From: Planctomyces sp.
GTDB lineage: Bacteria > Planctomycetota > Planctomycetia > Planctomycetales > Planctomycetaceae
NCBI GenBank assembly: GCA_019636235.1
Contig: JAHBXW010000005.1
Span: 124,001-188,000 of the forward strand
Reading direction: 5' to 3'
Length of the DNA stretch: 64,000 nt
The position numbers and the translations under genes are program-made. A model generated the notes under the pieces. The model saw only the letters and a list, made by a program, of their open reading frames with translations. It was not told the DNA's origin and searched no databases. Of this stretch, positions 1 to 64,000 are shown piece by piece. The first letter of the stretch is position 1. Each line of letters opens with the position of its first letter.

Positions 1-230
1 GCCTCGGAAACGTCGCCGCCGCAGGCCTCACAGCCGAGCAGCACCAGCAGCGGCCGCAGCCGCTTGCCTCCCGCCAGCGTGCTGTACCGCATCGCGTCGG
101 CCAGCAGCGCCGGGCAGTCGTCGGACAGCGTCAGCCGCCGCGCGAGTTCCTGTTCGACCTGCGCGCGGAGCGGCGGCAGCCGCTCGTCGAAGAGCCAGCG
201 AATCTCGGCGGCGGAATTGGTGTTCGACAC
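1..230 (-). CDS. Polyprenyl (farnesyl/geranylgeranyl) diphosphate synthase, N-terminal part
   Basis: The gene runs off the left edge, so only about 76 N-terminal residues are present. Reading the minus strand from a GTG at 230 gives a helical start followed by [20 protein letters not shown]. The GGKRLRP stretch is the conserved first region of trans-isoprenyl diphosphate synthases, which condense isopentenyl diphosphate with allylic diphosphates in the cytoplasm. The first aspartate-rich motif lies beyond the window edge. In-frame codons upstream of the GTG contain no better start nearby, and a GAGG lies about 20 bases upstream. Chain length (C15 or C20) cannot be told from this fragment. It is divergent from the DUF1501 gene. 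Confidence 0.85.
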
Positions 231-540
231 GGGAAATCGCGACGGGCCGGCGGGTTCACCTCAGGGTCCGCAGTTCGCGATCAGAGTAGGGAGCGCCGCG
301 CCCCTCGGGAAGCCTGCCGAACGCCCGTCGCACACCGGGCGGGGACCGGGAATCCGCAGCCGTCGTCAGCCGCACAACCGAGCCGGGGATCGGCCGGTTT
401 TCGACATTCGCGCCGGGGTTTCGGGCTGCGGCCAACGCGCGCAGTCGATACACTCAGCAGAGTCGAATTGGGCGCGAGCGCCGGAATTCGTCCTTCCCGC
501 CCAGGCCACCCCTTTCGCACTCGAGAGGTCCCACCCGGCC
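231..540. other. Divergent intergenic region, no gene seen
   Basis: About 310 bases separate the isoprenyl synthase (minus) from the DUF1501 gene (plus), so promoters for both must lie here. The plus-strand frame stays open through it, but the translated sequence is Arg/Pro/Ser-rich and unlike the downstream domain, so it is read as non-coding. No convincing -35/-10 pair was found. The stretch GATACACT near 447-454 is a weak -10-like candidate for the plus gene. Confidence 0.5.
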
Positions 541-1887
541 ATGCTGACGATCAACGGCAAGTCCGACCAGTTTTGCAACGGCCTGTCGCGCCGCCGCTTC
601 ATCGAAGTTGGCGGAATGAGCGTGTTTGGGCTGTCGCTTTCGAATCTGCTGAAGCGCGAAGCGCAGGCCGCCTCGTCGACCGGCCGCTCGCGGTCGAAAA
701 AGTCGGTGATCCTGATCTGGCAGCACGGCGGCCCGTCGCAGCTCGACACGTTCGACATGAAGCCGCTGGCGCCGCTCGAATACCGGGGGCCGTATCAGTC
801 GATCGACTCCTCGCTGCCCGGCCTGCCGGTGTGCGAGCTGATGCCGCATCACGCGAAGATCATGGACAAGTGCACCGTGATTCGCAGCTTCTCCCATGGC
901 GACGGCGACCACTGGGCCGCCGCGCACTGGATGCTGACCGGCCGCAAGGGGGCGAACGGATCTGACCGTCCCCCGCGCCAGCCGTCGATGGGAGCGGTGG
1001 CGTCGAAGCTGCTCGGTCCGACTCGCGAGGGGTCGCTGGCGACGGTCAACATGAACGACGGCGGCTTCGGATATCACGGCGGATCGTGGCTGGGCGTCGC
1101 CCACAATCCGTTCCGCACGGGCGAATACTCCTACGGCGATGAGGCGGGTCGGCTGCCGTCGGGGGATGCCAAGAGCTTTTCGCTGGTCGATGGCATGTCG
1201 CTCGACCGCCTGAACGACCGCGTCGGCCTGTCCGACCGGTTTGATTCCCTGAAGCGGCGGATCGATTCGTCCAACGATTTCAGGAGTCTCGACGAAGTCG
1301 ACCAGCAGGCGGTCGACATCCTGCTGTCCGGCCGGACGCGGGATGCGTTCGACGTCTCGAAGGAGGATCAGTCGACTCGGGACGCCTACGGCGACGGCTG
1401 GGGCGAGCAGGCGCTGCTCGCGAGGCGGCTGATTGAAGCCGGGGCGAGGTTCGTCTCGCTGAACACCGGCTACTGGGACGATCACGGCCGGATCAAGCGG
1501 GCGCTGGACAACAAGCTGCCGCGGCACGACCGTGCGGTCGGCGTGCTGATTCAGGACCTTGCCGACCGCGGCATGCTGGACGACGTGCTGGTCGTCTCGG
1601 CGGGCGAGTTTGGTCGAACGCCGCGGATCAACAACGACGCCGGCCGCGACCACTGGCCGCAGGCGCAGAGCATTCTACTCGCCGGCGGCGGATACCGGCA
1701 TGGGCAGATCATCGGCGCCACCGACTCCAAGGCCGAGTTCCCGACCGAACGCAAGATCGGCGTCGAGGACTTCTGCGCGATCGTGTACCACGGGCTGGGC
1801 CTCAGCCGCGAGGAATCGCTGATCGACCACAGCGGCCGGCCGATGCACCTGCTGCCGTCCGGCGAAGTGCCGTTCGAACTGCTGTAA
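541..1887 (+). CDS. DUF1501 domain protein, Tat-exported (sulfatase-like fold)
   Basis: This 448-residue protein begins with a twin-arginine signal, SRRRFIEVGGMSVFGLSLSN, at residues 15-34. The DUF1501 domain follows, with the characteristic VILIWQHGGPSQLDTFDMKP block near residue 60, DGDHW around 120 and VVSAGEFGRTP near 352. DUF1501 proteins are very abundant in planctomycetes, are distantly related to the alkaline phosphatase/sulfatase fold, and usually pair with a DUF1553/DUF1549 cytochrome-like partner. No such partner is adjacent here. The ATG at 541 is chosen because it directly precedes the Tat signal and has GAGAGG 12 bases upstream; the longer open frame is not supported. The biochemical function of the family is not established. 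Confidence 0.9.
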   Translation: MLTINGKSDQFCNGLSRRRFIEVGGMSVFGLSLSNLLKREAQAASSTGRSRSKKSVILIWQHGGPSQLDTFDMKPLAPLEYRGPYQSIDSSLPGLPVCELMPHHAKIMDKCTVIRSFSHGDGDHWAAAHWMLTGRKGANGSDRPPRQPSMGAVASKLLGPTREGSLATVNMNDGGFGYHGGSWLGVAHNPFRTGEYSYGDEAGRLPSGDAKSFSLVDGMSLDRLNDRVGLSDRFDSLKRRIDSSNDFRSLDEVDQQAVDILLSGRTRDAFDVSKEDQSTRDAYGDGWGEQALLARRLIEAGARFVSLNTGYWDDHGRIKRALDNKLPRHDRAVGVLIQDLADRGMLDDVLVVSAGEFGRTPRINNDAGRDHWPQAQSILLAGGGYRHGQIIGATDSKAEFPTERKIGVEDFCAIVYHGLGLSREESLIDHSGRPMHLLPSGEVPFELL

Positions 1888-1962
1888 GCAGCGAGCTGGC
1901 AGCGCAGCTCCATCCCGCGCTGCATCCGCATCAGCCACGGCTGATCCCACCGGGAATCCTGA

Positions 1963-1968
1963 TAGGAT
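1963..1968 (+). promoter_or_regulatory. Candidate -10 element (TAGGAT)
   Basis: TAGGAT lies 29 bases before the start codon at 1998, in a gap following the DUF1501 gene. No clear -35 is present at 16-18 bases upstream. It is listed because similar TAnnAT hexamers recur before other transcription-unit starts in the window. Confidence 0.25.
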
Positions 1969-1997
1969 GAGCCGGTCGCGAGATCTCCCGAGGAGAC

Positions 1998-4106
1998 ATG
2001 ATGCGCTCGATCCTGCTGCTCTCTCCCGCGTGGTTGTTGACCGTTCTCGTCCCGCTGGCCTTCGCGGCCGAGCCGGCATCCCCCGGGGACGCGGCGCTCC
2101 GCATCTACTTTGAGAATGAAACGGCGGCGCTTGAGGCCGCATCGCTTTCCGAAATCGAGACGGCCGACGACTGGAACCGCCTCGTTCCGGAGTACCGTCG
2201 CCAGCTTCGCGAAATGCTGGGGCTCGATCCGCTCCCCGAGCGGACGCCGCTGGAAGCGGTCGTCGCCCGGACCTTCGCACATGAAGGCTTCACCGTCGAG
2301 AACCTGCACTTCCAGTCCTCGCCCGGGCTGTACGTCACGGGCAACCTGTACGTCCCTGCAGGCCTGACCGGCCCCGCGCCGGCGATCCTGTACGTCTGCG
2401 GCCACGCCCCGGTGAAAGCCAACGGCGTCAGCTATGGCAACAAGACCGCCTATCAGCACCACGGCATCTGGTTCGCGCGGCATGGCTACGTGTGCCTCGT
2501 CATCGACACGCTCCAGCTCGGCGAGATCGAAGGCCTGCATCACGGGTTGTATCGCGAGAACCAGTGGTGGTGGCTGGCCCGGGGCTACACGCCGGCGGGC
2601 GTCGAAGCCTGGAACTGCATTCGGGCGCTGGACTATCTGCAGTCTCGCCCCGAGGTGGACGGAGAGCGAATCGGCGTCACCGGCCGCTCGGGCGGCGGCG
2701 CGTACAGCTGGTGGATCGCGGCGATCGATGAACGCATCCGCTCGGCCGTCCCGGTGGCCGGCATCACCAGCCTCAGGAATCATGTGGTCGATGGCTGCAT
2801 CGAAGGGCACTGCGACTGCATGTATCAGTTCAACCTGTATCGCTGGGATTACCCGCAGGTCGCGGCGCTCGTCGCCCCCCGACCGCTTCTGATCTCGAAC
2901 ACCGACAAGGACTCCATCTTCCCGCTGGACGGCGTCGTCGACGTGCACGCCAAGGTCCGCCGCATCTACCGGCTGCTGGACGCTGACAAACAGCTCGGTC
3001 TGCAGATCACCGAGGGGCCTCACGAGGACACGCAGGAGCTGCACATTCATTCCTTCGTGTGGATGAACCGCTTCGTGAAGGGGCAGGAAGCGCCGATCGA
3101 GGTCGCGGCCGCCCCGCTGTTCGAACCCGAACAGTTGCGGGTGTTCCAGGAGCTGCCCGCCGATCAGATCAACTCGCGCATCCAGGAGCGGTTCGTGCCG
3201 CAGGCGGCGCTGTCGGTCCCCTCGCGGGGGCAGTGGGAGGGCGAATGCCAGACGCTTCTGGAACGACTGCGGGACAAGGTCTTTCGCGGCTGGCCGGAAG
3301 GGCCGACGTCGATCGCCGACCTGCAGCTCCGCGAGACGTCGCGGGCGCGCTCCGGCCGGTTCGAACTCGTGCATTACGAACTGGCGAGCCAGGCGGCGTT
3401 CCGGCTGCCGCTGACGGTCCTCCGCCCGATCTCTTCGGAGGGGGAAGCCGGTCCGGGCGACCTGACGTTGATCGTCTGCGATCAGCCCCGCTGGGAATCG
3501 ACGTCGGCCGAGCTGGCGGCTCTGTTTCCGACGCGACCGGCCGATTCCGAGGCGGCATCGGATGCGGCGGACGATCGCATCCAGGCCCTGCTCGGCGAAG
3601 GCGTGGGGGCGCTGGCGTGGTTCGCGCCGCGGGGCGTCGGTCCGACGGAGTGGAACCGGGATGACCGGCGGCGAACGCACATCCGCAGGCGTTTCGGATT
3701 GCTCGGTCAGACCGAGGACGGCATGCGCGTGTATGACGTGCGGCTGGCGATGCAGGCGGCCCGGTCGCTGACGGATGGAGCGCGGCGGCGGCTGCGAATC
3801 GAAGGGGACGGAGATGCCGCGGTGTGGGCGTTGTACGCGACGTTGTTCGAGCCGCCGGTGCGGTCGCTGCGGGCGACTTCGCTGCCCGCGGATCATGCCT
3901 CCGGGCCGATGCTGTTCAATGTGTTGCGGGTCACGACGCTGGCGCGGAGCCTGGCGACGGCGGCCGGCCGCACGCGGGTGACGGCGTCGTTCCGGGAAGC
4001 GTCACCGGAAACGCTGGAAGAACTTGCGTCGCTGCGTGAGACCCTGGGCGACGATGTGCTGCGGTTGGACCTCCAGGCGGGTCCGACGGATGTCAGCGAT
4101 CGTTGA
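1998..4106 (+). CDS. Secreted alpha/beta hydrolase (acetyl-xylan-esterase/dipeptidyl-peptidase-like), two-part protein
   Basis: The 702-residue protein has a Sec signal peptide (residues 1-25, hydrophobic core followed by AFAAEP). An alpha/beta hydrolase domain covers roughly residues 100-380: the nucleophile elbow GRSGGGAYSWW puts the Ser near 231, an acidic residue lies in LLISNTDKDSIFP, and the His is probably in EGPHEDTQE or just after. This resembles planctomycete xylan-esterase-like hydrolases that act on acylated polysaccharides. Residues about 400-700 form a second region without a recognisable catalytic elbow; it may be a degenerate second hydrolase domain. Two adjacent ATGs follow a GAGGAG ribosome site. 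The exact substrate cannot be inferred. Confidence 0.82.
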   Translation: MMRSILLLSPAWLLTVLVPLAFAAEPASPGDAALRIYFENETAALEAASLSEIETADDWNRLVPEYRRQLREMLGLDPLPERTPLEAVVARTFAHEGFTVENLHFQSSPGLYVTGNLYVPAGLTGPAPAILYVCGHAPVKANGVSYGNKTAYQHHGIWFARHGYVCLVIDTLQLGEIEGLHHGLYRENQWWWLARGYTPAGVEAWNCIRALDYLQSRPEVDGERIGVTGRSGGGAYSWWIAAIDERIRSAVPVAGITSLRNHVVDGCIEGHCDCMYQFNLYRWDYPQVAALVAPRPLLISNTDKDSIFPLDGVVDVHAKVRRIYRLLDADKQLGLQITEGPHEDTQELHIHSFVWMNRFVKGQEAPIEVAAAPLFEPEQLRVFQELPADQINSRIQERFVPQAALSVPSRGQWEGECQTLLERLRDKVFRGWPEGPTSIADLQLRETSRARSGRFELVHYELASQAAFRLPLTVLRPISSEGEAGPGDLTLIVCDQPRWESTSAELAALFPTRPADSEAASDAADDRIQALLGEGVGALAWFAPRGVGPTEWNRDDRRRTHIRRRFGLLGQTEDGMRVYDVRLAMQAARSLTDGARRRLRIEGDGDAAVWALYATLFEPPVRSLRATSLPADHASGPMLFNVLRVTTLARSLATAAGRTRVTASFREASPETLEELASLRETLGDDVLRLDLQAGPTDVSDR

Positions 4107-4258
4107 ATTGACCTCTTTGCGGCGACCAATAACGACTCTCCTGAACCGCGGTTGGCCGTCGTGCGCGCCCGGCGATGGAAGTCATGGCGCTCATGGCCCG
4201 GCGGAATGTCGGCCGGCCAATCGCCGCTCGGGACGAACGGAAACGCAGCCGTGGCCGA

Positions 4259-4287
4259 TTCGCAAAGCCGCGGCGGCCCCCTATGAT
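4259..4287 (+). promoter_or_regulatory. Candidate sigma70-type promoter for the ABC exporter operon
   Basis: TTCGCA (4259-4264) and TATGAT (4282-4287) are separated by 17 bases, about 70 bases before the GTG start of the first permease gene. This is the best spaced promoter-like pair seen in the window. It is a visual match only. Confidence 0.4.
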
Positions 4288-4358
4288 GGCCGGACGTGGG
4301 TGCGGGCCGGGCGGACTCGGTCCGCCGCCATCCGCCGGTCAGCACGTGAGGCTCCAGA

Positions 4359-5327
4359 GTGCCGCTGCACGATCTCGGGTATCGACGCTGGGACGGAGAA
4401 CTGAACCCGCAGTGGACCCGGTGGTGGGTCATTGCGCAGACGGGGATCCGACTGTCGTGGCGCAGCCGCTGGCTGCGGCGGATGCTGACGCTGGCCTGGC
4501 TGCCGGCGATCCTGTTCGGGATCGCGGTGTTCACGCTGGAGAACGCGATCGGCCGTTCGGCCGACATCGACATGGGCCTGCGGGTGCTGTCGAATCATTT
4601 TCCCATCACGGACGAGCTGCGGGAAGAAGTCCGCCGAGACCCCTCCCAGGCGCGCAGCACGCTGTGGGCGTTGATCCTGCTGTCATTCTTCCGAATCCCG
4701 CAGGGGTTTCTGATCGTGATGCTGACGGCGCTGATCGCTCCGCCGCTGATCGCTCAGGACATTCGATCGCGGGCCTACCTGCTGTATTTTTCGCGGCCCA
4801 TCACACGGCTGGAGTACGTGTTCGGCAAGCTGGCGACGGTGGCGGCCTACCTGTCGATGATCACGCTCGTGCCGGGCGTCGTCCTGTATCTGCTGGGGGT
4901 GGGTCTGTCGCCGAGCCTGTCGGTGGTCGCGGACACGTGGGACCTGCCGTTGCGGGTGGTGGCGGCGTCGGTGGTGGTGATCATTCCGACGGCGACGTTC
5001 GCGCTGTGCCTGTCATCGCTGCTGGCGGAAAGCCGGTACGCGACGTTCTGCTGGTTCGTCCCCTGGGTGCTGGGCTGGTTCGCGTTCATGGCGATGACGG
5101 CCATGACCGAGCAGGCGGCGTACATGCAGGGCCAAAGCGAGGTGGTGCGCAGCGGGAAGTGGTCGCTGCTGTCGCCGTACCACGCGCTGGGGGACGTGGA
5201 GACATGGGTTTTCGGCCTGGAGTCAAACTTCGGACGGGTGGCGCCGCAGGCGCTGATGCTGAGCCTGGTGACGCTGATTTCCATGGGCGTCCTGCTGCGT
5301 CGCGTCGTGGCGCCGATGCGGGTGTGA
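4359..5327 (+). CDS. ABC transporter permease (ABC-2 type)
   Basis: The 322-residue protein has about six hydrophobic segments, at roughly residues 45-65, 110-135, 165-190, 205-230, 235-255 and near the C-terminus. It has no periplasmic binding or ATPase domain. It starts at a GTG with GTGAGG seven bases upstream. The order permease, ATPase, permease over 4359-7244, with 61 bases and then a 4-base overlap between genes, is that of an ABC-2 type exporter. The long hydrophilic stretch between the first two segments (about residues 65-105) lies outside the membrane. The substrate is unknown. Confidence 0.85.
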   Translation: MPLHDLGYRRWDGELNPQWTRWWVIAQTGIRLSWRSRWLRRMLTLAWLPAILFGIAVFTLENAIGRSADIDMGLRVLSNHFPITDELREEVRRDPSQARSTLWALILLSFFRIPQGFLIVMLTALIAPPLIAQDIRSRAYLLYFSRPITRLEYVFGKLATVAAYLSMITLVPGVVLYLLGVGLSPSLSVVADTWDLPLRVVAASVVVIIPTATFALCLSSLLAESRYATFCWFVPWVLGWFAFMAMTAMTEQAAYMQGQSEVVRSGKWSLLSPYHALGDVETWVFGLESNFGRVAPQALMLSLVTLISMGVLLRRVVAPMRV

Positions 5328-5388
5328 CGCAATTCCCGCGGCCGTTCAGGCCGCAGGCACAGGTTGGCCGCAACAGATCGCCTTACGC

Positions 5389-6321
5389 ATGATCGAACTG
5401 GATGGCGTCACGAAGCTGTACGGGACGGTGATCGGCGTGAATGACATCACGCTGACGCTCGAGCCCGGCGCGCATGGCTTGCTGGGGCCGAACGGCTCGG
5501 GGAAGACGACGTTCCTGAACCTGGTGACGGGGCAGCTCCGCCCCACGCGGGGTGACGTGACGGTGTTCGGCGATTCCCCCTGGGACAACGCCGACCTGTA
5601 CCGCCGGATCGGCGTCTGCCCGGGATTCGAGGGTCTGTACGCCGACATCTCCGGGTTCGACTGGGTCCGCTACCTGATGCAGTTGAACGGCTTCAGCCCG
5701 CGTGAGGCGCGTCGGAGGGCCGAAGACGCGCTGGAGGTCGTGGGCATGACGCGATCCATGCACCGCTCGATGGGGTCGTACTCCCGGGGCATGCGGCAGC
5801 GTACCAAGCTGGCTCAGTCGATCGCGCACGAGCCGGAGCTGATCATTCTGGACGAGCCGTTCAACGGACTGGACCCGGTCGGCCGGCACGACATCACCCA
5901 GGTGCTCAAGGACTGGATCAAGTGCGGCGGAAGCGTGATCATCGCCAGTCACATCCTGCACGAAGTGGAGTCGCTGGCGACGTCGTTCCTGTTGATCTGC
6001 GGGGGGCGGCTGCTGGCCTCGGGGACGCCGGTCGAGGTGCATTCGCTGCTGACGGACCTGCCGAACGAGTTTCAGATCCGGGGCGAAGGGATGCGGACCC
6101 TGGCGACCCGGCTGGTGGAGGAGAAGCTGGTCGATTCGCTGCGGTTCGAAGGGGACGGCGAGCTGACGGTCACGACGCACAAGCCGCTGCTGATGGCGGG
6201 ACGCCTGCCGGAGTGGAGCCGCGACGGGACGATCCGCATCACCGAGATGACGAGCGGGGATGACTCGCTGCAGGACCTGTTTACGACGCTGATGCGAATT
6301 CATCGCGGAGAACTTCGATGA
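5389..6321 (+). CDS. ABC transporter ATP-binding protein
   Basis: The 310-residue ATPase has Walker A GPNGSGKTT near residue 35, the signature-type sequence YSRGMRQRTKLAQS near 130, and Walker B LIILDEPFNGLDP near 150, followed by the switch His in IIASHILHEVE. The last ~90 residues are a C-terminal extension typical of export-type ABC-2 ATPases. It should energise the permeases encoded on either side. Its stop codon overlaps the start of the next permease (ATGA), so the two are probably translationally coupled. Confidence 0.93.
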   Translation: MIELDGVTKLYGTVIGVNDITLTLEPGAHGLLGPNGSGKTTFLNLVTGQLRPTRGDVTVFGDSPWDNADLYRRIGVCPGFEGLYADISGFDWVRYLMQLNGFSPREARRRAEDALEVVGMTRSMHRSMGSYSRGMRQRTKLAQSIAHEPELIILDEPFNGLDPVGRHDITQVLKDWIKCGGSVIIASHILHEVESLATSFLLICGGRLLASGTPVEVHSLLTDLPNEFQIRGEGMRTLATRLVEEKLVDSLRFEGDGELTVTTHKPLLMAGRLPEWSRDGTIRITEMTSGDDSLQDLFTTLMRIHRGELR

Positions 6322-7244
6322 GCGCTGCTGGCCAGCCCGCAAGTCCCCAGTCCGACGCGGCCGATCCGGGCTGGACGATGCTGTCGCCCGCGGAATCGCA
6401 GCCGGCGCAGCTGTCGCAGTTGGCACGCAGCGCGTGGACGGTGTTCCGGTTCGAATTCGGGCGTTCGGGGACGCTGAAACGTTCGTTGATCTGGCTGGCG
6501 GTGGCGGCGTTTCCGACGCTGATCTTCGGGATGATGCGGTGGACGGCCGGAAGCCTGCCGGGTCCGGCCTGGACGTGGCTGTTGTTCATCATGGTCGTCG
6601 AGATGGTGGTGCTGCTGAACGCGCTGCTCTGGGTGGCGCCGCTGGTGCAGGCCGAGCTGGAAGGCAAGACCTGGCTGTACGTGGTGACGCGCCCGTTCGG
6701 CCGCTATGCGCTGGTCCTGGGGAAGGGGATGAACGGCCTGGCGTGGACGCTGGGCGCCGGCTGGTGCGCGCTGCTGGGCGCGCTGCTGGTGTCGTCGCTG
6801 CGGGCCACCGAGTCGGTCAACACGCCACACTTCGGTCCCGGCATCGCGATGACGACGGGCGTGACGGCGCCGCTGCAGATTGGCGGCGTGATGCTGGCGC
6901 TGACGGCGTTGTCCAGCCTGGCCTACTGCTCGTTGTTCTCGGCGATCGGCTGCATGTTTCCAAAACGGGCCATGCTGATCGCGTTCAGCTACACGCTGGT
7001 GGGCGAGCTGCTGGTGGGCATGATGCCGGCGATCGTCAATCGACTGACGGTGCAGTACCACCTGCGCTGCCTGCTGACGGACTGGGTGGGATTCGAGATT
7101 TCACCTGAGGGGCGGACGTTCCTGTTCAGCGAGTGGTCGCCCACGACGCACGTGTTGTGGATCGTGTGCATGGCGGCGATCTGGCAGGCGGTGGCGCTGG
7201 TGACGGTCCACTTCCGACAGTACGTGGTGTCGGACGAAAGCTGA
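6318..7244 (+). CDS. ABC transporter permease (ABC-2 type), second subunit
   Basis: The 308-residue membrane protein has a ~60-residue cytoplasmic N-terminus and about six transmembrane segments. The first two are around residues 58-75 and 82-110; others lie near 140-165, 190-215, 225-245 and 275-295. It begins inside the stop of the ATPase gene and ends the operon. With the product of 4359-5327 it probably forms a heterodimeric exporter channel. Nothing in the sequence identifies what is exported. Confidence 0.85.
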   Translation: MSAAGQPASPQSDAADPGWTMLSPAESQPAQLSQLARSAWTVFRFEFGRSGTLKRSLIWLAVAAFPTLIFGMMRWTAGSLPGPAWTWLLFIMVVEMVVLLNALLWVAPLVQAELEGKTWLYVVTRPFGRYALVLGKGMNGLAWTLGAGWCALLGALLVSSLRATESVNTPHFGPGIAMTTGVTAPLQIGGVMLALTALSSLAYCSLFSAIGCMFPKRAMLIAFSYTLVGELLVGMMPAIVNRLTVQYHLRCLLTDWVGFEISPEGRTFLFSEWSPTTHVLWIVCMAAIWQAVALVTVHFRQYVVSDES

Positions 7245-7253
7245 CCGACGGAT

Positions 7254-7269
7254 CGGCCGTGAGCGGCCG
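7254..7269. terminator. Possible bidirectional hairpin between convergent genes
   Basis: CGGCCG-TGAG-CGGCCG forms a six-pair GC stem with a four-base loop in the 33-base gap between the permease stop and the stop of the convergent gene at 7278. No T-run follows, so it is only a candidate. Confidence 0.35.
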
Positions 7270-7277
7270 CGCTTCCT

Positions 7278-7754
7278 TCACCGGACCGGACGATGCTCGC
7301 GCGCATAGCCCGTATCGTCCCGCAACGCCCGCTTGTTGTCCGCCAGCCGCTGCCGGATGCGCTCCACCGTGTTCCGCACCGGCGCCGACAGAATCTGGAT
7401 GATCTGCTGCGGGCTGAACTGCTCCAGCTCGCCGACCGTATCGACGCGCAGGAACTCGAAGATCTGCCGCGCGTGATAATCCTCTTTGAACAGCATGTAG
7501 AGCTTTTCTTCCGCGCGGACGAGCGGGCGTCCCAGCGATTCCGCGGGCCGGGCGGCTTTGGCGGGCTTCTTCGGGGCGGCCGCTTTGACGCGTCGCGGGG
7601 CCGGTTTCGCCGTTTTGGGCGAAGTCGTTCGCCCCTTCGCCGCCGCCTTCTTCGCGGGCTTCTTGACGACGGCCTTTTTGACGGCGGTCTTCTTCGCCGG
7701 CCGGACGGGCTTCTTCGCGGTCGACCGGGGGGCGGGACGGGCTTTGGGAGGCAT
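7278..7754 (-). CDS. Histone-H1-like Lys/Ala tail joined to an RpoA-CTD-like helical domain
   Basis: In this 158-residue protein, residues 1-72 are almost only Lys, Ala, Pro, Arg and Thr in KKPAKKAAAK-type repeats, like bacterial histone-H1/AlgP tails. Residues 77-146 form a compact helical domain containing FEFLRVDTVGELEQFSPQQI and then RNTVERIRQRLADNKRAL. The spacing resembles the helix-hairpin-helix C-terminal domain of RNA polymerase alpha, where 'tVgeL...s.eeL...kn.G.kSleEik..L' binds DNA and activators. The usual conserved Gly before the last helix is replaced. A role in DNA or transcription is inference. It is monocistronic, convergent with the ABC operon and divergent from nif3. Confidence 0.8.
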   Translation of the reverse strand: MPPKARPAPRSTAKKPVRPAKKTAVKKAVVKKPAKKAAAKGRTTSPKTAKPAPRRVKAAAPKKPAKAARPAESLGRPLVRAEEKLYMLFKEDYHARQIFEFLRVDTVGELEQFSPQQIIQILSAPVRNTVERIRQRLADNKRALRDDTGYAREHRPVR

Positions 7755-7901
7755 CGGCCTTCAGCTCCTCGTGAGGGATCGACGCAGTCTGTCACGCGCC
7801 GCGCGGCTTCACAACCACGAAGCCCGGCGCGCTGCGCGGCGGTTGAAACTTCAGACCGCGACACTCGATGATTCGGACATTCCCTCCGAAAGCCTCCGCC
7901 C

Positions 7902-8726
7902 ATGTCCCAGCCCGCCATCACAGTCGGCGAACTCGCCGACGTCCTCGACCAGCTGGCTCCGGCGTTCCTGGCCGAGTCATGGGACAACGTGGGCCTGCTG
8001 CTGGGCGATCGCGCCGGGCCCGTGCGGTGCGTCATGACCTGTCTGACGCTCACGGAGGATGTGGCCGCCGAAGCCGCCGGCGAGCAGGTCGACCTGGTGG
8101 TCACGCACCATCCCCTCCTGTTCAAGGCGGCCAAGCGAATCACCTCCGAAACTCCCGAGGGGCGGACGCTGTTGACGCTGATGGGCTCTCGGATCGCGGT
8201 CTACAGCCCGCACACGGCATTCGACAGTTCGCACGAAGGCATCAACGAGCAGCTCGCCGCGGCGCTGGGGCTGGCGGGAACATCGCCGCTGCGGCCGGCG
8301 ACGGCGGGCGAGCACGAACCGTCGTCTCCACGCGCGGGCGGAGGGCGGTTCGGAACGCTGGACCAGGAGCGATCTCTCAGCGAGTTCCTGGCGCTGCTGC
8401 GTGAGCGTCTGCCGGCGGGCGTGATCGGCTACACGGGCGAACTCTCGACGACGGTTCGCCGCGTGGCGGTCGCGTGCGGCGCGGCGGCCGAGTTCCTGGA
8501 GGATGCCGCCGCCCGGAATTGCCATGTCCTCGTCACGGGAGAAGCGCGGTTTCATGCATGCCTGGAGGCGCGGGCCAGGGGCATCGCCCTCGTGCTGGCG
8601 GGACACTACGCCACCGAACGTCCCGGCGTGGAATGGCTGGCGGAGCAGATCGGCCGCCGGTTCCCCCCGCTGACCGCCTGGGCCAGCCGCGTGGAAACCG
8701 ATCCCCTGCAATGGAGCCTGCCGTGA
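7902..8726 (+). CDS. Nif3-like dinuclear metal centre protein
   Basis: The 274-residue protein belongs to the Nif3/YbgI (GTP cyclohydrolase 1 type 2-like) family, which forms toroidal hexamers with a two-metal site. Recognisable blocks are AESWDNVGLLLGD near residue 25, the metal-binding VVTHHPLLFK near 66-75, AVYSPHTAFDSS near 105, and the C-terminal GHYATERPGVEWLA near 235. The length matches the short form without the PII-like insertion. The cellular role of the family is still unclear. The downstream DUF983 gene overlaps its stop codon, suggesting co-translation. Confidence 0.93.
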   Translation: MSQPAITVGELADVLDQLAPAFLAESWDNVGLLLGDRAGPVRCVMTCLTLTEDVAAEAAGEQVDLVVTHHPLLFKAAKRITSETPEGRTLLTLMGSRIAVYSPHTAFDSSHEGINEQLAAALGLAGTSPLRPATAGEHEPSSPRAGGGRFGTLDQERSLSEFLALLRERLPAGVIGYTGELSTTVRRVAVACGAAAEFLEDAAARNCHVLVTGEARFHACLEARARGIALVLAGHYATERPGVEWLAEQIGRRFPPLTAWASRVETDPLQWSLP

Positions 8727-9172
8727 ACCGTCCCGATGAGCCCGCAGCGGACGGGCATTCCCGACCTGGTGAATCGTCCGAGGGGCCGTACCGCACCTGG
8801 CCGCGCCCGCCGGTGGAAACGCTGATCGGCCGCGCGCTGCGACTGCGGTGTCCGCGGTGCGGGGCAGGGAAGCTGTTCCGCGGATGGTTCACGATGCACG
8901 AGCGGTGTTCGGGCTGCGGCCTGAAATTCGAGCGGGCCCCGGGGTATTACCTGGGTTCGACGTATGTGAATTACGGGCTGACGGCGGTGCTGCTGCTGTT
9001 CGGGTACGTGTTCCTGCACTTTCGGCTGGGCTGGACGAACCAGCAGTTGCGCGTGCCGCTGGTGACGTTCTGCGTGGCGTTTCCGGTGCTGGCGTTCCGT
9101 CATGCGCGGGCGCTGTGGCTGGCGATGGACTGCCGCTGGGACCCGGCGCTGATGTCGTCGGAGGAGGATTGA
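8723..9172 (+). CDS. DUF983 zinc-ribbon membrane protein
   Basis: The protein is 149 residues from the GTG at 8723, which overlaps the nif3 stop and has GGAG seven bases upstream; an ATG at 8711 is an alternative start. After a ~35-residue polar N-terminus it has a zinc ribbon with two Cys pairs, LRCPRCGAGKLFRGW and CSGCGLKFERAPGYY. Two transmembrane helices follow (about residues 88-105 and 115-135). This is the DUF983 arrangement, found next to haem-copper oxidase or unrelated genes in many bacteria. Function is unknown; a membrane-linked metal or redox role is often guessed. Confidence 0.88.
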   Translation: MNRPDEPAADGHSRPGESSEGPYRTWPRPPVETLIGRALRLRCPRCGAGKLFRGWFTMHERCSGCGLKFERAPGYYLGSTYVNYGLTAVLLLFGYVFLHFRLGWTNQQLRVPLVTFCVAFPVLAFRHARALWLAMDCRWDPALMSSEED

Positions 9173-9220
9173 CGGCTTGTCCGACGGCGGCCTGAGCCGC
9201 AGGGTTGTTTCCCGCGGCGT

Positions 9221-9358
9221 TGCGACGCCGTCGAGGAACGCTGGCCGTAGGGCGGCGTCGAGGAACGAGACCCACCGCACGTCTGGAGTCATTGCAAATT
9301 GCAAAACGGCAATTGCAAAGTGCAAATTGAAGGCAGGTGCGGGGGACGTCAGTCCCCT
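9221..9358. repeat. Dispersed intergenic repeat, copy A
   Basis: Bases 9221-9302 match 9591-9672 (offset 370) with about nine mismatches in 82. The block contains GAGGAACGAGACCCACCGCA, followed by an A/T-rich part built from repeated 'TTGCAAA' words, and ends in the perfect hairpin GGGGAC-GTCA-GTCCCC at 9343-9358. The reverse complement also matches 14446-14550. No transposase or coding signal is present. Confidence 0.75.
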
Positions 9359-9373
9359 GTGGGACGAATCGAT

Positions 9374-9430
9374 GGTGGGTCTCGCCGGCTCGCCCCAGGG
9401 GCTCGGCCGGCTCGACGCCACCCTACCGCG
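9374..9430. repeat. Second dispersed repeat module, copy 1
   Basis: The stretch beginning GGTGGGTCTCGCCGGCTCGC and ending GGCTCGACGCCACCCTACCG resembles the reverse complement of 14181-14230 at roughly 42 of 50 positions. It lies between the two copies of the first repeat module in the same gap. Confidence 0.6.
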
Positions 9431-9560
9431 CGGGAGCAGGTCAAACGGGCGCCACGGTCGGCTCGTCCGACCGTGACGGATGAAAACGCTCCGTGCGGCC
9501 GGGGCTGGACCGAGCGCAGCGAGAGAAGCCCCGGGGCGTCGATGTTCTTGTGTTGAATGC

Positions 9561-9587
9561 GCCGGAGCCGAGGGTTTGATCCTCTCG
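9561..9587. repeat. Short hairpin repeat, copy 1 (minus orientation)
   Basis: On the minus strand this reads CGAGAGGATCAAACCCTCGG followed by CTCCGGC. It shares the pattern CGAGgGGATsAacCCTCGGCTCaGG with sequences at 31718-31745 and 49537-49566. The stem is imperfect in this copy. Confidence 0.5.
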
Positions 9588-9590
9588 ACA

Positions 9591-9700
9591 TTGCAATGCC
9601 GTCGGGGAACGCTGGCCGCAGGGTGGCGTCGAGGAACGAGACCCACCGCATGTCTGGCGTCATTGCAAATTGGAGAGGCGAGCGAGGGACGTCAGACCCA
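9591..9700. repeat. Dispersed intergenic repeat, copy B
   Basis: This is the second direct copy of the module at 9221-9358. It keeps the 82-base core and the GGGACGTCAGACCC end but lacks about 28 bases of the A/T-rich middle. It abuts the stop codon of the DUF4265 gene at 9692. The gap 9173-9691 holds only repeats. Confidence 0.7.
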
Positions 9701-10153
9701 CCACAACAACGGCGTGATGCCATCGGCCGGGTCGTACACGTTGCCATAGTACCACTCCCAGCCCTCATGCCCGTCCGCCCAGCGGGTAAAGAAGTCTTCC
9801 ACGGCGGCGAAGCCGATGGCGACAGGGATCGAGAATGTCAGCCCGCGTTCGATCTTTCCATCCAGCGAGCCTCCGAGTCTGGAGATACACGCGGCCAGTT
9901 CCGCCACGTAGGGCGCGACAGGCTCATTCGCGAAGACCTGAACCGCGAGATTGCCGCTCCGCCGGGTCACCTCGAACGCGCCTGTGTCGTCCGTCAGTCG
10001 GAACTCATCCCCGGCGGCGATGCCCTGCACCAGCCCTGGCGAATACAGCAGCCGGTACCTTCCGGGACCGATTGCTTCCGCGTGCACCGGTTCGTGGAGC
10101 GGTTGTCCCTGCCGGAACCCGATCAACAACAAGACATGCTGTTCCGCGCCCAT
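9692..10153 (-). CDS. DUF4265 domain protein
   Basis: About 153 residues from the ATG at 10153; the frame is open to 10225 but the extra residues do not look like the family. The sequence has the DUF4265 pattern: an N-terminal beta strand (EQHVLLLIGFRQG), 'PVHAEAIGPGRYRLLYSPGLVQGIAAGDEF', and RRSGNLAVQVF, then a C-terminal half ending near GWEWYYGNVYDPADG. Function is unknown. DUF4265 proteins are often seen beside small accessory or immunity-type genes. Here it is the last of three minus-strand genes and its 3' end touches a dispersed repeat. Confidence 0.75.
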   Translation of the reverse strand: MGAEQHVLLLIGFRQGQPLHEPVHAEAIGPGRYRLLYSPGLVQGIAAGDEFRLTDDTGAFEVTRRSGNLAVQVFANEPVAPYVAELAACISRLGGSLDGKIERGLTFSIPVAIGFAAVEDFFTRWADGHEGWEWYYGNVYDPADGITPLLWWV

Positions 10154-10259
10154 TTCATGGCATCCCGTGAAAACAAACGAAGGGAAAGCTGCTGAGCCCG
10201 GGCCGACGCTGACCATGGAGCCCAAACCAAGCAGATCGGCGCGGCATCGTCCGAACGGC

Positions 10260-11048
10260 TCAGGAATGGAACGGCTGGTAGCCCTGATAAGCGAAGTTCG
10301 CGTTCTCGGTCGCGTAGAACCCGTCCATCTGCAGGTTCTCGGGGATGCACGCCAACGCCTCGCGATAACGGGCCGACGTCGTCAGGCCCACGCCGGCCAG
10401 CACTCCCCGCAGCGACTTGCACTGGCGGACACGCGCGAACTCTCCCGGCGGCAGCAACTTCGCCTCCATGACGATGAGGTCCTCCAGGGCACGCGCCGAC
10501 TCAATCCCCTCCAGCGAAATCAGACCGTTCATCGTCTGCAGCAACAGCCGCCGCAGCTGCTTGTTTTTCGAGAAATCCGGCAGCCGCTCGATCCCCTTGC
10601 AGGAATCGACATCCAGCAGCTGCAGTTTGGGCATGGCGGACACGAAGTCCAGATTCTGCAGCGAAGGCAGGCGCATCAACCGCAGGCCGAACAGCGACTT
10701 TGCGACGGACAGCGTCTCGAAGGCTTTGCAGCCGCCAAATCGCATATCAAAGATTCGCAGTTGTTTCAGCCCTTGCAGAAACCCGAAGTCCGGAACCGTG
10801 ACCCGCAGAAAGCACAATTCTCGGAGCGAGGCGAGGTTGGCGATGGCGTCCAGTCCCTTGGCATGACCTCCGACAGTCAACTCTTCGAGAAACGAAAACG
10901 ACTCAAGGAACTCGACCGATTTCCGCTTGGACGCCTCAACTTCGATCTCCAGCGACCGCTCGCCCGCGGCCTGCATTTCCACGGCCAAACGCCGGGCGCC
11001 CTCTTCATCCGGCGCCTCGACGAGTTTTCGAACCTTGACGTTCGTCAT
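10260..11048 (-). CDS. Leucine-rich-repeat protein
   Basis: The 262-residue protein has a ~40-residue N-terminal segment with alternating acidic and basic residues, then about six to seven degenerate leucine-rich repeats of ~22-25 residues (for example NLASLRELCFLRVTVPDFGF and LKQLRIFDMRFGG). It ends with a non-repeat cap after about residue 215. There is no signal peptide and no transmembrane segment, so it should be cytoplasmic. LRRs mediate protein-protein contacts. It lies 106 bases upstream of the DUF4265 start and 65 bases downstream of the unknown gene. A role in recognition or immunity is possible but not shown. Confidence 0.82.
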   Translation of the reverse strand: MTNVKVRKLVEAPDEEGARRLAVEMQAAGERSLEIEVEASKRKSVEFLESFSFLEELTVGGHAKGLDAIANLASLRELCFLRVTVPDFGFLQGLKQLRIFDMRFGGCKAFETLSVAKSLFGLRLMRLPSLQNLDFVSAMPKLQLLDVDSCKGIERLPDFSKNKQLRRLLLQTMNGLISLEGIESARALEDLIVMEAKLLPPGEFARVRQCKSLRGVLAGVGLTTSARYREALACIPENLQMDGFYATENANFAYQGYQPFHS

Positions 11049-11113
11049 CGTGCTCTCCGCGGTGCGTTGAGGAGTGCGGATATCGTCCCACTCTGGACCA
11101 GCATCCGCGCGAA

Positions 11114-11647
11114 CTACTCGGGGCGATCGAAGGTGTTCGCATTCGTCCGGTAGGCGCCGCCCGGAGCCGACGGGTTCACCAGCACGACATAGTCCGGCAA
11201 GGCGCCGGGGGCCGGCCCCTCATCGGTCTGCATGCCGGGCTCTTCGTCCCAGGCGATCAGATGCACCCTTACGGCGTATTCGCCGGCGGGCAGCGACAGC
11301 GTGCCCACGCCGCGTTCCAGCGGCAGCGTCACCTGTTCGATGCCCGAGACGCCGACGGCGCCTGTCGACTGCAGTCGATAGGGCTCGGACGCGACGATCA
11401 AGTGTTTCGTCTCGCGATCAGTCAAACCGGCCCGGGCGGAGTCGGTCCCCACGCGGACCTCCACATCCATCGCGCCGTCCGAACCGATGTTCAGCGGCAC
11501 AAAGTGCCCGGCCGCTATGTGGCGGGCGATGTCGGCATCGTTGAGGAGTTCACGCGACCAGGAGTCGTAGTCGCTGACGCCTGCGAAGGCGGACTGATCC
11601 CAGAGGCAGTGCATTCCGCAATCGGTGGGGTGGAGTCCACGGTGCAT
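11114..11647 (-). CDS. Unrecognised protein in the accessory cluster
   Basis: The 177-residue protein was not assigned to a family. It starts MHRGLHPTDCG after a strong GAGGGG site five bases upstream. The middle carries DYDSWSRELLNDADIARHIA and FVPLNIGSDGAMDVEVRVG, and the C-terminal half looks beta-rich (LSLPAGEYAVRVHLIAWD, then LPDYVVLVNPS). There is no signal peptide or membrane segment. It is the first gene of a minus-strand trio with the LRR and DUF4265 genes. Its size and beta-rich, acidic make-up would fit a small immunity-type protein; this is inference from context only. Confidence 0.75.
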   Translation of the reverse strand: MHRGLHPTDCGMHCLWDQSAFAGVSDYDSWSRELLNDADIARHIAAGHFVPLNIGSDGAMDVEVRVGTDSARAGLTDRETKHLIVASEPYRLQSTGAVGVSGIEQVTLPLERGVGTLSLPAGEYAVRVHLIAWDEEPGMQTDEGPAPGALPDYVVLVNPSAPGGAYRTNANTFDRPE

Positions 11648-11787
11648 CGATTCCCCTCAGCTGAAGAAGTCTTCAGAGTGCCTAATCTGCAGACACTACC
11701 TGCGCGAGCGCAAACCGCAACCCCGCAGTGCAATCCCGGATGGACCAGGCCGCGACCAGACGGAATCGCCAGCCGACGCGCGCGTCT

Positions 11788-12693
11788 TCACACCCGGTTC
11801 AATTCCAGCCACAAGGCCCGGTAGTACCGCAGCAGCTCCTCGCCGGACGCTTCGTCGGGCGGCGTGCGACCAACTTCAATCAGCGTGTAGCGGTCGTACC
11901 CGGTCTCCCGCAGCAGCCGGAACAGCTCGCGGTACGGATACCCGCCCGCGGCGTCGCGATACAAGTCGTTGATGTGGCAGGAGCGGATCCAGGGGGCCAG
12001 CATCTCGAACGCGGCCGCCACCGAGCCATCCCGAACATCCGTTCCGTTCGAGTTCCAGGTCAGCCCCACGGCCGGATGCCCGCAGCGCTCCATCATGGTC
12101 CGGCAATGCTCAGGCTGCGACGTCTCCGCCCCATGCACCTCCAGCCAGATCTCCACTCCCGCCTCCGCCGCCGCTGCGCCGCACTCGCGGAGCGCATCGC
12201 CGATCTGCGCCAAGGTCTGCTCGGCCGGAACCTCCTTCGGAAGTCCGTTCGGGCGAACTTTGACGCCCCGCCCGCCAATGTCCCGCGTCAGCTCAATGAA
12301 CCGCAGACAGGTTTCGATCTGAGAACGCACGACCGCGGGATCGGGGGAATGAAACTCGCAGGTCGTTCCGCAGCCCCAGCAGACGACGCCGGCATCCTCG
12401 AACTGCCGGCGCACCTCGGCCCGCTGGGCAGGCGACAGGTCCGGTTCGACTCCGTGACGATGCGTCGTGCGGAGTTCGACGGCCTCGATTCCGACGGCGC
12501 TGCAAATCCGCAGCGTCGTCGCCAGGTCCCAGTCCTTGGCGATGTTGTACGTCACAAGGCCCAGGCCGAACGCCGGGCGCGCGGGACGCGCCGCGACCTC
12601 CCCCCGCGCGGCGACGGGGGCGAGAGTTCCCGCCGCGGCGGCCAGTCCGGCCGACTGCAACAGGCGGCGACGCGACAGCTGTTCGCTGGGCAT
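11788..12693 (-). CDS. Tat-exported sugar phosphate isomerase/epimerase-like TIM barrel
   Basis: The 301-residue protein starts with a twin-arginine signal, LSRRRLLQSAGLAAAAGTLA, then an AP-endonuclease-2/xylose-isomerase-like TIM barrel. Visible metal-site-type residues are Glu in IEAVELRTTH, His in CHINDLYRD, Glu in IWLEVHGAE and the terminal YTLIEVGRTPPDE. Secreted members of this superfamily are common in planctomycetes and are usually placed in sugar or inositol metabolism, but their substrates are mostly unknown. It is downstream of the dehydrogenase gene at 12798 on the same strand, with a 104-base gap. Confidence 0.88.
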   Translation of the reverse strand: MPSEQLSRRRLLQSAGLAAAAGTLAPVAARGEVAARPARPAFGLGLVTYNIAKDWDLATTLRICSAVGIEAVELRTTHRHGVEPDLSPAQRAEVRRQFEDAGVVCWGCGTTCEFHSPDPAVVRSQIETCLRFIELTRDIGGRGVKVRPNGLPKEVPAEQTLAQIGDALRECGAAAAEAGVEIWLEVHGAETSQPEHCRTMMERCGHPAVGLTWNSNGTDVRDGSVAAAFEMLAPWIRSCHINDLYRDAAGGYPYRELFRLLRETGYDRYTLIEVGRTPPDEASGEELLRYYRALWLELNRV

Positions 12694-12797
12694 TCCGAGT
12701 CCTCCCGAACGGGGCGGCGCGGCCCCGGGCTGACGACGGACGGCGGACGCCTGGAAACCGCAGCCCCGGGCGCTCGCCGCGCGGATTCCCGAGGCGT

Positions 12798-13982
12798 CTA
12801 CTTGCCGCGAATCTTGCGGCAGATGGCCTCGGCCATTTCCTGAGTGCCGACCGCCGTCGGATCGTTGCGGTTCGGCTTCATGTCGTACGTTACGTCCTTG
12901 CCCTCGGCGATCACGGAGCTGACGGCCGCTTCCAGTCGCGTGGCCGCGTCGTGCTCGCCCAGGTAGTCCAGCATCAGCTTGGCCGACAGGATCAGCGCGG
13001 TCGGGTTGACCTTGTTCATTCCCTTGTACTTGGGAGCGCTGCCGTGGACGGCCTCGAAGATCGCCGTGTCATCGCCGAAGTTCGCCCCCGGAGCGACGCC
13101 CAGGCCGCCGACCAGGCCGGCGCACAAATCGCTGAGAATGTCGCCGTACAGGTTCTCGGTGACGATCACGTCGTACAGCTCGGGCTTCTGAACGAGCTGC
13201 ATGCACATGTTGTCGATCAGCCGCTCGTTGTAGACGACCTTGCCCTGCGTGTCCTGCGCCTTGCCGACGAGTTCGGCATCGGGTTTGACGCCTTCAGCCA
13301 GGTCCTCCTGCTCGAACTTCGCGCCATAGGCGAGGGCGACGGCGCGGGACTCGTCGTACCACAGCCCGTCGGTGAACTTCATGATGTTCGCCTTGCAGAC
13401 GGACGTGACCGTCTTGCGCTGATTGCTGACCGCATAGCGGAAGGCGAAGTCGACGATGCGGCGGGTGCCCTCGACGGAGATCGGCTTGATGCTGACGCCC
13501 GTCGTGTCGAGCCCGGTGCCGATCTTGCGGCCGGTGGCGAGGCTGTTGATGGTGCGGATCAGGTCGGCCGTCTTCTCGGCTCCGGCCTGGAACTCGACGC
13601 CGGCGTACAGGTCTTCGGTGTTTTCCCGGACGAGGACCAGGTCCACGGCGGAGTTCTGGTAGTTGCTGCGCACGCCGTGAAAGATCTTGCAGGGGCGGAC
13701 ACAGGCGAACAGGTTGAGTTCCTGCCGCAGGTAGACGTTGACGCTGCGGAAACCCTTGCCGATGGGGGTGGTGATCGGCGACTTCAGGGCGACCTTGTTC
13801 TTGCGGATCGATTCCAGGACGGAATCGGGCACCTTGCCGACGGCCTCGATGACTTCGATGCCGCACTCCTGGACGTCCCAGTCGATCTGGACGCCGGTGG
13901 CGTCGACGCATTTGCGGGTGGCTTCGGCGAGTTCGGGTCCGGTTCCGTCGCCGGGGATCAGTGTGACTTGATGCTTGGCCAT
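12798..13982 (-). CDS. NAD-type isocitrate dehydrogenase (isocitrate/isopropylmalate family)
   Basis: The 394-residue enzyme starts [20 protein letters not shown]; the frame extends 73 codons upstream but that part is not conserved-looking. The isocitrate/3-isopropylmalate dehydrogenase signatures are all present: [61 protein letters not shown] and [17 protein letters not shown]. The [10 protein letters not shown] form and the VNVYLR block are those of eukaryote-like NAD isocitrate dehydrogenases, which oxidatively decarboxylate isocitrate in the TCA cycle. Cofactor choice (NAD versus NADP) is inferred from similarity. A 555-base repeat-bearing gap lies upstream. Confidence 0.88.
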
Positions 13983-14180
13983 GTCGGGCGTGAATCGCTG
14001 AAAAGGTGGTGTGTGCGGTTGGGCTCGGGACCGTACCAGAATCGGCGGGCGCGGTTCAAGAAGCCGGCCGCAGGTCTGTGCAGCCGTGTGTGGAGGACGC
14101 AGTTCGAAACCCCGACTCGATCCATCGCGAATCCAGCACAGGACGGATAAGTCCAGGAGATGGATTGAAACGAAGCTGTC

Positions 14181-14230
14181 TGGTGGCGTCGAGCCGGGCA
14201 AGCCCGCAGGGCGAGCCAGCGAGGACCCAC
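14181..14230. repeat. Second dispersed repeat module, copy 2 (inverted)
   Basis: Read on the minus strand this stretch gives GTGGGTCCTCGCTGGCTCGC followed by a variable middle and CCCGGCTCGACGCCACCA, closely matching 9374-9430. It lies upstream of the isocitrate dehydrogenase gene. The gap 13983-14537 otherwise contains copy C of the first module and no gene. Confidence 0.6.
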
Positions 14231-14445
14231 AATGGGCGTTGGTGAACGCCCCCTACGGCGAGCCCCGGTTGGGTGGCACGTCCCGGAGCGCCGCGGGCGT
14301 GGTCCGGCCTGCGGCTTCACACCGCGTCAGTTGCTCGCTCCGTCAATGACAAATGATCATTCCGCGATGACCATTGACCAATTCCCCTGAGTGTGAGCCT
14401 GCACCACGCCCTTCCGGCGTCAGGGCGTGCCGCACGAGCGACCTC

Positions 14446-14550
14446 TTCAACTTGCACTCTGCAATTCTCGTTTTGCAGTTCGCAATTAACCGACGAACAT
14501 GCGGTGCGTCTCGTGCCTCGACCGCACCCTACCGCCGCTACGCAGTGCGG
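14446..14550. repeat. Dispersed intergenic repeat, copy C (inverted relative to copy A)
   Basis: TTCAACTTGCACTCTGCAAT, the following CGTTTTGCAGTTCGCAATTA, and ATGCGGTGCGTCTCGTGCCT align with the reverse complement of copy A over about 90 bases with scattered differences. The repeat runs into the last codons of kdsB (stop at 14538-14540). Confidence 0.65.
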
Positions 14551-15293
14551 CCGCGCATCCGTTCGACGAACGCCAGGTAATCTTCGGCGGTGTCGATGCC
14601 GCGCGTCCGCGTCCGGACGTTCACCACCAGGATCGACGCCCCGGCCTCCAGTGCCCGGAGCTGTTCCAGCTTCTCAAGCTGTTCCAGCCGTGACGGCGGC
14701 AGTTGCGTCAGCGCCTCGAGGAAAGTCGGGCGATACGCGTAGATGCCCAGGTGCAATCGCCAGGGGGAGTCCCCCTGCAGAAGCTCATCCGGCGACTCAT
14801 CGCGGCTGCAGGGAATCGGCAGCCGACTGAAATACAGGGCCCGGCCGTCGGCGGCACAAACGACCTTCACACAGGCGCGGTCCTCGAGCAGCGCGCGGCT
14901 GTGGATCGTGGTCGACAACGTCCCCATCTCGACTTCGGGGCGCGACTCCATCGCCATCACCAGCCGGTCGATGTCGGCCGGGTCCATGTCCGGTTCGTCC
15001 CCCTGCAGGTTGACGACCAGCTCCGCGTCCCCGCACCGGCGACGGACGACTTCCGCGATCCGGTCCGTCCCGCTGGGATGTTCGCCGGTCAGTTCGACCT
15101 GCGCTCCGAACTTCGTCGCCGCCTCCGCCAGTTCCGGGCTGTCAGCGGCGATCAGCACCTCATCCAGCGACGTCGCGCGGCAGGCGGCCTCCCACGCGTA
15201 TTGCAGCAGCGGTCGGCCGGTTTCCGCGAGCAGCAGCTTCCGTGGCAGGCGGGTGGACTGCAGCCGGGCGGGGATGACGCCGTACGTCTTCAA
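14538..15293 (-). CDS. kdsB: 3-deoxy-manno-octulosonate cytidylyltransferase
   Basis: The 251-residue enzyme has the KdsB N-terminus VIPARLQSTRLPRKLLL (nucleotide-binding RxxSxRLPxK), then GTDRIAEVVRR, LVVNLQGDEPDMDP and ALYFSRLPIPCSRD. It activates KDO with CTP to make CMP-KDO for lipopolysaccharide core synthesis in the cytoplasm, consistent with a Gram-negative type envelope. The length matches the family (about 250). It lies 55 bases downstream of the protease gene on the same strand, and a dispersed repeat overlaps its 3' end. Confidence 0.96.
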   Translation of the reverse strand: MKTYGVIPARLQSTRLPRKLLLAETGRPLLQYAWEAACRATSLDEVLIAADSPELAEAATKFGAQVELTGEHPSGTDRIAEVVRRRCGDAELVVNLQGDEPDMDPADIDRLVMAMESRPEVEMGTLSTTIHSRALLEDRACVKVVCAADGRALYFSRLPIPCSRDESPDELLQGDSPWRLHLGIYAYRPTFLEALTQLPPSRLEQLEKLEQLRALEAGASILVVNVRTRTRGIDTAEDYLAFVERMRGRTA

Positions 15294-15348
15294 CTCGACT
15301 CCTCCGTGATGCGTCCCGGTCCCGCGAGGCAGCGCCGCGGGCCGGCCG

Positions 15349-16800
15349 TCACTCCGTCCCGTCCGGGGCGTCGTCCGCGGGGCGCGTCAGCGTCACCAGC
15401 CGTTCGATCGTCCGACCCTGTTCCGCGCGGAGAACTTTGAGCAGTACGGCCTCGCCGGGGGACCGCTCGCGGAGGGTCCGCTCCAGTTCGGCCACCGTCG
15501 GCGTCGGCGTGCGGGCCGCTTCGACGATGACGTCGTACAACCGCAGGTCATTCGGTTCGTCGCCGCGGCACTGCATGACGAGCAGTCCCCGGACGCCCGC
15601 GGCCTGCCCGGCCTGGACGGCGAGCGAATCGGTGACGCTGGCCAGCTCCAGCCCCGCGGGGAGGATCTCGACCTTGGGATTGGGGTCGAACCGGCTTTGC
15701 TTGCGCTTCGGCGGGCGTTCCTTGAGCGTGACGTTAAGCGTCACCCGCCGTCCGGCGCGAAGCACCTCGATCGCCACGGTCGAATTGACGCGCATCAGAC
15801 TGACGCGATTGATGAGATGGTTCTCGTCCTCCACGTCCTCGCCGTCGATGGCCAGGATGATGTCGTCGACCGTGACGCCGGCGACGTCCGCGGGAGAGTT
15901 GCCATAGACCTCCACGACCCGGGCGCCGCGGCGACGGTCCAGGCGATAGCGCCGCGCGGCGGCGTCCGTGAAGTTGTCGTCCAGCCGCACGCCCAGGTAG
16001 CCGCGTTTGACTTCGCCATTCCGGAGCAGCTCCTCGACGACGAATCGCACAAGCTTGCTGGGGATGCTGAAGCCGATGCCCTCGTTGCCGCCTCCCTGGG
16101 AAGCGATGGCCGTGTTGATGCCCACGACGTGGCCCTGCAGGTCGATCAGCGGGCCGCCGCTGTTGCCGGGGTTGATGGCCGCGTCAGTCTGCAGGAAGTC
16201 CTGGTTGAGGATGTCCTCTTCGCCGAGGCCCAGTTGCAGGGCGCGGCGCGACTTGGCGCTGATGATGCCCAGCGTGACCGATTGCCGGAGTCCGAACGGA
16301 CTGCCCACGGCCAGCACGAAATGCCCGATGTCCAGCCGGTCGCTGTCCCCCCAGTCGGCGACGTGGGTGTGGTCGCAGTCGAGGAGCAGGACGGCGAGGT
16401 CGGTGTAGGGGTCTTCGAGGACGGCGCGGGGATGGACGACTCGGCCGTCGGACAGGCGGATGTCGATCTTCTGCCGCGCGGCCTTGGTGACGACGTGCCG
16501 GTTGGTGACGGCGATGAGCGTCTTGTCGGCCGGGTTCCGCATCAGGACGCCGGAGCCGGTTTCCTCGGTCGTACCGCGATCCGACTGGATGTGAACGACG
16601 GCCGGGCTGACCTGCGCGGCGATCCGGGACAGTTCTCGTCCGGCCTGTTCGAGTGCGTATCGGGCTGTGGGGGAGGAGGGGCTGGTGTCGAAATCAGCCC
16701 GGACTTCCGGCGGGGCGTCTTCAAAGGCCAGAGCGGGCAGGCCGGCGGCCAGCAGGGAGCAGAGGGCCGCCAGGACCCCGGGCAATCGACGTGACAGCAT
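15349..16800 (-). CDS. HtrA/DegP-type periplasmic serine protease with PDZ domains
   Basis: The 483-residue protein has a signal peptide (residues 1-25, cleavage near ALAFED), a trypsin-like protease domain and two C-terminal PDZ-type regions. The triad is visible: His ~102 in VTNRHVV, Asp ~134 in DPYTDLAVL, Ser ~214 in AINPGNSGGPLI. The first PDZ begins GYLGVRLDDNF near residue 275; the second, after about 385, is more divergent. It should act in the periplasm on misfolded proteins. The ATG at 16800 is preferred over an upstream ATG because it precedes the signal peptide and follows GGAG. The gene is 84 bases downstream of the zinc-finger gene. Confidence 0.93.
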   Translation of the reverse strand: MLSRRLPGVLAALCSLLAAGLPALAFEDAPPEVRADFDTSPSSPTARYALEQAGRELSRIAAQVSPAVVHIQSDRGTTEETGSGVLMRNPADKTLIAVTNRHVVTKAARQKIDIRLSDGRVVHPRAVLEDPYTDLAVLLLDCDHTHVADWGDSDRLDIGHFVLAVGSPFGLRQSVTLGIISAKSRRALQLGLGEEDILNQDFLQTDAAINPGNSGGPLIDLQGHVVGINTAIASQGGGNEGIGFSIPSKLVRFVVEELLRNGEVKRGYLGVRLDDNFTDAAARRYRLDRRRGARVVEVYGNSPADVAGVTVDDIILAIDGEDVEDENHLINRVSLMRVNSTVAIEVLRAGRRVTLNVTLKERPPKRKQSRFDPNPKVEILPAGLELASVTDSLAVQAGQAAGVRGLLVMQCRGDEPNDLRLYDVIVEAARTPTPTVAELERTLRERSPGEAVLLKVLRAEQGRTIERLVTLTRPADDAPDGTE

Positions 16801-16884
16801 GCGACGATCTCCGCGCGGACGACTGCGTCTCCAGGAATGGCTCGGGGAATTCCCGGACAGCGTCCGATCCAAAGCGCGCGGGCG

Positions 16885-17331
16885 TCACTCCATGTCCAGT
16901 TGACGCACCGTCAGCTCCTGATCGTGCTGCCGCGCCTGGTGTTCCCAGGCGGATTCCCAGTCAGCCGTATCCCGGCCTGCTCGGCGACGCCCCTCCATCG
17001 TCCGCTGGCAGTTCACGCAGCATGACGTGTACGGCAGCACCTGCAAGCGTGCAATGGGAATCGGCTTTTCGCAGCCTTCGCATCGACCATATCGTCCTTC
17101 GCGGAGCGCAGTCAGCGCAGATTCAATGCGCGACAACTCACGACTTTCCAGGGCCGCGAGTTGGGAATTCAGCTCCCGCTCCGAGTCGTCATACGCCGCA
17201 TCGATGGGATCGCTGGTCCCTGCGGCCGTCTCGCCGGTCAGCCCGATCTCGGACAGCAGCGACGTTCTCAACGCGTCCCGCTGATTGACGAGCTGATTGT
17301 AAAGTCTTTTGAGAGCGTCTTTTCGAGCCAC
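16885..17331 (-). CDS. TraR/DksA-type C4 zinc-finger protein
   Basis: The protein is 148 residues from the GTG at 17331, which follows a run AGGGGGG acting as ribosome site. The N-terminal two thirds is a coiled-coil-like helical region rich in Leu, Arg and Glu, with the acidic stretch DPIDAAYDDSERE. The C-terminal zinc finger is YGRCEGCEKPIPIARLQVLP then TSCCVNCQ. This is the DksA/TraR layout; such proteins enter the RNA polymerase secondary channel and tune transcription with ppGpp. The coiled-coil tip should carry paired acidic residues. It leads into the HtrA-type gene, so it may be its first co-transcribed gene. Confidence 0.9.
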   Translation of the reverse strand: MARKDALKRLYNQLVNQRDALRTSLLSEIGLTGETAAGTSDPIDAAYDDSERELNSQLAALESRELSRIESALTALREGRYGRCEGCEKPIPIARLQVLPYTSCCVNCQRTMEGRRRAGRDTADWESAWEHQARQHDQELTVRQLDME

Positions 17332-17707
17332 CGCACCCCCCTGTCTGGCTGGCGTCAGGCGGCCGCGGGATGCGAAGGCGATTCCTCGGCATCGGGGCCG
17401 GACTCTGCCGCAGTTGCTGGTTGCTGCGGAATTGTACGCCCGCCAGTCAACTCCGGGTGGGGGCTGTCCAGTTCGTTTCGCGCGGATTTGCCGACAGAGG
17501 CGGCAGTTGCAGCGAGCCTCGCAGGATGTCGCCGGAGGGCAGCGCGCCGGACGCAGGGGCTGGCGGGGGTGCGACAACCTCGCGGGTTTTGACGTCTGCC
17601 CGGACTTCTCCGGATGCGCGCGGCGTGCGTGGCCCGCCCTGCGAACCCTTCGCTGACGACCCGGTTGCCGGGGCCTCGCCCCGCCCGCCCGGCCTTCCGC
17701 GCAGGAT
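17332..17707. other. Gap with no supported gene
   Basis: This 376-base GC-rich stretch follows the 7TM-HD gene. In phoH/7TM-HD clusters of many bacteria a ybeY gene comes next, but no YbeY metal motif was found in any frame. A frame on the minus strand continuing past the 7TM-HD stop stays open for ~95 codons but has no start codon with a ribosome site. No repeat or hairpin stands out. Confidence 0.5.
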
Positions 17708-20053
17708 TCACGCCGGACGCGCTTCGGGGTAACGAATCCGGCCGTGGTAGATGCCGATCAGCGACTTCACCAGCGAGGCCTCGATCGTCCGGATCTCGCT
17801 GAGCTTCAGCGAACACTCGTCGAACTGGCCGTCCAGCAGCCGTTTCATCGTCAGGTTGTGGACCAGCGACTCGATCCGCTTGGGGGTCGGATCGGTCAGC
17901 GTGCGGCTGGCGCTTTCCACTGCGTCGGCCAGCATCAGGATGCCCGCTTCGCGCGTCTGCGGCTTCGGGCCGGGATACCGGAAGGACGACTCCTCGACCT
18001 CGGTGCGGTGGTCGGGACGCGCTTCCGCGAGCCGCGTCGCCTCGTGGTAGAAGTACTCGACGAGCGTCGTGCCGTGATGCTGTTCGATGAAGTCCCGCAG
18101 CGGCTGGGGCAGGTTGTGCTCCTCGGCGAGGTCGATGCCGTCCTTGACGTGTCCGATGATGATCAGCGTGCTCATGGCCGGGGCGAGGTGCTCGTGGCGG
18201 CTTTCCGCGCCGGCCTGCATGTTCTCGATGAAGTACTGCGGCTTCAGCATCTTGCCGATGTCGTGGAAGTACGCCCCCACGCGGACCAGCAACCCGTTGG
18301 CGTCGATCGCCTCCGCGGCCGCCTCCGCGATCGTCGCCACCGCGATCGAATGGTTGTACGTGCCGGGCGCCCGGCGCACGAGCTCCTGCAGCAGCGGGTG
18401 CGAGGGATCGCTGAGTTCCAGCAGGCTGATGTCCGTCACCACGCCGAACAGCGACTCCACGAACGGCAGCGTCCCCGCCACCAGGTACCCCGCCACCATG
18501 CAGTACACCGCGCCCTTCAGGCTGTCGTTCAGCAGCGACAGGTTGCTGAACGCCTCCGACAGCGCCTGCGCCTGCACGACTCCCACGCCGATGTTGACGA
18601 CGAAATAGGTGACCGCCGAAAACACGCTGACCTTGATCAGCTTCGACCGCGACCCAACCTGCGACAGCGGGATCACGACCGCCGCGCACGTGCTGAACAG
18701 GACCACGAAATGCCCGAACTGGGCGGTCGTCGAGAACGTCAGCGCCAGGCAGATGGAAAACGCCGTCAGCGTGGCCAGCACCTGGTTGTAGGCCACCGCC
18801 AGCACCATCACGGTGATCAGCAGCGGCACAATCTCCGCGCGGTACGGATCGTACGACAGCGGTCGGGCGAGACCGGCCGTGATGACGATCGCCGCCAGGA
18901 ACACCAGCAGCCGCCGCAGGCTGCGCACGATCCGCGGCTCGTTGTGGACGATGTAATACCCGTTCAGCGCCGCCAGAACGACCATCATCAGAAACACGAT
19001 CAGCATTCGCGCCAGACGCGCCTGCACGTCGATCTGCCGCTCGTACGCCGCGTACTCATCCAGCAGCAGCGTGACTTCCGATTCGGTGATCGCCTGCCCG
19101 GGGCGGACCAGCAGATCGCCGACGATGAACTGCTGCTGGACGTCGGGCACTGCCGACCGCGCCGCCGTTTCGGCCGCCTTGGTCGTCACCTGGTCGAAGG
19201 CCAGCGTGGGTTTGGCGCGGGCCATCAGCCAGTGGCTGATCGCGGGCTGAATCGACTTGGACAGGCTGGGGTAGGACAGCCAGCGGCTGCCGAGGTCGCC
19301 GGCGTCGTTGAGCTGGTCGGACAGGCGGACCTTGGGCAGCAGGACCTCTTCGCTGCGTTCGCCGTCCGGCGCGACGGCGACGATCTTGCGGTCGGCGGTC
19401 AGCCGCAGGCGTTCTTCTTCATCGGGATCGATCAGTCCCGCGGCGAGGACCGGCGTGATGAACTTGGAGAAGTCGGCGATCAGGTCCTCGATCCGCTGGT
19501 TCGCGGTTTCCATCGCCGGTCCGACGATGGTTTCGCGGAGCGCCTCGAACCGCTGGCTGGCCGGCTCCTGGCCGAACAGCGCATGCGCCCGGGCGCGGAC
19601 GCGATCCTCCGGCGGCGGGGCCTCCAGGCCGAAGTCGAGACGGGTGGCCGCCGGCACGGCCTGCAGGGTTTCGGCGCTCGCGATTTCGCCGAGCGCGGCG
19701 CGGAGCTGCTGCGGCAGCCGCCGCATGTCTTCGGAGTTGCTTTTGAAGATGCGCGCGACGGCGTACTCGGCGCGGTCGCGGGCGCGGGCCGTGGCTTCGA
19801 TGTCGATGCGGCCGAAGTTGATCCGCGCGGCAATCCCGTGGCCGGACTGCATGCCGACCCGGTACGGGAACGGCCCCTTCCAGGTCTGCAGGACGATCAG
19901 CAGCAGCAGCAGCCCCTGCAGGCAGATGCCCAGCCGCAGCAGGATGCTGCGATCCTGACCCCAGGCCACGAGCCGGTTCCAGACCGTCTCCCTGGGGCGC
20001 ACCGTCATTCCGGTTCGCGAGAGGCGGGAGCGTTTCGGAGCGGGTCCGGCCAT
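17708..20053 (-). CDS. 7TM-HD phosphohydrolase (PgpH-like, HDIG domain)
   Basis: The 781-residue membrane protein has an N-terminal transmembrane helix (about 38-57), a large extracytoplasmic 7TMR-HDED domain (about 60-345), about seven transmembrane helices (about 350-560), and a C-terminal cytoplasmic HD domain with YNHSIAVATIAEAAAEA, VGAYFHDIGK and EQHHGTTLVEYFYHEA. The family includes PgpH, a c-di-AMP phosphodiesterase in Firmicutes. Whether the planctomycete protein cuts c-di-AMP is not known. The gene starts 30 bases after phoH on the same strand, the pairing expected for this family. Confidence 0.93.
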   Translation of the reverse strand: MAGPAPKRSRLSRTGMTVRPRETVWNRLVAWGQDRSILLRLGICLQGLLLLLIVLQTWKGPFPYRVGMQSGHGIAARINFGRIDIEATARARDRAEYAVARIFKSNSEDMRRLPQQLRAALGEIASAETLQAVPAATRLDFGLEAPPPEDRVRARAHALFGQEPASQRFEALRETIVGPAMETANQRIEDLIADFSKFITPVLAAGLIDPDEEERLRLTADRKIVAVAPDGERSEEVLLPKVRLSDQLNDAGDLGSRWLSYPSLSKSIQPAISHWLMARAKPTLAFDQVTTKAAETAARSAVPDVQQQFIVGDLLVRPGQAITESEVTLLLDEYAAYERQIDVQARLARMLIVFLMMVVLAALNGYYIVHNEPRIVRSLRRLLVFLAAIVITAGLARPLSYDPYRAEIVPLLITVMVLAVAYNQVLATLTAFSICLALTFSTTAQFGHFVVLFSTCAAVVIPLSQVGSRSKLIKVSVFSAVTYFVVNIGVGVVQAQALSEAFSNLSLLNDSLKGAVYCMVAGYLVAGTLPFVESLFGVVTDISLLELSDPSHPLLQELVRRAPGTYNHSIAVATIAEAAAEAIDANGLLVRVGAYFHDIGKMLKPQYFIENMQAGAESRHEHLAPAMSTLIIIGHVKDGIDLAEEHNLPQPLRDFIEQHHGTTLVEYFYHEATRLAEARPDHRTEVEESSFRYPGPKPQTREAGILMLADAVESASRTLTDPTPKRIESLVHNLTMKRLLDGQFDECSLKLSEIRTIEASLVKSLIGIYHGRIRYPEARPA

Positions 20054-20083
20054 GGTTGACGCCCGCGTCAGCGGGCAGAAGGC

Positions 20084-21034
20084 CTAGCGGCGTTTCGCCT
20101 TGCGATGGTCCTGATCGTCGTAGGCCTTGACGATCTCCCGGACGAGACGGTGCCGCACGATGTCGCGGCCGGTGAGCTCGACCGCCGCGACGCCTTCAAT
20201 GCCTGACAATCGCCGCACCGCGTCATCCAGTCCGGACGGCGTGTTCGGCGGCAGATCGGTCTGCGTCGGATCGCCGGTGACGACGATCTTCGCCCCTTCG
20301 CCCATGCGGGTCAGGAACATCATCATCTGAGTCGACGTCGTGTTCTGGGCTTCGTCCAGGATGATGAACGTCTCGTTGAGGGTCCGGCCCCGCATGAACG
20401 CCAGCGGCAGAATCTCCACGATGTCCGCTTCGATGTACCGCTTGACCTGCTCGAAGTCGAGCATCTCCTGCATCGCGTCCAGCAGCGGACGCAGAAACGG
20501 ATTGACCTTCGCCAGCATGTCGCCCGGCAGAAAGCCCAGACGCTCCCCGGCCTCCACCGCGGGACGGACCAGCACGATCTTCCGCACCGTCTCCTTGCGG
20601 AGGGCGTTGACCGCCATCGCCACGGCCAGATAGGTCTTGCCGCAGCCGGCGGGGCCGGTGCAGAAGATCAGGTCGTGCCGACGGATGGCCTCGACGTACT
20701 CCTCCTGGCCCTTGGTGCGGGGCTGGACGCGCTTGGCACGCTGGAACAGGTCGATCGCCGATTGGGACGAGACCTCGCCGCTGACGCGGGTCAGCACGCG
20801 GGAGACGTCCTCGTCCTTCAGGAACCCCTGACGCCGGACGAGTTGCAGCAATTCCTCGAGGATTTCCTTAGCCTGGCCAAGATGTGGTTCGTCTCCCTCC
20901 AGGTTCAGGCTGTCGCCGCGCAACAGGATGCTGACTCCCAGCGCGTCGCGAATCTGCCGCAGGAACACGTCCTGAGCCCCGAACAGAGCGCGGGCGTCCT
21001 CAGGGCGGGATAACGGAATGGAGAGTGTGGACAT
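20084..21034 (-). CDS. phoH: PhoH family ATPase
   Basis: The 316-residue protein starts MSTLSIPLSRPEDARALFGA; residues upstream in the open frame are not PhoH-like. An N-terminal KH-type region (about 10-85) precedes the P-loop domain with Walker A GPAGCGKTYLAVAMA near 128, VRPAVEAGERLGFLPGD, MRGRTLNETFIILDEAQN (Walker B) and VVTGDPTQTDLP. PhoH-type ATPases are linked to RNA metabolism and often cluster with ybeY. Here it is followed at 30 bases by the 7TM-HD gene and preceded by a 498-base divergent gap. Confidence 0.95.
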   Translation of the reverse strand: MSTLSIPLSRPEDARALFGAQDVFLRQIRDALGVSILLRGDSLNLEGDEPHLGQAKEILEELLQLVRRQGFLKDEDVSRVLTRVSGEVSSQSAIDLFQRAKRVQPRTKGQEEYVEAIRRHDLIFCTGPAGCGKTYLAVAMAVNALRKETVRKIVLVRPAVEAGERLGFLPGDMLAKVNPFLRPLLDAMQEMLDFEQVKRYIEADIVEILPLAFMRGRTLNETFIILDEAQNTTSTQMMMFLTRMGEGAKIVVTGDPTQTDLPPNTPSGLDDAVRRLSGIEGVAAVELTGRDIVRHRLVREIVKAYDDQDHRKAKRR

Positions 21035-21532
21035 CCAGGTTGCAGCCCGTGCGGACCGCAGATGGGGGAACTGCCGGCAACGGCGGCTCGGAAACTGGCC
21101 AGACTGTGTTGATTTGGTCAGTTGGCAGCCGGAAGCCCGATGCTCACCGGCAGGACTTGCCTTTCGGCCCGCGATCGAAATCATCCTCCTGCCGGAGTCT
21201 CCCGCATCCGCGGAGAGAAAGGAAAGGCCGGAGACGATGCCTGTCGATCAGACACAGGCATTCTACCGGCCAGTCCGGGACTTGAAACCATTTCCCGGTC
21301 GGAAACGGCGGCGCCGGCCGGTCGGACGAAACGCCTGATCTCGCGTCGAGTTGCAGCTTTTCGTAAATTGTGGAACCTGGGAGCTTTCCAAATCTGCCTG
21401 CGGCCGCAGGACAGGTGGGGATCTCCCGTCAGGCTGTCTCTCCAGGGATGGAAGACGCTCGGGATGGCGTCGGAACTCCGCGCGCCCGAAGCGCGGCGGC
21501 CCGGCGCTCAGGCGTTCAGGAAGGAAGACACG
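21035..21532. other. Divergent regulatory gap between phoH and the DsbD-type gene
   Basis: These 498 bases contain the promoters of both flanking genes. The plus frame is open from 21122 but the residues before the signal peptide at 21533 are not domain-like. No clear -35/-10 pair, repeat or small gene was found. The part near 21350-21395 is slightly more A/T-rich and is where a promoter would be expected. Confidence 0.45.
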
Positions 21533-24052
21533 ATGGTTGATTCCGGTCGAGCGATCTGCCGCTCCCGCGCCTGGGGGCTGGCCCTCCTGTTCGCCCTGCT
21601 GCCCACGGCCAGCCTGCCGGCGCAGCAGCTGCCGTCCGACCTGTTCAAATTCTCCGGAGTCGGCAGCGACGACCGGCAGGCCTCCGAACCGACCGTCGCC
21701 GCGCAGGTCGCGGACGTCCCGACCGCACCCGGTGAAATTCAGCTTTCCATCACCATCACGCTGCCGGCCCGCGCGACCACCTACGGGATGGACCCGACCG
21801 CCCCGAAGAAGACGGAAATCAAGCTGACCGACGCCCCCGGGCTGACGCCCGTCGGCAACGACTTCATGCCCGATCGCCAGCCGAAGATCGAATTCGAGGA
21901 ACTCTTCAATCGCGAAGTCGGCAAATTTTATGACTCCGTGACGTTCAGCCGCCGGTACCGCATCGACCCGTCTGCGACCCCGGGACGCGTGGCCGGGACG
22001 ATCTCGTTCCTGATGTGCGACGACGAGTCCTGCCAGCCGTTCCAGCGGCCATTCGAGGCGCTGGCGCCTGTCGTGACGACGGCCGCAGCGCCGGCTGCCG
22101 AACCCCCCGTTGAAGACGTCGCCTCGCCGGCCGAAGCCGCCGCGGCCGATCCGGATCCCGCTCCGCCCGCGGCCGACGCCGGCCTCGTCATGGGCTACCG
22201 CATGGTCCCGACGCGGCGAGTGGGCGGACGCCCGACGCCCGATCCGGTGCGCCTGCAGTTCGAACTCGGTCCGACCGACGCCCGCGAGGGGGACCTCGTG
22301 ACGCTGGCGATCACGATGGAACTCGACCAGAACTGGCATGTTTACTCGCTCGTCAAAGGCCGGAATCAGATCGAGCTGCCCACCGAGCTGACCCTGACCT
22401 CCGTCGCCGGCCTCGAGGCGCAGGGAGAGTGGTGGGAAACGCCGCCTCCGGAAATTCGCGAAGCGCTGGAATCGGAATCGCGTCAGCACTCGAAGCGGGT
22501 CACCTGGCTGCGGCAGTTCGTGCGCACCGGGTCGTCCGACATCGGCGTGACGGGCGACATCCAGTATCAGATCTGCGAGGAGGGCAAGCAGTGCAAGGGT
22601 CCGAAGGGCGTGGAGTTCGCCCTCGGCTCGCTGCAGACCGCGGACGTGCTGGAGGATGCGGCGGTCGTGACGGCGTCCTTCCTGGGTCAGCGGGGCGACG
22701 GCGCGGCGGATGCCGCAGTGGCGGCGGAAACGAGCTTCAGCGTGGCGCGCGACGCTGATACGGGATCGCTGTGGTCCTATCTGGCGCTGGCGTTTCTCGG
22801 GGGCCTGACGCTGAACGTCATGCCCTGCGTGCTGCCGGTGCTGGCGATCAAGATTCTCAGTTTCGTGCAGCAGGCCGGCGAGAGCCGCGGACGAGTGCTG
22901 ACCCTGAACCTGGTGTACACGCTGGGAGTGGTGTCGGTGTTCATGGCGCTGGCCTGCCTGGCGGCGTTCGCGTCGGTGAGCTGGGGGGGCGTGTTCCAGC
23001 GGGAATGGTTCCGGGTGTCGATGGTCCTGGTGCTGTTCGTGGTCGGCCTGAACATGATGGGCGTGTTTGAGATCGTGCTGCCGGGGGTGGTGAATCAGGC
23101 GGCGGGATCGGGGCATCGCGAGGGTCTTCCCGGGGCCTTCATGACGGGAATCTTCGCGACGCTTCTGGCGACGCCCTGCAGCACGGGCTGGATGGCGGCA
23201 GCCTTCACATGGTCGTTGAAGCAATCGACGCCCATCATTTTCCTGGTGTGGGGGGTGATGGGGCTGGGCATGGCTTCGCCGTACCTCGTGGTGGGGCTGT
23301 TTCCCGCGCTGGTCAACTGGCTGCCGCGTCCGGGGATGTGGATGGTGCGGTTCAAGCAGTTGTCGGCGTTCGCGCTGTTTGGCGCGGCGGTGTTCTTCAT
23401 GCAGGCGCTCGACCAGCGGAACGTGTTTCCCGTGCTGGTGGCGGCGATCGGCGTGTCGCTGGGGCTGTGGATGATCGGCAGCATGTATGATCGCGAGTCG
23501 ACCTTCGAGCGGAAGCAGGGGGTGCGCGGTGCGGCGCTTCTGTTGACAGCGGGCATCTGCTCGTTCGGGTGGAACATGCACATCAAGGCCACGACGCCGT
23601 TGGCCCATGAGCTGCAGTGGAAGGCGTTCGAGACGGAGGCTTTCGTCCGACTGCGCCGGGAAGGGACGCCGGTGCTGGTCGACTTCACCGCGGACTGGTG
23701 CCTGATCTGCAAGAAGAACGAGCACTACTCGCTGAACACGTTGGAAACGGTGGAATTCGTCAAGGACCACGGCATCGTCCCGATGATGGCGGACTGGACC
23801 AACCAGGACGATGAGATCCGCAAATGGCTGAATCACTTCGGCCAGGACTCGGTGCCGTTGACGGTCATCGTTCCGCCCAATCCGGATGCCGACCTGATTA
23901 CGCTCAGCGGCTCGTACTCCAAGGCGGAATTGCTCGAGAAGCTGGAAGCCGCGATGAAGCAGGGGCCGACGCCGCCCGCTCCCACGCGAACGGCCGAAGC
24001 GCCGCTGGCGCCCGTTCCCGCCGTCAGTCAGATTCCGGACCCGGCCGAGTAA
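21533..24052 (+). CDS. DsbD-type thiol:disulfide interchange protein
   Basis: The 839-residue protein has a signal peptide (about 1-28), two DsbD-N-like beta domains separated by an Ala/Pro/Glu-rich linker (about 175-220), a CcdA-type membrane domain (about 410-650) containing [18 protein letters not shown] and [15 protein letters not shown] with its two redox Cys, and a C-terminal thioredoxin domain with [11 protein letters not shown] (Cys ~723 and ~726). This is the electron route of DsbD, which passes reductant from cytoplasm to periplasm. The ATG at 21533 has AGGAAGGA upstream. The tail after residue ~810 is Pro/Ala-rich. Its stop overlaps the start of the SDR gene by one base. Confidence 0.93.
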
Positions 24053-24804
24053 TGACGGAACGCATTGCCATCGTCACCGGAGCGGGCACCGGCATTGGCC
24101 GCGCCTCCAGCCTGGCGCTGCTGGAAGCGGGGTGGAGGGTCGTCCTGAATGGCCGCCGCGCGCCCCTGTTGGAAGAGACCCGCCAGCTGGCCGGGCCGCA
24201 TGCCGCATCGGCCCGGGTCCTGCCCGCGGATGTGACCAACCCTGACGACGTCGCCCGGCTGTTCCGCGATACGGTCGCGGAGTTCGGCCGCGTGGACCTG
24301 CTGTTCAACAACGCGGGGATGCTGTCCTCGGGCGTGCCCTTCGAGGACCTGTCCTACGACGACTGGCGACAGCTCGTGGACGCCAATCTGAACGCGGCGT
24401 TCCTGTGCAGTCGTGAGGCGTTCCGGGTGATGAAAGCGCAGTCCCCGCAGGGGGGCCGGATCATCAACAACGGTTCCATTTCGGCGACCGCGCCCCGTCC
24501 GAACTCCGCGCCGTACACGTCCACCAAGCACGCCATCACGGGCCTCACGAAATCGCTGGCCTTGGATGGCCGCCGCCTGAACATCGCCTGCGGCCAGATC
24601 GACATCGGAAATGCCGAGACCGAAATGACGGCCCGCGTGAAGCAGGGCGCGCTCCAGGCCCGTGGAGATGTTCAGCCGGAACCTACGATGGACGTCGACA
24701 ACGTCGCGCGGTCGGTCGTGCACATGGCCAGCCTGCCGCTGGACGCCAACGTGCTGTTCATGACGGTGCTGGCCACGTCGATGCCGTTCGTCGGCCGCGG
24801 TTGA
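24052..24804 (+). CDS. Short-chain dehydrogenase/reductase
   Basis: The 250-residue protein has the classical SDR layout: [10 protein letters not shown] cofactor motif near residue 9, a NNAG motif in [11 protein letters not shown], catalytic Ser in [10 protein letters not shown], and YTSTK carrying the catalytic Tyr and Lys. The cofactor and substrate are not evident; the residue pattern after the second strand (NGRRAPLL) with paired Arg suggests NADP. It starts at an ATG that shares one base with the stop of the DsbD-type gene, so the two are co-translated although their roles are unrelated on paper. Confidence 0.92.
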
Positions 24805-24828
24805 GCAGTCGCCGGCGGGCGGCCGCCA

Positions 24829-24948
24829 TTACGTGCAGCCGCGAAGCATGAACAGGATCAGCAGGATCGGAATCGGGACGCCGAGCGCCCACAACAGGAT
24901 CCAGCCCAGCTTTCCGCTTCGAGTCGTCTGCAGAGTCTGCTTGTCCAT
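24829..24948 (-). CDS. 39-residue single-pass membrane protein
   Basis: A short frame on the minus strand follows an excellent GGAGGAATCACCG-ATG start. It encodes MDKQTLQTTRSGKLGWILLW, then ALGVPIPILLILFMLRGCT. The first ~13 residues are polar and the rest is one hydrophobic helix with a Pro-Ile-Pro kink and an ending LRGCT. Tiny proteins of this pattern (polar head, PIP-type helix, RGC end) seem familiar from several bacterial groups but no function is known to me. It sits 24 bases from the convergent SDR stop and 105 bases downstream of the coiled-coil anchor gene. Confidence 0.75.
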   Translation of the reverse strand: MDKQTLQTTRSGKLGWILLWALGVPIPILLILFMLRGCT

Positions 24949-25053
24949 CGGTGATTCCTCCAGGAGCGCCCGCAAGGTGCTGTCAGTGGAGGAACAGGTC
25001 GAAGCAGTCCGCGTGCCAATGCGAAAATCACCTGGGAAACCGCGACGTTTTCG

Positions 25054-26004
25054 TCAGCGGCTGGCCGCAGCGGAACCAGTCTGTGCAGTCGCCGGTCGGG
25101 AGGCGGGGAAGTAGATCGGCCCGGAGGAACGGGGCTTGGGGAAGAACCGTCGGTCGGCGCCGGCGTCCTGCGATTTCGCTCTGCCCGATCCGCCCGCAGG
25201 CGTCGACTCCGCCGTCTCCGGCGGAAATTTGTTGAGCGTGCGTTCCGCGTCCGACCGGAAGTCATCCCCGCTGGCGCCATTGCCCGCCGCCAGGATTCGC
25301 AACCGACGGTCCTGTGCGTCGTAAAGTTCATCCAAAACCCGCGCCACGACTTCCGCCGACACGGTCAGCCGCCGCTCCAGATACGGGGCGAGTTCCTCGA
25401 AGCAGGCCGACCGCTCCTCCTCGACCTCCGCACGCAACTCGCCGAGAGAATCCTCGTCGGCCTTTCGTGGAGGCGTCGACCAGCGGCCGGGCAGGAACAC
25501 GTCCTCGTCGCGCTGGGCTTCAATCGACTGCATGCCCGACAGCCGGAACAGCGGCGGCTCCGACGCGCGGACGGCGACGAAGGGATGGGCCGAGCCGTCT
25601 TCAATGGACCCGAGACTCACCGGCCCCAGCGGGGTTTCGGGACGCACCAGGTCCGGCTCGGGGGGCGGCGCGGGAGTCTCGTCGAGACGCTGCTGCGCGG
25701 CGCCGATGGCCGTCATCCCTGCTCCGCTGCGGGAGGCCCGCCTCGCCACGGCGGCAACATCGCTGCGCACGGTCGTCAACTGCTGATCGAGCAGCGCGAG
25801 CCGCTCTTCGAGGCGGTCCGTGACGTCCCGGGTCTGCCGCGAGGCGACGTAATGGCCCAGGACGAAGCCCACGACAAGCAGCACCATTGAGAACAGCGCC
25901 GGCAGGCGGAACTGCTGACCGATCGCCTGATAGACGATGCGTTCCACTTCGCTGCGGTCCAGAAGTTCGGCCTGGTCCTGCAGCTGGTCGTCCGTATCCA
26001 TCAT
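25054..26004 (-). CDS. Membrane-anchored coiled-coil protein, unknown
   Basis: The 316-residue protein was not assigned to a family. Two ATGs (26004, 26001) follow GGGAGGGAG. Residues about 33-52 form a single transmembrane helix (LPALFSMVLLVVGFVLGHYV). Next is a short coiled coil (about 58-90, DRLEERLALLDQQLTTVRSD), a Pro-rich linker, then a helical acidic region with LRAEVEEERSACFEELAPYL. The tail (about 255-316) is low-complexity Pro/Ser/Arg. Orientation suggests a short cytoplasmic N-terminus. It is divergent from the PPC protein gene. A scaffold or envelope role is only a guess. Confidence 0.7.
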   Translation of the reverse strand: MMDTDDQLQDQAELLDRSEVERIVYQAIGQQFRLPALFSMVLLVVGFVLGHYVASRQTRDVTDRLEERLALLDQQLTTVRSDVAAVARRASRSGAGMTAIGAAQQRLDETPAPPPEPDLVRPETPLGPVSLGSIEDGSAHPFVAVRASEPPLFRLSGMQSIEAQRDEDVFLPGRWSTPPRKADEDSLGELRAEVEEERSACFEELAPYLERRLTVSAEVVARVLDELYDAQDRRLRILAAGNGASGDDFRSDAERTLNKFPPETAESTPAGGSGRAKSQDAGADRRFFPKPRSSGPIYFPASRPATAQTGSAAASR

Positions 26005-26415
26005 GCGTCTCCCTCCCGGCTGACGTTCAACCGGGACTGATCGCCTGGAACCACTGGGCGCGCGGCGCAACCCTCAGATCGGATATCGATCGTCTCGAGC
26101 GGCATTTTGAGCAGCATGCTCAGCCGCGGCAGAACCGGCACAGCCGTCACGGTCCGCCGGCGATTCGCGCGAACTGGGGAGAGTTTGCGGGCCAGCGATC
26201 CAAGCGGGCGGACAGCGGCCCGGCCCGCGGAACGCCGAAATTGCCGCACGCAAGACCGGTTCGCTGAAAATCCGACGCCGAACGCCGGGGCGCTGCGGAC
26301 GGCGGCGCAGCGTCTTGCAACCCCCGCGCCCCGCCCCCACAATCAAGTCCTGCCCCGCCGGGCTGACCGCACCCGCCATATCGCCCGGCCCTGTTCCCAC
26401 CTGGTCGCTCTCCCC
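26005..26415. other. Divergent gap, no gene seen
   Basis: These 411 bases separate a minus-strand and a plus-strand gene. The plus frame is open from 26107, but residues before the signal peptide at 26416 are Arg/Ala-rich and not domain-like. CACAAT near 26338 is a weak -10-like element for the plus gene. No repeats or stable hairpins stand out. Confidence 0.45.
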
Positions 26416-28878
26416 ATGCCGCACCTCAAGGCGCTGCCCGTCTGCATATTGACCGTTCTGCTGGCTGGCGAGGCCATTGCCGCCTCCCCCCGGCTGACGA
26501 TGGTGCTCCCGCACGGCGGCCAGCGCGGCACGGAGGTCGACGTCCAGTTCCAGGGCTCGAACCTGCAGGACGCCCAGGAATTGATGCTGTACGACCGCGG
26601 CGTGGAAGTCGTGTCGCTGGAGGCCCCCGCCGATGCGAACGGCGCGCTCGTCAAGGCGCGGCTCCGCATCGCCGCGGACTGCCCGCTCGGCACGCAACGG
26701 CTGCGGATCCGCACCGCCACCGGCCTGTCCGACCTGCAGAACTTTCACGTCGGCCCATTCCCCGTCATGGAAGAGGCCGAACCGAACACCGAGTTCAACT
26801 CCCCCCAGCCCGTGCCGCTGAACACGACGATCCACGGCCGGATCGACAGCGAGGACGTCGACCACTTCGCCGTTGAGTGCAAGCAGGGGGACCGGCTGAG
26901 CGTGGAAGTCTTCGCCGAACGACTGGGCATTCCCCGCTTCGGGTACTACTTCGACCCGTACATCGCCATCCTCGACTCGCGGCGGTTTGAACTCGCGGTC
27001 AGCGACGACCACGCGCTCGCCTGGAACGATGGCGTGCTCTCGGTGATCGTGCCCGAGGATGGGACGTACATCGTCCAGATTCGGGACGCGTCGTACGCCG
27101 GGGACGGGCTGGCGTATTACCTGCTGCACATCGGGACGTTTCCCCGGCCGCTGTCGATCGTGCCGTCCGGCGGCCGTCCCGGCGAGACGCTGACGGTCAC
27201 GTTCCGCGGCGATCCGGCCGGCGACTTTGAGCGGCAGATCACGGTTCCCGAGACGCCGCTCGAGCGGTTCGGCATCGAGGCCGAGGATGAGCGCGGCGTC
27301 GCCCCCTCGCTGCATCCGTTCCGCATTTCGGACCTCGACAACGTCATCGAGGTCGAACCGAATTCCACGCCCGCCGAGGCGACCGCCGGACCCGCCCCGG
27401 CCGCGTTCAACGGCGTCATCGGCGAACCGGGCGACGTCGACTACTTCCGATTCCCGGCGAAGCAGGGGCAGGTCTTCGACATCGAAGCCTATGCCCGCCG
27501 CAGCCGCTCGCCGCTCGATTCCGTCGTCTACGTCTGCAACGCCGACGGCGGCATCCTCGCCGGCAATGACGACTCCCGCGGACCCGACAGCTACTTCCGC
27601 TGGCAGGCCCCCGCGGACGGCGACTACCTGATCCTGATCAAGGACCATCTCGACGCCGGCAGCCCGGAACACGCCTACCGCGTCGAAGTCACTCCCGTGC
27701 AGCCGAAGCTCGTCGCCTCGACCGTCGACTTCGAACGCTATGTCCAGCCGCAGATCGTCGTTCCCCAGGGAGGCGGCCGCGGCGTGCAGGTCAGCGTCAA
27801 CCGCCAGGATGTCGGCGGGCCGGTCAACTTCACCGGAGAAGGACTGCCCGACGGCGTCAGCGTCGAATGCCCGGAAGGCTGGCGGAATGACGGCGTCATG
27901 CCGGTCGTGTTCTACGCCGCTCCCGAAGCGCCGCTCGCCGGAAGCTATTCCAAGGTGTCCGTGGGGCTGGCCGATCCCAACCAGCCCAACCTGCAACTGG
28001 CCGGACCGCTGAAACAAGACGTGCTGATGATCCTCGGCGAGAATCAGGTTTACGTCTGGACGGAGGAGATTCTGCGGTTGCCGGTGGTTGTCTCGCAGGC
28101 GGCCCCGTTCCAGGTGCGCATCGAGGAGCCGCGCGTGCCCCTTGTCCGCGGCGGCTCGATGAACCTGAAGGTCGTCGCGGAACGGACCGGGGACTACACC
28201 GGCCCGATCCAGGTGCTGCTGCTGCAGAATCCTCCGGGCGTGGGCTCGGCGGGATCGGTGCAGATTCCCGAAGGGCAGACGGAAGCGCTGATTCCGGTGA
28301 ACGCGAACGGTGACGCGCCGGTGCGAGTGTCGGAGATCGCGGTTCGGGCGATCGCGACAGTCGGCAACGGCGTGATCGAGACGTGTTCCCCGGCTGTGCC
28401 GCTGGCCGTCGAAGAGCCCTACGTCACTCTCGAGTTCCATGCCGCGGCGGTCGAGCAGGGCAAGGAGACGCCGCTGCTGGTGACGGTCACGAAGCGGAAA
28501 GACTTTGACGGCGAGGCCCAGACCGTCCTCTACGGCCTGCCGCCGAATGCTGTCGCGGAGCCGTTGAAGCTGACCCACGACACGCAGGAGCTGGTGTTCA
28601 CGATCAAGGCCCCGCCGGAGACGCCGGCCGGCAACAACCAGAACCTGTTCTGTCAGATCCTGATTCCCGAGAACGGAGATCAGATCGTGCACAATCTCGG
28701 GACCGGGCGGCTGCGCGTCGATCCGCCGCCGCCGATGCCGGTCGCGCAGTCCGAGCCGGCGCCGATGGCGGAGCCGATGCCGGAGGCCGCCCCGCCGCGT
28801 CCGTTGTCGCGGCTCGAACAACTCCGTCTCGAACAGAAGAAGCGGGACGAAGCTCAGCGGTCCGGCGAAGGGGGCTGA
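26416..28878 (+). CDS. Secreted pre-peptidase C-terminal (PPC) domain protein
   Basis: The 820-residue protein has a signal peptide (1-22, ending EAIAAS), an IPT/TIG-like first domain (PHGGQRGTEVDVQFQGSNL), and two PPC-type beta domains. One has EDVDHFAVECKQGDRLSVEV near 150; the other has GDVDYFRFPAKQGQVFDIEA near 340. Further Ig-like segments follow to about 770, and the last ~50 residues are Pro/Met/Glu-rich. PPC proteins are common in planctomycete secretomes and probably bind glycans or form envelope structures; no catalytic domain is visible. The 3' end overlaps the convergent hydrolase gene by 25 bases. Confidence 0.85.
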   Translation: MPHLKALPVCILTVLLAGEAIAASPRLTMVLPHGGQRGTEVDVQFQGSNLQDAQELMLYDRGVEVVSLEAPADANGALVKARLRIAADCPLGTQRLRIRTATGLSDLQNFHVGPFPVMEEAEPNTEFNSPQPVPLNTTIHGRIDSEDVDHFAVECKQGDRLSVEVFAERLGIPRFGYYFDPYIAILDSRRFELAVSDDHALAWNDGVLSVIVPEDGTYIVQIRDASYAGDGLAYYLLHIGTFPRPLSIVPSGGRPGETLTVTFRGDPAGDFERQITVPETPLERFGIEAEDERGVAPSLHPFRISDLDNVIEVEPNSTPAEATAGPAPAAFNGVIGEPGDVDYFRFPAKQGQVFDIEAYARRSRSPLDSVVYVCNADGGILAGNDDSRGPDSYFRWQAPADGDYLILIKDHLDAGSPEHAYRVEVTPVQPKLVASTVDFERYVQPQIVVPQGGGRGVQVSVNRQDVGGPVNFTGEGLPDGVSVECPEGWRNDGVMPVVFYAAPEAPLAGSYSKVSVGLADPNQPNLQLAGPLKQDVLMILGENQVYVWTEEILRLPVVVSQAAPFQVRIEEPRVPLVRGGSMNLKVVAERTGDYTGPIQVLLLQNPPGVGSAGSVQIPEGQTEALIPVNANGDAPVRVSEIAVRAIATVGNGVIETCSPAVPLAVEEPYVTLEFHAAAVEQGKETPLLVTVTKRKDFDGEAQTVLYGLPPNAVAEPLKLTHDTQELVFTIKAPPETPAGNNQNLFCQILIPENGDQIVHNLGTGRLRVDPPPPMPVAQSEPAPMAEPMPEAAPPRPLSRLEQLRLEQKKRDEAQRSGEGG

Positions 28879-29624
28879 GCGAGCGGCGATGCTGGCTGCC
28901 CCGCATCCTGGAGCAGCGGGGCTACCCACCGGGCGATGAACCGACGGCGCACGCAGCCGAAGTGACCCCCCAGGTTGCCGTCGCGGGCCATGGCTGGCCT
29001 CCAGGGCATCTCGATCAGCGGCGGCCCGGCGGCAGGCGACGACCTGGCGTCGACGGATTCGCCCGTCGAGCGAAACCCGCACGCCCCGGCCGCCGGCACG
29101 TGGCGGCCATCCACCGTGCCGAACAGCGTCGTGAACGCGCCCAGGAACAGCAGGTCTCCCCAGGACGACACGTTCCAGATGCCGCGCTCCACATGCGCCA
29201 GCGCCGGCCGCAGGTCGAACCCCGGCGAAATGGCCGGGCATAACAGCACGGCCCCCGCGATCCGCACCCCGTCGGGGAGGGCCGCCAGAGTCAGCAGCGA
29301 CAGCGCTCCGCCCCCTGAATGCCCCAGCAGCCACACGGGTCGCCCCGGCCGTTCCGCCTGGTACGTCAGAACCTTCTCCCGCAGTCGCGCGACCTGCTCG
29401 CGATGCAGCTTGCGGCTGCGGAGGTTGTAGAGCATCAGCAACGGGCCGGCCGTCCAGTCGAAGATGTCGACGGCCTGCGGCGCGCCGCCATCGATCAGGC
29501 CGCGTGCGATCCGGCGGTTCCACCAGCTGCGGCCCTCGACGCCCGGCAGAACGATCGCGAGTCCGCGGTCCAGCCGTTCCTCATCGAGCCAGTGCTGCAC
29601 TCGTCCGTCCCGCCATGCCATCAA
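28854..29624 (-). CDS. Alpha/beta hydrolase
   Basis: The 256-residue cytoplasmic-type protein has a nucleophile elbow PVWLLGHSGGGALSLLTLA with Ser ~104, an oxyanion-type strand near LAIVLPGVEGRSWWNRRIA, and a possible catalytic His in GNLGGHFGCVRRRF near 226. There is no signal peptide. The substrate is unknown. The end of the gene overlaps the PPC gene on the opposite strand, and the His-tailed membrane protein gene lies 39 bases upstream on the same strand, so the two minus genes may be co-transcribed. Confidence 0.82.
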   Translation of the reverse strand: MMAWRDGRVQHWLDEERLDRGLAIVLPGVEGRSWWNRRIARGLIDGGAPQAVDIFDWTAGPLLMLYNLRSRKLHREQVARLREKVLTYQAERPGRPVWLLGHSGGGALSLLTLAALPDGVRIAGAVLLCPAISPGFDLRPALAHVERGIWNVSSWGDLLFLGAFTTLFGTVDGRHVPAAGACGFRSTGESVDARSSPAAGPPLIEMPWRPAMARDGNLGGHFGCVRRRFIARWVAPLLQDAGQPASPLAQPPSPDR

Positions 29625-29663
29625 GGGCTCCGGGGGGGCGAGCGGCGCCCGCCGATCCGGCCG

Positions 29664-30128
29664 TCAATGCCCGTGCGCGTCGTGCCCATGGCCATGCCCA
29701 TGGTTGTCGTGGCCGGCGTGGGCGTCATGCGCCTCGGCCAGCGCCACCGGCGGATCGAACCGCAGCAGCGAAGCACAGGCGCCCGACAACTGCACCGCGC
29801 CGCACATCCAGGCGATGACGGTCAGCGTGGTCACATAGACCAGCTTGCCGGTGAAGTTCCCCAGCGCCAGGCCGAACAGATAATGCACGCCGTCCGGCGG
29901 CGGCGCGACGACGCCCCAAATCAGAATCGGCATCACAAACAGCAACGCCACCCCGACAATCGCGCCCCGCCGCAGCAGCAGCGGCAGCAGCACCGTCCAG
30001 TCGACCGCCAGCAACCAGAAAGCGATCCACCCCAGCAGCGGCGCCCAGGGCGCCACGGCCCCGAACAGCGACGCAGCCAACTGCAACAGGGCTTCGCCGA
30101 AATTCAACAGGGAATTCAGAAGGTCCAT
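29664..30128 (-). CDS. Small membrane protein with His-rich tail
   Basis: The 154-residue protein has about three to four transmembrane segments (about 12-30, 32-50, 55-75, 95-120) and a C-terminal tail, HDAHAGHDNHGHGHGHDAHG, with a dense His/Asp/Gly pattern typical of divalent metal (zinc, nickel, cobalt) binding. No known transporter domain was recognised. It may be a metal-sensing or metal-buffering membrane protein. It precedes the hydrolase gene on the minus strand and is divergent from the symporter gene, with a 272-base gap. Confidence 0.78.
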   Translation of the reverse strand: MDLLNSLLNFGEALLQLAASLFGAVAPWAPLLGWIAFWLLAVDWTVLLPLLLRRGAIVGVALLFVMPILIWGVVAPPPDGVHYLFGLALGNFTGKLVYVTTLTVIAWMCGAVQLSGACASLLRFDPPVALAEAHDAHAGHDNHGHGHGHDAHGH

Positions 30129-30400
30129 GGAGCGTGAACTTCAATGGGCAGGAGAGCAATTCAGGAACCGCGGCGCGAACGACGGCCGTGCCGCCGCAGG
30201 CCGCATTGTTTTCGCGTCGCATTAGACAGTATGCCCGGCTCGTTCTCCACTCTTCAGCGCCGCCCGCGGGGCCGCGCCGCGCAGCCGCCAGGCGGTCCGC
30301 GCAACCGCATTGACCCCGGCATTCGCCGCACGCCATCATCCCCGCACCTGTCCGGCACGCGCGCCGGGCCTGACTTCACCCTCGGCCCCGAAAGGACGGC

Positions 30401-31684
30401 ATGAGCAGCAGCCAGGACGCCGGCACGCAGGAGTTTGACGCGCGAGGCAACGTGGGGCGTCCGGAGCCGCCCGCCTCGGGGCTGCTCGCGCGCTGGAACG
30501 CCATTCCGCTGTATTTGCGGATCCTCGCGGCCATGCTGTTGGGAATCGCCGTCGGCGCGGCGCTGGGGGAGCACGCGGACGTTCTGGAGATCCCCAGCCG
30601 CGTGATTCTGCAGTTGCTGGGCGCGCTGGCCCCGCCGCTGATTCTTGTGGCCGTCGTGCATGTTCTGCTGACCACCGACATCAAGGGGCGGATGGCGGCG
30701 AAGATGGCCTTTCTGCTGGTCCTCAACACGCTGGTGGCGATCTTCATCGGCCTGACGGTGGCCAACGTCATCAAGCCGGGGACGTGGTCGGAGCTGACGC
30801 TGGGAGACGCGCAGACGGTCGAGAAAAAGACGCTGACGCCCGACGACATCGTCCTGAAGAACATCCCCCGCAGCCTGCTGGGGCCTCTGGGCGATCAGCA
30901 GAACATCATCGGCGTGATCATCATCGCGCTGGCGCTCGGGCTGGCGTTGCGTCGGCAGCGCGACAAGCCGATGGTCCGGGAACTGGTCGAGATCGCCTAC
31001 AATGCGCTGATCACCGTCCTGCACTGGGTCATCGCGCTCGTGCCGCTGGGGGTGTTCGCAATTGTGGCCAGCGTGGTGGGCGTGCAGGGCTTCGGGCCGT
31101 TCAAGGCGATGGGCGTGTTCGTCCTGGCCGTGCTGGTCGCACTGCTGCTGCAGACGACGTGGTACATGGTCCGCATCCGGTTCGGCTCCTGGGCGCGTCC
31201 CCTGCATGTGCTGAAGGGCATGCGGGACGCCCTGTTGATGGCCTTCTCGACAAGCAGTTCGACCGTCTCGATGCCGGTGACGTACGCCTGCCTGACGGAA
31301 AAGGTCGGCCTGCGCGAGGAATCGGCCAGCATGGGGGCGCTGGTCGGCGCGAACTTCAATAATGACGGCACCGCGCTGTACGAAGCCATGTCCGCCCTGT
31401 TCGTGGCCCAGTTGCTGGGACAGAACCTGACGCTGTCGCAGCAGTTGCTGGTGGTCGTGACGTCGGTGGTGGCGTCCGTGGGGGCGGCCGGCATTCCCGA
31501 GGCGGGGCTGGTGACGATGACGCTGGTGTTCACGGCCGTGGGCCTGCCGACGGAATACATCGCGCTGCTGCTGACGGTCGACTGGTTCCTGGACCGCTGC
31601 CGAACGACGATCAACGTGCTGGGAGATGTGAACGTCAGCTGCCTGCTGGACGGGAAGCGCAAGTCGATCATTCAGCAGGCGTAG
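30401..31684 (+). CDS. Dicarboxylate/amino acid:cation symporter (DAACS family)
   Basis: The 427-residue membrane protein has a ~35-residue polar N-terminus, then the DAACS fold of eight helices and two re-entrant loops. The serine-rich loop FSTSSSTVSMPVT near 283 and the substrate-binding FNNDGTALYEA near 316 are diagnostic, with VGAAGIPEAGLV (second hairpin) and DWFLDRCRTTINVLGD (helix 8, Asp/Arg/Asn) downstream. It should take up dicarboxylates or acidic/neutral amino acids with Na+ or H+. It is flanked by a hairpin repeat 34 bases after the stop. Confidence 0.93.
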   Translation: MSSSQDAGTQEFDARGNVGRPEPPASGLLARWNAIPLYLRILAAMLLGIAVGAALGEHADVLEIPSRVILQLLGALAPPLILVAVVHVLLTTDIKGRMAAKMAFLLVLNTLVAIFIGLTVANVIKPGTWSELTLGDAQTVEKKTLTPDDIVLKNIPRSLLGPLGDQQNIIGVIIIALALGLALRRQRDKPMVRELVEIAYNALITVLHWVIALVPLGVFAIVASVVGVQGFGPFKAMGVFVLAVLVALLLQTTWYMVRIRFGSWARPLHVLKGMRDALLMAFSTSSSTVSMPVTYACLTEKVGLREESASMGALVGANFNNDGTALYEAMSALFVAQLLGQNLTLSQQLLVVVTSVVASVGAAGIPEAGLVTMTLVFTAVGLPTEYIALLLTVDWFLDRCRTTINVLGDVNVSCLLDGKRKSIIQQA

Positions 31685-31717
31685 CTCTCGGCTGGCGTTT
31701 TCCGACGGCCTCGCAAG

Positions 31718-31745
31718 GCCGAGGGGATCAGCCCTCGGCTCAGGC
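31718..31745. repeat. Short hairpin repeat, copy 2
   Basis: GCCGAGGG (31718-31725) pairs perfectly with CCCTCGGC (31732-31739) around GATCAG. The sequence continues CTCAGG as in the copy at 49537. It lies just after the symporter stop and could terminate transcription, though no T-run follows. Confidence 0.6.
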
Positions 31746-31864
31746 GCGTTCGGCGCCCGTTCAGCAGCAACTCCCCGGGGCGTCCCTCGCTCCCCTGATC
31801 TATTCGCACTTGGCGCCCGGGCCGTGCCGAACACACCGGACTGCCCCCGGTTTGGGCTCTCGTT

Positions 31865-31870
31865 TACGAT
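31865..31870 (+). promoter_or_regulatory. Candidate -10 element (TACGAT) before exbB
   Basis: TACGAT lies 39 bases before the ExbB start codon in a gap downstream of another transcription unit. No good -35 hexamer is seen at 16-18 bases upstream. Confidence 0.25.
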
Positions 31871-31909
31871 GTTCTCCGACCGGCGCGCCGCCGAATTCAG
31901 GGAGGATGA

Positions 31910-32767
31910 ATGACCTCGAATCGACACCGATCCCGCATGCTCCGCCGCGGCGCGTGCCTGCTGCTCCTCGCGCTGTGGGCGTTCCCCGCGCTGGCCCAGA
32001 CGGAGGCGGCGCCCCCCGCGGACGAACGGGGCATCGTCATTCGCAACGGCCAGCTCGATGTCCGTGAACTGCTCCGCGCCGGCGGAGTCATCGGCGGCCT
32101 GACGATCCTGCTCAGCCTGGGCATGGTGGCGATGATCGTCGAGCAACTGCTGACGATCCGCCGCGGAGCCCTGATTCCAGCCGAACTCCCGGAAAAAGCC
32201 CGGGCCCTGATCGCCGCCGGCAAGATCGGAGAAGCCGAGGCGCTGGCCCGCGACAATCCGAGCTACTTGGGGTTTCTGCTGCAGACCGGACTGCAGGAGA
32301 TCGACCTCGGCTACGCGGCCGTCGAGAAGTCGATGGAGGACGCGGCGGTCGAGCAGTCGGCGCGGCTGTTCCGGAAGGTCGAATACCTGGCGGTGATCGG
32401 CGCCGTCGCTCCCATGCTGGGGCTGATGGGCACGGTGTGGGGCATGATCCAGGCGTTCGGAGAGTTCGCGGAGCGGGCCAACCCGCAGCCGGCGGACTTC
32501 GCGCCGTCGATCTCCGAAGCGCTGGTGACAACGCTGTTCGGGCTTGTCGTGGCCGTCCCGGCGATCAGCGCGTTCGCGTTCTTTCGGAACAAGGTCGATG
32601 AGCTGTCCGCGGAGGCCACGATCACCGCCGGGCACGTGATGGCGCCGCTGAAACGGCAGTTGCCGGAGCGGGCCCGACCGCAGCGGGACGGGGGGAAGGC
32701 CCCCGCGCCCGATGCGCCTCGCCCGCCGATCCCGCCGGTCGTCGCCGAGCGGGAGCCGCGGCGATGA
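31910..32767 (+). CDS. MotA/TolQ/ExbB proton channel protein
   Basis: The 285-residue protein begins with a Sec signal-like helix (LLLLALWAFPALAQ), then three transmembrane helices: LTILLSLGMVAMIVEQLLTI (about 62-82), the channel helix AVIGAVAPMLGLMGTVWGMI (about 162-182) and TTLFGLVVAVPAISAFAFF (about 205-224). A basic Pro-rich tail follows. It forms the proton-driven motor with ExbD, energising outer-membrane transport or envelope processes. GGAGG precedes the ATG. The stop overlaps the first exbD start (ATGA). Planctomycete ExbB proteins often carry this extra signal peptide. Confidence 0.92.
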   Translation: MTSNRHRSRMLRRGACLLLLALWAFPALAQTEAAPPADERGIVIRNGQLDVRELLRAGGVIGGLTILLSLGMVAMIVEQLLTIRRGALIPAELPEKARALIAAGKIGEAEALARDNPSYLGFLLQTGLQEIDLGYAAVEKSMEDAAVEQSARLFRKVEYLAVIGAVAPMLGLMGTVWGMIQAFGEFAERANPQPADFAPSISEALVTTLFGLVVAVPAISAFAFFRNKVDELSAEATITAGHVMAPLKRQLPERARPQRDGGKAPAPDAPRPPIPPVVAEREPRR

Positions 32768-33174
32768 GGGTTCCCGCACGTTCGCGGCGCACTCCCCTGG
32801 CGTTCAACCTGACGCCGATGATCGACGTCGTCTTCAACCTGATCATCTTCTTCCTCGTCGCCTCGCATTTCTCCCGGGCGGATCCGGAAGAGGACGTCTC
32901 GCTGCCGACGGCGACGCAGGCCTCCGAGCCTGATCCGCAACCGCGGCGGCTGGTGATCACCATCCGGGACGACGGTGCCTGGCGCGTGGCGGGAGAGTCC
33001 GTGACGCTGGAGCAGATCGAGCAGATGCTCGCCGAAGGGGCCGAACCGGGCGGGTCGCTGGCCGTGAACCTCCGCGGCGATCGCGCTGTCCCGTACCGGT
33101 TCGTCGAACCGCTGCTGCTGGCCTGCGCCCGCCACGGAGTGACGTCCGTCAGTTTTCATGTGCAGCCGCAATAG
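32764..33174 (+). CDS. ExbD/TolR protein (first copy)
   Basis: The 136-residue protein has a short basic N-terminus and a single transmembrane helix with NLTPMIDVVFNLIIFFLVAS (about 16-36), in which the Asp is the proton-carrying residue of ExbD/TolR. The periplasmic domain has the ExbD pattern ending VTSVSFHVQPQ. It overlaps exbB by four bases and is followed two bases later by a second exbD, so the stator may contain a heterodimer of the two. Confidence 0.92.
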   Translation: MRVPARSRRTPLAFNLTPMIDVVFNLIIFFLVASHFSRADPEEDVSLPTATQASEPDPQPRRLVITIRDDGAWRVAGESVTLEQIEQMLAEGAEPGGSLAVNLRGDRAVPYRFVEPLLLACARHGVTSVSFHVQPQ

Positions 33175-33176
33175 CC

Positions 33177-33644
33177 ATGCGCATTCCCCGCAGTTCGACC
33201 CAGGGCCTGGATCGCGATTACGGCGCCATGACGCCGATGATCGACGTCGTGTTCAATCTGCTGATCTTCTTCGTGGTGTCGGCGGGTTCGTTCACCGTGG
33301 ACCGGTTGCTGACGACTGATCTGTCCTCGACGGAAGGAACCGTCGCCACGCTGCAGCCGCCTGAGGATTCCCCATGGGCGACGACGGTCGAACTGCAGTT
33401 GCGCCCGGATGACGAAGGTCGGACGATCGTCGAGATGAACGGCACGCCCTACGCCGACCGCGAGCAGTTGAAAACTCAGCTGCGAACGCTGGCGGAGCTG
33501 GGCCCGGAAAGCCCGGTCATTCTCGATACGGCCGCGGACGTCCCGCTGGGGGACCTGATCGACATTTACGACGCCTGTCGGGCGTCCGGCTTCCAGTCCA
33601 TCAATTTCGCCGCGGGCGCTCCCGCAGCCGCGTCCCCGCGCTGA
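33177..33644 (+). CDS. ExbD/TolR protein (second copy)
   Basis: The 155-residue protein keeps the ExbD membrane motif MTPMIDVVFNLLIFFVVSAG (about 19-38) with the essential Asp. The periplasmic domain has FELQLRP-like strands and ends FQSINFAAGAP plus a short Ala/Pro tail. It differs clearly from the first copy, so this is an old duplication or a two-component stator rather than a recent repeat. It closes the ExbB-ExbD-ExbD unit; 92 bases follow before the transporter fusion gene. Confidence 0.9.
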   Translation: MRIPRSSTQGLDRDYGAMTPMIDVVFNLLIFFVVSAGSFTVDRLLTTDLSSTEGTVATLQPPEDSPWATTVELQLRPDDEGRTIVEMNGTPYADREQLKTQLRTLAELGPESPVILDTAADVPLGDLIDIYDACRASGFQSINFAAGAPAAASPR

Positions 33645-33691
33645 CGACGGCCGGGGGCGGACATCGCTCTCGGCCGGTCGCAGGGAATCTG

Positions 33692-33697
33692 TAGAAT
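33692..33697 (+). promoter_or_regulatory. Candidate -10 element (TAGAAT) before the transporter fusion gene
   Basis: TAGAAT, directly preceded by TG, lies 39 bases before the TTG start at 33737, within the 92-base gap after exbD. No clear -35 hexamer is seen. If real, the transporter genes would have their own promoter. Confidence 0.3.
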
Positions 33698-33736
33698 CCC
33701 GGCGTTCCATCCACGAAACTGACTGAGGCGCCTCCG

Positions 33737-35206
33737 TTGAGACACGCGATGATCGGGGCCGCGATGATCCTGGGTCTGGCCGGCGGGGCGTTCGCCCAGG
33801 AACCGCCGCTGAAATGGGGGGCTGACGCCGAAGGGGGCGCGCCCTACATCTTTCTCGACCCGCAGGATCCCTCGCGGCTCATCGGCTTCGAGGTCGACCT
33901 CGCCGCCGCGCTGGCGGAACGAATCGGCCAGCCGATCGTCCACCATCAGTACAACTACGATGGCCTCATCTCCGGGTTGAACCGCGGCGATATCGACCTC
34001 GCGATGAATGGCCTGGAGATCACGCCCGACCGGGCGAAGCATGTCCGGTTCAGCCGGCCCTATTATGTGTACACGCTGCAGCTTGTCGCCCGGGCCGATG
34101 AGACGCGGTTCCGGTCGGTTGAAGAGCTCATCGAGCAGCGGCTGAGCGTCGGCACGCTGACGGAAACCGCCGCTTCTCGATTCCTGGAGCGCAGCGGGCT
34201 CGAGCCGTCCCTGTACGACGGCCAGGCCGAGCCGTATCAGGATCTGGCGCTGGGGCGGCTGGATGCCGTGCTGATGGACCTGCCGATCGCGGTCTCCTAC
34301 GCGCGGCCCAATCCCCGGCTGAAGTTCATTGGCGAGCCGTTCGAGCAGGGGTTCTACGCGATCGCGCTGCGGACATCGGACGAGGCGCTGGCGAAACGCG
34401 TCGATGCGGGCCTGGAATCGCTGCTCGCGACAGGCGACTTGCAACGGATCTACGAGAAGTGGGGCATCTGGAACGCGGACCAGACATTGCTGACGGAGCC
34501 CAACGCGGCGGCGGCGCTGTTGGCGGGGGAGACCGACGGGTTCTCCATCCGGAATGTTCTGTGGAGCCTGGTGCAAGCGTCGGTCGTGACGATCGAGATT
34601 TCCGTCTGCAGCATGGCGCTGGCGATGCTGCTGGGTCTGATGGTCGCGGTGGCGCGGCTGTACGGTCCGCGTCCGCTGCAGTGGCTGGCGCTGTTGTGGG
34701 TCGAATTCTTCCGGGGGATTCCGGTGCTGCTCTTGCTGTACGTGCTGTACTACGGGTGGCCGCAGGTCCTGGAGAGCCTGGGGATGAGCCTGATGTTCGC
34801 GCCGTCGCGGATGGGGGCGGCGATCCTGGGGTTCGGGCTGAATTACTCGGCCTATGAGGCCGAGATTTACCGGGCGGGGATTCAGGCCGTGCCGCAGGGT
34901 CAGTGGGAGGCGGCCGCGTCGCTGGGGATGTCGCCGCAGTTGACGTTCCGGCGGGTCATTCTGCCGCAGGCGATGCGGGTCATCCTGCCGCCGGTGACAA
35001 ACGACTTCGTCGCGCTGTTCAAGGACACCAGCGTCGCCAGCGCGATCGCCGTCGTCGAGCTGACCAAGCAGTACCAGATTCTCGCGAAGTCGAGTCAGCG
35101 CTATATGGAGATCGGGCTGGCGACGACCATCCTGTATCTCGTGATGTCCGTCCCGCTGGGGTATCTGGCCCGGCGTCTGGAGCAGCGTTGGGGGAAACCG
35201 CAGTGA
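33737..35206 (+). CDS. Polar amino acid ABC transporter, binding protein fused to permease
   Basis: The 489-residue protein joins a GlnH-type solute-binding domain to a GlnP-type permease. A signal peptide (residues 1-20) precedes the binding domain (about 25-258: LIGFEVDLAAALAERIG, DLAMNGLEITPDRA, LDAVLMDLPIAV). The permease (about 270-489) has the HisMQ pattern WVEFFRGIPVLLLLYVLYYG and the EAA loop YRAGIQAVPQGQWEAAASLG. TTG at 33737 is preferred because GAGG lies nine bases upstream; an ATG at 33749 is possible. The stop overlaps the ATPase gene start (GTGA). Such fusions are known in the family; the membrane tethering removes the need for a free binding protein. Confidence 0.92.
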   Translation: MRHAMIGAAMILGLAGGAFAQEPPLKWGADAEGGAPYIFLDPQDPSRLIGFEVDLAAALAERIGQPIVHHQYNYDGLISGLNRGDIDLAMNGLEITPDRAKHVRFSRPYYVYTLQLVARADETRFRSVEELIEQRLSVGTLTETAASRFLERSGLEPSLYDGQAEPYQDLALGRLDAVLMDLPIAVSYARPNPRLKFIGEPFEQGFYAIALRTSDEALAKRVDAGLESLLATGDLQRIYEKWGIWNADQTLLTEPNAAAALLAGETDGFSIRNVLWSLVQASVVTIEISVCSMALAMLLGLMVAVARLYGPRPLQWLALLWVEFFRGIPVLLLLYVLYYGWPQVLESLGMSLMFAPSRMGAAILGFGLNYSAYEAEIYRAGIQAVPQGQWEAAASLGMSPQLTFRRVILPQAMRVILPPVTNDFVALFKDTSVASAIAVVELTKQYQILAKSSQRYMEIGLATTILYLVMSVPLGYLARRLEQRWGKPQ

Positions 35207-35985
35207 CCTCGCCCGTATCCGAACCCGTCTCCGCTTCCGTGCCCGCCGGGAATTCCGTCGCGATGGACGGCGTCTCCAAGACGTACGGCTCGCGCTCGGT
35301 GCTGGACGGCGTGTCGACCGTCATCGCGCCGGGGGAGACGGTGGCGCTGATCGGCCCCAGCGGCGGCGGCAAGTCGACATTGCTCCGCTGCATCACCGGA
35401 CTGGCGCGGTTCGATGCGGGGCAGATCACGGTCGGTTCGCACCGGATCGAGGCGCGGGGTCCGGCCTCGCAGTATGACGGCGTCCGGCGGATGTTCGGGA
35501 TGATCTTTCAGGACTTCCAGTTGTTCCCGCACTTCACAGCGCTCGAGAACGTGATCGAGGCGCCGGTGCGGGTCCGGGGCCAGCCGGCGGCGGAGGCTCG
35601 CGAGCGGGGCCTGCGACTGCTGGAGCGGGTCGGGCTGGCGGAGCGCGCGAACTACTACCCCCGGGAGCTGTCCGGCGGGCAGAAGCAGCGCGTGGCGATC
35701 GCCAGGGCTCTGGCAATGGAGCCGCGCGGCCTGTTGTGCGACGAGATCACTTCAGCGCTCGATCCCGAGCTGAAGGCCGAAGTGCTGGACGTGCTGACGG
35801 ACCTGAAGCAGGAGGGCTTGACGCTGATCGTCGTGACGCACGAGATTCATTTCGCGCGGCGTGCGGCGGACCGGATTCTGCTGCTGGCGGACGGCCGGAT
35901 CGCGGAGGAGGGGCCTCCGGAGACCGTGCTGGGGTCGCCCACATCCGATCGGGCGAGGAAGTTCCTGCGGACGGTGATGGCGTGA
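35203..35985 (+). CDS. Polar amino acid ABC transporter ATP-binding protein
   Basis: The protein is 260 residues from the GTG overlapping the fusion-gene stop. It has Walker A GPSGGGKST near residue 50, Q-loop FQDFQLFPHFTALENV, signature ELSGGQKQRVAIARALA near 145, Walker B GLLCDEITSALDPE near 172, and the switch His in VVTHEIHFA. This is the GlnQ/HisP subfamily. The first ~20 residues are Pro/Ser/Val-rich and not part of the fold, so an ATG at 35263 is a possible alternative start, but the overlap favours the GTG. The stop in turn overlaps the next gene (GTGA at 35982). Confidence 0.93.
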   Translation: MTSPVSEPVSASVPAGNSVAMDGVSKTYGSRSVLDGVSTVIAPGETVALIGPSGGGKSTLLRCITGLARFDAGQITVGSHRIEARGPASQYDGVRRMFGMIFQDFQLFPHFTALENVIEAPVRVRGQPAAEARERGLRLLERVGLAERANYYPRELSGGQKQRVAIARALAMEPRGLLCDEITSALDPELKAEVLDVLTDLKQEGLTLIVVTHEIHFARRAADRILLLADGRIAEEGPPETVLGSPTSDRARKFLRTVMA

Positions 35986-36665
35986 GCGAACCCCAGCCGA
36001 TTGCAACCGTCATCGACGTGCAGGAGGCGTCGCTGCTGGCGGACGCGGACGTGGCCCCCTGGGCGTCGCTTCTGGCCGATGAGGGTCTGGTTCCGCATGC
36101 GCCCGACGGCCGGGCCCGGCTGATGATCTCCTCGCCCAACCTGCGCTGGATGGGGATCCGATTTTCGGAGTTGATCGTGGCCATCGAATGCGGCCGCCGC
36201 GAATCGTCGGAGGCGGAGGGGGCCTTCCTGGCAGCCGCGTTCAGCACGAATCGGATGCTGGCGTGGATGGAGCGGGCGTTCTTTCGAACGGGCTATCGAC
36301 CGGCGCGGATTGGTTCACGCGCGGACCCCAGTCCGGGATTCACGCTAAGCGAATGGTCCCGAGGGGCGGGCGATCCGCCCGCGCTGCAGGCGGAACGGGC
36401 GCAGGACGACCGGCCGCGGCGGGTCATCGATGATCGGTGGAGCAAGTCCGTCTTTCTGCCGGCAGGGCGGCAGTTTCATGTCACGATCGCCGGGGCGACC
36501 GAGGTCTGCGCTTTTGATCAAGACCGGGACATCTGGCGGATCGAGCCGTCGCCGCGTCTGCCGATCCTGCAGCGTCTCGCGGACTCCGGCTGCCGTCCGA
36601 CGGAATGGCGCGTCCGCGCGAGCGCGCTGCACGCCCGCTCGAAGACGGTCCGCCGGTCGCATTGA
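35982..36665 (+). CDS. Unknown protein coupled to the amino acid transporter
   Basis: The protein is 227 residues from a GTG that overlaps the ATPase stop, which implies translational coupling. It was not firmly assigned to a family. The first half contains LMISSPNLRWMGIRFSELIV and AAAFSTNRMLAWMERAFFR, which is faintly reminiscent of the DUF2071/acetoacetate-decarboxylase fold. The second half has RWSKSVFLPAGRQFHVTIAG. There is no signal peptide or membrane helix. By position it could process or bind the transported compound; that is inference. It is convergent with the CxxCH protein gene, 36 bases away. Confidence 0.72.
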   Translation: MSEPQPIATVIDVQEASLLADADVAPWASLLADEGLVPHAPDGRARLMISSPNLRWMGIRFSELIVAIECGRRESSEAEGAFLAAAFSTNRMLAWMERAFFRTGYRPARIGSRADPSPGFTLSEWSRGAGDPPALQAERAQDDRPRRVIDDRWSKSVFLPAGRQFHVTIAGATEVCAFDQDRDIWRIEPSPRLPILQRLADSGCRPTEWRVRASALHARSKTVRRSH

Positions 36666-36701
36666 TGCGCCCGTTCAGTCGCGCCGCCGTCAATTGAACC
36701 G

Positions 36702-38033
36702 TCAATCGGCGGACTGCGCGGCTTCTGTCGCCGGGCGATCGGCCCGCAGCGCCGGAATCATCTCCCGCAGCGCCGCCCGGTCGTCCTCGGAAAGATGCGC
36801 AAAACGCCCGCTCTCGTCCCGGCCGTTGAGAATCTCCTCCAGCCGCCGGTCGACCTGATCCCGCACCGACTGCGGCAGGGCCGAGAACTGCTTCGACTCG
36901 ATCAGAAAGCTGCACGGGTACTTGAACAGCCGCCGGTCGAGGTCGAAATCCCGCAGCGACCGGCCCCGGGCGTCCCGGTTGCCGCGGGCCGCGAACTCCT
37001 CCGCAAACGCCGATGTCCCCTGAATGGGCGCGGTCAGCGCGAACTCGCCGGAAAACAGCAGGCCGCGGACGATCTTCTCGCTGGCCGATGCGATCCGACG
37101 GCCGGTCGTCTCGCTCTGGAAATCGTCCGGCCGGTCCAGCGCGTCGTTCATGATGCCGTCGTACCAGGCCGCGTGCCGGGCCTCGTAGTTCGCCGCCGTG
37201 AACGCGTTCTGCATCTGCGTCTGATGCTCCAGGACCAGCAGCGCGACAATGTCGCTGTGCGGCGTCGGGTAATGTCCGACGTCGAACAGCGGGCTGAGGT
37301 CGGAGCGGTTCGCTCCCTGCTCGCGGTCGATCTCCTCCGGGGCCTTGCGATCGGGGGACGTCACGTTGCCCATGTGACGCATGTCGCCATGCGTGCCGGT
37401 CACGTACCAGCCGCCCCAGCGTTCGGAAAACGGGCTGCAGTCGTCGGTGGTGAATGTCGCGGCGCCGAGCAGCGGCGTGCCGTCCCGGTCGGCGAACACC
37501 GACCGCACGAGCGCGCCGGGCACGCCCTGCGTCCGCGCCGTCGCATGGCAGGACAGGCAATGCCCTTTGTCGCGGACAAACCGCGGCGTCTCCGCCGGCT
37601 GCTGGTCCAGCGTGTAAAAGATCAGCCCCTGTTGCGGATCGATGGCGGCCAGTTCCAGAACGTCCCCCTGCTGGCAGTAGCCGACGTACGTGTCGTCGTT
37701 GAAGTACAGCGCGCGGGGGCGGGTGCGGGAGATCTTGCGGAGCTGCAGGCTCGTCTTGGAGAACACGAGCGCCTGCGATGACGCGGGCACGTCGAGTTCG
37801 CGGAGCACCGAATCGAGCCAGCCGCGGTCGGACGCATGCTCGAGCCGCGCCTCCCCGCGCTCCAGCCGGTCCTGCAGCCGGGCGACGCGATCCTCGACCG
37901 GCGCGGCGTCGTACTGGATCGGCTCGGACTCGAACAGCGCCTGGGCGAAAGCGGGGCGACCGGCCCCCGCAAAGCCGGCGACGAGCGCCGCCAGCACAGC
38001 GCCGCGGCTCAGGTATCGCGAAATTGGAGTCAT
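36702..38033 (-). CDS. Secreted protein with one c-type haem motif
   Basis: The 443-residue protein has a signal peptide (1-30, AGRPAFAQ) and a single CLSCH haem-binding motif at residues 159-163 within RFVRDKGHCLSCHATART. Further His/Met candidates for axial ligation are in GDMRHMGNVTSPDR and DVGHYPTPHSD. A long helical C-terminal half follows. No named family was recognised; the region around the haem resembles planctomycete secreted cytochrome-like proteins. It starts only 13 bases after the L-fuconate dehydratase stop, so the two are probably co-transcribed. A role as a periplasmic electron carrier is inferred. Confidence 0.78.
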   Translation of the reverse strand: MTPISRYLSRGAVLAALVAGFAGAGRPAFAQALFESEPIQYDAAPVEDRVARLQDRLERGEARLEHASDRGWLDSVLRELDVPASSQALVFSKTSLQLRKISRTRPRALYFNDDTYVGYCQQGDVLELAAIDPQQGLIFYTLDQQPAETPRFVRDKGHCLSCHATARTQGVPGALVRSVFADRDGTPLLGAATFTTDDCSPFSERWGGWYVTGTHGDMRHMGNVTSPDRKAPEEIDREQGANRSDLSPLFDVGHYPTPHSDIVALLVLEHQTQMQNAFTAANYEARHAAWYDGIMNDALDRPDDFQSETTGRRIASASEKIVRGLLFSGEFALTAPIQGTSAFAEEFAARGNRDARGRSLRDFDLDRRLFKYPCSFLIESKQFSALPQSVRDQVDRRLEEILNGRDESGRFAHLSEDDRAALREMIPALRADRPATEAAQSAD

Positions 38034-38046
38034 GCATCCAATTTAA

Positions 38047-39348
38047 TCAGCGATCCCAGACCCGTCCACCCGGAAATGCGTAGTCCCGCAGACTCTCCGG
38101 TTGCATCTCAATGCTGTAGCCCGGCGCCGTCGGCGGCAGATAACTGCCCCCGCGCATCCGCACCGGATTCAGAAAATGCTCGTGCAGGTGCCCCGCGTAT
38201 TCGCACCGCCGATCCTCCAGCGAACCGCTCACCGCCACATAGTCGAACATCGCCAGATGCTGCACGTATTCGCACAGGCCCACGCCGCCCGCGTGCGGGC
38301 AGACCGGCACGCCGAACTTGGCGGCCATCAGCAGCACCGCGATCACCTCATTCACTCCCCCCAGCCGGCAACTGTCGATCTGACAGATCCCGATCGCCCC
38401 CGACTGCAGCAGTTGCTTGAACAGCACCCGGTTCGCGCAATGTTCCCCCGTCGCGACGCGGATCGGGGCGACGGCCCGCGCGATGGCCGCATGACCCAGC
38501 ACGTCGTCCGGGTGCGTCGGCTCTTCGAGAAACCAGGGCTCGAACGGCGCCAGTTGGCGCATCCACTCGATCGCCTCCGGCACGTCCCACACCTGGTTGG
38601 CGTCGATCATCAGCCGCCGGTCGGGACCGATCTCTTCCCGCAGGATCCGGCAGCGGCGGACATCGTCTTCCAGATCCCGCCCCACCTTGATCTTGAAGCA
38701 CGTCCAGCCCTGGGCGATCCCCTCGCGGCACAGCCGGCGGAGCTTGTCGTCGTCGTAGCCCAGCCAGCCGGCGGACGTGGTGTAGGCCGGATAGCCGTCC
38801 CGTTCGAGAACCGCGATCCGTTCGCCGCGCGACGGCGCCAGCCGCGTCAGAATCTCCAGCGCCTCCTCCCGGGACAGCGCGTCGCTGATGTGCCGGAAGT
38901 CGATGCAGCGGACCAGCTCGTCGGGAGTCATCCCCGCCAGCAGCCGCCACAACGGCTGACCCTCGCACTTCGCGTGGAGGTCCCACAGGGCATTGACGAC
39001 GGCCGCGGCCGCCAGATGAATGGCGCCCTTCTCCGGGCCGATCCAGCGGAGCTGGCTGTCGCCGACCAGTTCCCGCCAGAAGCGGCCGAAATCCACGGTG
39101 ATCGATTCCAGCGTCCGGCCGACGACGAGCGCCGCGTACGACTCGATCGCCCGCACGCAGACTTCATTCCCCCGTCCGATCGTGAACGTCATCCCGTGGC
39201 CGGCCAGACCGTCCGCGCGGTCGGTTTCGAGAACCACATAGGCGGCGGAGTAATCCGGGTCCGGATTCATGGCGTCCGAGCCGTCGAGGTTCTCGGAGGT
39301 CGGGAACCGCACATCGTGGGCGGTCAGACGGGTGATCGTCGTGGGCAT
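38047..39348 (-). CDS. L-fuconate dehydratase (enolase superfamily)
   Basis: The 433-residue enzyme starts MPTTITRLTAHDVRFPTSEN; the frame upstream of 39348 is not conserved-looking. It carries the fuconate dehydratase landmarks: GSDAMNPDPDYSAAYVVL near the N-terminus, CFKIKVGRDLEDD (KxK with catalytic Lys), MIDANQVWDVPEAIEWM (metal Asp), FLEEPTHPDD and TGEHCANRVLFKQ (metal Glu residues), and VCPHAGGVGLCEYVQHL (catalytic His). It dehydrates L-fuconate to 2-keto-3-deoxy-L-fuconate in the oxidative fucose pathway. The length is close to the usual ~435-440. It leads into the CxxCH protein gene and is divergent from transaldolase. Confidence 0.92.
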   Translation of the reverse strand: MPTTITRLTAHDVRFPTSENLDGSDAMNPDPDYSAAYVVLETDRADGLAGHGMTFTIGRGNEVCVRAIESYAALVVGRTLESITVDFGRFWRELVGDSQLRWIGPEKGAIHLAAAAVVNALWDLHAKCEGQPLWRLLAGMTPDELVRCIDFRHISDALSREEALEILTRLAPSRGERIAVLERDGYPAYTTSAGWLGYDDDKLRRLCREGIAQGWTCFKIKVGRDLEDDVRRCRILREEIGPDRRLMIDANQVWDVPEAIEWMRQLAPFEPWFLEEPTHPDDVLGHAAIARAVAPIRVATGEHCANRVLFKQLLQSGAIGICQIDSCRLGGVNEVIAVLLMAAKFGVPVCPHAGGVGLCEYVQHLAMFDYVAVSGSLEDRRCEYAGHLHEHFLNPVRMRGGSYLPPTAPGYSIEMQPESLRDYAFPGGRVWDR

Positions 39349-39532
39349 GGCCGGGGAATCAGGCGGGACGGGGAACGGGAGGCGGGGCGGGAAAACCGCA
39401 GCGTAGCACGGGGCCGCGGATTGTCGCCGCCGCGCGCGAACCGCCGACAGGGCGGGTGTCCGAGTCCGCAAATCAGCGATATGCTGGAAGACAGGGTTTC
39501 CCATTCGCAGTCCACGGATCCGCTCCAGACCC

Positions 39533-40585
39533 ATGACGCCACTTGAATCCCTGATTGCCTCCGGCACGAAGCTCTGGCTCGACAGCGTCGATCCCGATCT
39601 GGTGATTGAGAATCGCCGGTTCGGAGCGACGGGCGCGACGTCGAACCCGATCATCATTGCCGACCTCGTCAAAACGGGACGGTTCGACGCGGAGCTGCGC
39701 GATCTGCTGGACGAGCTGCCCTCTGATGAGGACGTCGCCTGGCAGTTGACGGACCATCTGGTTCGACGGGCGCAGGAGGTGTTTCTGCCGGTGTTCGAAA
39801 AGACGCAGGGAGACGACGGCTACGTCAGTTTCGAACTCGATCCGCTGCTGGAAGACCCCGCCTGTCCGCTGTCGGTCGAAGAGAAGTCGGCGCGGTATGT
39901 GGAACTGGGGGCTTCGTGGTCGGCCGGACGCAAGAACCGGATGATCAAAGTGCCGGCGACAGAGGCCGGGCTGGGCGCGCTGGAGGATCTGGCGGCCGCG
40001 GGCGTCGCGCTGAATGTGACGCTGCTGTTCACCGACCGTCAGTACGACCTGGCGCGGGACGCCATTTGGCGCGGAGCGCAGCGGCGGAAGGAGCCGGGCC
40101 GGCTGAAATCGGTCTATAGCATTTTCGTCAGCCGCATCGACGTCTACACGGCGCAGCAGGTTCCGAATTTGTCTCCCGCGGCCCAGGGACTGGTGGGCAT
40201 CGTCAACGCGCAGCGATTGTGGGCCCGCAATCGGGACTTCTGGAAGGACAAGAACCTGCCGCACAAGCAGGAACTGATCTTCGCCAGCACGGGGGTCAAG
40301 AATCCGGACGATCCGGCGGACAAGTACGTCGCCGCCCTCGCCGGCGCGGACATTCAGACGAATCCGCCGGCGACAAACGCCGCCGTGCAGAAACTGAAGG
40401 ACAGGACCTACACGCGGACCGTCGACAAACTTCCGGCGGACGACGTCCTCGCGGAAATCGATTCCAAGGTCGACTTCCAGAAGCTGGAAGACGTGCTGAT
40501 GGAGGAGGGGCTGAAGAAGTTCGCCGATCCGCAGAAGGCGCTGATCAAGCTGATCGGCGAAAAACGGACATCGATGGGGCGCTGA
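39533..40585 (+). CDS. tal: Transaldolase family protein
   Basis: The 350-residue protein has the transaldolase N-terminal pattern [13 protein letters not shown] and [16 protein letters not shown], then the Schiff-base Lys in [14 protein letters not shown] near 143, [13 protein letters not shown], and [10 protein letters not shown]. The C-terminal part ([15 protein letters not shown], then [13 protein letters not shown]) fits the longer class rather than the ~220-residue fructose-6-phosphate-aldolase-like group. It should exchange dihydroxyacetone units in the pentose phosphate pathway. A TATGCT -10-like element lies about 50 bases upstream. The gene is followed at 70 bases by the WD40 fusion gene on the same strand. 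Confidence 0.9.
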
Positions 40586-40655
40586 TCCCGTCGTCGCTGC
40601 CGCATCTTCCGACTTGTCCGCCGCATCGACCGCTGTTCCCCGGGACGCCGCTCCG

Positions 40656-42734
40656 ATGAAGACTCTGCCCTGTTTTGCAGTTCGCCTCCTGATGGTGCTG
40701 AGCGCTGCTGCCGCCTGGAACGCCGGCCCGGAAGCGGCTCGCGCGGAGCCGCCCCGTCCGCTGGCGACATTCCCCCTGCCCGATTGGGGAACCAGCGTCG
40801 CTTTTTCAGCGGACGGCTCGCGGCTGGCGATCGGCACGTACGAGAAGACGATCCTGATCGACCTCGAAACGCGCAAACCGGTCGGGGAAATCAAGATCCG
40901 GTCCGGCTACGTCCGCGGGCTCGCCTGGTCGCCCGATGGCCGGCAGCTGGCGACAGGCGGATACCAGTCGGTGCAGCTCTGGAACGCGGATGACCTCAGC
41001 GAAGTCCGATCGCTGAAGGTCCGCGGGTACGCGAACGATGTCCGGTTCTCGCCGGACGGCCAGCTGCTCGCCGCCGCGTGCGATGATCTCAAGGTGCGGT
41101 TGTGGGCCACGGGCGACGGCGTCGAGCGCGAGCCGTTTGCAGGCTTCACGTTGCCGGTGCTGGGCGTCGCCTTCTCGCCGGACGGACAGTGGCTCGCCGC
41201 TGCCGCCGGGGACGACACGCGGCTGTCGCGAGCCGGCGAGGTCAAGGCGTGGGCCGTCGAGACGGGCGAACCGGTCGCCGCGCTCGATTACATGCCCGAG
41301 AAAGGCGCGACCAGCGTCGCGTTCACGCTCGACGGAGCGTCTCTCCTCGTCGGCGATCTCAACCGCCGGGTGACCGTCTACGACGCCGCCAGCGGCGAAC
41401 CGCGCGGCTACTTCGGCAAACACGATCGGCAGGTCAATTCGGTCGTCAGCCTTCAGGGAGGCGAACTCGCGATCAGCGCCAGCGGCGGTCAGGCCAAAGA
41501 CAAGAACGACGTGAAGCTCTGGCGACTGTCGGACGGCGAGGAGCTGGCCACGCTGGAGCATCACGAGGCCCGGATCACCCGGCTCGCCGTATCGGCGGAT
41601 GAGACACTGCTCGCGACGGTGTCGATCGACAAGTCGGCCGCGCTGTGGGACCTCGCGCCGATCCTCGGTGCAGGCGCGAAAGACTCCGCGGCGGATGCGA
41701 ACGCTCCCCTGACTGGCAACCCGGCCGCCGCGGCTCTCGCGAAAGCCGCGAAGCTGCTGGCGCAGGCGCAGGCCACGTCGGACCTCCGCGAAATCCGCGT
41801 CGGCATCATCGGACTGGACACCTCGCACGCCACGGCCTTCACGAAAATCTTCAACGCCGATTCGCCTGCCGAGCCGCTTCGCGGTCTGCGGGTCGTCGCC
41901 GCCTACCCGCAGGGCAGCCCGGACATCGAATCCTCCGTCTCCCGCGTTCCCGAGTACACGGCGGAGGTTCAGAAGCACGGCGTCGAGATCGTCGATTCGA
42001 TCGAGGCCCTTCTGGAACGGGTCGATTGCGTGCTGCTGGAAACGAACGACGGCCGTCCGCATCTCGAACAGGCGCTGCCTGTGCTGAAGGCCGGGAAGCC
42101 AGTGTTCGTCGACAAGCCGATCGCCGGCTCGCTGGCGGACGCGGTCGCCCTGTTCGACGCGGCGAAGCACTACGGAACGCCGATGTTCTCTTCATCGTCG
42201 CTGCGTTACACGGACACCGTGCAGGCGGCCCGCCGCGGCGAACTCGGAGTCGTCACCGGCTGCGACACCTACAGCCCGGCGCACCTGGAGCCGACGCATC
42301 CCGATTTGTTCTGGTACGGAATTCACGGCGTCGAACCGCTGTTCACCGTGATGGGCACGGGCTGCCGGGAGGTCAGCCGCCGCTCGACGCCCGATTACGA
42401 TGTCGTGACGGGCGTCTGGTCGGACGGCCGGATCGGGACGTTCCGGGGCATCCGCAAAGGCGGATCGGGGTACGGCGGGACCGTGTTCACCGACAAGGCC
42501 GTGACTCCGCTGGGGCCGTTCACAGGCTACGAACCGCTGGCGGTAGAGATTGCGAAGTTCTTCCGTACGCGCGAGGTTCCCATCCCGCCGGAGGAGACTC
42601 TGGAGATCTACGCGTTCATGGCGGCGTCGGATGAGAGCCACGCGCTGAACGGGCAGGCCGTCCTGATCGAAGACGTCCTTGATCGCGCCCGCACCGACGC
42701 CCGGAAGACGCTCGAAGGCCGTCTCACGCCCTGA
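40656..42734 (+). CDS. Secreted WD40 repeat - Gfo/Idh/MocA oxidoreductase fusion
   Basis: The 692-residue protein starts at the ATG before a signal peptide (1-30, ending EAARAEP). Residues ~35-335 form seven WD40-type blades with recurring SPDGRQLA and KLWRLSDGEELATL motifs. After an Ala/Lys-rich linker (~340-375) comes a Gfo/Idh/MocA domain. It has the start IRVGIIGLDTSHATAF at ~380-395 (the usual GxGxxG loop is changed to GIIGLDTSH), the catalytic-type Lys in VFVDKPIAG near 487, and a C-terminal sheet with YGGTVFTDKAVTP. Separately, both domain types are abundant secreted proteins in planctomycetes. The single continuous frame indicates a real fusion. The stop overlaps the convergent hpnE stop by 11 bases. 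Confidence 0.88.
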   Translation: MKTLPCFAVRLLMVLSAAAAWNAGPEAARAEPPRPLATFPLPDWGTSVAFSADGSRLAIGTYEKTILIDLETRKPVGEIKIRSGYVRGLAWSPDGRQLATGGYQSVQLWNADDLSEVRSLKVRGYANDVRFSPDGQLLAAACDDLKVRLWATGDGVEREPFAGFTLPVLGVAFSPDGQWLAAAAGDDTRLSRAGEVKAWAVETGEPVAALDYMPEKGATSVAFTLDGASLLVGDLNRRVTVYDAASGEPRGYFGKHDRQVNSVVSLQGGELAISASGGQAKDKNDVKLWRLSDGEELATLEHHEARITRLAVSADETLLATVSIDKSAALWDLAPILGAGAKDSAADANAPLTGNPAAAALAKAAKLLAQAQATSDLREIRVGIIGLDTSHATAFTKIFNADSPAEPLRGLRVVAAYPQGSPDIESSVSRVPEYTAEVQKHGVEIVDSIEALLERVDCVLLETNDGRPHLEQALPVLKAGKPVFVDKPIAGSLADAVALFDAAKHYGTPMFSSSSLRYTDTVQAARRGELGVVTGCDTYSPAHLEPTHPDLFWYGIHGVEPLFTVMGTGCREVSRRSTPDYDVVTGVWSDGRIGTFRGIRKGGSGYGGTVFTDKAVTPLGPFTGYEPLAVEIAKFFRTREVPIPPEETLEIYAFMAASDESHALNGQAVLIEDVLDRARTDARKTLEGRLTP

Positions 42735-44160
42735 CGGACGACAGTCCGTACAGCCAGCGGGACAACCGGCCGACGGGCAACTCCGGCGGCACGATCGACG
42801 CCGGTCGGCCCAGCCGCGCCAGCACCCGCTCGGCCGCGAGATAGCCGCTGCGCACCGCGCCTTCCATCGTCGCCGGCCAGCCGGTCGCCGTCCAATCGCC
42901 GGCCAGAAACAGGTTCTCGACGGGAGTCTGTTGCGTTGGCCTCAACGCGTCGATCCCCGGCGTCGGCGAGAAGACGGCCTTGTGCTCGGTGACGATCCGC
43001 GCGTGCAGCAGATTCGCTTCCCGCGCCGCGGGCCAGATGTCCGCCAGCTCGCGGCGCACGTGCTCGATCGCATCGGACGTCGACAGCTCCAGGAACTGGC
43101 GACTCGCGCTGACGACAATCTGATAGTACCCGCCCGATTCGCCACTCGCGCCCTTCGGCTTCGCGAACAGCCACTGGCAGGTTCGGTCGACGAACACCGC
43201 ATGAGGAAGTTCGGTGATCGGCCGATCGAACCACATATGGACGCTGCTGATCGGCGCCGTCTCGAATTCGGCCGCCCGGCGAAAGAACGCCGACTCCCGC
43301 AGGGGTTCGGGCAACAGCGGCAGCAGGCGATCCTGCGGCACGGCCAGAATGAACGCGTCGCCCGCGACGCTGTCCCCCGCGCGAAGCCGCACGCCCGTCG
43401 CACGCCCTTCCGCCAGCTCCACCGCCGCCGCCCCCGACCTTCGCCGCACGTCCACCCCCTGCCGCTCCAGCCACGACAGCAGCGGCCCCTCATAAATGGC
43501 GTCGAGCGGCGCACGCGGGATCGTCACCTCCCAGCCAGCCCGATTCGCCAGGAACCCATCGACAAAGACCTTCCGCGCATAGCCGACGTCGATCCTGTCC
43601 AGCGACTCGCTGAGCGCGCTGACCAGCACGACGTACCAAAACCGGTCGACGACGAGTTGCGGCTGCCGCTGACGTTCCAGCCAGGCGGCGAACGATTCGC
43701 CCGTCCGCACATCCCAACCGCGCGCCAGCGCCCGCAGCCCTCGCGCGGCCGCCAGCTTTTCGCGCAGCGTCAGATAGCTCAACTTCAGGAATGCAGGCGC
43801 CAGATGCAGCGGAGCCGGCAGCGCGGCCGCGCTCCAGCGGGAGATCCGGCCGTCGGGCGCGACAAAGTTCAAATGCGACTGCCGCTCGAACTGCCCCTCA
43901 ATTCCCGTCAACCTGCAGAAATCGAAGAAAGCCGTGCAGCAGCCCATCGCCACGTGCTGGCAGTTGTCGATCGTGTCGCCCGTGCTGGCGTCATCGAACG
44001 AGCTGGCCCGTCCTCCCAGGCGGGGCCGGGATTCCAGCAGCGTGACGGCCAGCCCGCGCGCCGCGAGGGCCGCCGCCGCCGCCAGCCCGGCCAGCCCGCC
44101 TCCCACGACGACGATCCGCCGGGACGAGGGCGGGGAATCGTCCGCAGGCGGAACGCTCAT
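42724..44160 (-). CDS. hpnE: Hydroxysqualene dehydroxylase / squalene-associated FAD-dependent desaturase
   Basis: The 478-residue flavoprotein has the dinucleotide motif RRIVVVGGGLAGLAAAAALA followed by LLESRPRLGGRASSF, and HpnE landmarks DNCQHVAMGCCTAFFDFCRL and SSVHMWFDRPI. The C-terminal FAD contact is LFLAGDWTATGWPATMEGAVRSG. HpnE works with HpnC and HpnD to make squalene from farnesyl diphosphate for hopanoids or other triterpenoids. hpnC and hpnD are not in the window, though an isoprenyl synthase is at the left edge. The gene lies 75 bases downstream of moxR on the same strand and overlaps the convergent WD40 gene by 11 bases. Confidence 0.9.
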   Translation of the reverse strand: MSVPPADDSPPSSRRIVVVGGGLAGLAAAAALAARGLAVTLLESRPRLGGRASSFDDASTGDTIDNCQHVAMGCCTAFFDFCRLTGIEGQFERQSHLNFVAPDGRISRWSAAALPAPLHLAPAFLKLSYLTLREKLAAARGLRALARGWDVRTGESFAAWLERQRQPQLVVDRFWYVVLVSALSESLDRIDVGYARKVFVDGFLANRAGWEVTIPRAPLDAIYEGPLLSWLERQGVDVRRRSGAAAVELAEGRATGVRLRAGDSVAGDAFILAVPQDRLLPLLPEPLRESAFFRRAAEFETAPISSVHMWFDRPITELPHAVFVDRTCQWLFAKPKGASGESGGYYQIVVSASRQFLELSTSDAIEHVRRELADIWPAAREANLLHARIVTEHKAVFSPTPGIDALRPTQQTPVENLFLAGDWTATGWPATMEGAVRSGYLAAERVLARLGRPASIVPPELPVGRLSRWLYGLSSVRA

Positions 44161-44235
44161 CCCGTCGCTCGTCTGAGAGAGTCCGGACCGGTCCGCCGCT
44201 GGCCGCCCGACCTCGATGCCTGCGGTCCCGGCATT

Positions 44236-45243
44236 TCAAGCCGCCTGCTCCGGCAGCGATTCGACGCAGCCCTGAACCAGTTGACGGACCTGCACGCCTT
44301 CGGCCTGACCGTCGTAATTCAGCAGCGCCCGGTGCCGCAGGACTTCATCCGCGAAGTGGCGAATGTCGTCGAACGCCACGTGTGCCCGTCCCTGGCTGAG
44401 CGCCCGGACCCGCGCCGCGCGGATCAACGCCTGCGCCGCCCGCGGCGATGCGCCCCACCGCACGAACCGCTTCACCTCCGTTGTCGAAAACTCCGATTCC
44501 GGATGCGTCGACAATACCAGCCGACAGGCGAAGTCCCGGATCGGATCGGCGACGACGACCTTCCCCAGCGTCTCCCGGAGCTGCATGATCCGGTCGGAAT
44601 CGAGCAGCTTGGCCAGTTCGATCGGCCGCTTCAGGATCGTCCGGCTGACGACTTCATTCAGCTCCTGCCGCGACAGGAACGGCACTTCCACTTTGAACAG
44701 GAAGCGATCGAGCTGGGCCTCCGGCAGCGGATAGGTCCCCTCCTGTTCAAGAGGGTTCTGAGTGGCCAGCACGAAGAAGGGCTGCTTCAGCCGGTGCATC
44801 ACGCCGGCCGTCGTCACCGTGCCCTCCTGCATGGTCTCCAGCAGCGCCGACTGGGTCTTCGGCGTCGCGCGGTTGATTTCGTCCGCCAGCAGCAGTTGTG
44901 TGAAGATCGGCCCCTGCCGGAACTCGAACCGGTACCGGCCGTGTTCGTCGGTCTGCATGATGTTCGTGCCGACGATGTCCGCGGGCATCAGGTCGGGAGT
45001 GAACTGGATCCGCCGGAAGTCGAGGTCCAAGACCTGCGACATCGCCTTGACGAGTTCCGTCTTGCCCAGCCCGGGGACCCCCTCCAGCAGCACATTGCCC
45101 CCGCAGAACAGCGCCGTCAGCGTCGCCTCGACGACCCGATCCTGGCCAACGATCACTTTGCCGATTTCCGCGCGGGCTTCCTGGAACGTCTTCCGGAAGT
45201 CCTCGGCTTCAGCTCGCAACGCATCGGGATCCTGGGCGGACAT
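44236..45243 (-). CDS. MoxR family AAA ATPase (first copy)
   Basis: The 335-residue ATPase has Walker [18 protein letters not shown] near residue 47, the MoxR block [17 protein letters not shown], Walker B QLLLADEINRATPKTQSALL, and sensor LATQNPLEQEGTYPLPEAQ. The C-terminal AAA lid (WGASPRAAQALIRAARVRAL) is complete. MoxR ATPases act as chaperones with VWA/DUF58 partners, but none is encoded next to it; the neighbours are hpnE downstream and a small anchored protein upstream. The ATG at 45243 matches the length of the second copy (349 residues at 56893). Confidence 0.93.
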   Translation of the reverse strand: MSAQDPDALRAEAEDFRKTFQEARAEIGKVIVGQDRVVEATLTALFCGGNVLLEGVPGLGKTELVKAMSQVLDLDFRRIQFTPDLMPADIVGTNIMQTDEHGRYRFEFRQGPIFTQLLLADEINRATPKTQSALLETMQEGTVTTAGVMHRLKQPFFVLATQNPLEQEGTYPLPEAQLDRFLFKVEVPFLSRQELNEVVSRTILKRPIELAKLLDSDRIMQLRETLGKVVVADPIRDFACRLVLSTHPESEFSTTEVKRFVRWGASPRAAQALIRAARVRALSQGRAHVAFDDIRHFADEVLRHRALLNYDGQAEGVQVRQLVQGCVESLPEQAA

Positions 45244-45443
45244 CGCGTTTTGCTCTCGGGTCGATCGACTGGAAAACCGGCCACGCGGCGGACCGCCGCA
45301 GAGGGTCAGCCCGGCACGCTCGACGATGATACGCAGATTCCAAGGCGGATCGCGAACAAGGAATGCGGCATTTTCCGGTTCCCGACCTCCGCAGCACTGG
45401 GCTCCGGCCTGCGTCCGGCCCCCGGCGCAAACCGCGGCCCACC

Positions 45444-45956
45444 TCAGACCCGATCGCCGGGCATCGGCCCCTTCGGCGGCCCCTCCAGCACCGGTTCGAA
45501 CTGCCCCTCCAGACGCGTCAGCGCGTCCGCGGGGTTCATGTTGAACAGGGCCTTGCCTCCCGTGCCCCAGCGGGACGACTGATAGTGAAACACGGCCGCC
45601 GCGTCCCGAATGGTGCTGACCGCCTCCACGTCCTCCATGTCGCCCCCCGGCACGGCCTCGAAATGGATCTCCACTCCGACGAACGCCGTCAGCAGGCCCG
45701 ACTGCAAGTCCCGCGCGAATGTCACCGGCTCCTGCCAGTCGCATTCCTTCCAGATCAGCCCCCGCGGCTTCCCCAGCCGGGACGCCAGCTCAACAAACTT
45801 CGCCTCCAGCCCCTCGCGGCGCACTTTGAACTCGCGAATCGCCATCCGGGCTTGGCGGGCACGACGCCACCGGCGCAGCGGCTGGGCGGCGATCGACGCG
45901 CCCATCGCCACCGAAATCGCCAGAGCGGCGATGATCACCGGCTCCGTCATCTCCAC
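45444..45956 (-). CDS. Small membrane-anchored protein, unknown
   Basis: The 170-residue protein has an N-terminal hydrophobic helix (about 6-25, VIIAALAISVAMGASIAAQP) followed by a basic stretch RRWRRARQARM, which suggests an N-out/C-in anchor. The soluble part contains GLIWKECDWQEPVTFARDLQ and AVFHYQSSRWGTGGKALFNM, a beta-rich pattern I have no family name for. It starts at GTG (45956) five bases after AGGTGA. Between the repressor gene (63 bases upstream) and moxR (200 bases downstream), it may belong to the same minus-strand unit. Confidence 0.72.
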   Translation of the reverse strand: MEMTEPVIIAALAISVAMGASIAAQPLRRWRRARQARMAIREFKVRREGLEAKFVELASRLGKPRGLIWKECDWQEPVTFARDLQSGLLTAFVGVEIHFEAVPGGDMEDVEAVSTIRDAAAVFHYQSSRWGTGGKALFNMNPADALTRLEGQFEPVLEGPPKGPMPGDRV

Positions 45957-46019
45957 ATCGTCACCTGCTGTTCCCCGGTTCTCAAGACGAACCGCCCTCG
46001 GATTCGCCTTGTCCGCAGC

Positions 46020-46961
46020 CTACCGCATCGGCCGCACGACGCCGATGATCGGATGCGCCCATTCCAGGCTGTCCGCCGGAATCCGCTGCGGCACATGCCG
46101 TTCGTTGATCGGGATCAGCAGCGCCTCGTCCCCCTCGCGGCGAAACAGCTTGCAGTTCACGCCGATCTGCCCGCGCTGCCGCGCGATGCACGGCTGCCCG
46201 TCCACAACCGGGAATGACGGAGACGCGACGACCAGGTCGCCGTCCCGAAACCGGGGCTCCATGCTGTCGCCGTCGATGCGCCAGGCCACGCACCGCGGAT
46301 CCCGGGCCTTCAGCGAGGCCGCCGCGACGAACTCCAGAATCCCCCGCTCGTCCGGCTCGGAACACTGCAGCAGCATCGGCGCCGCGGACGGGATCTCCGG
46401 CGTCAGTCCCTCGAACCGGGCCGAGGCCTTTTGCAGATCGCCGGCGGCCGCGCGCTCGATGAGCTCGCGCAGCCGCGCATCGGCCGACGCACTTTCCCGG
46501 ACACCGGGCAGCTCGCTCCAGTACCGGGCCGGGCCGGCCGCCGTGCTGCCCACAATCGGAATCCACGCCTTTCGGTCCTCGGGAGCCCGTTGCGATCGGG
46601 ATCGCCCCTTCGCCGATTCGCCCGGACCCGACGCCCGCTCCAGCGCGTCCAGCATGCCCGACAAGGGCGACGCCAGCTCCGGACGGGCCTGCAGCAACGC
46701 CTCGACGCGCACCGCCAGCGGCGACTGGACCCCGTTCCTCGGCCCCGCCAACGCCTCGCCGTCCCCCGTAATCAACCACTCCAGTCGGACCCGCGCCAGC
46801 GACGCGGCTCGGTGCAGGACGTCCGCCGGCGGAATCCGGTCCTGTTCGTACTGGCTGTAGGTGCTGACCGGCACCTGCAGGTCTCTCGCAAACGCCGACC
46901 GTCCGCGAACCCCGTACAGACGTTCCCGCAGGTCCTTCAATCGTTCGCAGATGGCCGACAT
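46020..46961 (-). CDS. XRE-type HTH repressor with S24/LexA-like self-cleavage domain
   Basis: In this 313-residue protein, residues ~4-66 form a helix-turn-helix (RSAFARDLQVPVSTYSQYEQ). A linker leads to WIPIVGSTAAGPARYW, which resembles the LexA/CI cleavage site with Ala142-Gly143. The C-terminal S24 domain has GDSMEPRFRDGD (Ser233) and GVNCKLFRR (Lys271), the right spacing for a Ser-Lys dyad. About 50 extra residues separate the cleavage site from the Ser compared with LexA. It should repress transcription until RecA-type or other stress triggers cleavage. The start at 46961 is chosen because the upstream frame is not domain-like. It faces a small gene at 47047. Confidence 0.85.
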   Translation of the reverse strand: MSAICERLKDLRERLYGVRGRSAFARDLQVPVSTYSQYEQDRIPPADVLHRAASLARVRLEWLITGDGEALAGPRNGVQSPLAVRVEALLQARPELASPLSGMLDALERASGPGESAKGRSRSQRAPEDRKAWIPIVGSTAAGPARYWSELPGVRESASADARLRELIERAAAGDLQKASARFEGLTPEIPSAAPMLLQCSEPDERGILEFVAAASLKARDPRCVAWRIDGDSMEPRFRDGDLVVASPSFPVVDGQPCIARQRGQIGVNCKLFRREGDEALLIPINERHVPQRIPADSLEWAHPIIGVVRPMR

Positions 46962-46966
46962 TGTCC

Positions 46967-46980
46967 GTTTTGCGGAAAAC
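46967..46980. promoter_or_regulatory. Possible operator in the divergent repressor control region
   Basis: GTTTT-GCGG-AAAAC is a perfect five-base inverted repeat with a four-base centre, six bases upstream of the repressor start codon and in the 85-base divergent gap. It is a candidate site for autoregulation by the S24 repressor. It is short enough to be chance. Confidence 0.3.
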
Positions 46981-47046
46981 AGGCTTCTCATTTGACGCGA
47001 ATGCGTTAATCTGGCCCGGAGCTTACACGCCTGCGGAGCCAACATC

Positions 47047-47271
47047 ATGCGTCGCCGTCGCCCGACCTCCCACCCCGCGGCCCCTGCCCTTCGATCCGGC
47101 GCGTCCGAAGCCGAAGACCCTCTCGCCCAGATCCTTCGCGACCTCCAGGGGCTGTCGCAACTCCAAGCGTGGCAGCACACGCTCACCGAGTCAATCCGCC
47201 GCCAGTTCGAAGCGCTTGCCGGATCCGCGCCGGACCGACCGACCAGTCCATCGCTCCGTCGCGCTCACTAA
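47047..47271 (+). CDS. Small helical protein divergent from the S24 repressor
   Basis: The 74-residue protein has a basic N-terminus (MRRRRPTSHP) and one predicted amphipathic helix, DPLAQILRDLQGLSQLQAWQ, continuing into TLTESIRRQFEALAG. The C-terminus is Ser/Pro/Arg-rich. GGAG lies eight bases before the ATG, and the 85-base gap to the repressor start is a typical divergent control region. No family was recognised. It could be the target of the repressor or a partner protein. It ends two bases from the convergent peroxiredoxin stop. Confidence 0.65.
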   Translation: MRRRRPTSHPAAPALRSGASEAEDPLAQILRDLQGLSQLQAWQHTLTESIRRQFEALAGSAPDRPTSPSLRRAH

Positions 47272-47273
47272 AG

Positions 47274-47870
47274 TCACTTTCTCCGGGCGCCCTGCTTGCC
47301 GCGCGACGCTTTCTTCTTCGCCGCGGCCCCGGACGCCTTTGCGGCCCCGTCCCTGGCGGAGCGTCGGCTGGCCGCCTTCGCAGTCGGTTTCGCCGCCGGC
47401 GACGCTCCCTTCAGCGTCGCGAGCACCTCGGCCACATGTCCCGGCACCTTCACCTTCCGCCAGGCCGCCGCGATCCGGCCCGCGCCATCGATCACGAACG
47501 TCGACCGCTCGATCCCGAAGTACTTGCGGCCGTACATCGACTTTTCCGCCCACGCCCCGTACTTCTCCGCCACTTCGTGGTCCGCGTCCACCAGCAGTTG
47601 AAAGGGCAGCCCGAACTTCGCCGCGAACTTCGCATGCGACGACGCCGAGTCCGGGCTGATCCCCAGGACCACGGCATCAATGTCCGCGAACCGCGGCGCG
47701 GCGTCCCGGAAATCGCAGGCCTGCTGGGTGCAGCCCGACGTGTTGTCCTTGGGATAGAAGTAGACCACGACCGGCCGGCCCGCGAAGTCCTTCAGCCGGA
47801 CAATGCTGCCGTCCGCCGTCGGCAGCGCGAACGCCGGCGCCTTGTCGCCCGCTGAGACGAGTCCGCCCAT
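47274..47870 (-). CDS. Peroxiredoxin (BCP type) with a Lys/Ala-rich tail
   Basis: The 198-residue protein has residues 1-155 forming a bacterioferritin-comigratory-protein-type peroxiredoxin: VVVYFYPKDNTSGCTQQACD holds the peroxidatic Cys47 and resolving Cys52, and FGIERSTFVIDGAGRI is the later conserved block. It reduces peroxides using thioredoxin. The unusual part is residues ~157-198, a basic tail of Ala, Lys, Arg and Ser (for example AAAKKKASRGKQGARRK), like histone-H1 tails. GGAG precedes the ATG at 47870; an upstream frame extension is not needed. The gene is divergent from the dihydroorotase-like gene. Confidence 0.92.
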   Translation of the reverse strand: MGGLVSAGDKAPAFALPTADGSIVRLKDFAGRPVVVYFYPKDNTSGCTQQACDFRDAAPRFADIDAVVLGISPDSASSHAKFAAKFGLPFQLLVDADHEVAEKYGAWAEKSMYGRKYFGIERSTFVIDGAGRIAAAWRKVKVPGHVAEVLATLKGASPAAKPTAKAASRRSARDGAAKASGAAAKKKASRGKQGARRK

Positions 47871-47990
47871 GCGCCTCTCCTGCTGGTCGCGGCGGCCGCA
47901 ATCCGCGCGGAACATTCCGGGCCGGATCGAGGCTTGCAACTTGCACCGCTCAAGCGGACTCTACGCGGAAATTCCGTGTTCGAGAAACCC

Positions 47991-49265
47991 ATGGCGACAC
48001 TTCACCTGCGCGGCGGACGCATCGTCGATCCCGCTTCCGGTCGGGACGAGATCGGCGACCTGTGGATCACCGCGGGGCAGATCCGCCATTCCCGCCCCGC
48101 GGCCGAACCGGATGATGTCTTCGACGTCCGAGGCTGCATCGTCGCGCCGGGCTTCATCGACTGCCGGGCGACGTTCGGCGAACCCGGATACGAGGAGGAC
48201 GAGACGATCTCGTCCGGGTCGGCCGCGGCCGTCGCGGGAGGCTTCACGTCCATCGCGGCGATGCCCGAAACGGATCCGGTCGTCGACACCCGCGCGGCGG
48301 CGGAGTTCGTCTCGCGGCAGGCGGAACGCGCGGGCCTCTGCCGCGTCTACCCCCTGGGGGCCGTCACCAAGAGCGCCAAAGGACAGGAACTCGCCGAAAT
48401 CGGCCAGCTCATCGACGGCGGCGCGGTCGCCTTCACCGACGGCAAACGGCCCGTCGCCAACGCCGAAGTCCTCCGCCGCGCTCTGCAGTACACCGGCATG
48501 CAGGACCGGGCGATTCTCCAGCACTCACAGGTTCCGGAGCTGGTCGCCGGCGGCGTCATGCACGAGGGCTTTTACTCGACGCTGCTCGGATTGCGGGGCA
48601 TGCCGGCCGCCGCCGAGGAGATCGCCGTCCGCTGCAACATCGCCCTGGCCGAAGCCACGGGAGGCCGCATTCACCTGATGGGCATCTCGACCCGCAACTC
48701 CGTCGACGAGATCCGGCAGGCTCAGGCCCGCGGCGTGCGCGTCACGGCCGACGCCACGCCCTATCATCTGTTGCTCACCGACCAGTGCCTCGAAGGCTTC
48801 GACCCGAACTACAAGATCGATCCGCCGTTGCGTACGGCCGATCACGCGGCGGCGCTCATTGAGGGTTTGAAGGACGGGACGATCGGCATCATCTCGGCCG
48901 ATCATCGGCCAATCGCCGCGGAGAAGAAGCTGCGGGAACTTGACCAGGCCCCGTTTGGAATCTGCGGCCTCGAGACGTTGCTGCCCCTGTGCATCGAGGC
49001 GCTCATCCTTCCAGGACGGCTGTCCTGGCCGGAACTGCTGGCCAAGCTGACGACGGGCCCGGCCGAGCTGCTGGGCGTTCCAGGAGGGACCTTGATGGAA
49101 GGCGGCCCAGGGGACGTGACGGTCATCGATCCGGACGCTCCCTGGACGATCGACGCCGCCCGCTTCCGATCGCTAAGCCGGAACACGCCCTTTCATGGCC
49201 GATCGGTGCGGGGCCAGGTGCGCCTGACGATCGTCGGCGGCCGGGTGTGTCACCAGCCGGAGTGA
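47991..49265 (+). CDS. Dihydroorotase-like protein lacking metal-binding histidines (PyrC'-like)
   Basis: The 424-residue protein is homologous to amidohydrolase-fold dihydroorotases over its length: GGRIVDPASGRDEIGDLWI, CIVAPGFIDCRATFGEPGYE, then ISSGSAAAVAGGFTSIAAMP, IGIISADHRPIAAEKK and LTTGPAELLGVPGGTL. The usual DxHxHLREPG is DCRATFGEPG here, so both first-site histidines are lost (Arg59, Thr61), and the usual His before S-T in the fourth strand is Gly. It should therefore be non-catalytic, like the PyrC' proteins that assemble with aspartate transcarbamoylase. pyrB is not in the window. The ATG at 47991 is the likely start; a GTG at 47976 is possible. Confidence 0.88.
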   Translation: MATLHLRGGRIVDPASGRDEIGDLWITAGQIRHSRPAAEPDDVFDVRGCIVAPGFIDCRATFGEPGYEEDETISSGSAAAVAGGFTSIAAMPETDPVVDTRAAAEFVSRQAERAGLCRVYPLGAVTKSAKGQELAEIGQLIDGGAVAFTDGKRPVANAEVLRRALQYTGMQDRAILQHSQVPELVAGGVMHEGFYSTLLGLRGMPAAAEEIAVRCNIALAEATGGRIHLMGISTRNSVDEIRQAQARGVRVTADATPYHLLLTDQCLEGFDPNYKIDPPLRTADHAAALIEGLKDGTIGIISADHRPIAAEKKLRELDQAPFGICGLETLLPLCIEALILPGRLSWPELLAKLTTGPAELLGVPGGTLMEGGPGDVTVIDPDAPWTIDAARFRSLSRNTPFHGRSVRGQVRLTIVGGRVCHQPE

Positions 49266-49487
49266 CGTGTCGCGTGAACGGGCCGCAGGGGGTGGTCGAG
49301 ACATGAGACGCGCCCGCAGGATCGGCCATTGGTCATCGCGGACCGGTGATTGTCATGGGCTGGTCGGCGCGTCCTGGCCGTGGCGAGCGGCCCGCGTGAA
49401 CGGGCGGTGTCGCAGGGCCATTGGCTCTCACTCGCGTTCACATCGTCCACATGGGGTTGAGGCCCCACGCGCGCCTTTCCGATTTGT

Positions 49488-49525
49488 GATTTTCAATTTT
49501 CGCTTTGCACTTTGCGAAAACCGAA
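49488..49525. repeat. Possible partial copy of the dispersed repeat (copy D)
   Basis: ATTTTCAATTTTCGCTTTGC and the following ACTTTGCGAAAAC resemble the A/T-rich 'TTTGCACTTTGC' part of copies A and C, but the GC-rich half is not recognisable. The gap 49266-49605 holds this and the hairpin at 49537 and no gene. Confidence 0.3.
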
Positions 49526-49536
49526 CGTCGCGAAGC

Positions 49537-49566
49537 CCGAGGGGATGAACCCCTCGGCTCAGGGGC
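49537..49566. repeat. Short hairpin repeat, copy 3
   Basis: CCGAGGGG (49537-49544) pairs perfectly with CCCCTCGG (49550-49557) around ATGAA and continues CTCAGGGG, as in the copies at 31718 and (inverted) 9561. It is 40 bases from the purB stop on the other strand. Confidence 0.6.
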
Positions 49567-49605
49567 TGAATTGCTGACGGCGCCTTCGACAACGATCCGC
49601 GCGCC

Positions 49606-51036
49606 TCACACGCGGAGAGATTCAGCCTCTCCCGCGAGGTCGGCCGCGTAACGCTCGCGGATCGGCGCGACGACCGCCGCGAGGAATTCATCGACCTGCT
49701 CCGGAGCGCGGCCGATGAACCGCTGCGCGTCCAGCGTCGCCCCCAGATCGATCTTCTGGAACGCCGCGTCCCCGCGCAGCCGTTCGATGAGATCGTTCTC
49801 GCCCCCCTGCTCCTTGACGACGCGCCCCGCCGCCTGGCTGTGCACGCGGATCTGCTCGTGCAGCAACTGGCGATCGCCCCCGGCCTGCACGCCCGCCATC
49901 AGGATTTCCTCGGTCGCCATGAACGGCAGTTCGGCCTGCAGATGCCGTGCGATGACCTCGGGATACGCCACCAGACCGTCCACGATGTTGCGGTACAGGA
50001 TCAGCGTGGCGTCGATCGCCAGGAACGCCTGCGGAATCACCAGCCGGCGATTCGCGCTGTCGTCGAGCGTGCGCTCCATCCACTGCACGGCCGCGGTCGC
50101 GTCCGCGCTGCCGGCCAGATGCATCGCGAACCGGGCCAGCGCGCACATCCGCTCCGCCCGCATCGGATTCCGCTTGTAGGCCATCGCCGAGGAGCCGATC
50201 TGCTTCTCCTCGAACGGCTCTTCGAGTTCCTTGCGGCTCTGCAGAATCCGCATGTCGGAACCCATTTTGTGCGCCGACTGGCCGATTCCCGACAGCGTCG
50301 CCAGCACCTCGGCGTCGACCTTCCGCGGGTACGTCTGCCCCGTCACGCGGTAGCAGTCCCGGAACCCCAGCTTCGCGGCGACGCGGCGCTCCAGTTCCTG
50401 AACCTTCTCATGATCGCCGCCGAACAACTGCAGGAACGTGGCCTGCGTGCCGGTCGTCCCCTTCACCCCGCGGAGCTTCAGGCTCGCGAGCCGATGTTCG
50501 AGCTCCTCGAGGTCGAGCGCCAGATCATAGCACCACAGCGTCGCGCGCTTGCCGACGGTCGTCGGCTGGGCGGGCTGGAGATGCGTCATCCCCAGGCAGG
50601 GCAGCGCCCGGTGCTCCGCGGCGAACTCAGCCAGCCGGCCGATCGTCTGCACGAGCCGGCGGCGAAGAATCTCCAGGGCCGCCCGCAGCTGGATGAGTTC
50701 GGTGTTGTCCGTGACTTCGCAGGACGTGGCCCCGAGGTGAATGATGCCGCCCGCGCCCGGACACTGGTCGCGATAGGCGTGCACGTGCGCCATGACGTCA
50801 TGCCGCAGCTCGCGCTCGTAGGCCGCCGCCTTGTCGAAGTCGATGTCGTCGACGGCCCCCCGCAGTTCGGCGATCTGCGCGGGGGTGACGTCGAGGCCCA
50901 GCTCGTGCTGCGATTCGGCGAGCGCGACCCAGATTCGGCGCCAGGTGGAGAACTTGAACTGATCGCTCCAGACGCGGCTCATCTCGCGCGATGCGTATCG
51001 GGTGTTCAGCGGGTTTTCGTAGACGTCGCGAGGCAT
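49606..51036 (-). CDS. purB: Adenylosuccinate lyase
   Basis: The 476-residue enzyme of the fumarase/aspartase superfamily begins with the ASL pattern [20 protein letters not shown]. It carries [12 protein letters not shown] (catalytic His of the TS-x-D motif), [16 protein letters not shown], and the signature loop [19 protein letters not shown] with its catalytic Ser. It cleaves SAICAR and adenylosuccinate in purine synthesis. The length and motifs match the longer eukaryote-like ASL group. It lies 209 bases downstream of the microcompartment protein gene on the same strand but is functionally unrelated to it. Confidence 0.96.
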
Positions 51037-51245
51037 GAGCGGGGGAGAGGATCAGGGATCAGGGCGTGGCAAGGCGCGCCTTCACGCGATGGATTGGTCA
51101 ATGGTCATCGGGGATTCGTCGCCTGTCATCGATCGACACGCGCCCCAGCCGACGGCTCCGCCGTCGGGCAATCCTACCTGCCTGACGCTCGGGATTCCCG
51201 GTCGCAGGCAGTTTGGCCCTTTGAACGGCGCCGCGGCCCGGTCCC

Positions 51246-51506
51246 TCAGCCCGCGTCGATCTGCCCGATGACCACGAACCGGATCGGAGTTTGCGCCGTG
51301 CCGATGACGTCGCGGACCGTCGAGCCATCCGCCGTAATCATCACGCGGTCCCCTTCCGTGCTGCCCAACTCGCAGATCGCGATCTGCGGATCGCCGTCGG
51401 GGCCGTCCTGCTGATCCAGCGGCTGGATGATCAGCAATCGCCAGCCATTGATCGACGGATGCTTGACGGTGGCTGTGGCGCGGCCGACGACGCGGGCAAG
51501 CTGCAT
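51246..51506 (-). CDS. EutN/CcmL-type microcompartment vertex (BMC-P) protein
   Basis: The 86-residue protein has the BMC-P fold pattern: MQLARVVGRATATVKHPSIN, then GWRLLIIQPLD and the terminal VIGTAQTPIRFVVIGQIDAG. Pentamers of this family cap the vertices of bacterial microcompartments. The gene begins 33 bases after the stop of the aldehyde dehydrogenase gene, so the two are co-transcribed. No hexameric BMC-H shell gene is present in the window, which implies that the rest of the shell is encoded elsewhere. Confidence 0.95.
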   Translation of the reverse strand: MQLARVVGRATATVKHPSINGWRLLIIQPLDQQDGPDGDPQIAICELGSTEGDRVMITADGSTVRDVIGTAQTPIRFVVIGQIDAG

Positions 51507-51539
51507 GGCATTCCTGGGGCGCGGGGAGCCCGGACGGGG

Positions 51540-53027
51540 TTACACGATCCGCAGTTCGTCGACCATCACGCAGCGGCGGCTGCGGGTGAACGTCTGCGGC
51601 GTCGTCACCCCCTCGCCCGTCGGCGTGGCGACGCTGAAAGACAGATAGCCTTCGCCGCCCAGACCCAGCCCCGCCATACAGGGACCGTTCTTGATGAACA
51701 ACGTCGTGTTCATCAGCCGCCCCATGATGGTCATGTTATGGACGTCCCGGGAGTGGATGATGGCCGTGTGGCCGAAGCCGTGCTCGAACTGATAGGCCAG
51801 CTCGATGGCGTGCAGCGCGTCCCGGGCGCGGACGAACGGGACGAACGGCATCATCTGCTCTTCGGGGACGAAGGGGTTCTCGGTCGTCGTCTCGCCATAC
51901 AGCAACTGCGTGCCCTGCGGAACGCGGACGCCGATCATCTCGGCCAGCACGGAGGCGTCCCGGCCGATCATGTCCCGATTCAGCAGCGGATGCCCGCCCG
52001 GCTCCTTCGGCGGCGCGAAGGCCAGCTTCGTGAGGGCTTCGATCTGCTGCGCGTTCAGCCGGTAGCCGCCGTGGCGGCTCATGGCCTCCAGCAGCCGGTC
52101 GAAGATGCTGTTCACGGCGAAGACTTCCTTCTCGCCGATGCAGAGCAGGTTGTTGTCGTAGGCGGCTCCCTGGACGATGCAGCGGGCGGCGTTTTCGATG
52201 TCGGCCGTCTCATCCACGACGACGGGCGGATTGCCCGGGCCGGCGACGACCGACTTCTTGCGGGCGGCCAGCGCCGCGCGGGCCACGGCCGGCCCCCCCG
52301 TGACGCACAGCATCCGCACGCCGCGGTGCTGGAAAATCTGATCAGCCGATTCGATCGTCGGCTGCTCGATGATGGTGATCAGGTTCTGGATGCCGATGGC
52401 GCTGGCGATGGCGCGATTGAAGCGGCGCACGCCCTCGCAGGCGATCCGGGCTCCGCTGGGGTGCGGGTTGAACACCACCGAATTGCCGGCCGCGGCCATG
52501 TTGACGACGTTGCCGGCCAGCGTGGGCAGCGAATGCGTGACGGGCGTGATGGCTCCGATGACGCCGAACGGCGCCTGCTCGATCATCGTCAGGCCGTGGT
52601 CGCCGCTGTACGCCGCGGGACGCAGGAACTCGGTCCCGGGGACGAGCTTGATGATCTTGAGTTTCTCGATCTTGTGATCGAGGCGGCCGATTTTCGTCTC
52701 TTCCAGTTCGGCGCGGCCCAGTTCCTCGGCCTGCTGTTCGCAGAGCGTCTTGACGATCTGGACGACCTTCTCGCGGTCGGCGACGGGTCGGCGGCGAAAC
52801 TCCTCGAACGCCTGGGTCGCGGCGGCGACAGCGTCATCGACGCTCTGGAACACGCCCTCCCGTCCCCCCTGGGCCCCGGGACGCGCACCGTTCGACAGGA
52901 CCGGAATGCCGCCGGCCGCGGGTGTGCTGCGCTGCGGGGCGGCCGCCCCTGACGTGCCCGGCCGTTTGCCGAGCTGCTGAAGAACTTCTTCCACGACGGC
53001 GCGAATGGTGGATTCCGTGGTCTGCAT
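51540..53027 (-). CDS. CoA-acylating aldehyde dehydrogenase (PduP/EutE type) of a microcompartment
   Basis: The 495-residue enzyme has an N-terminal amphipathic helix, [20 protein letters not shown], of the kind that targets cargo into microcompartments, then a ~35-residue Pro/Ala/Gly linker. The dehydrogenase domain has [35 protein letters not shown], and the catalytic Cys in [14 protein letters not shown]. It should oxidise an aldehyde (propionaldehyde or acetaldehyde/lactaldehyde) to acyl-CoA. In planctomycetes such enzymes serve a fucose/rhamnose-degrading microcompartment. It is directly followed by a BMC-P gene. Confidence 0.94.
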
Positions 53028-53251
53028 GGCAAATCCGGCAAAGTTTGGCGGTCGGAGCGATCCGCGCTGGGGCGGGGGCGTCCTGCTCCCGGAAGTAGAT
53101 CGGCCGGCATCAGGGGCCGGCACGCGACAATCCGGGGGCGGGCCGCCTGGGGGGAGACCGCCGCGGCGCAATTGTCCGCGTCGCAACGGCAACCGGGCGA
53201 GCCCGGGGTCGATTGACCGCGGGCGCGCGTCGGGTCCGCTGCGGGATCGGC

Positions 53252-53860
53252 TCAGCCGAGGAGGCCGTTGGCCTTCAGGTAGGCGATCACCTCGTCGGCC
53301 AGGTCATCGATCCCCTTGGTGTTGGAATCGAGGACGAGTTCCGGCTTTTCGGGGGCCTCGTACGGGTCGCTGATGCCGGTGAAGTTCTTGATTTCGCCGG
53401 CCCGGGCCTTCTTGTACAGCCCCTTGGGATCGCGCTTCTCGCAGGTTTCCAGCGAAGCGTCGACGAAGATCTCAATGAACTCGCCGGGCTGCAGCAGGGC
53501 GCGGACGTTGTCGCGATCGACGCGGTAGGGGGAGATGAAGGCGGTGGAGGTGATGACGCCGGCGTCGGCGAACAGCTTGGCCACCTCGCCGATGCGGCGG
53601 ATGTTTTCCGCCCGGTCCTCGGCCGAGAAGCCCAGGTTCTTGTTGAGTCCCATCCGGATGTTGTCGCCGTCAAGCAGGTACGTGTGCTTGCCGAGGGCGT
53701 GCAGCTTGTGATCGACGGTGTTGGCGATCGTGCTCTTGCCGCAGGCGCTCAGTCCGGTGAACCACAGGACGGCTCCGCGCTGATTCTTGATCTGCTCGCG
53801 TTCTTTGCGGGTGACGCGGTGGTCATGCCAGGTAACGTTGGTCGCCTTCTGCTCTGCCAT
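53252..53860 (-). CDS. cysC: Adenylylsulfate kinase
   Basis: The protein is 202 residues from the [15 protein letters not shown]; an ATG further upstream gives a longer but non-conserved start. The P-loop is [20 protein letters not shown] (Ala-Cys in place of the common Gly-Ser/Ala). APS-kinase blocks follow: [46 protein letters not shown] and [18 protein letters not shown]. It phosphorylates APS to PAPS, for assimilation or sulfation. ATP sulfurylase is not adjacent. Planctomycetes encode many sulfatases, so a sulfation role is possible. Confidence 0.96.
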
Positions 53861-54237
53861 TGCCGTTGTTCTTTCTTCAGCGTCTCGATCGTCGGTCCGG
53901 AATGCACGCATCACCGCCCGGCGGGACCGTCGCGGGGGGCTGGCCAGGGAATTTCGCCGTTGAATCGATCGATGCTAGGAGATCGGCAAGCGGAATGGAA
54001 AGCCGGCGGGACGGGAGCGGGAATTCGGCCCAGACTGGCTGGATTCTGGTGTTCGCGGAGACCGGGCGTTTCGCCTAGAATGCCCTGACGGCCCCGGGGC
54101 GGAGCGGTCGCCGTTTCGAAGGGCGGATCGAGTCGACTATTCAGGCGGGCGGACGACGCAGGCGCACAGCGGGCCGGCGGAATGCCGGACGGCCGGATTC
54201 TCGAGCGCCGGGATTTCAGGGAGGGAAGGACTCAGGC
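53861..54237. other. Divergent gap between cysC and the tetrahaem protein gene
   Basis: This is 377 bases with no supported gene. TAGAAT at 54076-54081 is a -10-like hexamer for the plus gene, 156 bases from its start; the hexamer 18 bases upstream (TTCGCG) is only a weak -35. AGGGAGGGAAGGA just before 54238 supplies a strong ribosome site. Confidence 0.45.
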
Positions 54238-55818
54238 ATGCACCGCACGGGAACATCGAGACAGTGGCTGCCGCTCGTGATCTGCACGATGACCGCAATG
54301 GTCGTCGGTCTGGCACAGCAGCAGTTGATCTCTCGGAGCACCGGGGCCGATTCGGCGGCGCCCGCCGCCAATTCCGGGGGGGGACTGCCTCCCGGCAAAC
54401 AACCCGCGTTCCAGGGCTGGGACAAACCCGCGGCCGTGCTGGTTCTGACCGGCGAACAACAGGCGTATCTCGAGCCCTGCGGCTGCACGGAGAACCAGAC
54501 GGGTGGCCTGGCGCGCCGCGCCGACCTCTTTCACCAGTTATGGGCCCGCAAATGGCCGACGGTGGCCGTTGACGTCGGGGGCGACCTCGACGGACGCCGG
54601 CTGTCCCGCGATCAGGCGATGCTGAAACTGGAGTTCTTCCGCAAGGCGCTGCAGCACATGCGGTACAGCGGCGTGGCGCTGGGACGGGAGGAGCTGCGGC
54701 TGGGCAGCGAAAAGCTGTTCGAACTGCATTCGCTGTGGTCCAGCGAAGATGATTTCGACCTGCCGTTCCTCTCGGCCAACGTGACGCTGCTCAGCACGCG
54801 GGACATCGGCACGCCGCTGGAGTACCGGATCGTCGAAGCGGGGGGGCGGCGGTTCGGCATCACGTCGGTGATCGGCCGGACGCGTGCGAAGGATCTGCCG
54901 GAGACGGACGAGTCATTGCTGCGAATCGACGATCCGAAGCAGTCGCTGGCCGGGGTGTTGCCGCGGATGAAGGCGGAGCGGCCGGACATTCTGGTGCTGC
55001 TGGCGCACGCGGAAGACGAGGAGTCGATCGAGCTGGCGAAGGCGTTCCCCGATTTCCATGTCGTGGTGACGGCGGGAGGCCCCGAAGATCCCGAGGGCAA
55101 AGAGGAGCGGATCGGCAACACGCTGTTCGTCCAGGTGGGGCGGAAGGGCAAGCACACGGCCTGCGTCGCAGTGACGGGGCCCCGCGAACGCCCGGTCCTC
55201 AAGTTCGAACTCGTCGAGATGGACCGGCACCGCTTCGGCAACGCCCCCGAAATGACGCAGTTGATGCGCGAGTATCAGCAGCAGATCATCGACCAGCGCC
55301 CCGATCACAACTTTGAGCTGACATTCGACCGGCAGGCGACGTTCGTGGGCGTCGACCAGTGCAAGGACTGCCACAAGCAGGCCTACGATGTGTGGGTCAA
55401 AACCGGGCATGCGAACGCCTTTGAAAGCCTCAAGCACGGCCGGCACGACGAGCCCAAGGAGTCGATCGTCGACCGCCAGTACGATCCCGAATGCCTCGCC
55501 TGCCACGTCACGGGCTGGGCCCCGCAGGACGCCCTCCGGTATCGCAGCGGGTTCGTCGACTTCGCCTCGACGCCGCACCTCGCCGGGCAGCAGTGCGAGA
55601 ACTGTCACGGCCCCGGCAGCCGGCACGTCGAACTGGAACTCGAATTCCAGAAGTCGAACAAGATGACCGACGCGCTCGAGAAGGCGCGCGACGACGTCCG
55701 GGAAACCCGGGCCTGCGACGACTGCCACGACCACGACAACAGCCCGAACTTCGATTACGAAATCTACTGGCATGGCCGCGACGGCAAAATCGCGGTCGAA
55801 CATTCCGGCGTCGACTGA
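54238..55818 (+). CDS. Membrane-anchored phosphoesterase-like protein with tetrahaem cytochrome c domain
   Basis: The 526-residue protein has an N-terminal anchor or signal (about 9-28). Residues ~65-325 resemble a UshA/5'-nucleotidase-type metallophosphoesterase core but with changed motifs; YLEPCGCTENQTGGLARRAD near 78-95 is the family hallmark. Residues ~365-500 hold four haem motifs: CKDCH (375), CLACH (419), CENCH (453) and CDDCH (493), in a cytochrome c554-like arrangement. It should be a periplasmic multihaem electron carrier; whether the phosphoesterase part is catalytic is unclear because the usual DxH and GNH(E/D) signatures are not visible. The next gene starts 60 bases downstream. 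Confidence 0.88.
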   Translation: MHRTGTSRQWLPLVICTMTAMVVGLAQQQLISRSTGADSAAPAANSGGGLPPGKQPAFQGWDKPAAVLVLTGEQQAYLEPCGCTENQTGGLARRADLFHQLWARKWPTVAVDVGGDLDGRRLSRDQAMLKLEFFRKALQHMRYSGVALGREELRLGSEKLFELHSLWSSEDDFDLPFLSANVTLLSTRDIGTPLEYRIVEAGGRRFGITSVIGRTRAKDLPETDESLLRIDDPKQSLAGVLPRMKAERPDILVLLAHAEDEESIELAKAFPDFHVVVTAGGPEDPEGKEERIGNTLFVQVGRKGKHTACVAVTGPRERPVLKFELVEMDRHRFGNAPEMTQLMREYQQQIIDQRPDHNFELTFDRQATFVGVDQCKDCHKQAYDVWVKTGHANAFESLKHGRHDEPKESIVDRQYDPECLACHVTGWAPQDALRYRSGFVDFASTPHLAGQQCENCHGPGSRHVELELEFQKSNKMTDALEKARDDVRETRACDDCHDHDNSPNFDYEIYWHGRDGKIAVEHSGVD

Positions 55819-55878
55819 CGTCCGCCTGCCGTGGGCGTCGCCGTCGCGGGCCCGCCCGTTCCGCTACGGATCGCAAGG

Positions 55879-56718
55879 ATGCGCACCGTTCTGATCTGTC
55901 AGTCCGACGCGCCGCTGGCCCGGGAGGGGATGGCCCGCTGGCTGGCCTCCTGCTCGGAACTGGCGGGGCTGATCGTCCTGGACGAGACCGGCGGACGCCG
56001 CTGGCAGCGGATTCGCCGCGAGGCCCGGCGCATCGGCTGGCTGCGAATGCTGGATGTGTTCGCGTTCCGCGTCTACCAGCGGCTGGCTCTGGCGGGGGCG
56101 GATGCGGCGTTCTGCCGCCGGCAGCTTCAGGACCTTTGCGAGCGTTACCCGCCGCTGCCCGCGGACCTGTCCGTGCACAGCGACACCAGCCCGAACTCCG
56201 CCGCGGCGGTCCGGTTTCTGGAAGAGCGGCAGCCCGATGTCGTAATCGCCAGTTGCAAGCATCTCCTGAAGCCGAAGGTGTTTCAGATTCCGCGGACGGG
56301 GTGTTTCGCGCTGCATCCGGGCATCTGCCCCGAGTACCGCAACGCGCACGGCTGCTTCTGGGCGCTCGCGCACGACGATGTTTCCAAGGTCGGAACGACG
56401 CTGCTCAAAATCGACGCGGGGGTCGATACGGGGCCGATCTACGGATACTTCGGTGGGGCCTTCGACGAAGTGTCCGAAACGCATCTGATGATTCAGCGGC
56501 GGATGACGCTGGGGAACCTGGACGCGATCGGCCGTCGGTTGCGGGAGGCGCACCAGGGTCAGGCGCGGCCGATCGACGTTTCGGGGCGCAAGTCGGCCGA
56601 ATGGGGTCAGCCGTGGCTGACGGCGTACCTGCGCTGGAAGCGTCAGGCGCGGCAACGGGCGCGAGACCAGCGCGTGGCCAGCCCGGAACAGGCGGCGGCA
56701 TCGCAGCCGACGCGGTGA
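55879..56718 (+). CDS. Formyltransferase family protein
   Basis: The 279-residue protein has the formyltransferase core: VVIASCKHLLKPKVFQIPRT, then LHPGICPEYRNAHGCFWALA, which carries the His-Pro-x-x-x-Pro-x-(Y/F)-(R/K) loop, and VGTTLLKIDAGVDTGPIYGY with the catalytic Asp. This is the 10-formyl-THF-dependent fold shared by Met-tRNA and sugar N-formyltransferases. The Asn-His of GCFWALAHDD differs from Fmt, and the C-terminal OB fold of Fmt is missing, so a sugar- or amine-modifying role is more likely. The start at 55879 follows GGATCGCAAGG. It lies 60 bases after the tetrahaem gene. Confidence 0.82.
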   Translation: MRTVLICQSDAPLAREGMARWLASCSELAGLIVLDETGGRRWQRIRREARRIGWLRMLDVFAFRVYQRLALAGADAAFCRRQLQDLCERYPPLPADLSVHSDTSPNSAAAVRFLEERQPDVVIASCKHLLKPKVFQIPRTGCFALHPGICPEYRNAHGCFWALAHDDVSKVGTTLLKIDAGVDTGPIYGYFGGAFDEVSETHLMIQRRMTLGNLDAIGRRLREAHQGQARPIDVSGRKSAEWGQPWLTAYLRWKRQARQRARDQRVASPEQAAASQPTR

Positions 56719-56892
56719 CTGCGCCTCGGACCTCTCAGGTTCGCCGGCCTGTCGTGTCCGCTCGGACGGCGCGCTCAGCGGCTTGCATCGCCGCTCGCGC
56801 CGCTCAAGAATTCTCCTGCGGGGGCCTCCGGCGCCCGCGGTTTCGCTCGCGCCGGCGGAGCTTCAGCGGATTCCTCGATCAACGGGTGGTGA

Positions 56893-57942
<1,050 letters not shown>

Positions 57943-58105
57943 CGGGACGTTCGCGGGGCTGCCTGACGGCCGGCCAGTCCCGTTTCCCGCATCGAGACGT
58001 TCCCGATGAGTTATTCCGCGTCCGGAACTGCGGTTCCGAGGTCGCCGGCAGGTTCTCACCACGGCCCGCACCGCGGCCCATTTGATGAAGAGGTTCAGAA
58101 GTTTC

Positions 58106-59035
58106 ATGGCGGACAAGCAGACGATTCGCGTCGGACACAGCCCGGATCCCGACGACGCCTTCATGTTCCACGCGCTGGCGAACGACAAGCTGGACACGGG
58201 CGATTTCCGGTTCACGCATGAGCTGCAGGACATCGAAACGCTGAACCGCCGCGCGTTTCAGGGGGAGCTCGAGCTGACGGCCGTCAGCCTGCACGGGTAC
58301 GCGTACCTAACCGACCGCTACGCGCTGTGCGCGTGCGGGGCCAGCATGGGGGACGGCTACGGCCCGATGGTCGTGGCCCGCGAACCGCTGACCCGCGAGG
58401 GGCTGGCCGGGAAGACGATCGCGATTCCCGGCACGCTGACGACGGCGTTCCTGGCGCTGCGGCTGTGGCTGGACGATCGCCGGCCGATCGATCATGGCGT
58501 GGCGGGACTGCCCGCGCGGTCGGCGGCGGGCGCCGCTGGCTCGGGGACGTGTTCCCTGAGTCCGCCGCCGACGTACCAGGTTGCGCCGTTCGATACGATC
58601 CTCGACATCGTGGCCCGGGGGGAGGCCGATGCGGGACTGATCATCCACGAGGGCCAACTGACGTATGGCTCGCAGGGCCTGACGCTCGTGCGGGACCTGG
58701 GCGAATGGTGGCTGGAGGAGACGGGACTGCCGCTGCCTCTGGGCGGCAACGCGATCCGCAAGGATCTCGGCGAAGCCGCGATGAACGAAGTCACGCGGCT
58801 GCTGAAGGCCAGCATCTGTTACGGCCTGGAGCATCGCCGCGAGGCGCTGGGGCATGCGCTGCAGTACGGTCGCGACCTCGATGAATCGCAGGCGGACCGG
58901 TTCGTGGGCATGTACGTCAACGACTGGACGGTCGATTTCGGACCGCGGGGGCGCGAGGCCGTCGCGGCGCTTTTGGACCGGGGCCATCGCGCGGGGCTGA
59001 TTCCCGACCCGGTGGAGCTGCGGTTCGTGGGTTGA
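58106..59035 (+). CDS. MqnD-family (dihydroxynaphthoate synthase-like) protein
   Basis: The protein is 309 residues from the ATG MADKQTIRVGHS, with GAGG 12 bases upstream; an ATG at 58085 is possible. It matches the futalosine-pathway MqnD fold: VGHSPDPDDAFMFHAL at the N-terminus, QDIETLNRRAFQGELELTAV, GYGPMVVA, ADAGLIIHEGQLTY with the catalytic-type His, and EETGLPLPLGGNAIRKDLGE. MqnD makes 1,4-dihydroxy-6-naphthoate for menaquinone. About 20 extra Ala/Ser/Gly-rich residues lie near 140-160 (GVAGLPARSAAGAAGSGTCS). The family grades into solute-binding proteins, so catalytic function needs the other mqn genes, which are not here. Confidence 0.78.
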   Translation: MADKQTIRVGHSPDPDDAFMFHALANDKLDTGDFRFTHELQDIETLNRRAFQGELELTAVSLHGYAYLTDRYALCACGASMGDGYGPMVVAREPLTREGLAGKTIAIPGTLTTAFLALRLWLDDRRPIDHGVAGLPARSAAGAAGSGTCSLSPPPTYQVAPFDTILDIVARGEADAGLIIHEGQLTYGSQGLTLVRDLGEWWLEETGLPLPLGGNAIRKDLGEAAMNEVTRLLKASICYGLEHRREALGHALQYGRDLDESQADRFVGMYVNDWTVDFGPRGREAVAALLDRGHRAGLIPDPVELRFVG

Positions 59036-59131
59036 GAAACCGTCAGAACCGGTTCAGCCGGCGAACCGCTTGGATCGAACCGTGAAACGCGATCTCGTTT
59101 CACGAGGTTCGGGGAAATCCGGCAAACGGGG

Positions 59132-59914
59132 ATGGCAGGCTTCGATGTCCCCCTGAACCCGTTCCTCCCCGGAATTTTGCTGATGTTCACACTCGAAGCC
59201 CCGGCGACCGTCCCGTTCCGCGAGCACCGGATTCCGACGGCCGGCCTGTTCGATCTCGAGATCGCCGGAAGCGAATCGGCGCTGGGGAAGGTCAGCGGCG
59301 ACCTTTTCGAGATCGTCGAGTCGGGCGGAGACCAGGCCTGCGTGGCGATGGGCGACGCCTGCGGACATGGCGTCGCCGCGGCCATGCTGGGTGTCGACAT
59401 TCGGCGGCTGGTGTCGATGCTGTCGGTGGAAGGTCGGGATCCGGGCCGGATTCTGACCGACGTGAACCGGCACGTGACGCGACGGTTTCCCGCCTGCCGG
59501 TTCGTGACGCTGACGCTGTTGATGGTGGATCGCCGGACGCTCGAGGTGCGGTACGCGACGGCCGGCCAGTCGTTCTACCGCATCTCTCCCGAAGGCCGGT
59601 CGGAACGCTGCGACAGCGACAACAGCCCCGTCGGCGTGTTCGACGATGAACAGTTCGAGACCGTGCACGCGGAGCCGCTGCAGCCCGGCGAAACGCTGGT
59701 GCTGGTGTCGGACGGGTTCCGGGAAACGCTGAACTCGGAGCGGCGGATGTACGGCGAGGAGCGCCTGCTGGACCGGCTCTGCGAGCTGCGGAGCTGCGAC
59801 AGCCGCGACTTCATCGACGGGCTGTACGAGGATGTGGCCCGGTTTCGGGGCGATGCCAGCGAGACGGACGACCGGACAGTGGTGACGGTCCGTTTGGCGC
59901 CGCGGCGAGTCTGA
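59132..59914 (+). CDS. SpoIIE/RsbU-type PP2C protein phosphatase
   Basis: In this 260-residue protein the PP2C-SpoIIE domain covers almost the whole length: KVSGDLFEIVESGGDQACVA with the metal-binding Asp, MGDACGHGVAAAMLGVDIRR, LVLVSDGFRETLN with a second metal Asp, and ETDDRTVVTVRL at the end. Such phosphatases act on anti-anti-sigma factors in partner-switching control; no sensor domain is attached and no STAS or RsbW gene is adjacent. ATG 59132 follows a G-rich site; ATG 59183 is an alternative start. Confidence 0.9.
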   Translation: MAGFDVPLNPFLPGILLMFTLEAPATVPFREHRIPTAGLFDLEIAGSESALGKVSGDLFEIVESGGDQACVAMGDACGHGVAAAMLGVDIRRLVSMLSVEGRDPGRILTDVNRHVTRRFPACRFVTLTLLMVDRRTLEVRYATAGQSFYRISPEGRSERCDSDNSPVGVFDDEQFETVHAEPLQPGETLVLVSDGFRETLNSERRMYGEERLLDRLCELRSCDSRDFIDGLYEDVARFRGDASETDDRTVVTVRLAPRRV

Positions 59915-60077
59915 ACGCAGCGATTTGCGGCCGCGCGTTCCGCACAACCGGCATGGCCGGAAGCGCGTCGCGCCGAACCAGCCGGAACACACGGCTTTTC
60001 CGATTCCTGCGGAACAAGCGGGAAGAATGCTCCAGAGAGGGTCGATAAGCACTGCGCCCCCTTACTGGAGTCCTGGC

Positions 60078-60965
60078 GTGAACCTTCTGCCTCTGGTTTC
60101 GGATCCGCGGACGCTGCGCCGTGCAGCCTCGCTCGACGACCTGGCGGCCAACGCCCGCGTGCGCTGGCTGCACCCTCAGCTGCTGCTGCTGGGCGATTTC
60201 GATTTCGGGACGTCGCTGCTGGAGCCGCAGCGGCTGGCATTTCCGTGGGCTCAGACTCCGGAATGGCCGGCGCCCGGGGACGCCCCGTCGATCGCCGCCT
60301 ACGCCGAGCTGTGCTGCAACGCCTGGTTCTACGGCCAGGGGCGGCTGATCGATCCGCAGCGGCCTTGGTACGTGACGGGCTTTGGTCGGGGCGCGGTCGT
60401 GGCTCTGGAAATCGGCGGGCGGATGTCGGCGATCGGCCAGCCTCCAGCGGCGGTCATTCAGATCGGCCGGGAAGCGGGTGACGACGCGCCGCGTGCCGCG
60501 AGCGCCATCCATCGCTGCCGGGATGCGATCGACCGACTGATGGGCCGCCTGACGGGGGAACTGGGTCGCGACGTGGCCGACCAGGAGCAGGCCGACATTG
60601 AAGCAGCGGCACTGGCGGCGAACCCCGAGTTGCGGAGCTGGGCGGACGCCGCGCTGATGAACTGGACGGCGCCGCAGGGCGTGCTGCCGTTCCAGGTGTT
60701 CGAACTGCTGGCGGACGCCGCCGGGCCGGGCACGGGCTGGGTCGATTCGCAGTTGGCGCAGGTGCAGGGAGCGGGACGGGCGATTGGGCGGACGCGAACG
60801 TCCGAGGTCAATGCGTTTCTGCTGAGCGTGCTGCGCGCAAAGACAGGCGGCATGCGGCTTCCCGCCGCGGAGGCCGCGCAGCTGGCGCCTGCCCAGCGAT
60901 CCGCGTCCGAGACCCTGGACTACGTCGCGGACCTGGTCGAGAAGGATCTGCAGGGACTGGCGTGA
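60078..60965 (+). CDS. Unknown protein, alpha/beta-hydrolase-like with no nucleophile
   Basis: The protein is 295 residues from a GTG with GGAG seven bases upstream; the open frame extends upstream but looks non-coding. It was not assigned to a family. WYVTGFGRGAVVALEIGGRM near 98-117 looks like a hydrolase nucleophile elbow in which Ser is replaced by Gly (GFGRG), after a strand-loop LLLGDFDFGTSLLEP. The C-terminal half is helical, Ala/Leu-rich, ending ETLDYVADLVEKDLQGLA. There is no signal peptide or membrane helix. It stands alone between the phosphatase and the dehydratase genes. Confidence 0.68.
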   Translation: MNLLPLVSDPRTLRRAASLDDLAANARVRWLHPQLLLLGDFDFGTSLLEPQRLAFPWAQTPEWPAPGDAPSIAAYAELCCNAWFYGQGRLIDPQRPWYVTGFGRGAVVALEIGGRMSAIGQPPAAVIQIGREAGDDAPRAASAIHRCRDAIDRLMGRLTGELGRDVADQEQADIEAAALAANPELRSWADAALMNWTAPQGVLPFQVFELLADAAGPGTGWVDSQLAQVQGAGRAIGRTRTSEVNAFLLSVLRAKTGGMRLPAAEAAQLAPAQRSASETLDYVADLVEKDLQGLA

Positions 60966-61149
60966 CCAGCACGACGCCGGTCTGATGGCATGAAGCCACA
61001 GACCCAGACGCGCAGCGATGGACGTGGACCTGCGGCGGGTCGACGCAAGCTGACGCCCAGCACGTCGCGAGGCGCGCGTTGACAGCCGCGCAGGGCCGGC
61101 GTACGACAGGCGCTCGCTTCGACCCCACTCCCCGACGGCTCGCCTGTCC

Positions 61150-62256
61150 ATGCGCATCTCCCGCATCGCCGCCTATCGCGTCGAACTCCCCTTGCACGAG
61201 TCCACCTACAAGTGGTCGGGCGGCAAATCGGTGACGGTGTTCGACAGCACGATCGTCCGCGTCGAAACGGACGCCGGCCTCGCCGGGCACGGAGAAGTCT
61301 GCCCGCTGGGGCCGTTCTATCTCCCCGCGTACGCGGAGGGGGTGCGGTCTGGACTTCGCGAACTGGGTCCGCACCTGATTGGCGAGGATCCCCGCCAACT
61401 GGCGAAGCTGAACCGCGCGATGGACGCCGCGCTGAAAGGGCATCCGTATGTGAAGAGCGGGATCGACATCGCCTGCTGGGACATTCTCGGCCAGGCGGCC
61501 GGGCTGCCCGTGTGCGAACTGCTCGGGGGCCGCTACGGCGAGGACGTCCCGCTGTATCGAGCCATCTCCCAGGAGGCGCCGGACGCCATGGCGGCGCGGA
61601 TCGCCGGCTACCGCAGTGAAGGTTACCGCCGGTTCCAGTTGAAGGTCGGCGGCGATCCGGACGTCGACATCGAGCGCATTCGCGCGGCCGCTGCACAACT
61701 GCAGACCGGCGACCGCCTCATCGCCGACGCCAACACCGGCTGGACCCAGCACGAAGCGGTCCGCGTCGTCCGGGGAGTCGCGGACATTGATGTGTACATC
61801 GAGCAGCCCTGCCTGAGCTACGAGGAATGCCTCGCCGTGCGGAGGAACTGCCGGCATCCGTTCGTGCTGGATGAATGCATCGACGCGCTCGACATGCTGC
61901 TGCGGGCGCGGGCGGACCTGGCCTGCGACGTCGTGAACCTGAAGATCAGCAAGCTCGGCGGGCTGACGAAAACCCGTCAGGCTCGGGATCTGTGCGTCAA
62001 CGCGGGCATCGCCATGACGCTCGAAGACTCCTGGGGGGGCGACATCGCCACGGCGGCGATCGCCCATCTGGCGCAGAGCACCCCCCCGGAACTGCTGTTC
62101 ACGACGACCGACTTCAACAGCTATGTGACGGTCAGCACGGCGGACGGAGCGCCGCAGCGGCGCGCGGGGCGAATGGCGGCATCGACGCGGCCGGGATTGG
62201 GCATCGAGCCCCGCTGGGATGTCCTGGGCGACGCCGTCGTCGACATCCGCGGCTGA
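61150..62256 (+). CDS. Enolase-superfamily dehydratase/racemase (mandelate racemase group)
   Basis: The 368-residue enzyme has the MR/MLE capping domain with [20 protein letters not shown] and [20 protein letters not shown], then the barrel with [14 protein letters not shown] (catalytic Lys), LIADANTGW (metal Asp), YIEQPC (metal Glu), VLDECIDAL (metal Glu) and [16 protein letters not shown] (second Lys). The YKWSGGK and GPFYLPAYA blocks resemble cis-3-hydroxy-L-proline dehydratases of this superfamily, but substrate is hard to call from sequence. Its end is ten bases from the convergent sugar ABC ATPase stop, and the two stops lie inside one palindrome. Confidence 0.85.
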
Positions 62257-62269
62257 TCCAGCGGGATCA
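62254..62269. terminator. Palindrome joining two convergent stop codons
   Basis: TGATCC-AGCG-GGATCA is a perfect six-base inverted repeat. Its first TGA is the stop of the dehydratase and its last three bases, read on the minus strand, are the TGA stop of the ABC ATPase gene. It may act as a short bidirectional terminator; no T-runs flank it. Confidence 0.35.
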
Positions 62270-63808
62270 CGCCGGCTGCAGGGCGGGACGCAGCGTCGCC
62301 AGTTCCATGATCCGCTGTTCGGTCAGTTCGCTGCGTCCCAACTCCCCGGTCAGCCGCCCTTCGCACAGCACCAGCACGCGGTCGCAAAGGGTGATCAGCT
62401 CCGGCAGCTCGCTGGACGTCACGATGATGCCCAGGCCCGTTTTGCACAGCTCGTCGATCAGCCGATACAGCTCGGCCTTGGCGCCAACGTCCACGCCCCG
62501 CGTCGGATCGTCGAGCAGCAGCACGCGGGGCTGGGTCCGCAGCCAGCGGGCGATGATGCACTTCTGCTGATTGCCGCCCGACAGGCTGGTGATGGCCGCT
62601 TCGGGCCCGGACGTTTTGACGCCCAGCCGGGCGATGGAGTCGGTGGCGGCTGAACGCTCGCGACGACCGCTGACGACGCCAGCGGTGGACGAATCCGGCA
62701 GCGTGCAGATGGTGATGTTTTCGCGGACCGTCATCTGCGTGAACAGCCCGTAGCGTTTGCGATCTTCCGTGACCATCGCCACGCCCGCGGCCTTGGCCTG
62801 CGAAGGATGCCGGAAGCGGACCTCGCGGCCGTCCAGCCGGATCGTGCCCTGCACCGGCGCCGAGGCCGAACCGAACAGACACTCCAGCAGCTCGGTGCGC
62901 CCGGCGCCCATCAGCCCGGCGATGCCCAGCACCTCGCCCCGGCGAAGTTCGAACGAGACGTCCTCCAGCCGCCACCGCCGGGCGTGCCCCGGCCAGGGCA
63001 GCGACAAATGTTCCACCTGCAGCACGACGTCCTGGGCGTTCCGCCCGCCACCCAGGTCGAACGCCTCGATCTCGCGGCCGACCATCAGGTGCGCGATCTC
63101 GCGCGGGTTCGTCGCCGCGCGGTCCAGCGTCCGCACGACCTTGCCGTCCCGAAGTACTGTGATGCGGTCGGACAGCCGGAACACTTCGTCCATCTTGTGG
63201 GAGATGTACAGGATCGTCACGCCCTGCCGGCGGAGAAGCTCGATGACCCGGAACAGCCGCTCGACTTCCGTTTCGGTGAGCGCGGACGTCGGTTCGTCCA
63301 TGATCAGCACGTCGGTCTTCAGCGCGATGGCCTTCGCGATCTCCACGAGCTGCTGATCCCCGATGCGGAGCTCCGAAACGAGCGCGTCCGGGCGGATCTG
63401 GCAATCGAGCTGCTGGAACAGGTCGGCCGCGGCGCGTTCCATCGCCCGGTCGTTGAGCAGTCCCAGGGGGCTGCGGAGCTCGCGTCCCAGAAAGATGTTG
63501 GCGGCGGCGGACAGCTGTTCGACGAGATTCAGTTCCTGGTGAATGATGCTGATGCCGGCCTCTTCGGCGTCCCGCGTGCGTTTGAAGGCGACGGGCGTTC
63601 CGCGAAGGACGATCTGCCCCTCGTAGTCGGTGATGACCCCCGACAGGATCTTCATCAGCGTGCTTTTGCCCGCGCCGTTCTCCCCGCAGATGGCGTGAAA
63701 CTCCCCCTGCCGGACGTTGAACGACACGTCGCTGAGCGCGACCACGCCGCCGAAGCGCTTGGCGACGCCACGGAAGTCGATCAACGGCTCGCTCGTCTGG
63801 TCGCTCAT
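62267..63808 (-). CDS. Sugar ABC transporter ATP-binding protein (RbsA/MglA type)
   Basis: The 513-residue protein has two tandem ATPase halves. The first has Walker A ICGENGAGKSTLMKILSG near 35, signature LRIGDQQLVEIAKAIA and Walker B DVLIMDEPTSALTE. The second has a degenerate Walker A, IAGLMGAGRTELLECLFG, signature SLSGGNQQKCIIARWL and RVLLLDDPTRGVD. This is the ribose/galactose-type importer ATPase. The ATG at 63808 is chosen because it precedes the fold; the longer frame overlaps the upstream gene's 3' end. The upstream truncated gene ends 37 bases before it, probably the permease of the same system. Confidence 0.95.
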   Translation of the reverse strand: MSDQTSEPLIDFRGVAKRFGGVVALSDVSFNVRQGEFHAICGENGAGKSTLMKILSGVITDYEGQIVLRGTPVAFKRTRDAEEAGISIIHQELNLVEQLSAAANIFLGRELRSPLGLLNDRAMERAAADLFQQLDCQIRPDALVSELRIGDQQLVEIAKAIALKTDVLIMDEPTSALTETEVERLFRVIELLRRQGVTILYISHKMDEVFRLSDRITVLRDGKVVRTLDRAATNPREIAHLMVGREIEAFDLGGGRNAQDVVLQVEHLSLPWPGHARRWRLEDVSFELRRGEVLGIAGLMGAGRTELLECLFGSASAPVQGTIRLDGREVRFRHPSQAKAAGVAMVTEDRKRYGLFTQMTVRENITICTLPDSSTAGVVSGRRERSAATDSIARLGVKTSGPEAAITSLSGGNQQKCIIARWLRTQPRVLLLDDPTRGVDVGAKAELYRLIDELCKTGLGIIVTSSELPELITLCDRVLVLCEGRLTGELGRSELTEQRIMELATLRPALQPA

Positions 63809-63845
63809 GATTTGGATTCCCGTCTCACGGGCCCGCGATCCGCCG

Positions 63846-64000
63846 CTATTTCCGCTCGGCAATCCGTTCCAGCACCGCCTTGAACATCAGCAGGACCAGC
63901 ACGCACCCCCCCGCGATCAGGCCGTTGCGCAGCTTGTCCTCGCTCGACGTCACCCCCGTAATCAGCCCCGCCAGTCCCGACAGGATGCCGACGTTCAGCC
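63846..64000 (-). CDS. C-terminal part of a membrane protein, probably sugar ABC permease
   Basis: The gene runs off the right edge; about 51 C-terminal residues are present, read on the minus strand: LNVGILSGLAGLITGVTSSE, then DKLRNGLIAGGCVLVLLMFK and an ending AVLERIAERK before TAG (63846-63848). Two hydrophobic stretches separated by a polar loop fit the end of a permease. It lies upstream of the RbsA-type ATPase gene on the same strand, 37 bases away, which supports a ribose-type permease, but no diagnostic motif is in the visible part. Confidence 0.7.
   Translation of the reverse strand, partial: LNVGILSGLAGLITGVTSSEDKLRNGLIAGGCVLVLLMFKAVLERIAERK

Follow-up and report, generated by a model that had tools for sequence, protein, structure and literature searches.

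The DNA that we analysed, a 64,000-nucleotide stretch of a Planctomyces sp. contig (hereafter, the window), encodes a protein, F, of a family not yet described; F is probably not an ordinary promoter-binding domain but a docking protein anchored to the chromosome. F joins an H1-like basic tail to a domain that is predicted to adopt the fold of the C-terminal domain of the RNA polymerase alpha subunit (alpha-CTD) and that, judging by its conserved residues, appears to be devoid of the known DNA, sigma and activator surfaces of that fold. In about half of the genomes that encode F, it is directly preceded by a second lineage-specific gene, P, whose product is a candidate partner.

The F gene and its basic tail

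F is a minus-strand open reading frame with an ATG start (window positions 7278-7754; 158 aa and the stop codon), taken from the ORF list and its translation. We consider that F looks like a real gene because an RBS-like GAGGAG (7765-7770, minus strand), read from the sequence, lies 10 nt before the ATG, the codons of the conserved domain display coding periodicity (GC of 0.71, 0.37 and 0.86 by position), and orthologs are present in 82 of 170 species of a planctomycete family, both the tail and the domain being retained in all of the 53 non-redundant members examined. F is a single gene flanked by an ABC-transporter cluster in convergent orientation (4359-7244, plus strand) and a divergent DUF34/NIF3 gene (7902-8726, plus strand), and no RNA element was found at the locus in Rfam. 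The cluster is of the ABC-2 type; besides a permease and an ATPase, it encodes a third protein (6318-7244) that has no match in Pfam.

The initial annotation described residues 1-72 as a Lys/Ala/Pro, H1-like tail, and this description holds. Lys accounts for 25% of the segment (codons 1-72; 7539-7754, minus strand), Ala for 26%, Pro for 18% and Arg for 10%; its computed pI is about 12, and it thus has the long, very basic, low-complexity character of the AlgP/H1 type. A comparable tail, often beginning with MAKKK, accompanies the domain in 53 of 53 non-redundant family members examined (median pI of about 12; median length 81 aa, the lengths being approximate because start codons were picked by a simple rule). 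Taken without the tail, the domain is acidic in many members (overall pI range 5.0-9.8), so that the tail fits as the conserved basic part of the protein. Similarity searches with the tail detected no further proteins with such a tail in the same genome, within the sensitivity that its low complexity allows.

From this composition and the precedent of AlgP, we infer that the tail binds DNA. Lysine-rich tails bind any polyanion, and the ligand could instead be RNA, the ribosome or polyphosphate, not the chromosome. AlgP itself associates with polyphosphate granules (PMC9239181), but the neighbourhoods examined showed no association of F with RNA or polyphosphate genes, and the domain fold is, by descent, a transcription/DNA fold; we regard a ligand other than the chromosome as quite improbable and retain DNA as the presumed target of the tail.

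A predicted alpha-CTD fold in the conserved domain

The remainder of the protein (codons 73-158; 7281-7538, minus strand) is a conserved domain of ~75 residues, an alpha-CTD-like helix-hairpin-helix by hhalign, AlphaFold, Foldseek and VIA. Its core, residues 77-142 (7329-7526), aligns to residues 249-312 of E. coli alpha. The domain contains the two stretches quoted in the initial annotation, RVDTVGELEQFSPQQI (residues 103-118) and ERIRQRLADNKRAL (residues 131-144). Single-sequence searches of Pfam, NCBIfam, PHROGs and PADLOC yielded no meaningful match for F, and neither F nor any of 14 family members reached the PF03118 cut-off; in its own genome, PF03118 matched only rpoA and a TPR protein. 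Comparison of the F family with 52 planctomycete alpha-CTDs using hhalign gave 89.8%, with a score of 34.0 over 49 columns. This resemblance exceeds chance, given that none of 200 column-shuffled alpha-CTD alignments scored above 20.1 and that the reversed alignment gave 9.4. Among other helix-hairpin-helix groups, DUF4332 scored 29.4 (28 columns), leaving a modest margin for alpha-CTD, other HHH_5 23.8 and RuvA 15.8.

Searches of whole genomes with the family profile also gave weak matches in six genomes (E 3e-5 to 7e-4), all in frames of 464-559 aa; the loci retrieved place them on the more C-terminal end of a TPR-alpha-CTD protein, in its alpha-CTD. In the reverse direction, an alpha-CTD profile run against a mixed ORF set recovered many F members in register among the next matches, at E >= 0.5. 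The TPR protein itself (~430-560 aa) carries two tandem alpha-CTDs with R265 and G296 intact and recurs across the phylum sample beside a copy of rpoA; its locus in the source genome is G000:C23:238142-238597 (minus strand), and in many genomes a RuvA-type HHH_5 match is located nearby on the same contig.

Structure prediction points to the same fold. Two AlphaFold models were built, each resting on a two-sequence alignment. The model of the window domain, made with one ortholog, reached a pLDDT of 64, and its top five VIA matches were alpha-CTDs (Z 7.1-6.1), followed closely by SAM and RAD51-type domains (Z 5-6). The model of the ortholog L004 (~40% identical) was better (pLDDT 86.6, pTM 0.77): Foldseek ranks 1-22 were all alpha-CTDs or RNA polymerase alpha chains, with probabilities up to 1.00 and E-values above 0.01, and VIA superimposed it on alpha-CTD with Z 9.3 and 1.3 A over 64 residues. 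The five-helix helix-hairpin-helix arrangement of alpha-CTD is present in the L004 model and is weaker in that of the window domain. A SAM or a RAD51-type helix-hairpin-helix fold is rejected, given that with the well-modelled ortholog these domains score distinctly lower than alpha-CTD (Z 6.3 at most, the RAD51-type rows included, versus 9.3). Structure prediction and profile comparison together support the assignment of an alpha-CTD fold to the F domain, and the likeness noted by eye in the initial annotation, including the register that it implied, proves to be correct at the level of the fold.

Some further matches were examined and set aside. AlkA_N (E 0.0014; 3 of 14 members) is taken as a chance match because it has neither structural nor profile support, and the matches of the domain profile to La-related protein 4 (0.022) and MalT (1.2) in an hmmsearch against PDB sequences are short and discordant and are likewise attributed to chance.

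Loss of alpha-CTD contact residues

In the structural register, the F family lacks one residue of alpha-CTD before helix 1 and has one extra before the hairpin. The DNA-binding residues of alpha-CTD (R265, N268, N294, G296, 298 and E302) are replaced throughout the F family. R265 and G296 are each present in 52 of 52 planctomycete alpha-CTDs and in none of 53 F members (R265 being mostly E, H or Q), N294 in 52/52 versus 2/53, and E302 in 51/52 versus 0/53, with R in 50 of the 53. At alpha position 304, the F family has an invariant Arg. Where alpha-CTD has its NxGxxS hairpin, the F family has a conserved APxxQTV. The E. coli alpha positions that presumably contact sigma (259/261) and activators (273, 286/287 and 317) are not kept in the F family alignment either. 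These changes suggest that the domain lacks the known DNA, sigma and activator surfaces of alpha-CTD, so that the initial proposal of a DNA- or sigma/activator-binding CTD-like domain does not carry over from the fold. With these contact positions not kept, the accompanying suggestion of a global transcription modulator is no more than possible.

Two alternative readings bear on these residues. Helix-hairpin-helix folds commonly bind DNA, and F could be a nucleoid-associated protein, both halves of which bind DNA, compacting it like H1 or AlgP, with a new basic face formed by R132, R134 and K135 of the last core helix together with R142. R134 and R142 are invariant, R132 is found in 50 of 53 members, and alpha position 299, the Ser299 equivalent, stays Thr or Ser in 49 of 53. 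Against this, the fold has lost all its canonical minor-groove contacts, many members have an acidic domain (pI 5.0-6), and an invariant Arg may equally be structural; we consider binding of DNA by both halves rather unlikely. Alternatively, F could be an alpha-CTD mimic that modulates transcription, binding sigma, RNA polymerase or activators with its tail on DNA. The fold is that of alpha-CTD, in matching register, and the nearest sequence matches are alpha-CTDs, but this mimicry would have to operate without the sigma and activator positions just listed, and no RNA polymerase or regulator gene is linked to F in the neighbourhoods examined, so that we view it as unlikely. The reading that we prefer, a domain that docks a protein while the tail holds DNA, is developed below.

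Distribution of the F family

An initial search of 59 relatives identified the F domain in 13 genomes, all from one GTDB family, most likely the Planctomycetaceae, and a 14-sequence profile of the F family was then used in wider genome searches. Strong matches (E < 1e-18) were obtained for 82 of the 170 species of that family and, in both the class-wide and the phylum-wide samples, were confined to it; outside the family, these samples gave weak matches only, on alpha-CTDs. No relatives of F were found in viral contigs. Across the 53 non-redundant members, the invariant residues are G75, F89, D92, F101, L102, L110, E111, P125, R134, L137, A138, R142, L144, D147 and A151. One genome contains a truncated second copy of the F domain, in an 80-aa frame (G526:C24:23740-23913).

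A lineage-specific neighbour of F

In 36 neighbourhoods, P, a protein of about 215 aa, is the only gene that recurs widely beside F; no other conserved neighbour recurs widely across genera. Of the 82 F genomes, 40, from 10 of 29 genera, have P immediately upstream of F in the same orientation, with coding gaps of about 20-270 bp in the loci examined. F is thus often in a putative operon with P. Adjacency in ten genera argues for a functional link, with the proviso that genomes are not independent samples. P is encoded in 148 of the 170 genomes from the GTDB family, whereas no genome of the class sample outside this family has it; P is therefore a candidate for a signature protein of this lineage. 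It has no matches in Pfam, NCBIfam, PHROGs, PADLOC or PDB sequences, and hhalign detected no kinship to F or to alpha-CTD.

The pairing is not obligatory. Most genomes without F still encode P, and in about ten F genomes no P was detected, so that neither gene strictly needs the other. Where F is absent or elsewhere, the neighbours of P vary, and in the source genome itself, the two genes are not adjacent, P being on another contig (C4:117181-117795).

A proposed role for F

We tentatively propose, at slightly less than even likelihood, that F is a nucleoid-anchored adaptor, which binds DNA with its tail and docks a protein with its alpha-CTD-fold domain. The tail, disordered and rich in Lys, Ala and Pro, would hold F on DNA without sequence specificity, as suggested by its composition and by the tails of AlgP, PhaF and H1; tethering by a tail of this kind has precedent in AlgP and PhaF (PMC9239181). 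Given the loss of the DNA-binding residues, the C-terminal domain would most likely be used to dock a protein or for self-association. The leading candidate partner is P, for which the genomic linkage is observed and a physical interaction is presumed; the likely outcome would be that P, or its cargo, is tethered to the nucleoid, with an effect on nucleoid organisation or transcription. Against the adaptor role, invariant R134 and the mostly conserved R132, both on the last core helix, could provide a new surface for binding DNA, P is not strictly tied to F, and the two genes lie apart in the source genome.

A more far-reaching version, which we consider rather doubtful, is a lineage-specific two-gene system in which an alpha-CTD-type domain left the polymerase, lost its grip on DNA, gained an H1-like tail and now recruits P to the nucleoid, that is, an undescribed class of chromatin adaptors. 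Planctomycetes are known for condensed nucleoids. Whatever its role, F appears to represent the alpha-CTD fold re-used outside the polymerase, with its DNA surface erased and an H1-like tail added, in half of the sampled species of a planctomycete family. P, near-universal in this GTDB family and unmatched in the libraries of families and structures that were searched, is the candidate partner, and this makes the F-P pair directly testable.

Comparison with known systems

Free-standing alpha-CTD-like proteins (PRK07758 and phage proteins) and H1-like tails are known. The F family is filed outside PF03118 and is undescribed: the literature searched gave no account of such a tail joined to an alpha-CTD fold in planctomycetes, and neither there nor in the libraries did we find a description of this architecture, of an erased DNA surface, of confinement to one planctomycete family or of the pairing with P.

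DUF4332 (PF14229), also a helix-hairpin-helix domain, is the second-best profile-profile match of F, but the match is shorter and scores below alpha-CTD, and single F members reach only E 0.073. AlgP, PhaF and chlamydial Hc1/Hc2 share with F a long, basic, disordered Lys/Ala/Pro-rich segment (for AlgP, see PMC9239181). The tail is N-terminal in F and C-terminal in AlgP, and the globular part has an alpha-CTD fold in F, whereas that of AlgP is a predicted alpha-helical N-terminal domain for which an alpha-CTD fold is not reported.

PRK07758 (NF005841, 95 aa) resembles F in having an alpha-CTD-like domain outside RNA polymerase; the NF005841 model hits a genuine alpha-CTD at 1.5e-9 and, weakly, three F members (best 0.024). 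Phage proteins annotated as 'RNA polymerase, alpha subunit, C-terminal' are also free-standing and alpha-CTD-like, and match the F-family model by Foldseek. Unlike F, the PRK07758 and phage families have no Lys/Ala/Pro tail, as far as tested. The closest known relative in structure is alpha-CTD itself (PF03118), including the tandem alpha-CTDs of the planctomycete TPR proteins, with the same fold and helix order as F. In contrast to the alpha subunit, which in the source genome is encoded by a separate rpoA gene on contig C5, F has no alpha N-terminal domain and gives no score against PF03118 in single-sequence HMM searches; it is a small protein with a basic tail, in which R265, N294, G296 and E302 have been lost.

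Follow-up and report, generated by a model that had tools for sequence, protein, structure and literature searches.

The question raised by this locus is what is controlled by a planctomycete gene whose predicted product combines an XRE-type helix–turn–helix (HTH) with the elements of LexA-type self-cleavage, and which faces a gene of 74 codons. The pair lies in a stretch of 64,000 nucleotides from Planctomyces sp. (assembly GCA_019636235.1, contig JAHBXW010000005.1), here called the window, in a genome of 5.6 Mb on 45 contigs. A sequence-only reading of the locus had proposed a chromosomal stress switch controlling the small gene and perhaps a neighboring unit with moxR and hpnE. The features concerned are as follows:

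45444–45956, minus strand: orf170, no family match; directly after prxQ in the sister species, where the repressor and small genes are missing
46020–46961, minus strand: XRE-HTH and Peptidase_S24 repressor gene, 313 aa, ATG at 46961 (ORF list and Pfam)
46967–46980: inverted repeat GTTTT-GCGG-AAAAC, at chance level and not conserved
46992–47009: candidate operator, palindrome TTGACGC-GAAT-GCGTTAA, sole exact genome match, with an aligned site in the spacers of genus g16
47035–47038, plus strand: GGAG, ribosome-binding-site-like, before the small gene (read directly)
47047–47271, plus strand: small gene for a 74-aa protein with a basic N-terminus and a single predicted helix (residues 25–59), unnamed conserved family
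47274–47870, minus strand: prxQ/bcp-type peroxiredoxin gene, convergent with the small gene across a 2-base gap

Translation and Pfam analysis bore out the earlier description of the repressor as an XRE-HTH protein with Ala142-Gly143, Ser233, and Lys271. The protein is composed of an N-terminal HTH (HTH families; E values, 4e-5 to 6e-3) and a C-terminal S24 domain (Peptidase_S24; E value, 2e-14), as in the self-cleaving S24 (LexA/CI-type) class. The putative cleavage site is Ala142-Gly143 and the putative catalytic dyad is Ser233 and Lys271, with all positions checked on the translation. These features support the assignment of the gene to a self-cleaving-type repressor, with cleavage as a prediction.

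The protein departs from the class in one interval. Gly143 and Ser233 are 90 residues apart, and Ser233 and Lys271 are 38 apart. Because two other planctomycete S24 repressors that were measured (L023 and L024) have 38 and 37 residues at these intervals, the sequence-only reading was correct in counting ~50 extra residues between the site and Ser. A Gly-to-Ser stretch of 85–90 residues differs from the usual length in S24 repressors (~35–40). Since a short stretch is usual, with no known requirement for it, the repressor was filed as a variant of the self-cleaving S24 class. An AlphaFold2 model built from five rows had a mean pLDDT of 50.3; although the HTH scored higher than the remainder of the protein, the model was too poor for placing the cleavage site and the insert relative to Ser233. 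Compared with LexA, the repressor shares the Ala-Gly site, the Ser/Lys dyad, the Peptidase_S24 match, and a near-identical Ser-Lys spacing (38 here and, in the numbering we take for LexA, 37), but it carries an XRE-type rather than a winged HTH as well as the ~50 extra residues. Its score against the LexA model TIGR00498 was 24.6 bits, below the cut-off of 110.95.

To determine the distribution of the repressor, relatives were searched at several depths. Among 59 relatives, the full-length protein was found in two genomes (G000, which is the window genome, and G012). A profile search of 170 genomes of the family found it in five, belonging to three genera (G000, G012, and G470–G472), and a contig scan returned four repressor loci, in the same records as G012 and G470–G472. 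The motifs VGSTAAG, DGDSM, and VNCK are kept in the window repressor and its four relatives, so that the Ala-Gly site and the Ser/Lys dyad, for which the earlier reading had wanted homologues examined, are present throughout. Gly-to-Ser spacing was 85–90 and Ser-to-Lys spacing 38 in all five proteins, compared with a Gly-to-Ser spacing of 38 in two ordinary planctomycete S24 repressors, and the insert is therefore a real conserved feature of this five-member group. By eye, the proteins examined from L023–L047 (15 loci) had the ordinary spacing, L023 and L024 being the two that were measured; no protein from L040, L048, or L050 passed the motif filter used to extract this set.

Remote matches at the phylum and class levels were rejected as members of the group and represent other S24/XRE proteins. 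L003–L018 form a second class-level XRE group (family f2), often with several copies per genome and with S24-like C-termini; the proteins of this group that were examined lack the VGSTAAG cleavage site. The window genome also encodes a second full-length S24 protein (profile positions 1–116) at G000:C20:34811-35146, and a separate full-length S24 protein, which we take to be LexA, was present in all six genomes examined.

The gene facing the repressor was likewise as first described. The 74-codon frame is divergent from the repressor gene across a spacer of 85 bases and is preceded by the GGAG sequence. The frame is conserved in relatives, the point on which the earlier reading could have failed, and each of the five repressor loci has a small gene in divergent orientation. 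At G012/L022, two tandem copies face the repressor (2315–2515 and 2581–2742, minus strand). In the three genomes of genus g16, pS was 0.44–0.58 and pN 0.17–0.20 (dN/dS about 0.2–0.35), which marks the frame as coding and subject to purifying selection.

The small-protein family is about 60 residues long with one long predicted helix. For the window protein, AlphaFold2 gave a single helix over residues 25–59, in keeping with the helical protein first proposed, with pLDDT of 91–98 over blocks 31–60 and a low-confidence basic N-terminal start. Gln43 is invariant in an alignment of 15 rows, and Asp32, Gly35, Leu39, and Leu46 are nearly so. No convincing family for it was found in Pfam, NCBIfam, or PHROGs. 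Because a limited number of candidates was scored per genome, the genome counts that follow are lower bounds: a five-row profile had matches in 18 of the 170 family genomes at E ≤ 0.05, four of them weak (E 0.006–0.05; G026, G506, G508, and G525); with a 15-row profile, to which its own members match by construction, 15 of the 170 genomes, in six genera, had matches at E ≤ 0.01; and an even draw of 392 genomes across the phylum gave four matches, all within the family of the window genome. The small gene is also present at nine further loci examined that lack the repressor, of which five belong to a single genus. Thus, the small-gene family is wider than the repressor, and partnering the repressor cannot be the sole job of the small protein. 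In genus g5 (L088, L089, L090, L091, and L092), the small gene stands behind two conserved same-strand genes, presumably an LpoB-like gene and a COG3014-like lipoprotein gene.

The spacer between the two genes was examined for an operator. The inverted repeat GTTTT-GCGG-AAAAC, to which the sequence-only reading had drawn attention, is present next to the repressor start, but its suggested regulatory role did not hold: a perfect repeat with 5-bp arms arose in 243 of 500 spacer shuffles and none was found in the spacers of relatives, and it was rejected as the operator. Another palindrome, TTGACGC-GAAT-GCGTTAA, begins 12 bases beyond it. In the three g16 spacers, sites resembling TTGACGCAAATGGGTAAG occupy a constant position and align with this palindrome. 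Scored with a matrix of the g16 sites, the window spacer reached 14.5, a value attained by 3 of 2000 shuffles. Furthermore, T[TC]GACGC was found upstream of the small gene at four of the five repressor loci, compared with none of the nine repressor-less loci. The G012/L022 spacer contained no clear match to the motif, and since the three genomes of g16 are closely related to one another, the operator evidence amounts to two lineages.

Across the 5.6-Mb genome, TTRACGC-N4-GCGTYAA had one exact match, in the window spacer, and none at one mismatch. With two mismatches it occurred at 20 other places, compared with 64 for a reversed-pattern control. A wider regulon was rejected, as the palindrome matches showed no excess over the control, and the single exact occurrence supports a single local target for the repressor. 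A palindrome as good as this one (6 of 7 arm matches) appeared in 246 of 500 spacer shuffles; it is thus unremarkable in itself, and its weight comes from conservation and uniqueness only. From these two properties, TTGACGC-GAAT-GCGTTAA is the likely operator of the repressor. A promoter scan found no sigma-70-like promoter in the window spacer.

Taken together, we slightly favor the view that the pair is a chromosomal, locally acting, autoregulated, single-target switch built on a self-cleaving repressor. A repressor dimer would bind TTGACGC-N4-GCGTTAA in the 85-base spacer and would silence the small gene and, probably, the gene of the repressor itself. The cleavage trigger, judged from the class, would most likely be RecA on single-stranded DNA after DNA damage, and the Ser233/Lys271 dyad, judged from its conservation, would then cut Ala142-Gly143. 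With the DNA-binding half lost, the small helical protein would be made until fresh repressor builds up. The separate LexA would run the general SOS response, and the window repressor would control essentially one target. In favor of the switch, we counted the site and dyad in all five proteins, the facing small gene at all five loci, and the joint absence of both genes from the sister species; against it, we counted the rarity of the repressor (5 of 170 genomes) and the fact that it is missing from the sister species.

XRE-S24 repressors such as CI, HdiR, AlpR, and PrtR are often autoregulated and face one target operon. The window repressor resembles them in joining an XRE-HTH to an S24 domain and in having one facing target, but it has a long insert, its target would be a small helical protein, and no phage or pyocin-type genes lie nearby. 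A closer layout is found in Acinetobacter, where DdrR, a small corepressor whose gene is transcribed divergently, binds UmuDAb and helps it to repress (PMC11332147). That system and the window locus have in common a self-cleaving S24 repressor, a divergent small protein, a shared operator in the spacer (predicted in our case), and a LexA-like mechanism. They differ in that Acinetobacter lacks LexA and several umuDC/umuC genes are controlled there, whereas the window genome has a LexA-type protein and one predicted operator; the window repressor also carries the 50-residue insert. In the accessible part of the open-licence literature on S24 repressors, planctomycete SOS, and UmuDAb/DdrR, no description of the present pair was found.

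This likeness suggests that the small protein could be a DdrR/gp7-like partner that attaches to the repressor and raises (or lowers) its affinity for the operator, the two forming a two-protein repressor module. The layout is the same as that of umuDAb-ddrR (PMC11332147), the repressor never occurs without the small gene (five of five), and a single long predicted helix would suit protein binding. However, the small protein is likened to DdrR by layout and not by sequence, and the nine loci with the small gene, five in one genus, lie in genomes without this repressor. We regard this explanation as rather unlikely. By analogy, the small protein may still feed back on the repressor as DdrR does, but its wider occurrence implies another role besides any such feedback.

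The gene neighborhood offers a hint of that role. The small gene is convergent with prxQ at 10 of 14 loci (five with the repressor and nine without) and at four of the five repressor loci; at G012/L022, G465/L087, L093, and L094, the searched stretch gave no prxQ. As the pairing also occurs at repressor-less loci, it is independent of the repressor. This association, absent from the sequence-only reading, extends further than that of the small gene with the repressor. A functional tie to PrxQ is suggested by neighborhood alone, and we propose that the small protein belonged to the prxQ neighborhood earlier and independently, and that in three genera the repressor has brought it under inducible control. 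At its C-terminus, the window PrxQ carries a basic tail of ~40 residues rich in Lys and Ala, which is absent from the PrxQ of the sister species (154 aa).

The presence of a peroxiredoxin gene raises the question of whether the trigger might be something other than DNA damage, with the insert, or Cys258 and Cys270 near Lys271, sensing for example peroxide. The insert length is conserved in all five repressors, both cysteines are invariant in them, and prxQ accompanies the small gene at most of their loci. Yet the LexA-type site is intact, and G012 has no prxQ beside the pair. By eye, a Cys directly before the Lys is also found in 10 of 12 other planctomycete S24 repressors, and the remaining two (L044 and L047) have a Cys at the place of Cys258. 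Moreover, prxQ lies outside the predicted operator control and its pairing with the small gene does not require the repressor. Cys258 is probably beside Lys271, as judged by strand register and not from a structure. A non-damage trigger is thus improbable. Still less probable is the specific form in which the insert and Cys258 would allow oxidants, in place of RecA or alongside it, to initiate or prevent cleavage and so release a small helical protein acting with PrxQ.

The wider neighborhood agrees with the chromosomal setting of the single-target switch. As first noted, no phage genes lie nearby, the neighbors being orf170, moxR, an hpnE-like gene, prxQ, and metabolic genes. Control of the moxR/hpnE unit, also suggested at the outset, was rejected because the linkage is not conserved: the pair has other neighbors in genera g16 and g12, and neither moxR nor hpnE had a match in the 10 kb searched in the sister species. 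No RNA families or tRNAs were found in the window, and PADLOC gave no defense-system match. At 51540–53192, an aldehyde-dehydrogenase-like protein carries an N-terminal extension, which we presume to resemble the targeting peptides of planctomycete microcompartments.

In the sister species (G001, the one additional species found for the genus), a gene that we take to be dihydroorotase-like, prxQ, and orf170 stand in the same order, but neither the repressor gene nor the small gene is present at this site, and prxQ and orf170 are 160 bases apart. This comparison indicates that the pair is gained or lost as one unit. Loss in the sister species seems the simpler reading, since the small gene adjoins prxQ in other genera too; a prxQ tree of eight rows had too few supported forks to favor either gain or loss.

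Presence and absence at one site between sister species, together with the patchy distribution (5 of 170 genomes), would also fit a prophage or mobile-element remnant, in which a single early gene would have remained beside a CI-like repressor. The best phage-family match of the repressor was indeed the phrog_4 transcriptional repressor (E value, 1.5e-22), but the best stretch covers the S24 part only (residues 221–313), and five phage records likewise match the S24 half only (29–34% of the query). There was one weak viral contig match and no plasmid match, and a search for the small gene among viral sequences found no relative. Unlike a prophage CI repressor, the pair is not set among phage genes; between prxQ and orf170 there are only these two genes, and the small gene is conserved beside prxQ. 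A phage or plasmid origin of the pair was rejected given the weak or missing matches in phage, viral, and plasmid searches, and the remnant explanation, which we hold to be very unlikely, is largely disfavored.

Other bacteria already provide examples of this kind of system and of its general principle. What is new here is the insert, the family of small proteins, and the use of such a repressor on a single target in the presence of LexA. On the favored reading, a self-cutting repressor of the LexA type would have been reduced to a local switch for one target, in a planctomycete that has retained LexA itself. The locus also delineates a family of small proteins, so far unnamed, that is tied to prxQ and whose regulation would be added or lost as a unit, and it provides a compact system for asking what the insert between the cleavage site and Ser and the small helical protein do.
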